Source: Acidobacteriota bacterium | GTDB taxonomy: Bacteria; Acidobacteriota; Terriglobia; Acidiferrales; UBA7541 | Direction: 5' to 3' | Assembly (NCBI GenBank): GCA_023481105.1 | Contig: JAMCWK010000025.1 | Location: 1-45,927, forward strand | Length of the DNA stretch: 45,927 nt | Shown: positions 1 to 45,927 of the stretch, one piece after another | Layout of the letters: each line of letters starts with the position of its first letter | Numbering within the stretch: the stretch's first letter is position 1 | Program-made: the position numbers and the translations under genes | The notes under the pieces: model-generated | Database searches by the model: none | What the model saw: the letters and a program-made list of their open reading frames with translations, nothing else | What the model was told of the DNA's origin: nothing

Positions 1-1
1 C

Positions 2-451
2 ACCAAAATTGTTCTCGACCGCACCACGGAACCCGGTTTGCATCGCGCCATTATTCCCGGCTTCTTGAACCTGGTGCACGCGCGCAATCGCGGCGTGGCC
101 TTCAGTATTTTTGCGGATTCAGAATTGCCCTGGCTTCGCGGCGGCCTGATCGTTCTGGCGCTGGTCGCCGTGTCGCTGTTTGCGTGGATGCTCGCGACCG
201 GGCGCGCCAGCACGCGCGCGGAGCGCTGGGGCTTTGCGCTGGTGCTTGGCGGCGCCGCAGGCAATGTGATTGACCGCATTCTGTATGGCTCCGTGCTCGA
301 TTTTATCGATTTCTACGTGCGCGACTGGCACTGGCCGGCCTTCAACGTGGCCGACACCTGCCTCTCGATCGGCGTGACCCTGATTTTTTGGGAAATGATT
401 TTCGACGCGCGCGCATCCGGCGGCACGTCCGCTGCATCAGAGAATGAGTAG
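2..451 (+). CDS. lspA: Lipoprotein signal peptidase II, 5'-truncated by window edge
   Basis: Inner-membrane aspartic peptidase that cleaves the signal peptide of diacylglyceryl-modified prolipoproteins. The reading frame is open from base 2, so the gene starts upstream of the window; a TTG at 38 is only an internal codon. The visible part has the family motif IPGFLNLVHARNRGVAFS, then hydrophobic segments, and both catalytic aspartates: one in NVIDRILYG (about residue 91 of the visible fragment) and one in FNVADTCLSIG (about residue 118). The stop is two bases before the lgt start, so the two steps of lipoprotein maturation are almost certainly co-transcribed and translationally coupled. The C-terminal tail after the last helix is short and polar. 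Confidence 0.95.
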   Translation, partial: TKIVLDRTTEPGLHRAIIPGFLNLVHARNRGVAFSIFADSELPWLRGGLIVLALVAVSLFAWMLATGRASTRAERWGFALVLGGAAGNVIDRILYGSVLDFIDFYVRDWHWPAFNVADTCLSIGVTLIFWEMIFDARASGGTSAASENE

Positions 452-453
452 AA

Positions 454-1275
454 ATGCATCCGGTTCTTTTCAAGATCGGCCCCATCACCCTGCACACCTA
501 CGGCATGATGCTGGCCGCGGCGGTGCTCCTCGGCCTGTGGCTGGCGCGGCGCAACGCCTACGAGGACGGTCTGGACGGCGACCGCGTGTGGAACCTCGGC
601 GTGTACGCAGTCCTTTCCGGGCTGGTGGTGGCCAAGGTGTGGCTGGTGCTGGCGATGTGGGACTATTTCGTGGCCAACCCGCGCGAGATTTTTGCGCTCT
701 CCACGTTGCAATCCGGCGGCACGTTTTACGGCGGCGTGCTGGGCGCGCTGGTGCTGGTGATTTTCTACGCGCGGTTCGCTAAGCTGCCCTTTTTGCCGCT
801 GGCCGACGCCTACGCTCCTTGCGCCGCCCTCGGCGCCATGCTCGGCCGCATCGGATGTTTCTCCGCTGGCTGCTGCTACGGCAAGCCCACCGAAGTCGCC
901 TGGGGAATCACGTTCACCAGCGAATACGCCAGCAATTTAGTGGGCACGCCGCTGCACGTCCGCCTGCACCCCACGCAGCTCTACGATTCCTTCGCCGCGG
1001 CCGGCATTCTGGTGGTGCTGCTGCTGATGCGCCGCCGTAAGAGATTTCCGGGCCAGCTCTGGGCCATGTTCATGATGCTCTACGGCCTGATGCGTTTCAC
1101 GACGGAATTCTTTCGCGGCGACCCCGGGCGCACGGAGCTTTTTGGCGGCGCGCTTTCGCTGATGCAGGTGGTCAGCGTGGCGCTGATGGTTTCCGGCGTG
1201 TGGCTGTGGCGCCGCGGGGCCGCGCAGCCTGTCGCGCAGGTTCCGCCCACAGCCGCGAAGCGCCGCGCGCACTGA
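454..1275 (+). CDS. lgt: Prolipoprotein diacylglyceryl transferase
   Basis: Transfers diacylglycerol from phosphatidylglycerol to the lipobox cysteine of prolipoproteins in the inner membrane, the step before LspA. The protein has 273 residues, normal for the family, with about seven hydrophobic segments. It carries the Lgt signature in the variant form GRIGCFSAGCCYGKPT (about residues 130-145), then HPTQLYDS and a late FRGDPGR segment. The ATG lies two bases after the lspA stop and has only a weak Shine-Dalgarno sequence, in keeping with coupling to lspA. Downstream (1276-1338) lies a hairpin repeat and then the pseudouridine synthase gene. Confidence 0.95.
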   Translation: MHPVLFKIGPITLHTYGMMLAAAVLLGLWLARRNAYEDGLDGDRVWNLGVYAVLSGLVVAKVWLVLAMWDYFVANPREIFALSTLQSGGTFYGGVLGALVLVIFYARFAKLPFLPLADAYAPCAALGAMLGRIGCFSAGCCYGKPTEVAWGITFTSEYASNLVGTPLHVRLHPTQLYDSFAAAGILVVLLLMRRRKRFPGQLWAMFMMLYGLMRFTTEFFRGDPGRTELFGGALSLMQVVSVALMVSGVWLWRRGAAQPVAQVPPTAAKRRAH

Positions 1276-1282
1276 TTTTGTC

Positions 1283-1319
1283 ATCCTGAGTCCCGATGGT
1301 TTTGATCGGGACGAAGGAT
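1283..1319. repeat. Intergenic hairpin repeat between lgt and rluD
   Basis: Two 15-base arms (1283-1297 and 1305-1319) pair at 13 of 15 positions around a 7-base loop; the inner TCCCGAT/ATCGGGA part is perfect. The flanking words GTCATCCTGAG and CGAAGGATC resemble a dispersed intergenic repeat that I associate with acidobacterial genomes, but only one copy is in this window. There is no T-run after it, so it is probably not a simple terminator. Confidence 0.65.
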
Positions 1320-1338
1320 CTCTCTTCGATTTCTCGTC

Positions 1339-2340
1339 ATGCCTGACACGCGCCACTTCACCACCTCCTCCGACGACGCTGGCCAGCGCCTGGATCGCTT
1401 TCTCGCCGCGCAACTCCCCACGCTGAGCCGCTCGCGCATCGCCGAATTGATTGATGAGGGGCACGTGCGCGTCAACGGCGCGCGGGCCAAGCGCGCGCAT
1501 CACGTTGTTGCCGGCGAGCGCATCGAAATTGCGCTGCTTCCGCGTCCCGCGCTGCAAGTCGTGCCCGAAGAGACTCCGCTCGACATCCTGTACGAAGACG
1601 ACGACTTGCTGGTGGTGAACAAGCCTGCGGGCATGACCGTGCACGCCGGTGCGGGCGCCGCGCACGGCACGCTGGTCAATGCGCTGTTGCACCGCTTTGG
1701 AAAACTTTCCGCGGTCGGTGGGCCGTTGCGCCCGGGCATCGTCCACCGCCTCGACAAGGATACGTCCGGCGCGCTGGTGGTCGCCCGCAACGACGCCGCG
1801 CACCACGGCCTCGCGGAACAATTTCAAAAGCGCACGGTGGAGAAAACTTACATGGCCTTGGTGCACGGCAAGCTGAAACGTGAATCCGGCACGATTGACC
1901 TGCCCGTTGCGCGCGACCGCGTTCGCCGCACCCGCATGACCACGCGCCGTCGCGAGGGCCGCGCAGCGCGCACCGATTGGAAAGTGCTCGCGCGGCTGGA
2001 CAATTTCACGCTGCTGGCCGTGCGCATTCACACCGGCCGCACGCACCAGATCCGCGTGCATTTTTCCGCGCTCGGCCATCCCGTTGTCGGCGACACGCTG
2101 TACGGCGCGCCGCGCCAGGCGCGTGTGCCGCGCGGCGCCGCCGCCCCCGCGCCGCTCGGACGCAACTTTCTCCACGCCGTGCGCATCTCCTTTGAGCACC
2201 CGCGCTCCGGAAAGCGCGTGACGCTCACCGCCCCGCTTCCCGCAGACCTCCGCCAGTACGCGCGGGAACTTGCGCGGGCTTGCGGTATCCAAGAAGACTT
2301 ACTGGCAACGGTCGTTGACGCTGGGCAAGGGACTCTCTAG
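1339..2340 (+). CDS. rluD: RluA/RluD-family 23S rRNA pseudouridine synthase
   Basis: Converts uridines to pseudouridine in 23S rRNA; RluD itself modifies helix 69. The 333-residue protein starts with an S4 RNA-binding domain (about 15-75: QRLDRFLAAQLPTLSRSRIAELI), followed by the synthase core. The catalytic motif HRLDKDTSGALVV places the nucleophile at Asp139, and RTHQIRVHFSALGHPVVGD closes the active site. The exact rRNA target cannot be assigned from sequence alone; RluD is the best guess from the S4 domain and length. The stop lies 13 bases before the first VWFA gene start. The start has only a weak ribosome binding site. Confidence 0.92.
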   Translation: MPDTRHFTTSSDDAGQRLDRFLAAQLPTLSRSRIAELIDEGHVRVNGARAKRAHHVVAGERIEIALLPRPALQVVPEETPLDILYEDDDLLVVNKPAGMTVHAGAGAAHGTLVNALLHRFGKLSAVGGPLRPGIVHRLDKDTSGALVVARNDAAHHGLAEQFQKRTVEKTYMALVHGKLKRESGTIDLPVARDRVRRTRMTTRRREGRAARTDWKVLARLDNFTLLAVRIHTGRTHQIRVHFSALGHPVVGDTLYGAPRQARVPRGAAAPAPLGRNFLHAVRISFEHPRSGKRVTLTAPLPADLRQYARELARACGIQEDLLATVVDAGQGTL

Positions 2341-2353
2341 AATCAAGGTGCCG

Positions 2354-3379
2354 ATGCGCAGACCCATTCTCGCGACGATCATTCTCACGGGACTCGTGCT
2401 GCCGCTGCTCGCGTTGCCGCAGCAGCCCAAGGCTCCCGCCCCGCAGCAACGTCCTCCGGCCCAAGCCGAAGACCAGGAAATCACCACCATGAAGTTTCCC
2501 GTGGACCTGGTCAGCGTGGTTTTCTCCGTGCTGAACCGCCGGCAAAAATTCGTCACCGACCTGAGGCAGGAAGATTTTAAGGTCGCCGAGGACAATGTCG
2601 CGCAGAAAATCACCAATTTCAGCCGTGAGACGGATCTCCCGCTGCGCATCGGCCTGCTGCTGGATACCTCCAATAGCATTCGCGACCGCTTGAAGTTCGA
2701 GAAGGAAGCCGCCGTGGACTTCCTCTATAACGTCATGCGCCGCCGCCAGGACTATGCGTTTTTGATGACCTTCGACAACGAGCCGTCTTTCATCCAGGAC
2801 TTCACCGACGACGTTGGCCAGCTCACCGAGGTCATTCAGAAGCAGCGTGCGGGCGGCGCCACCGCGCTCTACGACGCCATCTGGATTTCCGCGCGGCATC
2901 GCCTGGCGAATCCTCCGCTGCCCACGGGCAGCAATCCCTCCATTCGCCGCATCCTGGTGGTGATCAGCGACGGCGAGGACACTCTGCCCAGCGAACACAG
3001 CCGCTCGGAAGCCATCGAGATGGCCCAGCGCGCCGACGTTTCCGTGTACACCATCAGCACCAGCACGGACTGGATGTCCGTCACCGGCACCAAGCCGCAG
3101 AAATATCATTTCACCGAAGGCGACAAGGTGCTGCAAACGATCGCCGACGAAACCGGCGGCCGCGCCTTCTTCCCCTACCGCATTGACGACCTCGCGCAGT
3201 CCTTCGCCGACATCGGCACCGAGTTGCGCAGCCAATACTCGCTGGCCTACGTGCCCACCAATCGCGATCCGGACGGAAAATTCCGCACCATCAAGATCAA
3301 ATCCACGCGCTCCGGCCTCAACGTCCGCGCCCGCAAGGGCTATTTTGCTCCCCGCCCCCCGAAACCCGCTTCAGAGTAG
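2354..3379 (+). CDS. Secreted VWFA-related acidobacterial protein (copy 1)
   Basis: Member of the VWFA-related family typical of Acidobacteria; the molecular role of the family is not known. I place the start at 2354 (MRRPILATIILTGLV...) rather than at 2270, because it begins a clean signal peptide, has AAGG five to nine bases upstream and avoids overlap with rluD. After the signal come a Pro/Gln-rich linker, a beta-rich N-terminal segment (RQKFVTDLRQEDFKVAEDN) and a von Willebrand A domain with an intact MIDAS motif DTSNS at Asp104. The C-terminus carries the family signature QYSLAYVPTNRDPDGKFR and ends ARKGYFAPRPPKP. The last 84 codons are duplicated at 4623-4874. Three related genes or remnants follow within 4 kb. 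Confidence 0.88.
   Translation: MRRPILATIILTGLVLPLLALPQQPKAPAPQQRPPAQAEDQEITTMKFPVDLVSVVFSVLNRRQKFVTDLRQEDFKVAEDNVAQKITNFSRETDLPLRIGLLLDTSNSIRDRLKFEKEAAVDFLYNVMRRRQDYAFLMTFDNEPSFIQDFTDDVGQLTEVIQKQRAGGATALYDAIWISARHRLANPPLPTGSNPSIRRILVVISDGEDTLPSEHSRSEAIEMAQRADVSVYTISTSTDWMSVTGTKPQKYHFTEGDKVLQTIADETGGRAFFPYRIDDLAQSFADIGTELRSQYSLAYVPTNRDPDGKFRTIKIKSTRSGLNVRARKGYFAPRPPKPASE
3128..3379 (+). repeat. 252-bp direct repeat, first copy (second at 4623-4874)
   Basis: This 3' end of VWFA copy 1 is repeated without any insertion or deletion at 4623-4874. By eye the two copies differ in 16 of 84 codons. The twelve differences inside the core are all silent; amino-acid changes occur only in two codons at the 5' edge (T/M, I/L) and two next to the stop. 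Homology fades upstream of the repeat, where roughly FTEGDK corresponds to RTDGDQ. Confidence 0.93.
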
Positions 3380-3529
3380 AGCGAGATTCTCCAAGGATGG
3401 AACTGCGGCTTGGCGGGATCCGCTGCAGAGGACTGGCTGACTACTGAACACTGCCAGCCAAACCGGGAAAAACTCTTTGGATGTCTGGACTCCTTGCCCA
3501 CTCAGCAAGATTGACGATCTTATCTGAGA

Positions 3530-4468
3530 TCAATTGTGCTTGAGGAACTGGCCTTTGTTGCCGGTCAGGGAGTTGTAGAGCGTCTCGATGAAGGCGTCCA
3601 TGTTGATGAAGTCGCCCGACCACTTTTGCCAGGGAGCGAGGATTTTGTCCTGTTTCAACTGCTCGAGCGTCTTGTGTGCCTTGAGAGCGTTTTCCACGAC
3701 GGCCGAGGTGTCCTTCAGCATTTTCACGAACTCACGAACGTCATCGAGGTTGGAGATGGCGCCGTGGCCGGGAATCACCTTTACGTCCGGGGGCAACTGG
3801 GCCATGGCTTTTTCCATTGCGGCGATCATGCCTTGGACGCTGCCGCCGCTCGACACATCAATGAACGGGAAGCCGTAGCGGACGAAATCGTCGCCCATGT
3901 GGACGACGTTGTTCTTGGGGAAAAAGATGATGGAGTCGCCGTCGGTGTGGCCGGAGGGCAAGTGCAGGGCGCGGATGTCCTCACCGTTCACGTGAACGGT
4001 GACGTCCTGCCCAAAGGTGATGACGGGCAGGGCGGGTTTGGGTGCGGGCTTGGCCTCGAAACGCAACGAGCCGCCGTTGCCACCAATGCCGCCGCTTTCG
4101 AGCCGCTTGCGCACATTGTCGTGGGCGATGACAGTGGATCCGGAACTAGCAAAGGGAGCGTTCCCGCCCGTGTGGTCTCCGTGATAGTGGGTGTTGATCA
4201 CGAACCGTACGGGCTTGTCGGTAATACCGAGGTTCTTCAGGGCGGCCTGTATCTTGTCGGCAAGGGGCGCGAACTGGTCGTCCACGATGACGATCCCGTC
4301 TTCGCCGACAGAGGCGGCAATGTTTCCGCCTTCCCCCTCCAACATGTAAATGTTGCCGGATACCTTGGTGACCTTGATTTGTACCTTGGACCAGTCTGGT
4401 TCTTGCTGAGCAATCGCGGAGATGGCGAAGAGCATTAGTGCGATTAGAAAGAACTTGCGCATGTGCAT
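3530..4468 (-). CDS. Secreted metallo-beta-lactamase-fold hydrolase
   Basis: A 312-residue MBL-fold enzyme with a signal peptide (MHMRKFFLIALMLFAISAIA), so it probably acts in the periplasm. The metal-binding motif THYHGDH gives His94, His96, Asp98 and His99; later ligands are visible in LPSGHTDGDS and in VIPGHG. The family includes beta-lactamases, quorum-quenching lactonases and many general hydrolases; the sequence does not decide among these, and the compact PGHG ending of the domain fits the large SoxH/quinoprotein-type MBL group. The start is fixed by AAGGAG seven bases upstream of the ATG at 4468. It is transcribed against its neighbours and sits between an intact VWFA gene and a truncated copy of it. 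Confidence 0.88.
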   Translation of the reverse strand: MHMRKFFLIALMLFAISAIAQQEPDWSKVQIKVTKVSGNIYMLEGEGGNIAASVGEDGIVIVDDQFAPLADKIQAALKNLGITDKPVRFVINTHYHGDHTGGNAPFASSGSTVIAHDNVRKRLESGGIGGNGGSLRFEAKPAPKPALPVITFGQDVTVHVNGEDIRALHLPSGHTDGDSIIFFPKNNVVHMGDDFVRYGFPFIDVSSGGSVQGMIAAMEKAMAQLPPDVKVIPGHGAISNLDDVREFVKMLKDTSAVVENALKAHKTLEQLKQDKILAPWQKWSGDFINMDAFIETLYNSLTGNKGQFLKHN

Positions 4469-4595
4469 TTGTCGCTCCTTGCGCGTAGAATTCTACCATC
4501 ACCTTCCATGAGACTCTAGTCTACCGCCGCCTCTCGAAAAGCCGGCTGCTCCGCGAGCACCGCTCCCCGAAGCCACCCGCCCCCCAGGGAGTAAT

Positions 4596-4874
4596 TGGAA
4601 TTTCCGTACCGATGGGGACCAGGTGCTGCAAATGCTCGCCGACGAAACCGGCGGCCGCGCCTTCTTCCCTTACCGCATTGACGACCTCGCGCAGTCCTTC
4701 GCCGACATCGGCACCGAGCTGCGCAGCCAGTATTCGCTGGCCTACGTGCCCACCAATCGCGATCCGGACGGAAAATTCCGCACCATCAAGATCAAATCCA
4801 CGCGCTCCGGCCTCAACGTCCGCGCGCGCAAAGGCTATTTCGCGCCGCGCCCGCCCAAACCCGCAGGGCAGTAG
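4596..4874 (+). pseudogene. Remnant of a VWFA-related gene (C-terminal 84 codons plus a short divergent edge)
   Basis: An open stretch encodes only the C-terminal part of a VWFA-related protein: from VLQMLADETGG to ARKGYFAPRPPKPAGQ and a stop. The first codon of the homologous block (4623) is GTG, but there is no ribosome binding site, signal peptide, MIDAS or N-terminal half, so I call it a truncated gene. A few codons upstream (NWNFRTDGDQ) still align loosely with copy 1, after which similarity is lost; an in-frame stop lies at 4509. The silent-only divergence in the core shows that it was under protein-level selection, or gene conversion, until recently. The MBL gene on the opposite strand fills the space where the rest of the gene should be. 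Confidence 0.85.
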
Positions 4875-4961
4875 TTCCAAACTCGAAACTCAGTCTCTAC
4901 TTGTTGTGTGAGTGTTTGTTGCTGACTTTTAGTGGCCTAGATCTGTTCCCTAACCCCTGCT

Positions 4962-5951
4962 CTACTGCTTTGGTGCGTAATAGCCCTTCCGTGCCAGCAC
5001 TTTCGCGTCGTTGCGCTTGACCTTGATTTCGATCTTGCGGAATTTTCCGTCTTTCGAGCGATTGGTGGGGTAGTAGCCGAGGACGTACTGCGTGCGCAAC
5101 TCCTCAGAAATTTGCGTAAACGCTTCTTCGAGTTTCTTCTCGTTATTCACAAAAATGGAGCGCCCGCCGGTCTGCTCGGCGAGTTTCTTGGCGTAGCCTT
5201 CGCCGCTGTAGCCGCCCCAGCCATAGAACCCGTAATCGGCCACGCCGATGATGTGGATCACCGTGTCATTGCGCTGCGCGACTTCCAGCGCTTCCTCCAG
5301 CGGCACCTGGCTGCCCGCGTCCACTGCGTCAGTCAAAATGATTAATGCTTTGCGCCCCGCCTCGCCCGCAAGCCGGTCCTTGCACGCCGCATAGATCGCG
5401 TCGTAGAGCTTGGTTCCCACGGGCCCGCTGCGCGCCACTGGTCCGTCCGGCATCGGAGAATTGATTCGCGCCCGCTGAATGGCGCGCATCAATTCTCTTC
5501 GCTCTCCGGTGTAATCGCCGAGCAAGTCCACGTTGACGTCGAAGCTCAGCACGAACGCCAGATCCTTCGCGCGCAGAACGCGCTCGAGGAAACGGTCTGC
5601 GGCGTCCTGCTCCATGGGCAGCACTCGCTCCTGGCTGATGCTGGTGTCAATCAGCATGCCGAAGGTGAGCGGCAGGTTCACTTCGCGCGCGAAGGAGTCA
5701 ATTTTCTGCGGCTGTCCATCCTCAAAAATCTGGAAGTCTTCCTCGGTCAAGTCCGGCAAGATGCGTTTGTTTTTGTCTCGCACCGTGACGTACAGGTTCA
5801 CCAGGTTGACGCCGACGCGAATCGTCTCTTGCGGCCTTTCCTGCTGCTGCGCGGATTGCTGCGCGCGCGCGGGCCAGGGTAGCATCGGCGCGAGCAACGC
5901 CAGCAGCAAGAGCATGCAGAGCAGAGGCAACTTCGGTGTGGGCTTTCGCAT
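4962..5951 (-). CDS. Secreted VWFA-related acidobacterial protein (copy 2)
   Basis: Same family as the gene at 2354, but clearly diverged. I choose the ATG at 5951 (MRKPTPKLPLLCMLLLLALL) because it starts the signal peptide and has AGGA just upstream; the longer frame to 5999 adds an Arg-rich stretch in front of the signal. A Gln-rich linker follows, then the N-terminal segment VRDKNKRILPDLTEEDFQIFEDG, and a VWA domain with an intact MIDAS DTSIS at Asp102. The C-terminus has the family signature QYVLGYYPTNRSKDGKFRKI and ends in ARKGYYAPKQ. It is divergent from the gene at 6043, with 91 bases between the starts. Its function is unknown; an exported metal-dependent adhesion or binding role is inference from the fold. 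Confidence 0.87.
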   Translation of the reverse strand: MRKPTPKLPLLCMLLLLALLAPMLPWPARAQQSAQQQERPQETIRVGVNLVNLYVTVRDKNKRILPDLTEEDFQIFEDGQPQKIDSFAREVNLPLTFGMLIDTSISQERVLPMEQDAADRFLERVLRAKDLAFVLSFDVNVDLLGDYTGERRELMRAIQRARINSPMPDGPVARSGPVGTKLYDAIYAACKDRLAGEAGRKALIILTDAVDAGSQVPLEEALEVAQRNDTVIHIIGVADYGFYGWGGYSGEGYAKKLAEQTGGRSIFVNNEKKLEEAFTQISEELRTQYVLGYYPTNRSKDGKFRKIEIKVKRNDAKVLARKGYYAPKQ

Positions 5952-6042
5952 TCCTATGTATAATCTCGGGCGTCGTGGCCCAATTCTTCCGATGCGCACC
6001 GCGCGCCTGGGGTTGCGGCCGGAGAAAGTCTAGCGTTCGCCG

Positions 6043-7086
6043 ATGACCTTTGCACGACAATTCGCCGCAATATTTCTGGTGCTCGCCCTGCCGTGGGACG
6101 CGCAGCAACCGCAGCAGCCGCCCGCAAAGCGCGCCGCGCCCCAGCAGCAGGAAGACGCGCCGTACCGTATCCGCACGCGCGCCGAGCTGGTGGTCGTGCC
6201 GGTCACGGTGAAAGATTCCTCCGGCGAAATGGTGCACGGCATCCTCGCCGACGAATTCCGCATTCTCGAAGACGACGTCGAGCAGCAAATTTCCGTTTTC
6301 TCCGTGGAGGCCTTTCCGCTTTCGGCCGTGGTCCTGCTGGATAATGCCTTGCCGCAAAATGTCGCCCGGCAACTGGAAACCGGCGCGCCGGCCATTGCCG
6401 CGGGCTTCGCGGAATCCGACGAAGTCGCCATCACGCTGTTCGACGCCTACCCGCAAAACCTGATGGAGTTCACGCGCGACAACGACAAGCTCTACGACAA
6501 CCTGAAGCGCATCCAGATGGCTTCGACGTTTCCCGGGCAGGGCTCCGGCCCCATGACCGCCGGCCCCAAGGTGAACCAGGTTTCGCCGGAAGCCAAAGTG
6601 CCCACGCGGGCGGAGACGTCGCGCGCCTCGCGCGGGATGAAGCACCTCTACGACGCCGTGTACGCCGCCGGGCTGCTGCTGCGCGAACGCGGGCGCGATC
6701 GCCGCAAGATTATTTTTCTTGTTTCCGACGGCAGGAATTCGCCGAACAACGAGATGAACTTCGACGACACGCTGAAGCTCCTACTCGGTGCGGACATCTC
6801 CGTGTACGCCATCGGCGTGGGCCAGGCGTCGCTGAATCGCGGGCTGACCCCGCTGACGCGCTTCGCGCGCCTCACCGGCGGGGATGTTTTCTACGCCACC
6901 TCGCGCGCGGACCTGGAAAATATTTTTTCGCGCGTCACCGAACAGGCCCGCAATCAGTACACGCTGGCCTACGCGCCCCGCGGCACCGACCGCACCAAAG
7001 ATTTTCACTCCATCGAAGTGCGAGTGAAGCGCGACCGCCTCTCCGTGCCGCCCCGCGACGGCTATTTCACTACTCCCACTCCGTAA
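6043..7086 (+). CDS. Secreted VWFA-related protein with degenerate MIDAS (copy 3)
   Basis: A 347-residue VWFA-related protein: short signal peptide (MTFARQFAAIFLVLALPWDA), Pro/Gln-rich linker, N-terminal segment ending DEFRILEDDVEQQ, then the VWA core. Where copies 1 and 2 have DTSxS, this protein reads DNALP (Asp100 onward), so two of the three metal-coordinating MIDAS side chains are missing. The C-terminus keeps the family form NQYTLAYAPRG and ends in PRDGYFTTPTP. It lies head to head with copy 2; a TATAAT at 5959-5964 could be its -10 box, but no good -35 is seen. The ribosome binding site is weak. Function unknown; metal-independent binding is an inference from the lost residues. Confidence 0.85.
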   Translation: MTFARQFAAIFLVLALPWDAQQPQQPPAKRAAPQQQEDAPYRIRTRAELVVVPVTVKDSSGEMVHGILADEFRILEDDVEQQISVFSVEAFPLSAVVLLDNALPQNVARQLETGAPAIAAGFAESDEVAITLFDAYPQNLMEFTRDNDKLYDNLKRIQMASTFPGQGSGPMTAGPKVNQVSPEAKVPTRAETSRASRGMKHLYDAVYAAGLLLRERGRDRRKIIFLVSDGRNSPNNEMNFDDTLKLLLGADISVYAIGVGQASLNRGLTPLTRFARLTGGDVFYATSRADLENIFSRVTEQARNQYTLAYAPRGTDRTKDFHSIEVRVKRDRLSVPPRDGYFTTPTP

Positions 7087-7366
7087 GCAACGAAAATCGA
7101 AAAACGAAAATGGAAAATCGAGGCAAGCACTGCTCTGCGCGCTGCAAACGGGATACGCATCTCTTTTCTTCTTTCTCGCCGGCAAATAATTTCTTCTTGA
7201 CTTCCCCCGCTCGGCCTCGTACAAAGCAGGTTGTGGAATCGAACACGATGTACTTGGAGTGCTTCGGTTCTTTCGGGAGAACGTTGCAGTTCCCATGCGC
7301 GATGTAGCAGTGAAACGGGGCCAATAAGTTGAAGCGGGGTGCGGCAACGCACCCCGCTGCTATTTT
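7087..7366. other. 280-bp gap between convergent genes, no confident gene
   Basis: It begins with a run of degenerate CGAAAA-type units (7087-7120). A minus-strand frame from a TTG at 7324 to 7070 contains an oddly protein-like stretch (IAHGNCNVLPKEPKHSKY, then IVFDSTTC), but its C-terminal part is just the A-rich repeat run read backwards, and it overlaps the VWFA stop. I treat it as unproven: perhaps a small gene or a gene fragment. Confidence 0.4.
7334..7364. terminator. Bidirectional terminator-like hairpin between VWFA copy 3 and the helicase
   Basis: A perfect 10-bp stem (GCGGGGTGCG at 7334-7343, CGCACCCCGC at 7348-7357) with a GCAA tetraloop, followed by TGCTATTTT. It lies between two convergent genes, three bases from the helicase stop region, and could end transcription from both sides. 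The T-run is short, so termination efficiency is uncertain. Confidence 0.65.
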
Positions 7367-10339
7367 CTAGCCACTCTTGTTTTCATGCGCCGGGCACACC
7401 GGCCGGTATTCGCAGTGGCGGCACGCAAATCCCGGGTTCGCCTCGAATTCTCCGGCGCGGATGTTGGCGGCAACTTCCTTCACCTTGTCCTCCGCCTTTT
7501 TCAATTGCTTGGCGTCGCGCGTCGCGCACACCGGCACGTTAGTCATCAGGTTGTAAAACGTCAGGCGCAGCGGCTGTAGCTCCAGCACGTCGCGGGCGGC
7601 CAGCGCGTAGATGCTGAGTTGCAAACTCGCGCGCGCGGCCTTCTCGTCCTTCGGCCGGCCGGTTTTGTAGTCCACAATTTCCGCTTCGCGCGGGCCCAAA
7701 CGGTTCACCTGGTCCATGCGTCCGGTGATGACGACGTTTCCATCCATCGGCAGCTCGAAAGTTTTTTCCTGCCCGAGCACGTCTTCCGGCCGCGGCAACG
7801 CGCTCGCATGGAACGCGCGGAGTTGCTCGAGTCCTTCGCGCTGGTATTCTTTTTCCTGGTAATCGTCCTCGTAGCCCGCCGAGCGCCACTCGCGCCGGAA
7901 AATCGTTTCCACTTCGTCCCACGGCAGCAGCCGCTTTTTCTCTTTCCATTCCTTCACCACGATGCGCACGGTGGTGTGCATCACGTTGCCGAAGGTCGTC
8001 GCCGCGCGGGGGCCGCCGCGCAGGCCCCACACGTTGTCGAAGAGGAATTTCTGCGGGCAGGAGTTGTAGCCCTCCACCGCGGTCGCGCTCAGCTTGAGCG
8101 GCAGCGCTGCCGACGGATGAAACGTCTCCGCCCAGTGCGCGATGCGCGAATAGGCGCGTGAGTTCGGGTCCGCCGCGCCAAAAAGCGACGCCGTAGCGCC
8201 GGCATCTTGCCGGCTCTTTTCCGGCTGTTGCGCGGAAGCCTTCGGCGCCAACTGCTGCACATCGTTTTTCTTAATTTCCGGCACGGAAAGAAAATCCTCC
8301 AGAAATTCCGAGCACTTCGACCGCGCATGAATCACCGTTGTCAGCGTAAGCCGCTTGCGTGCCCGCGTCAGCGCCACGTAGAAAAGTCGCCGCTCCTCTT
8401 GGATGTGAAAATCGCCCTGCGGCGTCTGCTCTTTCATCAGCGCGTCGGGAAATTCCATCACCGGCTGCCGCCAGCGGCACGGAAATCCTCCCATCACCAG
8501 CCGCAGCACGAAGACGTGGTCGAACTCCAGGCCCTTCGCCGCGTGTACGGTCATCAGTTGCACCGCGTCGCGCCCGCCGCTCTCGGCGAGATTGATCTGT
8601 CCGTTCGCCGCAGCGAAGTCGTCGAGGTACTGCACGAACTCCGCCAGCTTGCCCGTTTCCGTCAGCGCTTTGTGCTCCCACTCGCGCACGAATTCGCCGA
8701 GTCGTGCGAGATAGGGACGGTTCAGGTCGTCTTCGGGCAACACTAGCCCTAGCTCCGCAATCAATTCGTCGAGCAACTCCGACGCGCGCACCTTCCACGC
8801 CCGTGCGCGGAGGCGCATGACGAATTCCACCAGCTCCGTGATGCGCCGGCCGGTCTTCGCAAACTCCAGTTCGCCTTGCGCTCCTTGCAGTGCATCCCAC
8901 AGCGGCTGTCGTTTGTTTTTGGCCGCCTTCGCGCACAGCCGCACCAGGTCTGCCGCGTCGAATCCCCACGCCGGCGCGCCCAGCACGCGCGCGCAGGCCA
9001 CGTCGTCCGACGGCGTCACCATCAACCGCAGGTACGCAAGCACGTCGCGCACCAGCGGATTTTCCAGGATGGAAAGATTCTTGATGACGAACGGAATTTT
9101 CCGCGCGCGCAGCGCCGCCACCAGTTTTTCGCGGTGCGTGTGCATGCGGTAGAGCACGGCGAACTCGCCCCAGCGGTGTCCCTTGGCGTGCAGCCGTTCG
9201 ATCTCGCCCGTTACCCAATTGGCCTCGTCGCCGGTCGCGCCGAATTCCACCACCTGAATTTTTTCGCCTTCCGCGTTCTGCGTGTGGAGCTGCTTGTCGG
9301 GGATATATCGATCCGCATTTTGCGCGATGACTTGTCCCGACACGCGCAGGATTTTTTTTGTCGAGCGGTAATTTTGCAGCAGCGCAAGTACATGCTCATT
9401 CGGAGGGGCGCTGCTTGCTGCGCCCCGTCCGCCGAGGAAGCGCTCCGCGAAAAGCTGAAAGCTCCCGAACGACGCTCCGCGGAAGCGGTAAATGGCCTGG
9501 TCGTCGTCCCCGACCACAAAAATATTCTTATGCCCGCCAGCCAGCAGCCACAGCAATTCGATTTGCGCGATGTTGGTGTCCTGGAATTCGTCCACCAGGA
9601 TGTACTGGAGCCGCTCGCGGAGAGTTTCCAGCAGCGCGGCGTTCGTGCGCAGCAGCTTCACCGCCCCCAGCAGTTGCCCGCCGAACGTGATCAGGTTGCG
9701 CTCGCGCAGCAGCGCTTCGCTGACGCGATAGACGCGCGCCAATTCCGTCTGCCGCTCGAGTTCCGCTTCGCGCTCAGCGCGCTCCTCGGCGTCGAGATCC
9801 GCCTTCATTTCCTCGTGCGCTTTGTGCAGCCCCGCGACGTAGCGCTCGTAGTCCGCGGGCTCGACCAGCTCATCCTGGCAGCGCGAAAAAAACTGCACGA
9901 AGTCGCGCAGGAACTGCCCCGGCTCGGCCACGCGCTTGTAGAATTTCAGCTCCAGCCGCGGCATGTTTCGCCGCATCAGGATCCAGTGGTCCGCTTCGTC
10001 GAGCAACTGCACGCCCGGATTGACTTCTTTGAGCAGGCTGAAGCAAAACGCGTGAAACGTGGTGAGGGTGAGCCCTTCCGCGCGCTCGCCGGCGGCTTTT
10101 TCCACGCGGTGCTTCATTTCCCCCGCGGCTTTGTCGGTGAATGTGAGGCCCAGAATATTTTTACCGGTGATTTCGGTTTGCGTTTCTAGCAGCCGCCGGA
10201 TGCGCTCGGTGATCACGCGCGTCTTGCCTGTGCCCGCGCCCGCCACCACCAGCAGCGGCGCTCCGCCGTGCTCGACAGCCTTGCGCTGCGCCGCATTCAA
10301 TTCCAGCGGCGTCTCACGCACTTCTCTTGTTTTGGCCAT
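7367..10339 (-). CDS. UvrD/Rep-family helicase fused to a PD-(D/E)XK Fe-S nuclease
   Basis: A 990-residue ATP-dependent 3'-5' DNA helicase with a C-terminal nuclease, the architecture of AdnAB/AddB-type end-processing enzymes. Helicase motifs: Walker A AGAGTGKT (33-40), TFTDKAA, VDEFQDTN, QAIYRFRGA, LLQNYRST, and MTVHAAKGLEFDHVF. The nuclease begins with the first Fe-S cysteine (Cys761, YNSCPQKF), has the catalytic VDYKTG, and closes with Cys973, Cys976 and Cys982 (ACRHCEYRPVCP), which together would hold a 4Fe-4S cluster. Likely role is DNA end resection or repair. Two short dispersed repeats lie inside the frame (8193-8216 and 9404-9426), both in non-conserved linkers. No partner subunit is in the window. 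Confidence 0.92.
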   Translation of the reverse strand: MAKTREVRETPLELNAAQRKAVEHGGAPLLVVAGAGTGKTRVITERIRRLLETQTEITGKNILGLTFTDKAAGEMKHRVEKAAGERAEGLTLTTFHAFCFSLLKEVNPGVQLLDEADHWILMRRNMPRLELKFYKRVAEPGQFLRDFVQFFSRCQDELVEPADYERYVAGLHKAHEEMKADLDAEERAEREAELERQTELARVYRVSEALLRERNLITFGGQLLGAVKLLRTNAALLETLRERLQYILVDEFQDTNIAQIELLWLLAGGHKNIFVVGDDDQAIYRFRGASFGSFQLFAERFLGGRGAASSAPPNEHVLALLQNYRSTKKILRVSGQVIAQNADRYIPDKQLHTQNAEGEKIQVVEFGATGDEANWVTGEIERLHAKGHRWGEFAVLYRMHTHREKLVAALRARKIPFVIKNLSILENPLVRDVLAYLRLMVTPSDDVACARVLGAPAWGFDAADLVRLCAKAAKNKRQPLWDALQGAQGELEFAKTGRRITELVEFVMRLRARAWKVRASELLDELIAELGLVLPEDDLNRPYLARLGEFVREWEHKALTETGKLAEFVQYLDDFAAANGQINLAESGGRDAVQLMTVHAAKGLEFDHVFVLRLVMGGFPCRWRQPVMEFPDALMKEQTPQGDFHIQEERRLFYVALTRARKRLTLTTVIHARSKCSEFLEDFLSVPEIKKNDVQQLAPKASAQQPEKSRQDAGATASLFGAADPNSRAYSRIAHWAETFHPSAALPLKLSATAVEGYNSCPQKFLFDNVWGLRGGPRAATTFGNVMHTTVRIVVKEWKEKKRLLPWDEVETIFRREWRSAGYEDDYQEKEYQREGLEQLRAFHASALPRPEDVLGQEKTFELPMDGNVVITGRMDQVNRLGPREAEIVDYKTGRPKDEKAARASLQLSIYALAARDVLELQPLRLTFYNLMTNVPVCATRDAKQLKKAEDKVKEVAANIRAGEFEANPGFACRHCEYRPVCPAHENKSG
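8193..8216. repeat. GTAGCGCCGGC-type hairpin repeat inside the helicase-nuclease frame
   Basis: GCCGGC-ATCTT-GCCGGC preceded by GTAGC, the same lead and stem as the intergenic element at 32878-32899. On the coding strand it is read as part of SRQDAGATA, in the linker between the helicase and the nuclease (about residues 708-716). It keeps the frame. Confidence 0.7.
9404..9426. repeat. 23-bp copy of the AGGGGCGC...GCGCCCC repeat inside the helicase frame
   Basis: Identical over 23 bases to 42880-42902 and over 22 bases to 12339-12360, including the 8-base loop TGCTTGCT. It is read in frame as [10 protein letters not shown] between helicase motif III and the motif LLQNYRST, a place where related helicases have a short variable loop. 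Confidence 0.88.
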
Positions 10340-10475
10340 ATCTCTGCATCGTAGCGGATTTTCCTTAAGCTTTGTAGAGGCAGGTTTCCCATTTTCGCGA
10401 ACTGCCTATGGGAAGGCCGGCGCACTACGCAAAGGGTGTCAACTGCGACATGAAATCAGGTAAACTCCTCTTCAT

Positions 10476-11075
10476 ATGGCAGAGTGGAAAATTGAGGAAT
10501 CAGTACGCTGGCCTGCAGTCATTGGCATCGGGTTCGGCGCACCCGGTCTCCTCACAACGTCTATCGTTTTTCAAACTCAATCAGGGTATTTCGCGTATTT
10601 CGTTCCGCTAATACTACTCAGTCTTAGTGTTCTATTTTTCAGGTCCGATTGGCGCAAGCATAGAAACCCGCTTGTTCTACTTCGGAAGACAGAAATCACA
10701 GTTTCTCCTGACGAGATACATGCCGGAGAAATGATGTGCTGTGACATCCGAATCCCGGCGACAATGTCCATCGTGCCGAGAAGATGGGTGGTATTCCTAA
10801 GCGCATTCGATGAAGTCCTGGAAGACGATGAAGAGATACCCGATTTGGACCCCATTTGCTCAGTCACCTTCTATTCAGAAATAAGTAAGGAGCAGGTGGC
10901 TGATGGATTCTATGCGCTCAGAGGTCATTTTCTTGTCCCAAGAAAACCTTCCGTTTGCGCAGGAACCAACGACCCCAATTTAAACTGGAAAATCGGCTTG
11001 CGACTGGACCTTGGAAGATGGGGAACATGGTCCCTTCAGAATCCTCCTTCGGTCCGTGTCATGCCGGGAAATTGA
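10476..11075 (+). CDS. Hypothetical membrane protein, two N-terminal helices and a beta-rich tail
   Basis: I do not recognise this 199-residue protein. Residues about 12-32 and 38-57 look like two membrane helices (WPAVIGIGFGAPGLLTTSIV and YFAYFVPLILLSLSVLFF). The rest is beta-rich and probably soluble: ITVSPDEIHAGEMMCCDIRI, an acidic loop (EVLEDDEEIPDLDP), and LNWKIGLRLDLGRWGTWSLQ followed by PPSVRV. The W-x-I...W...P-x-V pattern recalls arrestin-like beta-sandwich domains, but this is only an impression. Base composition is visibly poorer in G+C than the flanking genes, so it may be acquired. The ATG has no good ribosome binding site. The thiolase promoter overlaps its 3' end. Confidence 0.7.
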   Translation: MAEWKIEESVRWPAVIGIGFGAPGLLTTSIVFQTQSGYFAYFVPLILLSLSVLFFRSDWRKHRNPLVLLRKTEITVSPDEIHAGEMMCCDIRIPATMSIVPRRWVVFLSAFDEVLEDDEEIPDLDPICSVTFYSEISKEQVADGFYALRGHFLVPRKPSVCAGTNDPNLNWKIGLRLDLGRWGTWSLQNPPSVRVMPGN

Positions 11076-11100
11076 CCCCGCCGTGGGGCGCGCCTATACT
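11072..11100 (+). promoter_or_regulatory. Sigma70-like promoter for the thiolase gene
   Basis: TTGACC (11072-11077), 17-bp spacer, TATACT (11095-11100). Transcription would start near 11107, giving a leader of about 35 nt that contains AAGGAG. The -35 box overlaps the stop of the upstream gene. Confidence 0.7.
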
Positions 11101-11141
11101 TATCTTTTGTTGGCTCGCCCGTCGTCGAAGGAGACCTCCTC

Positions 11142-12326
11142 ATGGACACCCCCGTCATACTTAGCGCTGTCCGCACTCCAGTTGGAAAATTCCAGGGCGG
11201 CCTGGCATCGTTTTCCGCCACCGACCTCGGCGCCATTGTGGTGCGCGAAGCCGTGCGCCGCGCCGGCATCGAGCCCGGCCAGGTGGACGAATGCATCATG
11301 GGCAACGTGGTGAGCGCCGGCCTCGGCCAGGCGCCCGCGCGCCAGGCGGCCATCAAGGGCGGGCTCGACCCGCGCTCCGGTGCCATGACCATCAACAAAG
11401 TTTGCGGCTCGGGATTGAAAGCGGTGGGCCTCGCCGCGCAGCAGATTCAGCTCGGCGAAGCGGAAATCGTCGTCGCCGGCGGCATGGAGTCCATGTCGAA
11501 TTGCCCGTACCTGCTCACGCAGGCGCGCACCGGCTATCGCCTCGGCCACGCGCAAGCCATGGACTCGATGATTCTCGACGGCCTGTGGGACCCCTACGAA
11601 AATTTCCACATGGGCATGACCGGCGAGCTTGTCGCCGAAAAATACGGCATCACGCGCCAGGAGCAGGACCAGTTCGCCGTGGAGAGTCACAGGAAAGCGG
11701 TCGCCGCGACGAAAAACTGCTGGTTCGAATCACAAATTATTCCCGTCGAAGTCCCGCAGAAAAAAGGCGAGCCGCTGCGCATCTCCAAAGACGAATCGCC
11801 GCGCGAAGACACTACGCTCGAATCGCTGGCCAAGCTGAAGCCCGCGTTCAAAAAGGACGGCACGGTCACTGCCGCCAACGCGCCGGGCACCAACGACGGC
11901 GCCGCCGCGGTCGTCGTCACCAGCGAACGCCTCGCGTCAAAAATGGGCAAGCAGCCCATGGCGCGCATCATCGCGCAAGCCGTCGGCGGCATGGAGCCGA
12001 AGTGGGTGATGATGGTGCCCGTGGTCGCGGTCGAAAAGCTGCTGAAGAAAACTGGATGGGACCGCGACAAAGACGTGGACCTCATCGAGCTGAACGAAGC
12101 CTTTGCCGTGCAGGCTATCGCTGTCATCCGCGAATTGAAACTCAATCCGGCAAAAGTGAACGTGAACGGCGGCGCAGTCGCGCTCGGGCATCCCATCGGC
12201 GCATCCGGCGCGCGCATTCTCGTGACGCTGCTCTACGAGCTGCACCGTCGCAACCTGAAGCGCGGCATCGCCGCGCTTTGTCTCGGCGGTGGCAACGCCG
12301 TGGCCCTGGCCGTTGAACGAATGTAG
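11142..12326 (+). CDS. Acetyl-CoA C-acetyltransferase (thiolase)
   Basis: Condenses two acetyl-CoA to acetoacetyl-CoA, or runs the reverse thiolysis in beta-oxidation. The 394-residue length is standard. All active-site elements are present: nucleophile Cys88 in [26 protein letters not shown], His350 in [11 protein letters not shown] and Cys380 in [10 protein letters not shown]. The start is supported by AAGGAG nine bases upstream and by a good promoter. 3-Hydroxybutyryl-CoA dehydrogenase follows 780 bases later on the same strand, so the pair could supply acetoacetyl-CoA and 3-hydroxybutyryl-CoA for fatty acid, butyrate or polyhydroxybutyrate metabolism; which of these cannot be decided here. 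Confidence 0.94.
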
Positions 12327-12338
12327 AGCTGACCTTGT

Positions 12339-12360
12339 AGGGGCGCTGCTTGCTGCGCCC
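12339..12360. repeat. TTGTAGGGGCGC...GCGCCC hairpin repeat after the thiolase gene
   Basis: GGGGCGC-TGCTTGCT-GCGCCCT preceded by CTTGTA. It is 22-base identical to the copies at 9404 (inside the helicase gene) and 42880 (between rpsL and rpsG). Confidence 0.85.
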
Positions 12361-12363
12361 TAG

Positions 12364-12402
12364 AACTAGCTGCTGAGCGCTGACCACTGACGACTGACCA
12401 TT
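12364..12402. repeat. Degenerate CTGACNN run directly upstream of a start codon
   Basis: Units such as GCTGAGC, GCTGACC, ACTGACG and ACTGACC follow one another at 7-9 base spacing and fill the space where the ribosome binding site of the next gene should be. Similar runs occur at 13060-13086, 23658-23692, 30024-30060 and 34750-34776. Confidence 0.6.
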
Positions 12403-12407
12403 TCTTT

Positions 12408-13061
12408 ATGATCTGCCCACTCTGCCATTCCGAATACCGACAGGGAATCACGCATTGCGTCGACTGTGGTTCGGAACTCATTTTCTTGCCGGAGAAAGAA
12501 ATGAATCAAATGTCTTCGCCTGAGCAAGTTGTGGAGCAATTCCTGGTGCCACTTTGGCGCGGCGAGGATGCAGTCGTGTACGAGCGGATCAAAGAAGATC
12601 TGCATGGGGCGCGCATTCCCTTTTATGAAATGCAACCCGAAGAATTCCACCAAGCTCAAGGCGACCCTTATCGAACATTTCCTCATCCGCGCTTTGGTTT
12701 CGAGCTTCTCGTGATGCCGTCACAACTTGACTCGGCAAGGGTCATACTAGAGCGCATTCTTAACTCGGAATCCGAAGAACTCGAATTCGCGGATGACGAA
12801 CCGCAGGAGGACGCCCACAATTCAGGTCCGCAGAAAGAAATTCCGGAGAATTGGGACGAATCCGAAGCAAAGTTGGAAATTTGGACAGGTGCCGACGAGC
12901 AATTCGCTTTTTCACTGCGTATCTGCCTTCGCGAAAATGCGATTCCTTCGCGGCTCGTCCTTTTGGATCCGGGCAATGCCACATTGTTTGTACGCCCGGA
13001 GGACGAAACCCGCGCGCGCGAAATCTTGCGTGAAATCACAGAAGGAACGCCTTTAACCTGA
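12408..13061 (+). CDS. Zinc-ribbon protein with DUF2007-like repeat domains
   Basis: A 217-residue soluble protein. The N-terminus is a zinc ribbon: CPLCHSEYRQGITHCVDCG (two CxxC pairs, residues 3-21). Two segments with the look of DUF2007 (a putative signal-transducing, ferredoxin-like fold) follow, about 50-120 (VVYERIKEDLHGARIPFYEM ... RVILERIL) and 155-212 (FAFSLRICLRENAIPSRLVL ... AREILREI), separated by an acidic linker. The domain call is by pattern only. There is no ribosome binding site before the ATG: the upstream bases are a CTGACNN repeat run, so the start is less certain. It sits between the thiolase and dehydrogenase genes, but nothing ties it to their pathway. Confidence 0.75.
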   Translation: MICPLCHSEYRQGITHCVDCGSELIFLPEKEMNQMSSPEQVVEQFLVPLWRGEDAVVYERIKEDLHGARIPFYEMQPEEFHQAQGDPYRTFPHPRFGFELLVMPSQLDSARVILERILNSESEELEFADDEPQEDAHNSGPQKEIPENWDESEAKLEIWTGADEQFAFSLRICLRENAIPSRLVLLDPGNATLFVRPEDETRAREILREITEGTPLT

Positions 13062-13104
13062 ACCCTGATTCCTGAAACCTGATACCTTTTTTCTCGGAGG
13101 CTTC

Positions 13105-13965
13105 ATGTCAGTAGAAACAATCAGAACCGTCGCGGTGCTCGGCGCGGGCACGATGGGCAACGGCATCGCCCACGTCTTCGCCGCGCGCGGATACAGCGTC
13201 GTCCTGCGCGACGTCGAGCAGCGCTTCCTCGACCGCGGCCTGGACACCATCTCCAAGAACCTCGACCGCCAAATCAAAAAGGGCCAGCTCCCCGAAACCG
13301 ACAAAGCCGCTGTCCTCGGACGCATCAAAGCAGTGACCGAGCTTTCCGCGATAGCCGCCGCGGATTTCGCCGTCGAAGCCGTGCCCGAAAATCTGCAAAT
13401 CAAAACCGAAGTGCTGAAAGCCGCCGACGCGCTGCTGCGCAAAGATGTCATTCTCGCCAGCAACACTTCGACGATTCCCATCACCGCGCTGGCTGCCGTC
13501 ACGTCGCGCCCGGGAAAATTCATCGGCATGCACTTCATGAATCCGGTGCCGGTGATGACGCTGGTGGAAGTCATTCGCGGCCTGGAAACTTCCGACGAAA
13601 CGTTTGCGACGACCATGGCGCTCGCCGAAAAACTCGGCAAGAAACCCGTCGCCGTCAACGACGCCCCGGGCTTCGTCTCCAACCGCGTGCTGATGCCCAT
13701 GATTAACGAAGCCGCATTCTGCGTGATGGAAGGCGTGGCCACGCCGGAAGCCGTGGACGACATCATGAAGCTAGGCATGAACCACCCGATGGGCCCGCTG
13801 GCGCTCGCCGACCTCATCGGCATCGACACGTGTCTCGCGATTATGGATGTGCTCTATACCGGCTTTTCCGATTCGAAATACCGCCCCTGCCCACTGCTGA
13901 AAAAATTGGTCGCCGCGGGCCGCCTTGGGCGCAAATCCGGCCGCGGGTTCTATTCGTACACGTAG
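13105..13965 (+). CDS. hbd: 3-Hydroxybutyryl-CoA dehydrogenase
   Basis: NAD(P)-dependent oxidation of 3-hydroxybutyryl-CoA to acetoacetyl-CoA, or the reverse. The 286-residue length is that of the stand-alone enzyme. The Rossmann motif [16 protein letters not shown] starts at about residue 11; SNTSTIPI and [10 protein letters not shown] follow, with catalytic His143, and then [16 protein letters not shown], the start of the helical dimerisation domain. GGAGG lies well placed upstream. It works on the product of the thiolase at 11142. The TAG stop falls within GTAGCGCCGGCC, the same word that begins several dispersed hairpin repeats here. Confidence 0.94.
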
Positions 13966-14077
13966 CGCCGGCCTTGCCGCGCAACAGAAAATCGTAATTC
14001 GCGAGGCCGAATGCGCGTCTAGTTGGCAGCAGGAAAATAAGATCGGGAAGTTTCCGAAACGGTTGAAGGAGGAGTCG

Positions 14078-16099
14078 ATGAAGCGGGTGTTCCTGGGATT
14101 AGTTCTTGTACTTTGCTTTTCCGCCGCGGCTGCCGCGCAGGCCGCTCGCGAAGCCACCATCATGGCAGCGGACGGCGTGCTGCTGAAGGCCACTTTCACT
14201 CCGGCGGCGCAGCCCGGCCCGGGCGTGATTCTTTTTCATCAGTGCAATAGCGACCGCAAATCCTGGAGCACTCTGGTGCCGCGACTCACCGCCGCGGGCT
14301 ATCACGTGCTCACGTTTGACTTCCGCGGCTTCGGCGAAAGCGCCGGCGCGCGCTTCGCCAACCTGCCGCCGAACGAGCGCGTCGCGGTGCAAGCCAACCA
14401 GTGGCCCGGCGACATTGACGCCGCCTTCAATTTTCTTCTCGCGCAGCGCGGCGTGGACAAGAACCGCATCGGCGCCGCCGGCGCGAGTTGCGGCGTCAAC
14501 CAGTCCATTCAGCTCGCGCTGCTGCATCCGCAAGTAAAATCGCTCGTGCTGCTTTCGGGGAACACGGACACCGCCGGGCGGCAATTTCTGCGCACGGCCG
14601 ACGGGCTGCCGATTTTCGCCGCGGCCAGCGACGATGACTTCAACGCGGTGCCGCTGATGCGCTGGATTCTCGCCTTCTCGCACAACCCGCAGAACAAATT
14701 CGCGCAGTTCAAAGCCGCGGGCCATGGCACGGAAATGTTTGCGGTTGAAAAAGGACTCGAGCCGATGATTGTGGAGTGGTTCGACAAGACTTTGCGCAAT
14801 GCGCCCGCCAAAATGCCCGCCGCTTCGACCAGCGCCAGGAAGCCTTCGCCGCAGGAGGAGTTCTGGTCGCTTCTGGAGGAATCCGGCGGCGCGGCGCGCG
14901 CCATGCAGTATTACGAGGAGACGAAGAAGCGTGACCCCAACATGGTGCTTTTTCCTGAATTCGCCGTGAACGCCCTCGGCTACGAACGCTTGCAGGCCGC
15001 CAAAGCGGCGGAGGCGGTGGAGATTTTCAAAATCAATGTCGCCGCGTATCCAGCTTCGCCCAATGTGTACGACAGCCTGGGCGACGCCTACGTCGCCGCG
15101 GGCAAGCGCGAGCTGGCCATCGAGACTTCGCGCAAAACTATTCAGATGCTCGAGTCCACGCCCAACCTGGACGCGGAATTCCGCAAGCTGCTGCGCGAGA
15201 GCGCCGAAGGCAAGTTGCGCCAGCTCGGCGCGCCGATTGCGGCTCCTTCCACGCCGCAACCTCCGCCTGCTCCGCCGCCTGCTCCACCGGCGGATCAGGT
15301 ATTCCGCATGCCCATCGTTTATTCCGTGCCGGGCATGGACACGGTCGCCGTGCGCCGCGACGTCGTTTACAAGACCGTGGATTCCGCGGGCGCAAAGCTC
15401 GAGCTGAAGATGGACGTCTATTCGCCTGCCGGCGCGCAATCCGGCCAGCGCTTTCCCGCCGTGCTGCTTATCAGCGGCGGCGGCGCGGACCCGGCGATGG
15501 ACTGGCGCGTTGCCGTCGTCTATCAATCCTACGGCCGTCTGCTTGCCGCGTCCGGATTCGTCGGCATTCCATTCACCAAGCGCTACCAGCGCGGCGTGGA
15601 GGGCGTCACGCAAGGTGCAAGCGATTTGGCCGACATCATTCGCTATGTCCGCGAGCACTCCGCCGGGCTCAATGTGAATCCCGACCGCATGGCCGTGTGG
15701 GCATTTTCGGCGGGAGGGTTTCTGCTTTCTTCCGCGCTGCGTGACGCGCCGCCGTACATCCGCGCGGTACTTTCCTTTTACGCGGTATTGGATGTCATTC
15801 CCGGTGGCCGCTCTCTCGAGGAAGAGCAGCGGCTCGCCGATCTGTCGCCGCTCACAAATCTTCGGCGCAGTGCTGGGCGAGTTGCGCCGATTCTCATCGC
15901 TCGCGCTGGCCTCGACAATGCTGAACTGAACGCCGGCATCGAGCGTTTCGTGCAGGAGGCCCGCGCGCGCAACTTGTCGATTGAATTGATGGAGCACCCG
16001 CAAGGCCGCCACGGCTTCGACGTCCTCGACGACAACGCGCGCTCCCGCGAAATCATCGCTCGCGCCATCGAGTTCCTCAAGGCCCGGTTAGCGCAATGA
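14078..16099 (+). CDS. Secreted two-domain alpha/beta hydrolase with central TPR-like linker
   Basis: A 673-residue exported protein. The start at 14078 (MKRVFLGLVLVLCFSAAAAA) begins a signal peptide and has AAGGAGG upstream; the longer frame from 13925 does not. Domain 1 (about 25-250) is dienelactone-hydrolase-like: FHQCNSDRKSW, DFRGFGESAG, Cys138 as nucleophile in AGASCGVNQ, then an aspartate-rich SDDDF and His in GHGTEM. A helical part (about 280-385) resembles TPR units (SPNVYDSLGDAYVAAGKREL). A Pro-rich linker follows (about 392-405), and then domain 2, with Ser544 in WAFSAGGFLLS and an HGFD ending. Substrate unknown. The two nucleophiles differ (Cys and Ser), so the halves are not a simple recent duplication. 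Confidence 0.85.
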   Translation: MKRVFLGLVLVLCFSAAAAAQAAREATIMAADGVLLKATFTPAAQPGPGVILFHQCNSDRKSWSTLVPRLTAAGYHVLTFDFRGFGESAGARFANLPPNERVAVQANQWPGDIDAAFNFLLAQRGVDKNRIGAAGASCGVNQSIQLALLHPQVKSLVLLSGNTDTAGRQFLRTADGLPIFAAASDDDFNAVPLMRWILAFSHNPQNKFAQFKAAGHGTEMFAVEKGLEPMIVEWFDKTLRNAPAKMPAASTSARKPSPQEEFWSLLEESGGAARAMQYYEETKKRDPNMVLFPEFAVNALGYERLQAAKAAEAVEIFKINVAAYPASPNVYDSLGDAYVAAGKRELAIETSRKTIQMLESTPNLDAEFRKLLRESAEGKLRQLGAPIAAPSTPQPPPAPPPAPPADQVFRMPIVYSVPGMDTVAVRRDVVYKTVDSAGAKLELKMDVYSPAGAQSGQRFPAVLLISGGGADPAMDWRVAVVYQSYGRLLAASGFVGIPFTKRYQRGVEGVTQGASDLADIIRYVREHSAGLNVNPDRMAVWAFSAGGFLLSSALRDAPPYIRAVLSFYAVLDVIPGGRSLEEEQRLADLSPLTNLRRSAGRVAPILIARAGLDNAELNAGIERFVQEARARNLSIELMEHPQGRHGFDVLDDNARSREIIARAIEFLKARLAQ

Positions 16100-16155
16100 A
16101 ACGATAAATGCTCAATTTTGAGGTACTTCCAAGGAGGTTGGTTACCGGTTACTGA

Positions 16156-16197
16156 GGCGAACAAAAATCGAAAAATAATGTTTGCTTTTTGTTCGCC
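16156..16197. promoter_or_regulatory. 12-bp inverted repeat over the putative recA promoter (candidate SOS operator)
   Basis: GGCGAACAAAAA (16156-16167) and TTTTTGTTCGCC (16186-16197) are perfect inverted copies 18 bases apart. The right arm falls between a possible -35 (TTGCTT, 16182-16187) and -10 (TACGAT, 16204-16209), where a repressor would block RNA polymerase. The arms contain GAAC/GTTC, the core of Gram-positive LexA boxes, but with much wider spacing. No T-run follows, so a terminator is unlikely. Confidence 0.55.
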
Positions 16198-16257
16198 TTC
16201 TGCTACGATGCCCTCAATTGACGGGGTGCAGCCAGCTTCCCCGAATAGGAGGGTACA

Positions 16258-17421
<1,164 letters not shown>

Positions 17422-17475
17422 TCGCTCACGGCATTCGATCATTTCTGTTGGACGGCCGCAGCGGAGGTTTCTGCG

Positions 17476-18000
17476 ATGAAGATATCCGTCTTTGTTGGCA
17501 CAAGTGTTGACGGCTTCATTGCGCGACGCAACGGCGACCTCGATTTTCTTCCACCATGCGGCGGCGAACCACACGGTTATGAAGAGTTCTTTGCCAGCGT
17601 CGATGCTCTGGTAATCGGTCGCAACACATTTGACAAGGTACTCACGTTTGAAACGTGGCCGTATGGCAAAAAGCGCGTCGTGGTTTTGAGCAGCCGTCCA
17701 GTGAATTTGTCCGCAGCGATTGGAGGCGTTGTGGAACAGATGTGCGGACTTCCCGCGGAGATTGTATCGCAACTCGCGGCCAGCGGCGTGCGGCATGTTT
17801 ATGTGGACGGAGGAATCACGATTCAGAAGTTTCTGCGCGCGGGGCTTGTGCATCGCCTCATCATCACGCGCGTGCCGGTGCTCATCGGAGAGGGAATTCC
17901 GCTTTTCGGCTCTCTGCCGCGCGATGTGCGGCTACGTCACGTCACGACACGGCACTATCCGAGCGGCTTGGTGCAGAGCGAATACCATCTCGCGACATGA
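17476..18000 (+). CDS. Dihydrofolate-reductase/RibD C-terminal-domain family protein
   Basis: A 174-residue protein of the RibD-C/DHFR-like fold, NADPH-dependent reductases of mostly unknown substrate (YyaP/YwjB type). Family marks: MKISVFVGTSVDGFIAR at the start, LVIGRNTFDKVLTF, VVVLSSRP, HVYVDGGITIQKFL and IITRVPVLIGEGIPLFG. It is not a classical FolA. GGAGG lies nine bases upstream of the ATG. It follows recA by 54 bases on the same strand and might be read from the recA transcript, but there is no functional link. Confidence 0.85.
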   Translation: MKISVFVGTSVDGFIARRNGDLDFLPPCGGEPHGYEEFFASVDALVIGRNTFDKVLTFETWPYGKKRVVVLSSRPVNLSAAIGGVVEQMCGLPAEIVSQLAASGVRHVYVDGGITIQKFLRAGLVHRLIITRVPVLIGEGIPLFGSLPRDVRLRHVTTRHYPSGLVQSEYHLAT

Positions 18001-18213
18001 CCCAGCATCGCGCAGCAACTTTGGCAGCTGGCCACTAGTACCCGGCCTTTATTCTTCACCTTCTCTTCGTGGTACTCGATGTTCGCAACGGTTACCCCTA
18101 ATTTTTGTGCGCGGCGATTCGCGCTTGCGCCGCTTGCGCCGCCTCCCGTACAATCGGTTGCGCGTACTCAGTTTGACGAAACGACTCTCGACCAGCAGCG
18201 TCTAATTATCCGA

Positions 18214-19359
18214 ATGAGGCGATTGCCCAATCTTCGAAAGTGCATGGCGATATTGCTGGCTCTTTTTCTGCTGGATGGATCCGCCTCGTTTAGCGGCGCT
18301 CGCCCCGCGCCCGCGCAGAGCAAGAGCAAGCAGTCCAAGGCGCCCTCCAAGTCGTCGAAAGCGACGACCCGCAAACCCGCGCCGCGAAAATCGCGCTATG
18401 GAATTCCCACTTACGCGGATTCAACGAAAGACGACATCCCCGAATTTGACGATCCGCAGGTGCGCCAGGCGGCGGTCTCCGCTCTGGGACGTTTTAACGG
18501 CGCGGTGGTCGTGGTGGATCCCAACAACGGCCGCGTGCTTTCCATCGTGAATCAGCGCCTCGCGTTCTCCGAAGGCTTCCAGCCGTGCTCCACGTTTAAG
18601 CCGGTCGTGGGCATCGCCGCACTGGAGAAAGGCATCATCACGCGCGACACCATGCTGCCGGTGGCCCGCCGCCGCTATCTGAACCTCACGGAAGCGCTGG
18701 CGCATTCCAACAACCGCTTCTTCGAAGCGCTCGGCAAACAGATGGGCTTTGAAACCGTTTCGCACTACGGAAAACTTTTCGGTCTAGGCGAAGCGGCCGG
18801 CTACAACATTTTCGAGGAGCATCCCGGGCTGTTTCCGGAGAAACCGCCGCAGTATGGCGGAGTCGCGCGCATGTCCAGTTTTGGCGAAGGCATTCACATC
18901 ACGCCGTTGCAACTCGCCTCCATCGGCGCGACGCTGGCCAACGGCGGCACGGTGTACTACCTCCAATATCCGCGCACGGAGGAAGAGCGCCGCAACTTCG
19001 CCCCAATGGTGAAGCGCAAGCTAGACATTGCAGCCTATCTGCCGGACGTGCGCGAAGGGATGCTAGCCGCGGTGCTGTATGGCACGGGACGCTCGGCCTT
19101 CGATCCCTACGGAGAGCAGACGCTGGGCAAAACGGGCACCTGCTCCGATCAAGGCTCGCGGCTGGGCTGGTTTGTTTCCTATTCCGATCAGGTGAATCCG
19201 CGGCTGGTGGTGGCCGTGCTGCTGCGCGGGCGCAGCCGCGTGATTAACGGCAATACTGCGGCCGATGTCGCAGGCCGCGTGTTCACACGCCTGCACGAGC
19301 AGAACTTTTTCGCGGACGTTTCCGCCGGTGCTCAGGCGGTCCCTTCCGGCTCGCACTGA
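18214..19359 (+). CDS. Secreted penicillin-binding transpeptidase
   Basis: Peptidoglycan transpeptidase (class D beta-lactamase/PBP2-type domain). After an N-terminal signal or anchor (MAILLALFLLDGSASF) comes a Lys/Ser/Pro-rich, very basic linker (about 35-60) and the catalytic domain: STFK with active Ser126 (numbered from 18214), SNN in AHSNNRFFEALGK, and KTGT in LGKTGTCSDQG. The protein has no N-terminal PBP dimerisation module, so it is short for a class B PBP. The frame is open from 18079; I prefer 18214 because it puts the hydrophobic segment near the N-terminus, but no start here has a clear ribosome binding site. It is convergent with the PAS gene, 13 bases away. Confidence 0.85.
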   Translation: MRRLPNLRKCMAILLALFLLDGSASFSGARPAPAQSKSKQSKAPSKSSKATTRKPAPRKSRYGIPTYADSTKDDIPEFDDPQVRQAAVSALGRFNGAVVVVDPNNGRVLSIVNQRLAFSEGFQPCSTFKPVVGIAALEKGIITRDTMLPVARRRYLNLTEALAHSNNRFFEALGKQMGFETVSHYGKLFGLGEAAGYNIFEEHPGLFPEKPPQYGGVARMSSFGEGIHITPLQLASIGATLANGGTVYYLQYPRTEEERRNFAPMVKRKLDIAAYLPDVREGMLAAVLYGTGRSAFDPYGEQTLGKTGTCSDQGSRLGWFVSYSDQVNPRLVVAVLLRGRSRVINGNTAADVAGRVFTRLHEQNFFADVSAGAQAVPSGSH

Positions 19360-19372
19360 TCCCGCCGCAAAT

Positions 19373-20584
19373 TCAGCTCAATCCTTCGCGCCGGCGGTAT
19401 TCCACGAGACATTCCGGGCAAAACGTGTGGCTCACCTGGGCATCGGAATGTGCCGCCACAAATTGGTCCAGGCGTTCCCAATCGCCGTGGCCGTGCTCGA
19501 CACCCTCATCGTTGCGGATCTTCCCGCACACGCAACACACCGGCAAGATCAGCTCGTACATTTTCAAGCGATGCCGATCGGTGATGTCCTGGATCACCGC
19601 CAGACTTGCCGGCTTGCCTTCGTACACGATGCGCGTGGCGTGAACCAAGGCCGGAAAGCTGGTGCCGTCTCGACGCAGACGGTGGACTTCGTACTCCGCG
19701 GGAACCATTTCACCTGCGGCGCGGCGGCGGTAGTATTCCCGCACTCGCTCACGGTCGTCAGGTGTGATTTGCGCCAACACGTCTCCGAACGCAAGCTCGT
19801 CCTGCACATGTTCAAAGCCGTGCAAGTGCGCATCCGCCGGGTTGACGAACACGAGCCGCCCTTCGTGGATGACTCGCACTGCCACGGGCAAATCTTCAAG
19901 GAGGTCGTGGAGCCGCTTTTCGCTCGTGCGGATTGCTTCTTCAGCCTGCTTGCGCTCCGTAATGTCCCGCGCCACAATCACAAATTGCACTTCTCCGTTG
20001 CCCGCCAGCTCGCTGACAGAAATTTCGATTGGGAAGCGCTCCCCGTCGCTGCGAAGTCCTGCGAATTCCTTCACTCCCTGCCCGATGACGCTGCCTTTCC
20101 GCCCCTGCAGGTGCGCGGTTACGCCCTCGCGGAATTCCTTCCGGAGATCCAGCGGCAAGAGTGACTCCATTTGCAGCCCCTGCAAACCGCCGGGGTCAAA
20201 GCCATGCATGCGCTCGAAAGCCGTATTGGCGAAACGGATCTTTCGATCACTCCCGAAAATCACGATGCCGTCCTGGGCCACCTGGGCAATCGTCTGAAAG
20301 CGGGATTCCGCCGCCGCGGCCGCGTGCGCTGCCGCCAGGCGTGTCACCGGCCGCAGAATCACGGCATAGAGCGCCGGAAGAGCAATCGCAGCAAGCACCA
20401 CCGTGTCCAGGAACGCCAGCCAAATGGTAATCGGCTCGCCGCTGACTTCCAGTAAGAGCATGACGCTGAGTTCGGTCAGCGCCACCACCAGGATGCTGCG
20501 CCACAGAATCGTCGCCACCGATTGCACGATGGCAAGCCGCGCGGCACCCTCAGAGGCTGAACGGCGACTTACTTCGGCTTGCAT
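19373..20584 (-). CDS. Membrane PAS-domain sensor without output domain, C-terminal Cys-rich module (paralog A)
   Basis: A 403-residue protein: two membrane helices (about 22-48 and 56-78), then two PAS domains (about 95-210, ending VIVARDITERKQAEEA, and about 222-335, ending AVIQDITDRHRLKM). The C-terminal 60 residues carry LPVCCVCGKIRND ... GDWERLDQF ... HTFCPECLVEYRR, four or five cysteines plus His in the arrangement of a zinc-binding knuckle. This module is known at the ends of some bacterial PAS proteins. There is no histidine kinase, GGDEF, EAL or phosphatase domain, so signal output must pass through another protein. GGGAG precedes the ATG. It is a tandem paralog of the gene at 20684. 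Confidence 0.85.
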   Translation of the reverse strand: MQAEVSRRSASEGAARLAIVQSVATILWRSILVVALTELSVMLLLEVSGEPITIWLAFLDTVVLAAIALPALYAVILRPVTRLAAAHAAAAAESRFQTIAQVAQDGIVIFGSDRKIRFANTAFERMHGFDPGGLQGLQMESLLPLDLRKEFREGVTAHLQGRKGSVIGQGVKEFAGLRSDGERFPIEISVSELAGNGEVQFVIVARDITERKQAEEAIRTSEKRLHDLLEDLPVAVRVIHEGRLVFVNPADAHLHGFEHVQDELAFGDVLAQITPDDRERVREYYRRRAAGEMVPAEYEVHRLRRDGTSFPALVHATRIVYEGKPASLAVIQDITDRHRLKMYELILPVCCVCGKIRNDEGVEHGHGDWERLDQFVAAHSDAQVSHTFCPECLVEYRRREGLS

Positions 20585-20683
20585 AAAGCGCTCCCTGCGA
20601 TTCCAGTTTTGCTTCTTCTACGATCCATGGTTGGAAGGCGAACGCCCAAAGTTTTTCAATGGCACGCCACGCGCGACAAAACC

Positions 20684-21892
20684 CTATCCCAGTCCCTGCT
20701 CTTTTCGGTATCGCGCCAGGCACTCCGGGCAAAAGGTATGCGTCAACTGCGCATCGAAGTGCCTGGAGATGTAGCGGTCCAGGCGGTCCCAGCCGCCCTG
20801 GCCGGAAGCGACGTCGTGGTCGTCGCGGATTTTTCCGCAGACGCAGCAGATCGGCAACAACTGTTCGTAGAGTTTCAGTTTCTTCCGCTCGGTGATGTCC
20901 TGGTAGATTCCGTACGCGCCTTGTACTTGCTGTCCGATGATCAGCGGCACGCCATGGATTTCCACGTCCACCAAACTCCCATCCTTCCGCCGGCGGCGAG
21001 AAATCAAATGGGCTACCTGTCCTTGCAGATTGCTTTCGGTCATCCCCAAGGCTTCCGCCTTCAACTCATCGGAAGCAACCAGGGAGTCTATTTCCATGCC
21101 TGCAATCTCTGCGCTGCGAAACTGAAACAGTTCTTCGAAGGCCGGGTTGCACAGCTGCACCCGCCGTTGCTTGTCGAGCACCACGATGGCCATGGGGCTG
21201 TTGGCGAGCAAGGCGTTCAGGCGCGCAGTACGTTCCTGGATTTCATGTTCCGCAGATTTTCGCGTGCCGATATCCCGTAATACGGCCACAAACAGCGACT
21301 CGTTGTGCTCGCGCAGCTCGCTGACGCGCACTTCGGCGGGAAAGCGGCCGCCGTCGTTGCGCAACAGCACCAGCTCAATCGTGCCCATGCTGCTCAACAC
21401 GCGTTCGCCGGTTTCAAGGAATCGCCGGTGGGCGTCCAGCAAGAATGGCTTGGATTCTTCGGAAAGGACGGATTCGATGGAAAGCGTTTCCCATGCGCGC
21501 GGTCCGAGACCGAACATCTTTTCCGTGGCCCGGTTGGCGAAGTGGACTTTCCAGTTCGCATCCAAAATGACGATGGCATCGCCCGCCGCGTGGGCGATGG
21601 CCTGAAAGCGGGCCTCTGCCGAGGCCGCTGCGTGCCGAGCCGCCAATTCGCTTAGCGGGCGATGCGTGGTCGCATAGAGGACCGGTAAGGCGATGGCGAT
21701 GGACAAAAGGGCTTCAATGATCTCGTAAGAGACGCCATATGGAATTCCAAGGACGGGAATGGTCAGGCTGCCGAGGAATTCGGCAGCTAACATCACTAAG
21801 ATGGCCCGGAGCACGATTCCCAAGGTCGAGCGCGCCACAGCGAGGTGTGCGCCAGCCTGTGCTGCGTTTAGCGGCCTATCTCTTTGCGCCAT
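20684..21892 (-). CDS. Membrane PAS-domain sensor without output domain, C-terminal Cys-rich module (paralog B)
   Basis: A 402-residue paralog of the gene at 19373 with the same order: two membrane helices (about 25-50 and 58-76), PAS 1 (about 92-210; FVAVLRDIGTRKSAEHE), PAS 2 (about 222-335; GIYQDITERKKLKL) and the C-terminal knuckle LPICCVCGKIRDD ... GGWDRLDRYI ... HTFCPECLARYRK. The pair is co-directional with 99 bases between them, B first, so both may be read from one transcript. The knuckle and membrane parts are better conserved between the two than the PAS cores, which fits different ligands feeding the same kind of output. No cofactor-binding residue can be named with confidence. Confidence 0.85.
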   Translation of the reverse strand: MAQRDRPLNAAQAGAHLAVARSTLGIVLRAILVMLAAEFLGSLTIPVLGIPYGVSYEIIEALLSIAIALPVLYATTHRPLSELAARHAAASAEARFQAIAHAAGDAIVILDANWKVHFANRATEKMFGLGPRAWETLSIESVLSEESKPFLLDAHRRFLETGERVLSSMGTIELVLLRNDGGRFPAEVRVSELREHNESLFVAVLRDIGTRKSAEHEIQERTARLNALLANSPMAIVVLDKQRRVQLCNPAFEELFQFRSAEIAGMEIDSLVASDELKAEALGMTESNLQGQVAHLISRRRRKDGSLVDVEIHGVPLIIGQQVQGAYGIYQDITERKKLKLYEQLLPICCVCGKIRDDHDVASGQGGWDRLDRYISRHFDAQLTHTFCPECLARYRKEQGLG

Positions 21893-22296
21893 AGTTTTCG
21901 CCCCGGCTGATTTGCGCGCTCGCGTAACTCGGCGTCAGACGAGTCAATCTCCACATTATGGCCGACATTGAGTTCTCACGCACGGATTTCGTCCCAATTT
22001 GGGATGTTGGCACACCGATCCTGCACGACCTCCTCAATTGGCCCTTCATCTCCTTAGGAGACTTTCGTCCCATCCAGACCTTGTGCATTTTCTCTGCCAT
22101 CGGATCGTCTGTGGCCTTGGCATGTATGTCCTGGTGTCAAGTCCAGATGTTGATGAGAAGGCTGCACAGTGTCACTTTCCCGCTGGACGGGGAATCCTAC
22201 TTGGGTCACAACTCAATCTGAGCTATCCTGCAAGATCGCTTTCGCGTTCCAAAACGAACAGGGTGCCGGAAGCGGGCATGCAGTTCTGGGGGATTC
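21893..22296. other. 404-bp divergent gap with a promoter but no confident gene
   Basis: The gap separates the minus-strand PAS gene from the plus-strand M23 gene. A plus-strand frame (21958-22221, 87 codons) and a minus-strand frame (21876-22100) are open, but neither has a ribosome binding site or recognisable protein character. The only site I can support is the promoter at 22201-22229. Confidence 0.5.
22201..22229 (+). promoter_or_regulatory. Sigma70-like promoter for the M23 peptidase gene
   Basis: TTGGGT (22201-22206), 17-bp spacer, TATCCT (22224-22229). Transcription would start near 22236, about 60 nt before the TTG start codon. Confidence 0.55.
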
Positions 22297-23580
22297 TTGC
22301 GACGTCGCTTGCTGATGATCGTGGTTGCGCTGGGCGTTCCCGGCTTTACGCTATTGGCCTATCTGTCTAGCTCGCATTCCTCCTTTCAGCAGCAACTCGC
22401 CCAGCAGATTGCGCTGGCCCGCGATGAAGCGCCGCTCATTGCCGCGCAGGCGCCGCATTTTTCCGAGCACGCGGTTCCCACCGGACTGAACGTTACCGAC
22501 TTACTTCAGGGGATGGGCGTCGCGCGCGCGACCGTGCTGGCAGTGGTGGACGCCGCACGGCCTGTTTACGATCTCGCGCGCCTTCGCGCCGGCAACCAGA
22601 TGGTTGTCGCGCGCACTATCGCCGGCGACCTGCTCTCTCTGCGCTACCAGATTGATCCCGACCGCATGCTGTGGGTCTTCTCGCAGGGCGACGAGTTTCG
22701 GGCAGAAATCAAAGAGATTCCTTCGACGGTCGAGGTGGTGCGCATCGAAGGAGAAATCCGCGATTCGCTCTTCAATGCTGTGGAAGACGCTGGCGAGCGC
22801 GCGGAGCTGGCCATCCGCCTCTCCGAAATTTTCGGCTGGGATTTGGACTTCTACACCGACCCACGCAAGGGCGACACGTTTCGCGTGGTCGTCGAGAAGC
22901 GCATCTACTCCAACGGCCAGCCCGCCTCGTATGGCAAACTTTTTGCCGCCGAGTACAACAACGCCGGCACGCCGTATCAGGCAGTGCTCTTCCGCGATCC
23001 CGACGGGCGCACGGCGTATTACGCGCCGGACGGCAAGTCGCTGCAAAAAGCGTTTCTACGCTCGCCGCTGAAATTCAGCGCGCCGATTACCTCGCGCTTC
23101 AGCAGAAGCCGCTTCCATCCCGTCCTGAAAATCCGCCGCCCACATCTGGGCATTGACTACGCTGCGCCGACGGGCGCGCCCGTGCAATCAATCGGCAACG
23201 GCCGCGTCGTTTTCGCCGGACGCAACGGCGGCGCGGGCAACATGGTGCACATCAAGCACACCAACGGTTACGAAACGATGTACATGCACCTCTCGCGAAT
23301 TCTCGTGCGCAACGGCGCGCATGTCGAGCAGGGCGAACGCATCGGCCTCGTCGGCAAGACCGGCCTGGCCACCGGCCCGCATCTCGATTTCCGAATTCTT
23401 CAGCACGGCGCGTATCGCAATTTCGAAGCGCTGCGCTTGCCGCCGGCGAATCCCGTTGGCAAACGCGACATGGCTGACTTCCTCGCCGTCCGCGACCGCT
23501 GGGTTCCGCTGCTCCATGCCGATGTCACACAGTTCGCTCAAGCTATTGCGCAAACCTCCACTGCTCCCTCTGGCCGCTAG
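22297..23580 (+). CDS. M23-family peptidoglycan endopeptidase
   Basis: A 427-residue membrane-anchored or exported metallopeptidase that probably cuts peptidoglycan cross-bridges. One N-terminal hydrophobic helix is followed by a long non-catalytic region (about 60-270) and the M23 domain. Zinc ligands His283 and Asp287 lie in RPHLGIDYAAP; YMHLSRILVRNG and TGLATGPHLDFRI follow. In the last motif the usual HxH reads His362-Leu-Asp364: the residue that is normally a zinc-binding His is Asp. This is known in some M23 proteins, and activity may be altered. The start is TTG, supported by GGGGGA five bases upstream; ATG at 22312 would be the alternative. Confidence 0.88.
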   Translation: MRRRLLMIVVALGVPGFTLLAYLSSSHSSFQQQLAQQIALARDEAPLIAAQAPHFSEHAVPTGLNVTDLLQGMGVARATVLAVVDAARPVYDLARLRAGNQMVVARTIAGDLLSLRYQIDPDRMLWVFSQGDEFRAEIKEIPSTVEVVRIEGEIRDSLFNAVEDAGERAELAIRLSEIFGWDLDFYTDPRKGDTFRVVVEKRIYSNGQPASYGKLFAAEYNNAGTPYQAVLFRDPDGRTAYYAPDGKSLQKAFLRSPLKFSAPITSRFSRSRFHPVLKIRRPHLGIDYAAPTGAPVQSIGNGRVVFAGRNGGAGNMVHIKHTNGYETMYMHLSRILVRNGAHVEQGERIGLVGKTGLATGPHLDFRILQHGAYRNFEALRLPPANPVGKRDMADFLAVRDRWVPLLHADVTQFAQAIAQTSTAPSGR

Positions 23581-23600
23581 TCGATAGGCAAATTACGCGC

Positions 23601-23636
23601 AAAAAACAAAAAGGGCGCCCGACTGCGCGGACGCCC
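23601..23636 (-). terminator. Rho-independent terminator of korB
   Basis: On the minus strand GGGCGTCCG-CGCAGT-CGGGCGCCC forms a 9-bp stem with one U-G pair, followed by TTTTTGTTTTTT. It lies about 58 bases beyond the korB stop, after the AACTGAA repeat array. Confidence 0.8.
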
Positions 23637-23657
23637 CTCTGATTACTGATAGCAGAC

Positions 23658-23692
23658 AACTGAAAACTGAAAACTGAAAACTGAAAACTGAA
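23658..23692. repeat. Five perfect tandem AACTGAA heptamers at the korB stop
   Basis: Five exact 7-bp units followed by a broken sixth (AACTACT) that supplies the korB stop codon on the minus strand. Upstream units (ACTGATAGCAGAC) are degenerate relatives. Such runs mutate by slippage. Confidence 0.9.
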
Positions 23693-23694
23693 AA

Positions 23695-24717
23695 CTACTT
23701 CACTTCCCAGGTATCGCCCTGGCGCAGCAGCTTGGCGAGGTCGCCTTTGCCGCGCTTGGCGGTGACTTCGCGGATTTGCTCGGCGATGCGGTCTTCGTAC
23801 CGCGGAGCGTCCACCGCGCGAAGCACGCCTATGGGCGTGGGGAATCCCGGCGTGGAGTCCATGCGCGAGAGCAGGAATGCATACGCCGGATTGTGATTTT
23901 TTTCGTCGTGGACGATGAGGTCCTTCTCGGCGATGCCGTTTCCGAGCTGCACGACTTCCAGCTCGAGGCCGTTCATACGGATGCCCTTGTCTTTGTTCTT
24001 GCCGAAGATGAGCGGCTTGCCGTGCTCGATTGCGATGATGTGGTCCTCGCGCACTTCTTTTTCGGTCAGGCTTTCCCACGCGCCGTCGTTGAAGATATTG
24101 CAGTTCTGCATGATCTCAATGAACGAGGAACCCTTGTGCGCGGCCGCGCGCTTCACCGTGGCCTTCAGGTGCGGCTGGAACACGTCCACCGAGCGCGCCA
24201 CAAATGTTGCGTCGGCGCCGAGCGCAAGGGAAAGTGGATAAAACGGGCGATCCGCCGAGCCGAATGGCGTGGACTTCGACTTCTTCCCGATTTCCGACGT
24301 CGGCGAATACTGTCCTTTGGTGAGGCCGTAGATGCGGTTGTTGAACATGAGCACCTTGATGCCCACGTTGCGACGCAGCATGTGAATCGTGTGGTTGCCG
24401 CCGATAGACAGCGAATCGCCGTCGCCGGTGGCCACCCACACTTCCAGCTCGGGGTGCGCGATTTTTACGCCCGTGGCCACCGCCGGCGCGCGCCCGTGAA
24501 TGCTGTGGAAGCCGTAGGTGTTCATGTAGTACGGAAAGCGGCTGGAGCAGCCGATGCCCGACACAATCACAAATTTTTCCTTGGGAATCCCCAGCTCCGG
24601 AAACACCGACTGCACCGCGGACAGAATCGCGTAGTCGCCGCAGCCCGGGCACCAGCGGACTTCCTGGTCCGTCTGAAAATCCTTCTTCGTGTAAACGGGA
24701 AGCGTTTCCGTGCTCAT
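23695..24717 (-). CDS. korB: 2-Oxoacid:ferredoxin oxidoreductase, beta subunit
   Basis: Thiamine-pyrophosphate subunit that decarboxylates a 2-oxoacid (probably 2-oxoglutarate) to acyl-CoA with reduction of ferredoxin. The 340-residue protein has the marks of the two-subunit Kor/For family: WCPGCGDYAILSA near the N-terminus (two of the cluster cysteines), GIGCSSRFPYY with a third cysteine, the TPP motif GDGDSLSIGGNH and NNRIYGLTKGQYSPTS. Its start overlaps the korA stop by four bases (ATGA type), so the two are coupled. It is followed by a clear terminator, making korA-korB a two-gene operon. Confidence 0.93.
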   Translation of the reverse strand: MSTETLPVYTKKDFQTDQEVRWCPGCGDYAILSAVQSVFPELGIPKEKFVIVSGIGCSSRFPYYMNTYGFHSIHGRAPAVATGVKIAHPELEVWVATGDGDSLSIGGNHTIHMLRRNVGIKVLMFNNRIYGLTKGQYSPTSEIGKKSKSTPFGSADRPFYPLSLALGADATFVARSVDVFQPHLKATVKRAAAHKGSSFIEIMQNCNIFNDGAWESLTEKEVREDHIIAIEHGKPLIFGKNKDKGIRMNGLELEVVQLGNGIAEKDLIVHDEKNHNPAYAFLLSRMDSTPGFPTPIGVLRAVDAPRYEDRIAEQIREVTAKRGKGDLAKLLRQGDTWEVK

Positions 24718-26573
24718 TGCAGCACCTCTTTAATCTTCGCCGCCATTTCGGAAGTCCCGAAGGGCTTGCCCTGGATTTTGTCGTAGCCCTGCGCGTCCAC
24801 CAGGTATTTTGCGCGCAGGACCATCACCAACTGCCCCATGTTCATTTCCGGCACCAGGATTTTCTTGTAGCGCTTCAGCACCTCGCCGAGGTTTTTCGGC
24901 AGCGGGTTCAAGTAGCGCAGGTGAACGTGGCCGATTTTGTGGCCCTTGGCGCGCTTCAGCTTCATCGCCGCCGTGATAGGGCCGTACGTCGAACCCCAGC
25001 CCACAATTAGAAGCTCGCCTGAGGGATCGCCGGCGGGAACCACTTCCGGAATTTCCTGCGCCACGGCTTCCACTTTCGCCGCGCGCAGCCGGCACATCTT
25101 CTCGTGGTTCAACGGCTCGTAGTTGATGTTGCCGGTGACGTCCTGTTTCTCAATGCCGCCGATGCGATGCTCGAGGCCGGGCGTGCCCGGAATGGCCCAT
25201 GGCCGCGCTAGCGTCTTCGGATCGCGGCTGTACGGCATGAAGCCTCTGGCGTCGGTCGTAAAGTGCACGGGGATGCTGGGCAATTCACTCGGCTGCGGCA
25301 CGCGCCACGGCTCCGCGCCGTTGGCCAGATAGCCGTCGGAGAGGACGATGACCGGCACCATGTACTTGAGCGCGATGCGGCTGGCCTCCAGCGCGACCCA
25401 GAAGCAGTCGCCCGGCGAAGATGCTGCCAGCACGGGAATCGGCGCTTCGGAGTTGCGGCCGTAAAGCGCTTGCAGCAGATCCGCCTGCTCCGTCTTCGTT
25501 GGCAGACCGGTGCTCGGCCCGCCGCGCTGGATGTCGCAAATCACCAGCGGCAACTCCACCGCGACGGCCAAGCCCAGCGCTTCCGTTTTCAGCGCCATGC
25601 CCGGGCCGGACGTGGTGGTGATGCCCAGCGAGCCGGCGTAGGACGCGCCGATGGCCGAGGTTACTGCGGCGATTTCATCTTCGGCTTGAAACGTCACCAC
25701 GCCGAAGTCTTTGTACATGGACAACTCATGCAGCACGTCGGACGCCGGAGTAATCGGATAGGAGCCTAGGAACAGCGGGATGCCCGCCTGCTGCGACGCG
25801 GCCACGAATCCCAGCGCCAGCGCCGTGTTCCCGCTGATGTTGCGATAGAGCCCCGGCGCCAGCTTGGCCGGCGGAATTTCGTAGCTTACCTGGAAAGCTT
25901 CCGTCGCTTCGCAATACGCGTAGCCCGCCTTCATCGCCAGCTTGTTGGCTTCGATCAGTTGCGGCTTCGCCTTGAATTTGTCTTCGATCCAGCGGAAGGT
26001 GGACTCCATCGGCCGGTTGTAGAGCCAGTAGCACATGCCCAGCGCGAAGAAATTCTTGCAGCGGTCCACGCTCTTGGCATCCAGGCCCAATTCTTTCAGA
26101 GCCGCGCTGGTGAGCTTCATCAGCTCTACGGGGAACACGCGGTAGGCGTCCAGCGTGTGGTCTTCCAGCGGATTCGACGCCATCTGCGCCTTCTTCAGGT
26201 CGCCCGCGCCGAAATTGTCCACGTTGACGATCAAGATGCCGTTTTTCTTCAGTTCCGTCAGATTCATTTTCAGCGCGGCGGGGTTCATCGCCACCAGCGC
26301 GTCCACCGCGTCGCCCGGCGTGTAAATTTCCGTCGAGCCAAAGTGCACCTGGAAGCCGCTCACGCCCGGCAGCGTGCCCTTCGGCGCGCGGATCTCCGCC
26401 GGATAGTCGGGAAACGTGGCCAGGTCGTTGCCATAAAGCGCCACCGTGTTGGTGAACTGGTTGCCGGTGACCTGAATGCCGTCGCCGGAATCGCCGCAGA
26501 AGCGGATGACGGCCTTTTCCAGCACTTCGCGTTTTTTGCTCTTGCGGGGAGGGGACTGCGTGATCGTGCCCAT
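24714..26573 (-). CDS. korA: 2-Oxoacid:ferredoxin oxidoreductase, fused gamma-alpha subunit
   Basis: The partner of KorB. The 619-residue protein starts with the gamma domain (about 20-200: RFCGDSGDGIQVTGNQFTNT, FPDYPAEIRAPKGTLPG), followed by the alpha domain with the TPP pyrimidine-binding part (about 225-560: SGNTALALGFVAASQQAG, SYPITPASDVLHELS, TTSGPGMALKTEALGLAV). This fusion is normal for 2-oxoglutarate oxidoreductases of aerobes and reductive-cycle bacteria. The substrate is inferred to be 2-oxoglutarate; a related 2-oxoacid cannot be excluded. It is the first gene of the operon. A TAAAAT about 75 bases upstream on the minus strand may be its -10, without a clear -35. Confidence 0.92.
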   Translation of the reverse strand: MGTITQSPPRKSKKREVLEKAVIRFCGDSGDGIQVTGNQFTNTVALYGNDLATFPDYPAEIRAPKGTLPGVSGFQVHFGSTEIYTPGDAVDALVAMNPAALKMNLTELKKNGILIVNVDNFGAGDLKKAQMASNPLEDHTLDAYRVFPVELMKLTSAALKELGLDAKSVDRCKNFFALGMCYWLYNRPMESTFRWIEDKFKAKPQLIEANKLAMKAGYAYCEATEAFQVSYEIPPAKLAPGLYRNISGNTALALGFVAASQQAGIPLFLGSYPITPASDVLHELSMYKDFGVVTFQAEDEIAAVTSAIGASYAGSLGITTTSGPGMALKTEALGLAVAVELPLVICDIQRGGPSTGLPTKTEQADLLQALYGRNSEAPIPVLAASSPGDCFWVALEASRIALKYMVPVIVLSDGYLANGAEPWRVPQPSELPSIPVHFTTDARGFMPYSRDPKTLARPWAIPGTPGLEHRIGGIEKQDVTGNINYEPLNHEKMCRLRAAKVEAVAQEIPEVVPAGDPSGELLIVGWGSTYGPITAAMKLKRAKGHKIGHVHLRYLNPLPKNLGEVLKRYKKILVPEMNMGQLVMVLRAKYLVDAQGYDKIQGKPFGTSEMAAKIKEVLQ

Positions 26574-26707
26574 GATGACTTGCGACCTTCTTTCCGTTGG
26601 ACTGTGTACCCTGCGCGCGGAAAACCATTCCGCATGAATGATTATTTTAACATATTCGGGTGCAGATTTTTCGGGGGCCGTAACGCGCGTTCAGCATATT
26701 GAACGCA

Positions 26708-29131
26708 TCATTTTGCCGGCACGAGCAGCAATTTTGCCTTCAAATTCTTTTCCACTGCTGCGCGCGAGTACGCCAGCGGAAAATGTTCTTCCCGGGCCCA
26801 CAACTTCAGCAAGTCGTCGTAATGCATGCTGCCGGGCTGGCCGGATTGTCCCGGCGTGTTGGTGGCCGTGGAATTGTCCCAATTGCGAAGATCCAACACT
26901 TGGCGGTACGACGCGCCGGACGATTGCCGGAAATTTCCGCCGGCGGTGGCGTTGACGGTGTTGCCGTCGCCGCCGCGCTCCACCGGCCCGAGATTGAACG
27001 CCGCGCGCTCCGGGTGTTTTGCGCCGGCCAGCGGATGCGTAAAGCTCGCGGTGTGCAGCGCGCCCCAACGCCATTTGGTCATGTCCGCGCCGAGAAATCG
27101 CTCCACGTCGGCGATGGCTGCGTCGAGCGACTTCGCCAGCACCGCGTCGCGCTGCTCCACAGGATTGCTGCCCGGAAAAAATGTCGCGTCCGGCTCGCGC
27201 ACTGCGCGCAGCACCGTCTTGGTGGAGACCATGCGCCGCGCAATGTTCCACGCTTCCGCCGGCACCAGCGGCCGGAAGACGTCCGCGCTTAACCGGCTGA
27301 GCCACACTTCGAATAGCACCGCCGCGGCGGAATCCTTTTCCATTCGCGCGTCCCACTTTTTCAGCAGTTCCAACGCTTGTATGCGTTTGCTGTTGCCTGC
27401 GGCAATGCGCGGTACCAGGGCCAGCAATTCCCGCGCGGGAAGGGAAGTGACGTCCGCTTGCAATCGCTCCGAATCCTCGACGGTGAGCAATTTCCCAGCC
27501 GCCAGCACTTCGCGGACGCGCTCCACACGGTAGGGCGTGGACCACTCGAATCCGATTAGCTTTTCCTCCTCCGGCGGAAGCGTGTTGTTGTTTGCCGTGG
27601 CAGAAAAATTTTTCGCCGGGTTGTACTCGTTCGGCAGCTCTTCCAGCCGCAGAAATCCCCGCCAAGCGCAATTCTTCGCATCGCCGCGCGTGGGGAGCAG
27701 CCCGTCGCACGCGCGGGCTGGCACCATCGCAGCCGCCTGGTAGCCGATGTTTCCGTCCACGTCGGCGTACACGAAATTTTCCGGCGGGAGTTTCCATCGC
27801 CGCAAGGCGGAGCGAAACTCCTTCCAGTTTTTCGCGCGGCTGATGGCCAGTCCCGCGAGATACCCGGCCGTGCCCGGCTGCGTGCCCACCCAGCGCAGCA
27901 CGAAGGCGCGGTGCCGCTTGGCATCCTCGTGAATTACCGGCCCCTGCCGCGTGTATTTCAACTGCACGTGGCGCGGCTGGGCCTCGCCCTTCACCGCGAT
28001 TTCTTCTTCCACGACAATGATGGGTTTCCAGCCGCCCAGTCCTTCCGGGTCGAAATACGCATCGCCCGCGTCGTTCAGGCGCTCGACGACCACGTCCTGC
28101 TGGTCCGCGGCGAAAATGGTCAGGCCGAAGGCAATGCGCTGGTTGTGTCCGATGCTGATGCCGGGCAGCGCCGGCTCGCCCGCGCCGATAACATCCCAGC
28201 CCGGCCCGACCAGATGCACGATGTAGCGCAGCGACGGCAGCAGCAGCGCGCGGTGTGGATCGTTTGCGAGGATGGGCTTGCCGCTTTTTGTTTTCGCGCC
28301 GGCAATTGTCCAGTTGTTGCTCCCTTCGAAGTCCTGCCAATCGCCGTCAAAGCTTACATTTCCGGCCGTGCCCTCGAGCCCGGCAAGCACGCTGGTGTCG
28401 ATTCCATTCAGGTCCAAGCCTTCGTCAAGCCGCAGCGCGCGCGACGGATCCGTAGGGAAAAGTTGCGCGGTGCGTTCCACGCCGATGGCGGCCACCACCG
28501 TCGCGCGCAGCAACTCGCGCGACGCGTTGCCCGTCATGGGATATGCCGCCATGCGCGACACCACCACTTCCGGCGTCCACATTCCCGGCCGCGTCCCGGC
28601 AAGCGTGAACTCGATGGGCAGATTTTCGCCAATGCTTTCGATGTATGCGTTGATGCCGCACACAAACGATTCCACGATGGGCTTGGTGTCCATCGAATAG
28701 CTCTGCCACTCCGCTTGCCAATCGCCGCGAAACTGCAACAGGCGCGCAAAGCGATCGCGCTCCACGGCTTCCGGTCCGAGCACTTCCGCCAGCGCGCCCA
28801 TGGCTTTGCGACGCCACACGTCGAGCTGCCACAGCCGGTCCTGCGCCACCACGAAGCCCTGCGCGAAGAACAAATCCTCTTTTGTTTTCGCGTAAATGTG
28901 CGGCACGCCCCACGCGTCGCGGAGTATTTCCACCGGCTTCTTCAGCCCGGCAATTCTCAATTCGCCCGACGTCTTCGCCAGCGCCGCGCGCGCCTGCTCG
29001 CGAATCGCGTCGGCTGCGGAGCTCGACTGCTGTGCCTGGCCTCCCGAACGAGATCCCACAAGCAGCACCGACAGCGCGATGGCCACAATTCCCACGACAC
29101 GCAAAAAGGAGCTTCCCGGTCTTCGAATCAT
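26708..29131 (-). CDS. Penicillin acylase family (Ntn) hydrolase, secreted
   Basis: An exported amidohydrolase of the penicillin G acylase/acyl-homoserine-lactone acylase/aculeacin acylase family; it matures by self-cleavage into alpha and beta subunits. I chose the ATG at 29131 (MIRRPGSSFLRVVGIVAIAL), which starts a signal peptide; the frame is open to 29206. The alpha part has LRDAWGVPHIYAKTKEDLFF and AQDRLWQLDVWRRKAMG. The nucleophile is Ser271 in EGSNNWTIAG, which becomes the beta-subunit N-terminus; ILANDPHRALLLPS and an Asn in VYADVDGNIGYQAA follow. The length of 807 residues is typical. Natural substrate unknown (beta-lactam, quorum signal or lipopeptide). It is divergent from lexA. 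Confidence 0.9.
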   Translation of the reverse strand: MIRRPGSSFLRVVGIVAIALSVLLVGSRSGGQAQQSSSAADAIREQARAALAKTSGELRIAGLKKPVEILRDAWGVPHIYAKTKEDLFFAQGFVVAQDRLWQLDVWRRKAMGALAEVLGPEAVERDRFARLLQFRGDWQAEWQSYSMDTKPIVESFVCGINAYIESIGENLPIEFTLAGTRPGMWTPEVVVSRMAAYPMTGNASRELLRATVVAAIGVERTAQLFPTDPSRALRLDEGLDLNGIDTSVLAGLEGTAGNVSFDGDWQDFEGSNNWTIAGAKTKSGKPILANDPHRALLLPSLRYIVHLVGPGWDVIGAGEPALPGISIGHNQRIAFGLTIFAADQQDVVVERLNDAGDAYFDPEGLGGWKPIIVVEEEIAVKGEAQPRHVQLKYTRQGPVIHEDAKRHRAFVLRWVGTQPGTAGYLAGLAISRAKNWKEFRSALRRWKLPPENFVYADVDGNIGYQAAAMVPARACDGLLPTRGDAKNCAWRGFLRLEELPNEYNPAKNFSATANNNTLPPEEEKLIGFEWSTPYRVERVREVLAAGKLLTVEDSERLQADVTSLPARELLALVPRIAAGNSKRIQALELLKKWDARMEKDSAAAVLFEVWLSRLSADVFRPLVPAEAWNIARRMVSTKTVLRAVREPDATFFPGSNPVEQRDAVLAKSLDAAIADVERFLGADMTKWRWGALHTASFTHPLAGAKHPERAAFNLGPVERGGDGNTVNATAGGNFRQSSGASYRQVLDLRNWDNSTATNTPGQSGQPGSMHYDDLLKLWAREEHFPLAYSRAAVEKNLKAKLLLVPAK

Positions 29132-29228
29132 TTCGTTTCTCTCTATGTCTCTGTGGCAAATTCCTCGGGCTGGCGCGAAGTCTACCACCGCCCTGTTACC
29201 TGACACTTGTCAGGCGCCAACTTCCCGC

Positions 29229-29258
29229 TTGACTTTTCGCCTTGTCTTCGCCTATCCT
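29229..29258 (+). promoter_or_regulatory. Sigma70-like promoter for lexA
   Basis: TTGACT (29229-29234), 18-bp spacer, TATCCT (29253-29258). The start would be near 29265, about 32 nt before the ATG. A palindrome CCTGACA-CT-TGTCAGG (29199-29214) lies 14 bases upstream of the -35; it belongs to a CTGACA-type repeat run, so an operator role is doubtful. Confidence 0.65.
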
Positions 29259-29296
29259 GCAGTGGCCCAGCCGGTGGAACAAGACGGGAGCGTGCC

Positions 29297-29941
29297 ATGG
29301 TTCTCACCAAGCGCCAGAAGCAAGTCCTCGATTTTCTGAAAACGTTTCTCGAAGAGAAGGGCTACTCGCCCTCCTTCGAAGAAATTGCCGAAGGGCTGAA
29401 GGACAAGCGCTTCGGCGGCAAGAAGCTCACTTCGCTGGCCACCGTGCATAAGCACATCGGCACGCTGGAGCGTAAAGGTTTTCTCCGCCGCGGCTACAAC
29501 CAGAGCCGCTCCATCGAAGTTACGCCGCTGCCCAAGCCCGGCCGCGAGCACATGATTGAGCGCGCCGTCGAGCTGCCGCTGGTCGGCCGCATCGCCGCCG
29601 GCCGCCCGCTGGAAGCGCTGGAAGATAAGCAGACGATTTCCCTCGGCGACTTCGTCCGTTCGCAAAACGTGTACGTGCTGCAAGTGAAGGGCGACTCCAT
29701 GCGCGACGACCACATCCTCGACGGCGACTATGTCGTGGTCGAGCAGTCGCAGGTAGCCAATGCCGGGGAAATTGTCGTCGCGCTCGTCGGCGGCGATGAA
29801 GCTACGCTGAAGCGTTTTTACCGCGAAGGCCCGGGCAAAGTCCGGCTCCAGCCCGCCAATTCCCAGATGGAGCCCATCGTCGTCCCCGCCGCCGACGTCA
29901 AGATTCAGGGCAAAGTCATCGGCGTTCTCCGCAAATACTGA
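29297..29941 (+). CDS. lexA: LexA repressor
   Basis: SOS repressor and self-cleaving protease activated by RecA filaments. I start at 29297 (MVLTKRQKQVLDFLK) with GGGAG seven bases upstream; the frame to 29207 runs through the promoter. The winged-helix domain (1-75) includes GYSPSFEEIAEGL and LATVHKHIGTLERKGFL. The cleavage site is Ala101-Gly102 in GRIAAGRP, and the Ser134 (GDSMRDD) and Lys172 (ATLKRFYREG) dyad is intact, 38 residues apart as in known LexA. The DNA-recognition helix is not of the E. coli type, so its operator is probably not the E. coli SOS box. recA is 12 kb away in the same window. Confidence 0.94.
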   Translation: MVLTKRQKQVLDFLKTFLEEKGYSPSFEEIAEGLKDKRFGGKKLTSLATVHKHIGTLERKGFLRRGYNQSRSIEVTPLPKPGREHMIERAVELPLVGRIAAGRPLEALEDKQTISLGDFVRSQNVYVLQVKGDSMRDDHILDGDYVVVEQSQVANAGEIVVALVGGDEATLKRFYREGPGKVRLQPANSQMEPIVVPAADVKIQGKVIGVLRKY

Positions 29942-30023
29942 GAATCAGAAAAGAGAAAATAGAAATTAGAAAATAGGCCTGCGCACAAGAATTGCTTGCG
30001 CACTGGCTGCTTCTGGCATTTCC

Positions 30024-30060
30024 GGTGCCTGACCCCTGTTACCCGATACCTGACACCTGT
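30024..30060. repeat. Degenerate CCTGACAC/CCTGTTAC run upstream of the bactofilin gene
   Basis: About four units (CCTGACCC, CTGTTACC, CGATACCT, GACACCTG) at 7-8 base spacing, ending in a T-run. It is the same kind of run as at 12364, 13060 and 34750. Confidence 0.6.
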
Positions 30061-30070
30061 TTTTTTCTGC

Positions 30071-30100
30071 TTGCACCGCTTTGCAGCAGGGGACTACACT
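30071..30100 (+). promoter_or_regulatory. Possible promoter for the bactofilin gene
   Basis: TTGCAC (30071-30076), 18-bp spacer, TACACT (30095-30100), placing the start about 55 nt before the ATG at 30161. Both boxes deviate from consensus. Confidence 0.45.
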
Positions 30101-30160
30101 GCTTTTCCCCCCGGTCCCGTCCGCTTTTTTCCGGTGGACGTCTCTACCAGAGGGTTCAAC

Positions 30161-30712
30161 ATGTGGGGCAGCAAGAAACCCGAAGCGCCCAAGCCCGTAG
30201 CGGTAACAACGCCGCCGGTGGCGCCCGTGCCGTTTTCTCCGGCACCGCCTCCCGCGTACACTGCACCCGAAATCAAACAGGAGATCACTCCCATGACGAA
30301 CGACATGCGTCCAGTTGCACCCGTTTCCGGCAGCGGTGCGCGCCTCGGCCCCAGCCTGCACGTGAAGGGCGAAATCAACGGCAATGAAGATTTGCACGTG
30401 GACGGCAGCGTCGAAGGATTGATCTCGCTGGAGGACCGCAAGCTCACCGTCGGCGCCAGCGCCAAGGTCAGCGCGGACATCAGCGCCCGCGAGATCGTCG
30501 TCTTCGGGACGGTAAAGGGCAATCTGCGCGCGCGCGACCGCATCGAAATCAAGAAGGATGGCTCCGTGATCGGCGACCTGACCACCGCGCGCATCATGAT
30601 CGAAGACGGCGCCTACTTCAAAGGCTCCATCGAGATCGAGCGCGAAGGAGTGCAGCCTGGCGCCACGCCCGAGAAATCCTTTGCGCGCGCGGCCGCGGCC
30701 CAAAAAGACTAA
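30161..30712 (+). CDS. Bactofilin family cytoskeletal protein
   Basis: A 183-residue bactofilin. These proteins polymerise without nucleotide into filaments, often at the inner membrane, and guide cell shape and local peptidoglycan synthesis. The ATG at 30161 (MWGSKKPEAPKP) has AGAGGG seven bases upstream. A Pro-rich unstructured N-terminus (1-45) precedes the DUF583 beta-helix (about 62-160), seen as repeated short turns: LHVKGEINGNEDLHVDGSVE, KLTVGASAKVSADISAREIV, GTVKGNLRARDRIEIKKDGS, IMIEDGAYFKGSIEIE. The tail is Ala/Lys-rich. No dedicated partner gene is adjacent; the envelope enzymes in this window (PBP, M23) are not linked to it. Confidence 0.9.
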   Translation: MWGSKKPEAPKPVAVTTPPVAPVPFSPAPPPAYTAPEIKQEITPMTNDMRPVAPVSGSGARLGPSLHVKGEINGNEDLHVDGSVEGLISLEDRKLTVGASAKVSADISAREIVVFGTVKGNLRARDRIEIKKDGSVIGDLTTARIMIEDGAYFKGSIEIEREGVQPGATPEKSFARAAAAQKD

Positions 30713-30739
30713 AGCCAGCCGTCGGTTTTACTTCTGGTC

Positions 30740-30767
30740 GCAGGGGCGCAATTCTACGCGCCCCTGC
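30740..30767. repeat. 10-bp-stem hairpin GCAGGGGCGC...GCGCCCCTGC
   Basis: Perfect 10-bp arms (30740-30749, 30758-30767) and an 8-base loop between the bactofilin and radical SAM genes. The AGGGGCGC core is shared with the TTGTAGGGGCG repeats. There is no T-run, so at best it is a weak terminator. Confidence 0.75.
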
Positions 30768-30806
30768 GTTTCAGTCCCGCCCACTTAAATTCTCCCTTTT
30801 TTGCGC

Positions 30807-30812
30807 TATCCT
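30807..30812 (+). promoter_or_regulatory. TATCCT -10 box close to a start codon (possible leaderless transcript)
   Basis: TATCCT ends 10 bases before the ATG at 30823, and no ribosome binding site is present between them. With a normal start site the mRNA would have a 3-5 nt leader. A weak TTAAAT at 30785-30790 could be the -35. Confidence 0.4.
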
Positions 30813-30822
30813 TGCGCTTGCA

Positions 30823-31803
30823 ATGCGGCCCTTGCCTCGCAAGAACGGCTCCACGGCCAATGGCCCCTATGTTGTGAAGCGCAGCCAGTTCGCGCCTGTC
30901 TATTTGCGGCTCTACGAATCCGGTGAACTAGCGCGCCGCGTGGTGACGGCACGGGAAAAACTGCGCGACTGCGTCCTGTGCCCGCGCGAATGCCACATCA
31001 ACCGCCTCGACGATAAATTTGCTGTGTGTCGCACGGGGCGCTATGCCGTTGTCTCCAGCGCCTTCGCGCATTTTGGCGAGGAGGATTGCCTCCGCGGCTG
31101 GCGGGGTTCCGGCACAATTTTTTTCGGCTTCTGTAATTTACGCTGCGTGTTCTGCCAGAACTACGAGACGAGCTGGCTCGGCGAGGGGCGCGCCACGCCG
31201 CCGGAAGACATCGCCGCGATGATGCTCGAACTCCAGGCGCGCGGCTGCCACAACATCAACTTCGTCACGCCGGAGCACGTCGTTCCGCAGATCCTCGAAG
31301 CGTTGCTACTAGCGGTCGAAGGCGGCCTGCGGCTGCCGCTGGTGTACAACACCAGCGCCTACGATTCGCTCGACTCGCTTGAATTGATGGACGGCGTGGT
31401 GGACATCTACATGCCCGACTTCAAATTCTGGGACACAGAAATGGCGCTGGTCTACGCCCGCGCGCCGGACTATCCGGGAGCAGCGCAGTGCGCGATCCGC
31501 GAGATGCACCGCCAGGTCGGGCTGCTGGTCTTCGACGAAGACGGCCTCGCGCTGCGCGGCGTCTTGCTGCGGCATCTGCTGATGCCCGGGGGCGTGGCCG
31601 GCACGAAAGAAATCGTTGAATGGATCGCCCGCGAACTCGGGCCGGAAACCTACGTCAACTTGATGACGCAGTATCGTCCCACCGGCAAAGTAAACGCCGC
31701 CACATTTCCGATCATCAACCGCTCCATCTCCGACGCGGAGTGCCAGCACGCTTTCGCCGCCGCGCGTGCTTCTGGCCTCCGCCGCCTCGACGCGCGCCAC
31801 TGA
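30823..31803 (+). CDS. Radical SAM protein, PflA/PflX-like
   Basis: A 326-residue radical S-adenosylmethionine protein of the group annotated as putative pyruvate-formate-lyase-activating enzyme (PflX-like). The 4Fe-4S motif CNLRCVFC gives Cys104, Cys108 and Cys111. A second set of cysteines precedes it (CVLCPRECHINRLDDKFAVC, about residues 50-69), a feature of this group that could hold another metal site. MPDFKFWD, RHLLMPGGVAGTKEI and NLMTQYRPTGK are also family marks. No formate lyase or other glycyl radical enzyme is nearby, so the target protein is unknown. There is no ribosome binding site; see the -10 box just upstream. Confidence 0.88.
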   Translation: MRPLPRKNGSTANGPYVVKRSQFAPVYLRLYESGELARRVVTAREKLRDCVLCPRECHINRLDDKFAVCRTGRYAVVSSAFAHFGEEDCLRGWRGSGTIFFGFCNLRCVFCQNYETSWLGEGRATPPEDIAAMMLELQARGCHNINFVTPEHVVPQILEALLLAVEGGLRLPLVYNTSAYDSLDSLELMDGVVDIYMPDFKFWDTEMALVYARAPDYPGAAQCAIREMHRQVGLLVFDEDGLALRGVLLRHLLMPGGVAGTKEIVEWIARELGPETYVNLMTQYRPTGKVNAATFPIINRSISDAECQHAFAAARASGLRRLDARH

Positions 31804-31853
31804 ATTAGTTTTTTCCTTTCCACATTTAACGATTCCATTCATGCAGCATTTCA

Positions 31854-31882
31854 TTGACAGATTCCGCTCGCTTCCGTATCAT
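31854..31882 (+). promoter_or_regulatory. Strong sigma70-like promoter for the rplM operon
   Basis: TTGACA (31854-31859), exact consensus, 17-bp spacer, TATCAT (31877-31882). It predicts a start near 31889 and a leader of about 32 nt. Because the -10 box ends at 31882, translation of rplM cannot begin there and the ATG at 31921 is favoured. Confidence 0.85.
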
Positions 31883-31920
31883 TGACGTTTGTCTTTGGGT
31901 GGAAAGGTGTGGTTGAGCGC

Positions 31921-32373
31921 ATGAGGACGTATGTTCCGAGCGGCCGGGAGGCCGAAGAACTGGCAGCAGGCAGTACGTGGTACGTGGTGGACGCCACCGG
32001 ACAAGTGTTGGGCCGGCTGGCGACGCGCGTGGCGCGCGTGCTGATGGGCAAGGACAAGCCCGTCTTCACGCCGTCCATGGACACCGGCGATCACGTGATT
32101 GTCATCAACGCCGACCGGATTAAGATGACCGGCAACAAGCTGGAACAAAAGGTGTACCAGTCCCACAGCGGTTTCCCCGGTGGTTGGAAGGAAGTGCCTG
32201 CCAAGCGCCTGAAGGCGCAGCAGCGCGCCGACCGCATTGTGCGTGAAGCCATCGTCGGCATGCTGCCGAAAAATAAATTGCAGGCGCGACGCGCTCGCAA
32301 GCTGCGCGTCTATCTCGATGCTGAAGGGCTGAAGCGCCATTCCGGGCAGAAGCCTCAGCCGCTCGCACTGTAG
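31921..32373 (+). CDS. rplM: 50S ribosomal protein L13
   Basis: Large-subunit protein needed early in 50S assembly. The 150-residue protein has WYVVDATGQVLGRLATRVAR near the start, DTGDHVIVINADRIKMTGNK in the middle and AIVGMLPKN near the end, as in other L13 proteins, plus a few extra N-terminal residues (MRTYVPSGREAEELAAGST). The start at 31921 follows AAGGTG and is supported by the position of the promoter. It is first in the series rplM-rpsI-rpsB-tsf-pyrH-frr. Confidence 0.95.
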   Translation: MRTYVPSGREAEELAAGSTWYVVDATGQVLGRLATRVARVLMGKDKPVFTPSMDTGDHVIVINADRIKMTGNKLEQKVYQSHSGFPGGWKEVPAKRLKAQQRADRIVREAIVGMLPKNKLQARRARKLRVYLDAEGLKRHSGQKPQPLAL

Positions 32374-32394
32374 CCGCCCAGAATGCATTTGTAG

Positions 32395-32414
32395 CCCACC
32401 TCTTTAGAGGTGGG
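32395..32414. repeat. TTGTAGCCCACCTCT...AGAGGTGGG hairpin between rplM and rpsI
   Basis: Perfect 9-bp arms (32395-32403, 32406-32414) preceded by TTTGTAG. Related to 35589-35608 between pyrH and frr. No T-run of terminator type. Confidence 0.85.
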
Positions 32415-32444
32415 GACTTTTGTCCCTAAGAGTCAGGGGGAATT

Positions 32445-32870
32445 TTGAGCAGCGAAGCACAACCCATCGTGCCGGAAAACGGCAAACAGAAATTCTACGG
32501 CACCGGCCGCCGCAAGGAAGCGGTGGCCCGCGTGTACGTCAAAGTCGGCACCGGCCAGTTTGTAGTCAATGGCCGTCCGGTCACCGACTATTTCCGCAAC
32601 GTGAACTGGTTGAATGCGGCCGTGGAGCCGCTCAAGTTCACCGAGACGAAAGATCTGCTCGACGTCAGCGCCACCTGCAAGGGCGGCGGCGCCGGCGGGC
32701 AGGCAGGCGCCGTGCGCATGGGACTTTCCCGCGCGCTCTCGCTCTTCAACCCGGAGCTGCGGCCCAGCCTGCGCACCAACGGATTTTTGACGCGCGATTC
32801 CCGCATGAAGGAACGCAAGAAGTACGGCCAGAAGGGCGCGCGCCGGCGCTTCCAGTTCAGCAAGCGCTAA
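32445..32870 (+). CDS. rpsI: 30S ribosomal protein S9
   Basis: Small-subunit protein whose C-terminal tail reaches the P-site tRNA. The 141-residue protein has the S9 core [60 protein letters not shown], and the universal basic end [11 protein letters not shown]. The start is TTG with AGGGGG five to ten bases upstream. An acidic N-terminal extension of about 15 residues ([15 protein letters not shown]) precedes the core. Confidence 0.95.
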
Positions 32871-32881
32871 GCTTTTGTAGC

Positions 32882-32899
32882 GCCGGCCTTCAGGCCGGC
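32882..32899. repeat. TTGTAGCGCCGGCCT...AGGCCGGC hairpin between rpsI and rpsB
   Basis: Perfect 8-bp arms (32882-32889, 32892-32899) after TTTTGTAGC, five bases after the rpsI stop. Same lead and stem type as the copy inside the helicase gene at 8193. Confidence 0.85.
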
Positions 32900-32952
32900 A
32901 TGGCTTCATCGCAGTTGGCAGTAAATTCACGGCCGGCAAGGCGCCGGCAAAG

Positions 32953-32987
32953 GGATGTTGTCCCGGCTCGCCGGGATGGAAACATCC
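32953..32987 (+). promoter_or_regulatory. Nested stem-loop just upstream of rpsB
   Basis: Outer arms GGATGTT (32953-32959) and AACATCC (32981-32987) pair perfectly around an inner hairpin TCCCGG-CTCG-CCGGGA (32961-32976). It ends 20 bases before the rpsB start and could be an S2-binding leader or attenuator; this is inference. Confidence 0.5.
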
Positions 32988-33007
32988 ACCTTAGAAAGCG
33001 AGGCACG

Positions 33008-33925
33008 TTGGCAGTTGAAATCACCATGAAGGAGCTGCTGGAGGCCGGGGTTCACTTCGGCCACCAGACGCGCCGCTGGAACCCGAAGATGAAGGAGTAC
33101 ATTTTCGGCGAGCGCAACGGCATTCACATCGTTGACCTGCAAAAAACTTTGAAGATGTTCCGCGAGGCGGCCAAGTACGTCAGCGAAATGGCCGCGCTCG
33201 GCAAAACCGTGCTGTTCGTCGGCACCAAGCGCCAGGCGCAGGAAGCCGTGGCCGAAGAAGCGCAGCGCTGCAACATGTACTACGTCAACCACCGCTGGCT
33301 CGGCGGCACGCTCACCAACTGGGCCACGCTGCAAAAGTCCATCAAGCGCCTGAAGGAACTCAAGGCCATGAGCGAAGACGGCCGCATGTCGCTGCTTTCC
33401 AAAAAGGAAGCGGCGCGGCTGGAGCGCGAGAAAAAACACTTGCTGCAGAATCTCGCCGGCGTCGAAAGCATGGCCACCATTCCCGACTTGATGTTCGTGA
33501 TTGACTCCAACTCCGAAGAAATTGCCGTACGCGAAGCCCGCCGCATGGGCGTGCCCGTAGTGGCCATCGTGGACACCAACAGCGATCCGGACGTGGTGGA
33601 CTGGGTGATTCCCGGCAACGATGACGCGCTGCGCGCCATCCGCCTGTTCACTTCAAAAATATCCGATGCCGTGCTGGAAGGCCGTTCGCTTCTGGAGCGC
33701 AACCAGATCGCCGATGCCAAGGCCGCGGAAGGCGCCGCCGCAGGCGAGGAAAACGCTCCGTACGTGGACACCAGCGCCTACGATAAGTACGAACCCGCGG
33801 AAGGGAATCGCGATTTCGTCGAAGGCGTCGAACCGCTCCCCGAGCCGGTCGTCGAGCCGGAAGTCGAACCGGCCGCGGCCGCCCAAGAGACCGTTCCCTC
33901 GGGCGAACCCGAAGCCGAACGCTAG
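33008..33925 (+). CDS. rpsB: 30S ribosomal protein S2 with acidic C-terminal extension
   Basis: Binds the 30S platform and is needed for S1 docking. I start at the TTG at 33008 (read as [20 protein letters not shown]), which matches the usual S2 N-terminus and has GAGG close by; ATG at 33026 is the alternative. The frame is open far upstream, but that part is out-of-frame rpsI. The core shows [20 protein letters not shown]-type sequence, [24 protein letters not shown] and [20 protein letters not shown]. Residues about 240-305 form an acidic, Pro/Glu-rich tail absent from E. coli S2. It is followed by tsf, the normal order. Confidence 0.94.
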
Positions 33926-33934
33926 CAAGACCCT

Positions 33935-33949
33935 TCCCGCTTCGCGGGA
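33935..33949. repeat. Hairpin TCCCGC-TTC-GCGGGA between rpsB and tsf
   Basis: Perfect 6-bp stem and a 3-base loop ten bases after the rpsB stop. Its TTCGCGGGA core differs from the TTGTAG elements. A short T-rich stretch (TTTGTTT) comes only 40 bases later. Confidence 0.6.
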
Positions 33950-34039
33950 CGGGCTGGCCCTGTGCCGCCTCGTCCAGGATGCGCAGGGCCCTTTGTTTAC
34001 CCAGCGCTACCGAGGACAAAAAAGGATCAGATAGACGTC

Positions 34040-34690
34040 ATGACTACACAACCTCAGCAACAGACGAATGTTCCCGCCCGGCTTGTGAAGGAGTTGCGCG
34101 AACGCACCAACGCCGGCTTCAGCGACTGCCGCGCCGCGCTGGTGGAATCCGGCGGCAACATCGAAAAGGCCATTGATATTCTCCGCAAGAAGGGCCAGGC
34201 CGCCGCGCAGAAGAAATCCGCGCGCGCCGCCAGCGAAGGCCTTGTGGGCCACTATATTCACGCCGGCGGGAAAATCGGCGTGCTCGTGGAAGTCAACTGC
34301 GAATCCGATTTCGTGGCGCGCACCGAGCAGTTCCAGTTGCTCTGCCACGAGATTGCCATGCACATCGCCGCGCTCGACCCGCGCTTTGTCCGCCGCGAGG
34401 AGGTCACGCCGGAAATCCTCGAACGCGAGCGCGAAATTTATCGCGCGCAGGCCCGCGCCACCGGCAAGCCGGACCCGGTGATCGAAAAAATCGTCAGCGG
34501 CAAGATGGAGAAGTTCTACGAGGAAACCTGCCTCTACGAACAGCACTTCATCAAGGACGAGTCCGTCACCATCAAGGACCTCATCGCGCAGCGCATCGCC
34601 GTCATCGGCGAGAACATTTCTGTCCGCCGCTTCGTGCGCTTCAAGGTCGGCGAAGGCGCCGCCTCCGCGGAACCTCCCGCAGCGCAGTAG
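34040..34690 (+). CDS. tsf: Elongation factor Ts
   Basis: Nucleotide exchange factor for EF-Tu. The 216-residue length is that of the short (Thermus-like/single core) type rather than the 283-residue E. coli type. An N-terminal UBA-like domain (VKELRERTNAGFSDCRAALV ... IDILRKKG) is followed by the core motif EVNCESDFVARTEQF and a C-terminal part ending RFVRFKVGEG. I start at 34040 (MTTQPQQQTNVPARLVKELR); the frame is open to 33962 but lacks any start signal. AAAGGA lies about 12 bases upstream. A terminator-like hairpin follows. Confidence 0.94.
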   Translation: MTTQPQQQTNVPARLVKELRERTNAGFSDCRAALVESGGNIEKAIDILRKKGQAAAQKKSARAASEGLVGHYIHAGGKIGVLVEVNCESDFVARTEQFQLLCHEIAMHIAALDPRFVRREEVTPEILEREREIYRAQARATGKPDPVIEKIVSGKMEKFYEETCLYEQHFIKDESVTIKDLIAQRIAVIGENISVRRFVRFKVGEGAASAEPPAAQ

Positions 34691-34717
34691 TTCGCGCTCC
34701 ATTTGCAGGATTCGTAG

Positions 34718-34746
34718 GGGCGACCCGCCGGGTCGCCCTTTTTCTT
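34718..34746 (+). terminator. Rho-independent terminator after tsf, built from a CGTAGGGGCG-type element
   Basis: GGGCGACCC (34718-34726) and GGGTCGCCC (34730-34738) form a 9-bp stem with loop GCC, followed directly by TTTTTCTTTC. The element begins CGTAGGGGCG, like the dispersed repeats. It splits tsf from pyrH, so pyrH-frr may need their own promoter. Confidence 0.8.
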
Positions 34747-34749
34747 TCT

Positions 34750-34776
34750 GTACCTGACACCTGCCACCTGTCACCT
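34750..34776. repeat. Degenerate CCTGACA-type run upstream of pyrH
   Basis: Units CCTGACA, CCTGCCA, CCTGTCA at exact 7-base spacing, directly after the tsf terminator. A TAAAAT (34784-34789) follows and may be the pyrH -10 box, without a convincing -35. Confidence 0.6.
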
Positions 34777-34825
34777 TTTCTGCTAAAATGCCTCCGACTG
34801 ACGCGCGCAGGGGGCGCGCAGACGA

Positions 34826-35578
34826 ATGGCCACTTTGGATATGGCTGCGAAAGACCTGCAAAAACCCGCTTGCGCCTATGAGTGCGTCGTGCTGAAGCTC
34901 TCCGGCGAATCCCTGCAAGGCCCGCAGGGCTACGGCATTCACGCAGAAACCGTCCACGCCATTGCCAAAGAGGTGAAGGCGGCCTACGAGCTCGGCGTGA
35001 AGCTGGCCATCGTGGTCGGCGGCGGAAATATTTTCCGCGGCACGCGCCAGAAGTCCCTGGCCATTGACCGCGCCACCGGCGACCACATGGGCATGCTGGC
35101 CACGGTCATCAACGGCCTGGCGCTGATGGACGCCCTCGAAAAGCAGGGCTGCTTCACGCGCCTGATGAGCGCCATCGAAATGCACCAAGTCGCCGAGCCG
35201 TTCATCCGCCGCCGCGCCATGCGCCACATGGAAAAAGGCCGCATCGTCATCTTCGCCGCCGGTACCGGCAATCCTTATTTTTCCACGGACACTGCCGCCG
35301 CTCTTCGCGCCATGGAGATTCATGCGCAGGTCATCCTCAAGGCCACACGCGTGGACGGCATCTACGACGCCGACCCCGAGAAAGTCCCCGGCGCCAAGAA
35401 ATTCGAAACCATCAGCCACATGGACGTGATTCAGAAGGGCCTTTCTGTAATGGACTCGACGGCCATTTCCCTGTGCATGGACAACAAGCTGCCCATCATC
35501 ATTTTCGATCTGTCCGTGCCGGGCAACATCAAGCGCGTGGTGATGGGCGAAAAAGTCGGTTCCACTGTCCGCACGTAG
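34826..35578 (+). CDS. pyrH: UMP kinase
   Basis: Phosphorylates UMP to UDP; bacterial type, hexameric, amino-acid-kinase fold. The 250-residue protein has [80 protein letters not shown] and [20 protein letters not shown]. An N-terminal extension of about 18 residues precedes the core. The ATG follows AGGGGG at a long distance. The pyrH-frr pairing after tsf is conserved in many bacteria. Confidence 0.95.
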
Positions 35579-35588
35579 GGGTCTGTAG

Positions 35589-35608
35589 CCCACCTCTTCA
35601 GAGGCGGG
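35589..35608. repeat. TGTAGCCCACCTCT...AGAGGCGGG hairpin between pyrH and frr
   Basis: Arms 35589-35597 and 35600-35608 pair at 8 of 9 positions, after CTGTAG. Near-copy of the element at 32395-32414; the sequence has drifted in one arm. Confidence 0.82.
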
Positions 35609-35630
35609 GATTCCCGGAGAGTGCCTCACA

Positions 35631-36203
35631 ATGACAACTATCAACAACACCAAAGACGCCATGGCGCAATCCAAGACGCGCATGGAAAAAGCCGTCGAGG
35701 ACTTTCGCAAAGAGCTCGCCGGCCTGCGCACCGGGCGCGCCAACGTCGGCTTGCTCGACAACATCCGCGTGGACTATCACGGCACGCCCATGCCGCTCAA
35801 TCAACTCGGCACGCTCTCTGTCCCCGACCCCACGCTGATTGTCGTCGCGCCGTGGGACCCCAGCGTGGTGCCGCTGGTGGATAAAGCCATACGCACCGCC
35901 GACCTCGGCCTGAATCCTGCGAACGACGGCAAGGTGGTTCGCGTGCCCATCCCCTCGCTCACGGAAGATCGCCGCAAAGAACTGGTCAAACATCTGCACA
36001 AAGTTCTGGAGAACCATCGCACCGCAGTGCGTAACATCCGCCGCGACATCAAGGAAGCCGTCGAGAAAATCGAGAAGGAAAAAAAGATCAGCGAAGACGA
36101 CAAGAAGCGCACGCTGGACGAGCTCGAAAAAGTCACGCACGCCGAAATCAAGAAGCTCGAAGACCTTTCGGCAGCAAAAGAAAAAGAAGTTATGTCCGTC
36201 TAG
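35631..36203 (+). CDS. frr: Ribosome recycling factor
   Basis: With EF-G it splits post-termination ribosomes. The 190-residue protein has the standard three-helix bundle and beta domain: MEKAVEDFRKELAGLRTGRA, VDYHGTPMPLNQLGTLSVPD, RVPIPSLTEDRRKELVKHLH and RRDIKEAVEKIEKEKKISED. GGAGAG lies upstream of the ATG. It closes the ribosomal protein/translation factor run; its TAG stop falls in CTAGCGCCGGC, again the word found at repeat edges. Confidence 0.95.
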   Translation: MTTINNTKDAMAQSKTRMEKAVEDFRKELAGLRTGRANVGLLDNIRVDYHGTPMPLNQLGTLSVPDPTLIVVAPWDPSVVPLVDKAIRTADLGLNPANDGKVVRVPIPSLTEDRRKELVKHLHKVLENHRTAVRNIRRDIKEAVEKIEKEKKISEDDKKRTLDELEKVTHAEIKKLEDLSAAKEKEVMSV

Positions 36204-36376
36204 CGCCGGCTGATTTCACTCCCTGCGCACAATTCATTTCCATCTCGGCATGGGTACCGCCTCTTCGCCTATGCTTTGCCCGAGCTTTGCTTCTGCAACC
36301 TCATTTAATGTCCAGGGCAAAACGTAAAGAATAGAAAATACACCACTTAAGCTAATTCCAAAATGACAGTAGTACT

Positions 36377-36393
36377 AGAGCGCGCGGCGCTCT
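36377..36393. repeat. Short hairpin in the gap before the PEP-CTERM gene
   Basis: AGAGCGC-GCG-GCGCTCT, a perfect 7-bp stem in the 279-bp gap between frr and the PEP-CTERM gene. No T-run. Nothing else is recognisable in the gap, although the stretch 36300-36360 is AT-rich and could hold a promoter. Confidence 0.5.
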
Positions 36394-36482
36394 CGCGCAG
36401 TACCGATGCCCCATTTCACCCCGTAGGGCTCCCTCGCAGAATGGATCGTGCAGGGGAGCTGTACACAGACAACGAGGCGTTC

Positions 36483-37136
36483 ATGAATCTCCGCAAACCT
36501 TGGCTTTTGTTAACTATTCTTTTGCTGGCCCCCGCGGTGCACGCGGACTCGGTCACGATGCAATTTGTCGGCGTCAACGGCGCCCAGGGTGGCGGCTACT
36601 ACGTGAGCCCCTACTACGCCACCATGAATGGTTCGCCGGTGACGCTCTTTTGCGTGGATATCGCCAACACCGTTCACTGGAATCAGGTTTGGCAAGCCAA
36701 CCTGAGCACGATCACCAACGGCTCCAACCTCAGCGACACACGTTACGGCAGCTTGCCCCAGGGGCTGGCCCTCTATCAACAGGCTGCCTGGCTTATCAGC
36801 CAATTCCCTACGAATTCGAGCGACTACGTCAACCTGCAATACGCACTCTGGAATCTGTTCAACCCCAGCCTGGCGCCGGACTCCTCGGGCTCCAACGCCT
36901 GGTTGGCGCTCGCCGCCGCCAATTTCAGCTCCATTAACTTTGCCAATTTCCGCGTGGTCACCAACGTGGCCCCGGTCTATCTCACCGGCCAAGTACAGGA
37001 GTTCATCATCATTGTGCCGCCCGGCCAGGTTCCGGAGCCGGCCACGCTGGCGCTCTTTGGCACCGGCTTGATCGCCGTTGCCACCTTGGTCCGCCGGCGC
37101 ACACGCACCAGCCAGAACTCAACCGCGCAGAAGTAA
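36483..37136 (+). CDS. PEP-CTERM sorting-domain protein
   Basis: An exported 217-residue protein with an N-terminal signal peptide (MNLRKPWLLLTILLLAPAVH) and a C-terminal PEP-CTERM signal: VPEPATLALFGTGLIAVATL followed by VRRRTRTS. Such proteins are cut and sorted by an exosortase in bacteria that make exopolysaccharide. The start at 36483 has GAGG six bases upstream; the frame to 36363 is rejected. The middle (about 25-180) is rich in Asn, Ser, Tyr and Trp and has no recognised enzyme domain. No exosortase or polysaccharide gene is in the window. It has its own strong terminator. Confidence 0.9.
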   Translation: MNLRKPWLLLTILLLAPAVHADSVTMQFVGVNGAQGGGYYVSPYYATMNGSPVTLFCVDIANTVHWNQVWQANLSTITNGSNLSDTRYGSLPQGLALYQQAAWLISQFPTNSSDYVNLQYALWNLFNPSLAPDSSGSNAWLALAAANFSSINFANFRVVTNVAPVYLTGQVQEFIIIVPPGQVPEPATLALFGTGLIAVATLVRRRTRTSQNSTAQK

Positions 37137-37161
37137 GGCGCGTCCATTCGCACATTTCCCT

Positions 37162-37192
37162 TCGGGGCACGGTTTTCCGTGCCCCGATTTTT
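37162..37192 (+). terminator. Strong rho-independent terminator of the PEP-CTERM gene
   Basis: TCGGGGCACGG (37162-37172), TTTT loop, CCGTGCCCCGA (37177-37187), then five T. Perfect 11-bp stem, 25 bases after the stop. Confidence 0.92.
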
Positions 37193-37291
37193 CTGCTGGC
37201 GCAATTGTTACTGGAAATCATCCTGGGCGAAGCAAGGAATCTCGCTTGCACTTTTCGCCCTGTTCGCCGCCTGCTGGCCGCTGTTTTCCGC

Positions 37292-40200
37292 TTACTGCAC
37301 CGACGTCACGCCGTCGGGTAGAAGCAACACGAATATGCAGCTTCCCTCGGGGATGCACGTCAGCATTCCGCGGCGAATGATTCGCAGTGGCGTCTGGTCG
37401 GGAAATGCGGTCTGAAATTTTGCAGCAGCCAGTGCTTTCTCCAGCACGCGCATTTTTTCGTTGCCACGAAGGATCTTCACTTCTGCAGGACTTGCGCCCG
37501 TGGCCGGGCTGAAGACGACGAAGAAGTCGGCCTCGGCCTTCTCTTTTAGGAGTTTCCCGAGCTGCACCGTGCGCATCTCGGACAATTCCGCACCGCCAAT
37601 TTGCTTGAGCTCATCGACCTTGCCTTCGCCGCCTGCCAGGGCCGCCAAATGCGCCTTCGTTTCTGGCATGGGCCTCGTGGCCGCCAGCGCCTGCGCATAC
37701 GTCTTGATGGCCTCCGCCTTGCGACCCAACTTTTCGTAAATTTGGCCAAGATGGTCGCCCACCTCGCTGTGCTGTCCAAGCAGCCACGCTGCGCGCACAA
37801 ATTTTTCTGCTTTCACGGCGTCGCCGTTCTGGAAGTACACCCACCCCAGCGTGTCCCAATAGGCCGCGATGCTCGATATCAGCCCCATTTCGTTCATGGT
37901 AATCCGCTCGAGCTGCAGATTGCGCAACACCGCGGCAGTGGCTGCCACCGCAGACTCCGCGTATTGTTGTGCGCGGTCTAGGTGCACCCGCCTGACCGAC
38001 AACTCATAGGCCACGTTGTTCCAGACTGGCGGCGAGGGCGCCAGTTCCACGGCTTTGTCAAAGGCCGCCATAGCCTTCTCCGCTTGGTCCAGGTTCAAGT
38101 AGCACTGTCCCAGGTTTACATGCAGCGACGCATTGTTCGGCGTGAGGACCACCGCCTTCTCCAGTTCCGGCACGGCTTCCGCGTATTTCCGCTGCTCGCG
38201 AAACATCATCCCCAGGTTGCCGTGCGCGAACTTGTCCAGCGGGACAATTTCGATTTGCTTTTTGAACGCTTCCGCGGCCTCATCCCATTTCTGCTGTTGC
38301 CATAGCGCACGTCCCAGGTTGTTGTATGCAAACTCGTCGAATGGACTCACGCGAATCTGCTCGCGGAAAGCCTCTTCGGCCTTGACCCGCTGCTGGAGCG
38401 CGAGGTACGCCCGCCCCAGGTTGTTCCATGCAAACTTGTGCTTTGGCTCCAGCACAGTGACGCGCTCTAGGAGATCGACCGCCACGTTGAAGTTCCCGCC
38501 GTTCAGCGCAGCCACGGCGGCTTCGTACAGTTCCGGTGCTTTCACATTTTCCGGAATAGTTGGCGCGCCCGCGGCAGCCGTGCTCTCCACCCACAATTCC
38601 TGGCCTTCGTCGTTGCGCACGGCGCGGAGAAACGCGCGGTAATCTCCAGCGCGATCGCCGGGCAATTCCCGCATCTGGAACTTCATCACGCGCTCGGCGT
38701 GCAACACGTTTTGTTCCATCTTGTACGTGGCGCGGTACTCCGCGTAGTCTCGCTTCACCGCCACCGACACCGGCGCCCGCGCGGTAAAGTTTGCCGGCAG
38801 CTCCAGCGACAGTTTCGTCACTGCGTCCATCGGCGTGCCCAGCTCGATTTCTTCCGTAGTCTCTTCTTTTTCGTCGGGCGCGCTCGGCAGTCCCATGGAC
38901 GGCAGCGGCACGTTCATCTGCGACTTCTTGTTCGACCAGTCCAGGTAGTTCGCCTGCGAAAGCTCATATTCAAACGCAAACGGCTCGGCCGTTGCTGATG
39001 GGTCGCCCACTTTGATTTCGCCGACCTCGCCGCGGAAGCCGTCGCTGATTGCCGCCCATTGCGCGATTTGTTTCCACTGGTTTTGCGGCGTGCGCCGGAA
39101 GGCCACGCGCAGGCCGAGCTCCGCGTCGCCGCGCAGCGTGTACTTGATGCGTGCCGTCAGTTTTCCAAGCTCGCTCACTTTTCCGGAAATCTCCACGGCC
39201 TGTGTGGACGCAAACGGTGGGTCCTGCGGCGTGTCCACCAGGCCGGGCGGCGCGTCGTGCGAAATGAGCAGCGCTTTTTTCCCGCGCAGGTTGGGGCTGA
39301 GCAACCGAAACGGCGCCACTTCCAGCGTCGTGTCCATCCACAGGAGACTCGAGTCTTTGGTGGTGGCTTTGTCGTCTTCCGGTTTCACGCGCACGGTCGT
39401 AATCAGGTGGTCGAACTGCGAGGGCGAAGGCATCTCTTCCGCCAATTTTCTCTGCGAGGCAATCAGCACCGCTTCCGCGCGGAACCCCGCCGCCTCCAGC
39501 AGCGACGCCAGGAGCGTGTGCTTGTCCTTGCAGTCGCCGTACTGGTTGGCCAGCACTTCGCCGGCCGCGTGCGGCTGATAGCGGCCCACGCCGAACGACA
39601 GGCTTACGTAGCGGAAATTCTTGGCGACAAAATCGTAGAGCGCTTCGATCTTTTCCAACTCTGTCGTGCGCCCAGCGATCAACTCCGCGGCCTTCGCGCG
39701 AATTTCCGCTGTCGGCGTCACGCGGTCCTTTTCCAGCGTCGCGTACCACTGTCCCACTTCTGTCCAGCTCTGGAACGTGGTCAACTGCACTGCGGGTCCC
39801 TTCGGCTCTTCGCGCTTTGGTTTTTTTTCGGCGTCCTCCGGTGGACGTTCCAGGTTGCGGCTGGTCCACGCGTAGATTTTTCGTTCGCCCTGTTCGGTGA
39901 TGGTCGGTTCGCGATCCGGATGCGTCTTCAGCTTGATCGCGCGCGACTTGGGCACGTCGATCTCCAGCCGCTCGTCGAGCACGATCACATTTTTCTCGAA
40001 TTCGTAATCGAACCAGAAATGTCCCGGCGCCAGCGGCGTCTCTGTCAGCGTCACCACCTTGTATTCCAGCGTGTCGCCCGGCCGCAGTCCGGGCACGCTC
40101 ACGTGCTTCATGCGGTAGTCGGTATAGACCGGCGCCTCCCGCGCGATGGGCGTGCTCAAATCCTGCACCGCGTCGGCGCCCGCCGTTACCACGCTGCCGT

Positions 40201-40540
40201 CGGCCTTGCGCACGCGGATGTATTCGATCTGCACTTTCTGGTTGCCGGAGTTGTAGCCGATGTTCTGCTCGCCCAACTGCTGCACGCCCGCGGCGCTTTG
40301 CACCTTCACCACGGCCAGCGATTCCTGGCGCCCCGTGCCGTCCGCTTCGAAACGCACGCGCGTGTGCCACTTCTCGAAGACGAAGGCTTCCTGCGAATAA
40401 TCCGGCGCTTTCTTTTCCTCGACTTTTGCTTGCGCCGGCGGCTGCGCTGCTTTTTGAGCGGGTGCCTTCTCCTGCGCCAACAGCACCACGGGGATCAGCA
40501 GCAACCCTAGCAACGCATTCTTCAAACGCCCATGCGGCAT
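37292..40540 (-). CDS. Secreted DUF3857/transglutaminase-like protein with TPR repeats
   Basis: A 1082-residue exported protein. The ATG at 40540 (MPHGRLKNALLGLLLIPVVL) has GAGGAG eight bases upstream and begins a signal peptide; the TTG at 40558 overlaps that site. A Pro/Lys-rich linker is followed by DUF3857 (about 55-250), a transglutaminase-like core (about 290-430) with Cys337 in YGDCKDKHTLL, His in FDHLITTV and Asp in WMDTTLEV (the expected Cys-His-Asp triad), a beta-rich region, and about seven TPR units (about 690-1000), for example FAWNNLGRAYLALQQRVKAE. The last 80 residues form a separate small domain with two cysteines. Function unknown; protein cross-linking or proteolysis at the cell surface is possible. 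Confidence 0.88.
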   Translation of the reverse strand: MPHGRLKNALLGLLLIPVVLLAQEKAPAQKAAQPPAQAKVEEKKAPDYSQEAFVFEKWHTRVRFEADGTGRQESLAVVKVQSAAGVQQLGEQNIGYNSGNQKVQIEYIRVRKADGSVVTAGADAVQDLSTPIAREAPVYTDYRMKHVSVPGLRPGDTLEYKVVTLTETPLAPGHFWFDYEFEKNVIVLDERLEIDVPKSRAIKLKTHPDREPTITEQGERKIYAWTSRNLERPPEDAEKKPKREEPKGPAVQLTTFQSWTEVGQWYATLEKDRVTPTAEIRAKAAELIAGRTTELEKIEALYDFVAKNFRYVSLSFGVGRYQPHAAGEVLANQYGDCKDKHTLLASLLEAAGFRAEAVLIASQRKLAEEMPSPSQFDHLITTVRVKPEDDKATTKDSSLLWMDTTLEVAPFRLLSPNLRGKKALLISHDAPPGLVDTPQDPPFASTQAVEISGKVSELGKLTARIKYTLRGDAELGLRVAFRRTPQNQWKQIAQWAAISDGFRGEVGEIKVGDPSATAEPFAFEYELSQANYLDWSNKKSQMNVPLPSMGLPSAPDEKEETTEEIELGTPMDAVTKLSLELPANFTARAPVSVAVKRDYAEYRATYKMEQNVLHAERVMKFQMRELPGDRAGDYRAFLRAVRNDEGQELWVESTAAAGAPTIPENVKAPELYEAAVAALNGGNFNVAVDLLERVTVLEPKHKFAWNNLGRAYLALQQRVKAEEAFREQIRVSPFDEFAYNNLGRALWQQQKWDEAAEAFKKQIEIVPLDKFAHGNLGMMFREQRKYAEAVPELEKAVVLTPNNASLHVNLGQCYLNLDQAEKAMAAFDKAVELAPSPPVWNNVAYELSVRRVHLDRAQQYAESAVAATAAVLRNLQLERITMNEMGLISSIAAYWDTLGWVYFQNGDAVKAEKFVRAAWLLGQHSEVGDHLGQIYEKLGRKAEAIKTYAQALAATRPMPETKAHLAALAGGEGKVDELKQIGGAELSEMRTVQLGKLLKEKAEADFFVVFSPATGASPAEVKILRGNEKMRVLEKALAAAKFQTAFPDQTPLRIIRRGMLTCIPEGSCIFVLLLPDGVTSVQ

Positions 40541-40748
40541 TCGCAATTCTCCTCTCAATCCTTCCTCCGCAGTCTATTGAATGTTTTCGAGCCCGTAAAG
40601 GGCAGTCGAACGATCCTAGATATGCTTCTCAATGCCTTGCACCCCTCACCCTGCATATTTCGTTTTAGATAATTAAGACATGATACTAATATTGGAAGTA
40701 TTGTTCAGCCAGTCGTTTGGCCTCGGAGAATGCGTAAGGAGGTCTGGA

Positions 40749-42068
40749 ATGGATCTGGCAGGATGGTTTCGGCGAGTCGCAAACCCGTCGCCTCATCAAT
40801 GTCAGTCAACTGGGTCTTTTGAATACGCCGTCGTGGATGTTGAGACGACCGGTCTATATCCCGAGAGGCATGATCGAATCGTGGAAATTGCTGTTATACG
40901 GATGGACTCGAATGCCAATCGGCTAGACGAGTACTGTTCGTTGGTCAACCCAAACCGAGATATTGGCCCCACACATATTCACGGGATCACTGCCGGCCAA
41001 GTGTGGGGAGCACCCACCTTTGATGAGATCGCGGGAGACGTGATTTCACGAATTGCCGGGGCTGTGGTGGTTGGGCACAACGTGACATTTGACTTTAGAT
41101 TCCTTGAGTCAGAGTGTCGACGCTTGGGGTTTGGTCTGCCAGATGACGCAGTCCTCCTTTGCACGATGCAATTGGCCAAAAGGGCCGATCCCGATCTTCC
41201 TGGACGCAAACTGTCCGTTTGTTGTAGTCATTTCGGCGTCCGACAGCACGGTTCCCATTCCGCCTACCATGATGCTGAAGCGACGGCTGGGCTTCTCTTT
41301 GAATGCCTTCGGCGGATTACAGTTGGGACATCATCTTTTGGAGTTGAACCCCCTCCCCCAGTGAGAGAGTCATGGCCGACGCTTCCGCTAAGTAGGAAGA
41401 CTCTAACTCGAAGTGACGCGGAATTGAGACGTGCCGAACAGCCTTCCTTCTTAGAGAAGATGGTGAGCCGCCTTCCAGCGGCAGCTGCTTCAGAGCCAGA
41501 ACTGGATGAATACCTCGCGCTCCTTGACAGGGTTCTGGAAGACCGACGTATCGTCCCAGGCGAGTTGGAAATGCTGTTCAAGTTCGCGAAATCGCTGGGA
41601 CTTTCAAAGGACATTGTAACGGGAGCACATAAGGCTTACTTGCACAATCTGGTCTGTGTGGCTTTGGCGGATCGTGTCATCACCCCGGCAGAAAGAAGAG
41701 ATCTTGAGGAAGTAGATCGCATACTTTGTACGCCAAAGGGGTTCTTGAATCATGCGATTCAGGAAATTCAGGGCAACAGCGCCAGTCAGGTGTCGTCATC
41801 TGAAGAGTCGTTAGCGGGCAAGTCAATTTGTTTTACGGGGGAGTTCACCTGCCGAATCCATGGTGAGGTGCCATCTCGCGAATTTGCCGAGGAGCTCGCC
41901 GCCAGGATGGGTATGGTGGTTAAGAGCGGTGTTTCTAAGAAGTTAGACATGCTCGTCATGGCAGATCCAGACTCCATGTCCGGCAAAGCGAAGAAAGCGC
42001 GCGAATACGGCATCCGAATTTTGGCCGAACCTGTGTTTTGGCGGTTGATGAATGTGGAATTCGAATGA
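40749..42068 (+). CDS. DEDDh 3'-5' exonuclease with helical middle domain and C-terminal BRCT
   Basis: A 439-residue protein. Residues 25-200 form a DnaQ-type exonuclease: VVDVETTGLYPE (first Asp and Glu), GHNVTFDFRFLE (second Asp) and HSAYHDAEATAGLL (His and last Asp), so all DEDDh residues are present. The middle (about 245-330) is helical and resembles a TerB-like or DnaJ-associated helical domain. The C-terminus (about 355-439) is a BRCT domain: LAGKSICFTGEF ... SREFAEELAARMGMVVKSGV. The start at 40749 has AAGGAGG six bases upstream. Base composition is clearly lower in G+C than the neighbours, suggesting horizontal acquisition. Role probably DNA repair or proofreading; not proven. Confidence 0.87.
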   Translation: MDLAGWFRRVANPSPHQCQSTGSFEYAVVDVETTGLYPERHDRIVEIAVIRMDSNANRLDEYCSLVNPNRDIGPTHIHGITAGQVWGAPTFDEIAGDVISRIAGAVVVGHNVTFDFRFLESECRRLGFGLPDDAVLLCTMQLAKRADPDLPGRKLSVCCSHFGVRQHGSHSAYHDAEATAGLLFECLRRITVGTSSFGVEPPPPVRESWPTLPLSRKTLTRSDAELRRAEQPSFLEKMVSRLPAAAASEPELDEYLALLDRVLEDRRIVPGELEMLFKFAKSLGLSKDIVTGAHKAYLHNLVCVALADRVITPAERRDLEEVDRILCTPKGFLNHAIQEIQGNSASQVSSSEESLAGKSICFTGEFTCRIHGEVPSREFAEELAARMGMVVKSGVSKKLDMLVMADPDSMSGKAKKAREYGIRILAEPVFWRLMNVEFE

Positions 42069-42123
42069 CTTCAACTAGGCAAAAGTTTTTCCACTGCCGC
42101 GTGATTTTCCCACCGTTTTCTGT

Positions 42124-42152
42124 TTGACAGGACTACCTAATTTCCTTATACT
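42124..42152 (+). promoter_or_regulatory. Near-consensus promoter of the str operon
   Basis: TTGACA (42124-42129), exact consensus, 17-bp spacer, TATACT (42147-42152). Start predicted near 42159, about 300 nt upstream of rpsL. Confidence 0.85.
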
Positions 42153-42158
42153 TACTGT

Positions 42159-42457
42159 TTTGTCAGGGAGTTGTCGGCCCTGCTGGTGTTGTGGAAGGGT
42201 AGGTCTCCTCCTTCAGAACAAGAACGATGGAATGAAGTGAGGAGAGCGGCCGGAATGGGGCGCCAGCCCCGCAAAGCCGAGTAAGCCTCTCCGTTCTGCC
42301 CAGTGTTGTTCGCTTGCCGAATACGCACGGGTGCGGAGTCTCTTAACGGTCCTGGTTGCAACTGACCTTTCTTGTCGGTTGATCCGACATCATGAGTCCG
42401 CGTCCGTCTCGGCGCACGCGGATAAGACAATTTTTTCGTTCGATTCGAGGGAGAGCC
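42159..42457 (+). other. Long 5' leader of rpsL, about 300 nt, no gene in it
   Basis: Between the promoter and the rpsL GTG there is no credible reading frame. Small hairpins can be drawn: GGGGC-GCCA-GCCCC (42257-42270), TGTCGG-TTGAT-CCGACA (42373-42389) and CCGCGT...ACGCGG (42398-42421), the last one 37 bases before the start codon. A regulatory or processed leader is possible. I matched it to no known riboswitch or ncRNA. Confidence 0.5.
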
Positions 42458-42841
42458 GTGCCAACGTTTTCACAACTGGTTCGTTATGGTCGCGAGCAGG
42501 TGCAGGCCAAGACCAAGTCGCCCGCGCTGCAGGGCTGTCCGGAAAAACGCGGCGTGTGCATTCGCGTGTACACGCAGACGCCGAAGAAGCCCAACTCCGC
42601 GCTGCGCAAGGTCGCCCGCGCCCGCCTGACCAACAGCATTGAAGTGACCACCTACATTCCCGGCGTCGGCCACAATTTGCAGGAGCACTCCATCGTGCTC
42701 GTGCGCGGCGGCCGCGTGAAGGATTTGCCCGGCGTGCGCTACCACGTGATTCGCGGCACCCTCGACACCGCCGGCGTTGAGAACCGCAAGCAGGGGCGCA
42801 GCAAATACGGCGCCAAGCGGCCCAAAGCCGCGCAGAAGTAG
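42458..42841 (+). CDS. rpsL: 30S ribosomal protein S12
   Basis: Decoding-centre protein, target of streptomycin resistance mutations. The 127-residue protein has [57 protein letters not shown], the conserved [12 protein letters not shown] loop and the basic tail. The start is GTG (42458) with GAGGGAGA upstream; ATG at 42392 lies in the leader and is rejected. The residues linked to streptomycin resistance (Lys in PKKPNS and in VKDLPG) are wild type. Confidence 0.95.
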
Positions 42842-42879
42842 TCGTATCTCTGGCGATTTTCCGGAGCTTTGGATTTTGT

Positions 42880-43391
<512 letters not shown>

Positions 43392-43403
43392 ATGACTTTG
43401 TAG

Positions 43404-43425
43404 GGGCGGACCTGCGTGTCCGCCC
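43404..43425. repeat. TTGTAGGGGCGGAC...GTCCGCCC hairpin between rpsG and fusA
   Basis: Perfect 8-bp arms (43404-43411, 43418-43425), loop CTGCGT, preceded by CTTTGTAG. Nearly identical to 45716-45737. Confidence 0.87.
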
Positions 43426-43444
43426 TGCTTAAGAAAAAAACGCA

Positions 43445-45709
43445 ATGCCACGAACGACACAACTCGAGCACACGCGCAACATCGGCATCATGGCCCACAT
43501 TGATGCCGGTAAGACCACGTGTACCGAACGCATCCTCTTCTACACCGGCGTGACGTACAAGATCGGTGAAGTCCATGAAGGCACCGCCACCATGGACTGG
43601 ATGGAGCAGGAACGCGAGCGCGGCATTACGATTACGTCTGCGGCCACCACCGCCTTCTGGAAGCGCTTCGGCACCGAGCATCGCGTCAACATCATTGACA
43701 CCCCGGGCCACGTGGACTTTACCGTGGAAGTCGAGCGCTCGCTGCGCGTGCTCGATGGCGCCGTGGCCGTGTTTGACGCCGTGGCCGGCGTGCAGCCGCA
43801 GTCCGAAGCCGTGTGGCGCCAGGCCGACAAGTATCGCGTCCCGCGCATCGCCTTCATCAACAAGATGGACCGCGTCGGCGCCGATTTTGACCATTGTATC
43901 CGCACCATGCGCCAGCGCCTTTCCGCCCACCCCGTCCCCATCCAGTTTCCCATCGGCAAAGAAGACAACTTCATCGGCGTGATTGACTTCATCGAACAGA
44001 AGGCCATCGTCTGGCAGGAAGAAACCATCGGCGCCAAGTTTGAAGTGTTTGAAGTGGAAAAGCTCTGGGATGCCGCGTTCGTCAGTTCCCGCCCTGAAAT
44101 CGAAGCTGCTCTGAAGGCCTCCGCCATCAATAAGGATTTCTACACCGAGCACCGCGGGAAAGTAGTCGAATACATCGCCGAGCACGACGACGTGGTCCTC
44201 GCAAGATTTCTGGAAAATCGCGACCTCTCCACCGAAGAACTGCGCGCTTCCATCCGCCGCTCGACCATCGCGCTCAAGCTCGTGCCCGTTGTCGCCGGCG
44301 CCGCCTTCAAGAACAAGGGCGTGCAGCCGCTGCTCGACGCCATCGTGGATTATTTGCCCTCACCTCTGGACGTGCCGCCCGTCGAAGGTCTCACCAAAGA
44401 TTCCGGCGAAGCCGTGCTGCGGCGCGCCAGCGACGACCAGCCCTTTTCCGCGCTGGCTTTCAAGATTGCCACCGACCCCTTCGTCGGCCACGTCACTTAC
44501 ATCCGTGTTTATTCCGGCGTGCTGAATGCCGGCAGCTACATCTTCAATTCTACGAAGAGCACGCGCGAGCGCGTCGGCCGCCTGCTGCGAATGCATGCCA
44601 ACAAGCGCGAGGAGATTGAATCCATTCAATCCGGCGATATCGCCGCCTGTGTCGGCTTGAAGAGCGTCACCACCGGCGACACCCTCTGCGACGAAGACAA
44701 GCCCATTCTTCTGGAAACCATCGAATTCCCCGCGCCGGTCATCTCCGTGGCTATCGAGCCCAAGACCAAAGCCGATCAGGACAAGATGTCCAGCGCGCTG
44801 GCCAAGCTGCAACAGGAAGACCCGACTTTCCGCGTGCACACCGATCCAGACACCGCGCAGACGCTGATTTCCGGCATGGGCGAACTGCATCTGGAAATTA
44901 TCGTGGACCGCATGATGCGCGAGTTCAACGTGCAGGCCAATGTTGGCCGCCCGCAGGTCGCCTATCGCGAAACGATTCGCAAGAATGCGGAAGCCGAAGG
45001 CCGCTACATTCGTCAGACGGGCGGCCGCGGCCAGTACGGCCACTGCAAGATTACGGTTCATCCGTTGCCCAGTTCCAATCACGAAGACATGCATGAAATG
45101 TCCACCGACGAGCTCGACGTGCTCGCCAAGCAGGTCGCCGGCGGCTCCGGCGGCAAGTGGCGCTTCGACAAGGAGCACCGCCTGCTCTTCATTGACAAAA
45201 TTGTCGGCGGCGCGATTCCCAAGGAATACGTTCCGCCCATCGAGCACGGCATCCGCGAAGCCATGGAAACCGGCACGCTCGCCGGCTACGAAATGGTGGA
45301 CGTTGCCGTGGTGCTTTACGACGGCAGCTACCACGAAGTGGATAGCTCGGAAATGGCTTTCAAGATTGCCGGCTCCATGGCCTTCAAGGAAGCTTGCGCG
45401 CGCGCCAAGCCGGTGCTGCTCGAGCCCATCATGCGCGTCGAAGTCGTCGTGCCCGAGGATTTCATGGGCCCGGTGAACGGCGACCTGCATGCACGCCGCG
45501 GGCAGATTCAAGGCACGGAATCGCGCGCCGGCAGTCAGATTATTCGTGCGCAGGTGCCGCTGGCGGAAATGTTCGGTTACGCCACGGAATTGCGCAGCCG
45601 CACCCAGGGCCGCGCCAGTTTCACCATGCATTTTTCGCATTATGAGGAAGCGCCGCATTCGGTCTCGGAAGAAGTCGTCGCCAAGGCTACCGGGCGAGTC
45701 GCGAGGTAG
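43445..45709 (+). CDS. fusA: Elongation factor G, with two insertions
   Basis: GTPase that drives translocation. G-domain motifs are complete: [34 protein letters not shown]. The protein is 754 residues, about 50 longer than E. coli EF-G (704). Compared with that protein from memory, about 20 residues are added in the G' region (around [20 protein letters not shown], genome about 44090-44220) and about 30-35 in domain IV (around [18 protein letters not shown], genome about 45070-45185). The tip region GGAIPKEY and the C-terminal domain V motifs are normal. Its place in the str operon marks it as the main EF-G, not a side paralog. No good ribosome binding site is seen. Confidence 0.95.
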
Positions 45710-45715
45710 TTGTAG

Positions 45716-45737
45716 GGGCGGACCAGCGTGTCCGCCC
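45716..45737. repeat. TTGTAGGGGCGGAC...GTCCGCCC hairpin between fusA and tuf
   Basis: Perfect 8-bp arms (45716-45723, 45730-45737), loop CAGCGT, starting seven bases after the fusA stop. Differs from 43404-43425 only inside the loop. Confidence 0.87.
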
Positions 45738-45791
45738 GATGAAGATATTAGGGGTTCTGTACGACGCAGAAGTTGAGGAGCTAACGCACTT

Positions 45792-45927
45792 ATGGCCAAG
45801 GAAAAATTCGAACGCACCAAGCCGCACGTGAACATCGGCACCATTGGTCACATTGACCACGGCAAGACCACCTTGACGGCGGCGATCACCAAAGTGCTGG
45901 GCAAGACCAACCCGAAGGTGGCCTTCC
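45792..45927 (+). CDS. tuf: Elongation factor Tu, 3' truncated by window edge
   Basis: First 45 codons of EF-Tu: [20 protein letters not shown] followed by the P-loop [26 protein letters not shown] lies 12 bases upstream of the ATG. It is last in the visible str operon order rpsL-rpsG-fusA-tuf. The rest of the gene lies outside the window. Confidence 0.95.

Follow-up and report, generated by a model that had tools for sequence, protein, structure and literature searches.

The window analysed here, a 45,927-nt stretch from the draft genome of an uncultured groundwater acidobacterium, contains a gene for a helicase fused to a nuclease, and two short repeats with copies elsewhere in the genome lie within its reading frame. 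The features are listed below by window coordinates; the two intergenic copies were located by copy search.

7367..10339, minus strand: UvrD/PcrA-type helicase fused to a PD-(D/E)XK nuclease, 990 aa, housing both elements
8193..8220, plus strand (antisense to the gene): F-type REP in the helicase gene, GTAGCGCCGGCATCTTGCCGGC followed by the tail TCTTTT
9402..9425, plus strand (antisense to the gene): A-type REP in the helicase gene, a 24-nt repeat of the form G[G/T]A GGGGCGC TGCTTGCT GCGCCC
12337..12360, plus strand: A-type REP, intergenic, 3' of the thiolase gene (11142-12326)
42878..42901, plus strand: A-type REP, intergenic, in the rpsL-rpsG gap

The translated reading frame (990 amino acids) is free of stops through both elements, as the first-pass annotation had maintained: the 9402-9425 element codes for most of residues 303-313, and the 8193-8220 element for residues 707-716 (EKSRQDAGAT). 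The annotation had also placed both segments in variable linkers, which the Pfam domains bear out (UvrD-helicase 14-301, UvrD_C from 320, PDDEXK_1 750-983), with the A-type element between UvrD-helicase and UvrD_C and the F-type element between the helicase part and the PDDEXK_1 nuclease. In the PDB alignment, the closest solved structures, PcrA and UvrD, have a gap at the position of the residue 303-313 segment.

Searching the 3.45 Mb draft genome with the 21-base core of the A type returned 24 copies and none for the reversed-pattern control; within the window, zero chance matches to this core are expected even with three mismatches. The previously reported 23-base identity of 9404-9426 to two intergenic elements is real, but its length is 24 bases for the rpsL-rpsG copy (9404-9427) and 22 for the copy after the thiolase gene (9404-9425). 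For the F type, 8193-8214 is an exact match to GTAGCGCCGGCATCTTGCCGGC, of which there are 16 copies with at most two mismatches (control 0), and the 27-mer ending in TCTTT has four exact copies in the genome and 13 with at most three mismatches (control 0). The earlier assignment of 8193-8216 to a repeat type holds, and the element is a little longer (8193-8220), because the match runs on into the TCTTTT tail that it has in common with intergenic F-type copies. The A and F types in the helicase gene have GTAGGGGCG and the stem end in common. That ordinary linker sequence should resemble the repeats by chance might be argued from the variability and GC-richness of these linkers and from the short motif GTAGCGCCGGC, whose six matches in the window against 2.4 expected (one mismatch) are by themselves weak evidence, which cannot be said of the full 27-mer. 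Chance similarity is nevertheless refuted by the copy counts, with an exact 24-nt run, 27-mer matches and zero controls, and by the congeners, which have unrelated sequence or another REP at these sites; we regard its probability as practically negligible.

Both helicase segments are GTAG-type REP elements of the classical kind. An unpaired GTAG stands directly 5' of the hairpin at the 8193 copy; the 9402 copy has GGAG, where 23 of the 24 A-type copies have GTAG. Put differently, GTA precedes all A-type copies except the helicase copy, whose head has drifted from GTA to GGA. Many stem types exist among the hairpins; they agree in length and have arms that complement each other, the palindrome being kept as the stem sequence varies. 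As hairpin detection itself demands a stem, the unbiased part of this result is the GTAG-specific hairpin excess: in the sampled DNA, GTAG followed by a perfect hairpin occurs at 3.8% versus an overall tetranucleotide rate of 0.54%, about sevenfold. GTAG with a perfect hairpin gave 126 matches, only 29 of them in predicted genes, although coding sequence makes up 87% of the DNA sampled. A symmetric TGTAG...CTACA element was also considered; it has no match in the window, and the element is therefore asymmetric.

The classification as classical GTAG REPs rests on the presence in the genome of REP-associated tyrosine transposases (RAYTs), each adjacent to hairpins of one particular type. These enzymes belong to the HUH transposases, and known members bind GTAG hairpins in single-stranded form and cleave them in vitro (PMC8266576). 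Three contigs match the NF047646 RAYT profile, two of them above the cut-off of 80 bits (C61, 105.7 bits; C67, 83.1 bits; C23, 72.7 bits). The RAYT on C67 has GTAGGACAGGC hairpins on both flanks; arrayed GTAGCACAGGC hairpins border the C23 RAYT on one side, and the C61 RAYT has GTAGCGCCCACC at its 3' end. All three thus adjoin matching REPs of types other than A and F. No RAYT with flanking REPs of the A or F type was found in this 85%-complete draft, and so the two types may have been mobilised in trans, at an earlier time, or by a RAYT gene that the draft lacks. By coordinates, relatives of the same family have a RAYT beside the A type (G015, C23/C24) and beside the F type (G014, C92). In G002, the sister species, a RAYT at C27:109261-109704 adjoins, again by coordinates, REPs of that genome's own abundant type. 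The same contig has one open frame (109095-109813) with a GACC-type REP (109480-109502) between two RAYT profile matches (109261-109464 and 109534-109704); this REP possibly lies inside the RAYT gene itself.

We surveyed 1.84 Mb of the 3.45 Mb draft, 86% of it predicted coding, with genes called by a simple dicodon model. As is characteristic of REPs, the elements are dispersed, high in copy number and mostly extragenic: 171 of 208 lie outside predicted genes and 37 within. At least 90 nt from gene ends there are 24 elements in 15 predicted genes, so that their density inside genes (24 in 1.58 Mb of coding sequence) is about 44-fold lower than between genes (171 in 0.26 Mb). The hosts include SecA, HisRS, DnaE2 (six elements), MtaB, two kinases, QueG, CarA, a UDG-family glycosylase, an Mfd-like protein that contains a UvrB-interaction domain, the helicase-nuclease (two elements) and a beta-lactamase/NamZ fusion; in the PNPase-like, DinB-like (N-terminal) and C58 reading frames the element lies in a stretch of doubtful coding status. 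HisRS and DnaE2 contain inverted pairs of elements. The in-gene sites examined lie in loops or in the linkers between domains. Among the in-gene elements there is no excess of hairpins whose length is a multiple of three, and a simple multiple of three as insertion length is thus not seen on hairpin length alone.

Bypass elements such as mitochondrial byp are GC-rich hairpins of similar size within genes. The in-gene GC-rich hairpins found here look like them, which raises the alternative that the inserts are bypassed in translation or otherwise removed and that the peptide is absent from the protein. Every listed in-gene copy, however, leaves the reading frame open throughout, a feature that bypass would not call for (although the gene finder calls open frames only), and plain translation accounts for all cases. 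With the frames open we rejected bypass as unneeded and consider it highly improbable.

Comparison with relatives shows that occupancy of the helicase linkers differs between species. The congeners of this genome (G000) include the groundwater MAGs JACQDE01 and JACOSF01, and the helicase-nuclease orthologs of the congeners G001 and G002 are 89% and 85% identical, respectively. Alignment showed the 8193-8220 element to be absent from both orthologs, and a segment of the residue 303-313 type was found in none of the 30 relatives covering the first linker. In G002 this linker contains GTAGGGGCGACCGGAAGGTCGCC together with a 15-nt tandem expansion of part of GTAGGGGCGACCGGAAGGTCGCC. The corresponding GACC type has 51 copies in G002 versus two in G000, and the A type has 23 copies in G000 versus four in G002. 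Because each species carries its own abundant REP type in the first linker, the comparison suggests separate events after the species split. We rejected the explanation that the segments are conserved protein residues in other codons: the first-pass annotation had named the same residues encoded by unrelated codons in distant relatives as the outcome that would speak against insertion, and the linkers of relatives have other sequence.

The ortholog alignment that had been proposed to date the insertions and show their ends resolved presence and absence, but the helicase gave no clean ends. The linker at site 1 is 21 aa long, as in many element-free relatives, with no net gain, and that at site 2 is 18 aa versus 15 aa in relatives; neither site shows a clean step of +24 or +28 nt. 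As a one-element length step is missing at the helicase sites, loss or replacement of flanking linker sequence must be added to insertion there, gene conversion being another possibility. Exact ends came from two neighbouring kinase paralogs on contig C31: at the position of its element, each gene exceeds its paralog by exactly 24 nt (8 aa). The two genes act as reciprocal empty sites and define the element ends. No target-site duplication is present at the two kinase sites, where the 24-nt step equals the length of the element.

These length relations bear on whether recombination (gene conversion, or template switching from one hairpin to another), rather than insertion by a RAYT, placed the repeats, the different types then reflecting replacement of an older REP. 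This would fit the lack of net length gain at site 1, the GTAGGGGCG and stem end common to both helicase types, and the fact that the helicase and MtaB linkers of G000 and G002 hold REPs of different types at almost identical positions. In the MtaB linker, G002 (L137) has two REP-like hairpins, one with its head mutated to GTTG, which start at the very codon where G000 (L112, 10991-11014) has a single different REP. New insertion, however, likewise predicts that the helicase linker of each species holds the type abundant in that species, and the kinase sites show a clean step of +24 nt at positions otherwise free of elements; on balance, recombination seems to us the rather less probable course. 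A further difference between the two species was seen in the HisRS loop, which holds an inverted REP pair in G000 and an in-frame CAGAAGTCAGAAATCAGAAGTCAG-type repeat of a different class in G002 (L129).

We prefer, with high confidence, the reading that the segments are GTAG REPs which were spread by RAYTs and whose in-frame linker copies were kept and are translated. Such elements are single-strand hairpins of 22-28 nt with an unpaired GTAG head. Judging from known RAYTs, cognate HUH transposases would cleave and join such hairpins as single-stranded DNA and thereby spread them genome-wide. Insertion might occasionally occur anywhere, with selection purging most coding insertions; survivors would be those in frame, free of stops and in a flexible linker, and would be translated as a short extra peptide that is presumably neutral. 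The first-pass suggestion that the elements moved or were copied into new sites and that coding copies survive where tolerated is supported by their absence from relatives, the other REP in G002 and the 24-nt kinase step.

The effect has already been described in other bacteria, and the present case is a clear new example that closely matches a 2013 survey (PMC3733652). The survey reports intragenic GTAG REPs from several phyla, with hosts including UvrD/Rep helicases, DnaE2 and tRNA synthetases; in two Xanthomonas species, recB carries REPs that differ from each other at roughly one and the same site (PMC3733652). As here, the REPs it describes have a GTAG head, a short hairpin, dispersed copies, dimers and RAYT neighbours (Di Nocera et al, 2013; PMC3733652). 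Unlike there, the REPs here reside in an acidobacterium, and for this group the passages cited mention, in Koribacter, only transposases flanked by TIRs (PMC3733652); many stem types coexist here, and exact ends follow from reciprocal empty sites. Rickettsia palindromic elements are likewise palindromic, in frame within genes and translated, although RPE-1 elements are longer than those found here; the survey characterises the R. conorii class by a CGTC tag and no association with a transposase gene (PMC3733652), and we rejected this assignment as the heads here are GTAG. The REP/TnpA-REP systems of E. coli and Stenotrophomonas resemble ours in their GTAG-headed hairpins, which are recognised by HUH tyrosine transposases (PMC8266576); those REPs are mainly extragenic and, unlike the acidobacterial pairs, biochemically characterised. 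The analysis adds the phylum Acidobacteriota to in-frame intragenic REP insertion, with exact ends and timing between species, and cautions annotators that a short insert which only one lineage of a conserved protein possesses can be a piece of mobile DNA.

The 2013 survey speculates that REPs are directed to DNA-repair genes, or favoured there, because they alter repair or mutation rate (PMC3733652). Repair hosts among our 15 genes are the helicase-nuclease (two elements), DnaE2 (six), the UDG-family glycosylase, the Mfd-like protein and, in its doubtful N-terminal stretch, the DinB-like protein, and the survey found the same gene classes (PMC3733652). Most of these repair hosts, however, are long proteins of several domains that offer many linkers, and SecA, HisRS, CarA and the kinases are unrelated to repair, so that we think such a preference unlikely; the helicase, DnaE2, UDG and Mfd-like genes nonetheless provide an independent host set for testing the 2013 proposal (PMC3733652). 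Only tentatively do we suggest that the helicase and MtaB linkers have been repeatedly reoccupied by each species' active REP type and are recurrent landing sites, perhaps with a preference for repair genes. If this is true, coding linkers would archive the history of REP activity.

Several further observations concern the repeats and their surroundings. At 13962-13965 of the window, a REP-like motif has a GTAG head that provides the TAG stop (13963-13965) of a gene ending at 13965; REP heads supplying stop codons have been described for other REP-rich genomes. Short tandem arrays with a 44-nt period, each of a single REP type, occur at L115 (8239-8392) and L087 (6880-7123). Some A-type REPs, near L097 9539 and in the QueG gene (C16, 49418-50668), have a loop split by another repeat (TGTCCTGAGC...GCCGAA), a nested insertion. 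An inverted pair of GTAGAGGCAGGTTTCC in the window (10371-10389 and 34522-34540) is possibly another GTAG repeat family. On L026, a galactokinase-like region that includes a masked gap weakly matches a Y1 transposase, possibly because of an IS200-like insertion or an assembly artefact. Finally, a 257-nt direct repeat in adjacent similar genes of the window (3113-3369 and 4608-4864) is 94% identical, which points to a recent tandem duplication or conversion.

Follow-up and report, generated by a model that had tools for sequence, protein, structure and literature searches.

The window, by which we mean the whole stretch of 45,927 nucleotides analysed here, carries both recA and lexA (Table 1). 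The nearest named relatives of its RecA come from Terriglobia/Acidobacteria MAGs, and the window also encodes acidobact_VWFA proteins. The match of the long recA ORF to the RecA profile begins at 16363; in many relatives, an ATG stands at the site that corresponds to 16354. The extended −10-like sequence in the leader suggests that RecA starts at this ATG rather than at 16258. The sequence TGNTANNCT was present in the recA leader of 17 of the 33 family genomes, and TGGTAAACT may be a second promoter of recA that is not subject to LexA.

The initial annotation had credited the LexA of the window with a cleavage site and a catalytic dyad, and the alignment agreed with this. The protein contains LexA and S24 domains, and its A-G site (RIAAG), Ser (GDSM) and Lys (TLKR) motifs were aligned; we take these to be the cleavage site and the two residues of the dyad, respectively.

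Table 1. Features of the recA and lexA regions, with positions in the window.
Feature	Position	Strand	Remarks
13-bp perfect inverted repeat	16155..16198	none	From the strong halves of two LexA-type boxes; arms at 16155-16167 and 16186-16198
Inverted gene-distal box of the LexA type, minus-strand sequence TTCGATTTTTGTTCGCC	16156..16172	-	8 bp upstream of the proximal box
Gene-proximal LexA-type box TTTGCTTTTTGTTCGCC	16181..16197	+	TTYGC-N6-TTCGC direct repeat, period 11; covers the −35 region
Putative −35 hexamer TTTGCT of recA promoter P1	16181..16186	+	Inside the right box; 17 bp to the −10; conserved
Putative −10 hexamer TACGAT of recA P1	16204..16209	+	Read from the sequence
recA	16258..17421	+	Long ORF; Pfam RecA 6e-138; likely true start ATG 16354
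Possible second recA promoter, LexA-independent: extended −10 TGGTAAACT	16290..16298	+	Proposed on inference
LexA-type box TTCGCCTTGTCTTCGCC in the lexA promoter	29236..29252	+	Between −35 TTGACT (29229-29234) and −10 TATCCT (29253-29258)
lexA	29297..29941	+	TIGR00498 1.7e-55, single match in the genome; Pfam LexA_DNA_bind 1e-15, Peptidase_S24 4e-30

The inverted repeat upstream of recA

The sequences AGGCGAACAAAAA and TTTTTGTTCGCCT are exact reverse complements, with arms of 13 bp separated by 18 bp. The repeat had initially been reported with 12-bp arms, which is one base short. When the arms were lengthened to 18 bp each around an 8-bp gap, they were 89% complementary. In 2000 rounds of dinucleotide shuffling of the 158 bp between the genes, a perfect pair of at least 13 bp was never obtained, and a pair of at least 12 bp was obtained once. 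In the whole window, the pair upstream of recA was the sole perfect 12-mer inverted repeat with a gap of 3–40 bp; the mean number expected from 100 shuffled windows was 0.34 per window. The exact pair GCGAACAAA...TTTGTTCGC occurred once in the 3.45-Mb genome. The single sequences GCGAACAAA and TTTGTTCGC occurred 55 times, versus 14 times in the reversed control, and formed just this one pair; they were therefore abandoned as a functional unit in favor of a direct repeat.

This direct repeat is a 17-bp box, TTYGCY-N5-TTCGCC, with an 11-bp period. The gene-proximal box and the inverted gene-distal box together make up the palindrome. The gene-distal box has one imperfect half, its upstream half-site, which reads TTCGA. 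With a position weight matrix built without the genome's own boxes, the top three matches in the window were the right box (30.8, with a maximum of 31.4), the lexA box (24.8), and the left box (22.8), followed by a match of 12.7. The Gram-positive form of the LexA box, GAAC-N4-GTTC, a palindrome with a 4-bp gap, did not occur in the window.

The gene-proximal arm overlaps a putative sigma-70-like recA promoter, P1. The initial annotation had placed the right arm between the −35 and −10 hexamers, and this placement holds, with the last base of the −35 shared with the arm. The −35, the spacer, and the −10 are kept in relatives, with TTTGCT as the presumed −35 and, 17 bp on, a TANNNT-like −10. 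At the −10 positions fixed relative to the box, the first T was found in 26 and the A in 21 of the 33 relatives. P1 was not listed by a strict consensus promoter scan.

Conservation of the box and of the LexA recognition helix

We compared 37 genomes of the family (G000–G036, where G000 is the genome of the window), and a recA 5′ flank fit for use was available in 33 of them; recA was not matched in G001, G025, and G026, and was matched only in fragments in G033. The sequence TTTGCTTTTTNTTCGCC was found with at least 16 of 17 matches upstream of recA in all 33 genomes, and with 17 matches in 29 of them. The left arm lies outside this conserved block. In the congener G002, the right box is kept and the two arms are not conserved as a pair, so that conservation of the initially noted arms holds in part. 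In the recA upstream regions of G037–G060, outside the family, the recA form of the box was not matched well, with 13 of 17 positions at best. In genus g5 (L121, L122, L130, and L149), the recA box lies 356–530 bp before the RecA profile match, versus approximately 113–187 bp elsewhere in the family; the distance may reflect an extended leader or an additional small gene.

Exact TTCGC-N6-TTCGCC was present in all 34 family lexA promoters examined (G007 and G021 gave no lexA match, and G031 gave a fragment only), usually flanked by a TTGAC-like −35 and a TANNNT −10. Because the lexA promoters give the same repeat as recA, the element is identified as a direct repeat whose period is 11 bp. The pattern TTYGC-N6-TTCGC was present in all family lexA and recA boxes, and the GC after TTC (or TTT) was invariant in 67 of 67. 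Position 3 of the box was T in 33 of 33 cases at recA and C in 34 of 34 at lexA, without exception, and the affinity may therefore differ between the two promoters. Promoter constraint could account in part for the T-rich stretch of the recA box. As a search pattern, bare TTYGC-N6-TTCGC was hardly enriched (49 matches, versus 39 for its reverse) and was rejected as too loose; just the fuller profile discriminates.

Several individual features were observed at lexA. A near-perfect palindrome, CCTGACACTTGTCAGG, lies upstream of the lexA −35 at 29199-29214, and was not visible in the compared stretch of the lexA promoters of the congeners G001 and G002. The lexA promoter of G020 (L210, 1435-1462) has three consecutive TTCGCC half-sites with an 11-bp period. 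G001, in the genus of the window, has a second LexA with its own box (C116, L224). In the DNA-binding domain of the window's LexA, an insertion of eight residues (KDKRFGGK region) lies between helix 2 and helix 3 and is absent from the other LexAs aligned; a longer match length suggests that the LexAs of G001 and G002 share it.

To relate the box to its regulator, 51 LexA proteins were tabulated with their own promoters. Among LexAs with the recognition helix SLAT[VI]HKH, 44 of 45 had a box scoring at least 14.8 in their own promoter, whereas G043, with the helix SLATIHKH, had a weak site only (6.6). The box was also present in G045, whose helix is SVATVHKH, which gives 45 of 46 for S[LV]AT[VI]HKH. 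In contrast, none of the five LexAs with another helix (YPATVQDH, SAQAIQQH, and one unlike either; G044, G059, G048a, G056a, and G052) had the box in its own promoter. G048 and G056 encode both LexA types, and their box was found at the SLATVHKH paralogue only. Outside the training family, 17 of the 18 rows of the S[LV]ATVHKH type passed, and the association between helix and box is therefore not only circular. The LexAs of G010, G012, G017, G018, G023, G028, and G035 were left untranslated; their promoters have the box. The site varies with the DNA-recognition helix of LexA across the class, a clean co-variation of regulator and operator.

Predicted SOS targets

A profile, R1, was built from 57 distinct boxes of lexA and recA promoters, including the genome's own two, and was used to search the genome of the window (3,445,516 bases in 154 contigs, 85.2% complete). 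The top five matches were at a radical SAM gene of the Rv2578c/PA0069 type (C23, 21.6 bits), the DNA polymerase IV gene (C90, 20.9 bits), a DinB-fold gene (C63, 19.5 bits), recA (19.1 bits), and lexA (18.2 bits). Because R1 was trained on the lexA and recA boxes of the family, the last two match by construction. The first three, which are further DNA-damage genes with a box in this genome, lie outside the training set. Independent support comes from other genes, other families, and leave-own-out scores. The top five were followed by the divergent region between DEAD/DEAH-helicase and TPR genes (14.6 bits) and by dnaB (13.6 bits); the left arm at recA ranked tenth (12.3 bits, E 1.03). Weak matches on C128, C97, C68, C88, and C16 were assigned to no named gene. 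A box was also seen near a DUF4238 gene (C53).

In ten relatives, R1 gave 70 matches, which included recA and lexA boxes, and 30 loci other than recA and lexA were examined, several of them without a nameable gene. Of the 11 genomes searched with R1, 10 have a box next to a gene of the radical-SAM family, among them nine of the ten relatives (all but G002). The DNA polymerase IV box was found in G034 and G037, the DinB-fold box in G002, G017, and G034, the dnaB box in several relatives, and a box at a UdgX-type glycosylase gene in G003. In 90 loci (346,713 bases), all 62 matches scoring at least 15 lay in the 5′ flank of recA, lexA, or dnaB, with positions judged by eye. The initial annotation had raised the question of whether the motif recurs before other SOS genes, and similar boxes do precede such genes; a non-systematic look tied no box to dnaE2-imuB or uvrA.

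Two further observations concern these loci. The radical-SAM gene of the Rv2578c/PA0069 family often has two tandem boxes approximately 30–36 bp apart (L274, L308, L306, L311, and L301). A 220-aa gene of G005, behind a strong box and with relatives in G017 and G016, was considered as ImuA; the likeness was judged by eye, no Pfam or NCBIfam match was obtained, and the name was not adopted.

In regards to dnaB, an inverted LexA-type box was located just 5′ of the start in 30 of the 31 family genomes examined (13 of 14, 16 of 16, and G000, at G000:C15:57587-57605; L173, L263; upstream regions L316–L365), the exception being G010. Within the same order, the box was also found in G037, G038, G039, G040, and G042. 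Among twelve genomes of other families, it was found in G058 only, approximately 200 bp upstream. The replicative helicase gene is a very unusual predicted SOS target, and LexA control of dnaB was not the subject of the SOS-regulon and replicative-helicase literature found, as judged by titles and the beginnings of abstracts.

Paired boxes at recA and the probable LexA operator

In five of the 33 recA promoters, namely those of G000 and of all four members of genus g5 in the set, a second, divergent box scoring above 10 lay no more than 60 bp from the recA box. Among 89 family genomes, the pair pattern occurred in 21, at one site each, and in none of the reversed-pattern controls; the carriers were the genome of the window and 20 of the 36 genus-g5 genomes. 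Of these 21, we tied the pair to recA itself in G000, G006, and G034 only. The box-to-box spacing was 7–9 bp in the four pairs with a left box scoring above 15, and 17 bp in G028. In the genus of the window, the pair is missing from G002, and G001 yielded no match for recA. As far as the sequences indicate, the paired boxes are a recurring but lineage-specific architecture. The second box is dispensable, because it is absent from G002 and from 28 of the 33 family recA promoters, which have the gene-proximal box only. It would be expected to deepen repression or to make it cooperative. Promoters with multiple boxes are described as common in the SOS network (PMC8565304).

The inverted repeat is, with high probability, a double LexA operator on the recA promoter, built from a 17-bp direct-repeat LexA box that appears to serve a small SOS regulon in this acidobacterial lineage. 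The LexA-type operator that had initially been proposed over the recA promoter is thus very probably present, whereas its description as a new palindrome with an 18-bp gap did not stand, since each arm is the strong half of a separate box. It is improbable that an 18-bp-spaced palindrome forms a new operator, of the LexA type or of another regulator, in which GAAC/GTTC half-sites are bridged by one large complex. The perfect 13-bp arms would fit such an operator, as would the similar pairs that a relaxed pattern detected in 20 genus-g5 genomes with nearly constant spacing. However, the genome has the exact pair only once, the left box is missing from most family recA promoters, and lexA, the DNA polymerase IV gene, the DinB-fold gene, dnaB, and others carry the 17-bp box without the palindrome.

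Less probable still is the view that the conserved right arm is merely a strong promoter with no repressor site. The right arm does overlap the −35 and the spacer of recA; at lexA, however, the repeat sits between the TTGAC −35 and the −10, inverted copies occur at dnaB, the DinB-fold gene, and others, and the repeat is lacking where LexA has another helix. Least probable is an RNA hairpin serving as a terminator of the upstream gene or as a recA attenuator: the RNA fold of the stretch is stable (−20.9 kcal/mol, z −5.9), but there is no T-run, no terminator was found, the right arm is conserved whereas the left is not, and P1 would not transcribe the repeat because the repeat lies upstream of the −10.

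The computation establishes that the boxes exist, that they are conserved, and that they co-occur with the recognition helix of LexA; it also establishes the geometry of the promoters. On the double LexA operator, binding, repression, and induction would proceed as follows. LexA would recognize TTYGCY-N5-TTCGCC through half-sites 11 bp apart, approximately one helical turn. The first box would overlap the −35 and spacer of recA P1, and the inverted second box, 8 bp upstream, would lie over the likely UP-element region. LexA dimers on the boxes would block RNA polymerase, and upon DNA damage, RecA-stimulated self-cleavage of LexA would lift the block. The box over the lexA promoter would provide autoregulation, and the radical-SAM gene, dinB (DNA polymerase IV), the DinB-fold gene, and dnaB would make up the rest of the small SOS regulon. 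We regard the chances as even for a further, two-part proposal: LexA would control dnaB as a core SOS target, holding down and then boosting the fork helicase, and recA in genus g5 and the genome of the window would use the divergent direct-repeat pair, with its fixed geometry (approximately 24–26 bp from center to center), as one composite and possibly cooperative operator.

The LexA box of Acidobacterium capsulatum, which belongs to the same phylum, is said to have been described by Mazon et al. in 2006, reportedly as GTTC-N7-GTTC. The boxes reported here are like GTTC-N7-GTTC in their 11-bp period, in the TTC core of each half, and in their position over the lexA and recA promoters; the two recA boxes match it at 7 of 8 positions each, and the lexA box at 6 of 8. 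In contrast to it, they keep GC(C) and have no conserved leading G, so that their halves are not GTTC half-sites, and the recA boxes are placed back to back. Because G precedes TTC in just 5 and 8 of the 34 lexA halves, respectively (6 and 12 of 33 at recA), the boxes are a variant and not the exact GTTC-N7-GTTC box. The extended form was absent from the titles and abstract beginnings of the LexA literature found for Acidobacteria names. It defines a class-wide LexA box for abundant and hardly tractable soil bacteria, and illustrates that a striking palindrome can consist of two direct-repeat sites.

LexA boxes vary widely, and 17 have been reported (PMC8565304). The direct repeat GTTC-N7-GTTC is the LexA box of Alphaproteobacteria (PMC3323433, PMC8565304), and comparison of the sequences gives good support to an operator of this direct-repeat kind here rather than a new spaced palindrome. 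The Gram-positive box, GAAC-N4-GTTC, is bound by LexA as the SOS repressor (PMC3323433); it shares the half-site letters TTCG/CGAA with the boxes described here, and differs from them in its palindromic form with the short gap. In Balneolaeota, the LexA operator is the direct repeat TTACACATATTTTWTACATA, located before lexA, recA, polymerase genes, and a radical-SAM gene (PMC7739468). The boxes described here resemble it as a direct-repeat operator upstream of lexA, recA, polymerase, and radical-SAM genes, and differ from it in the letters of the half-sites and in the phylum.
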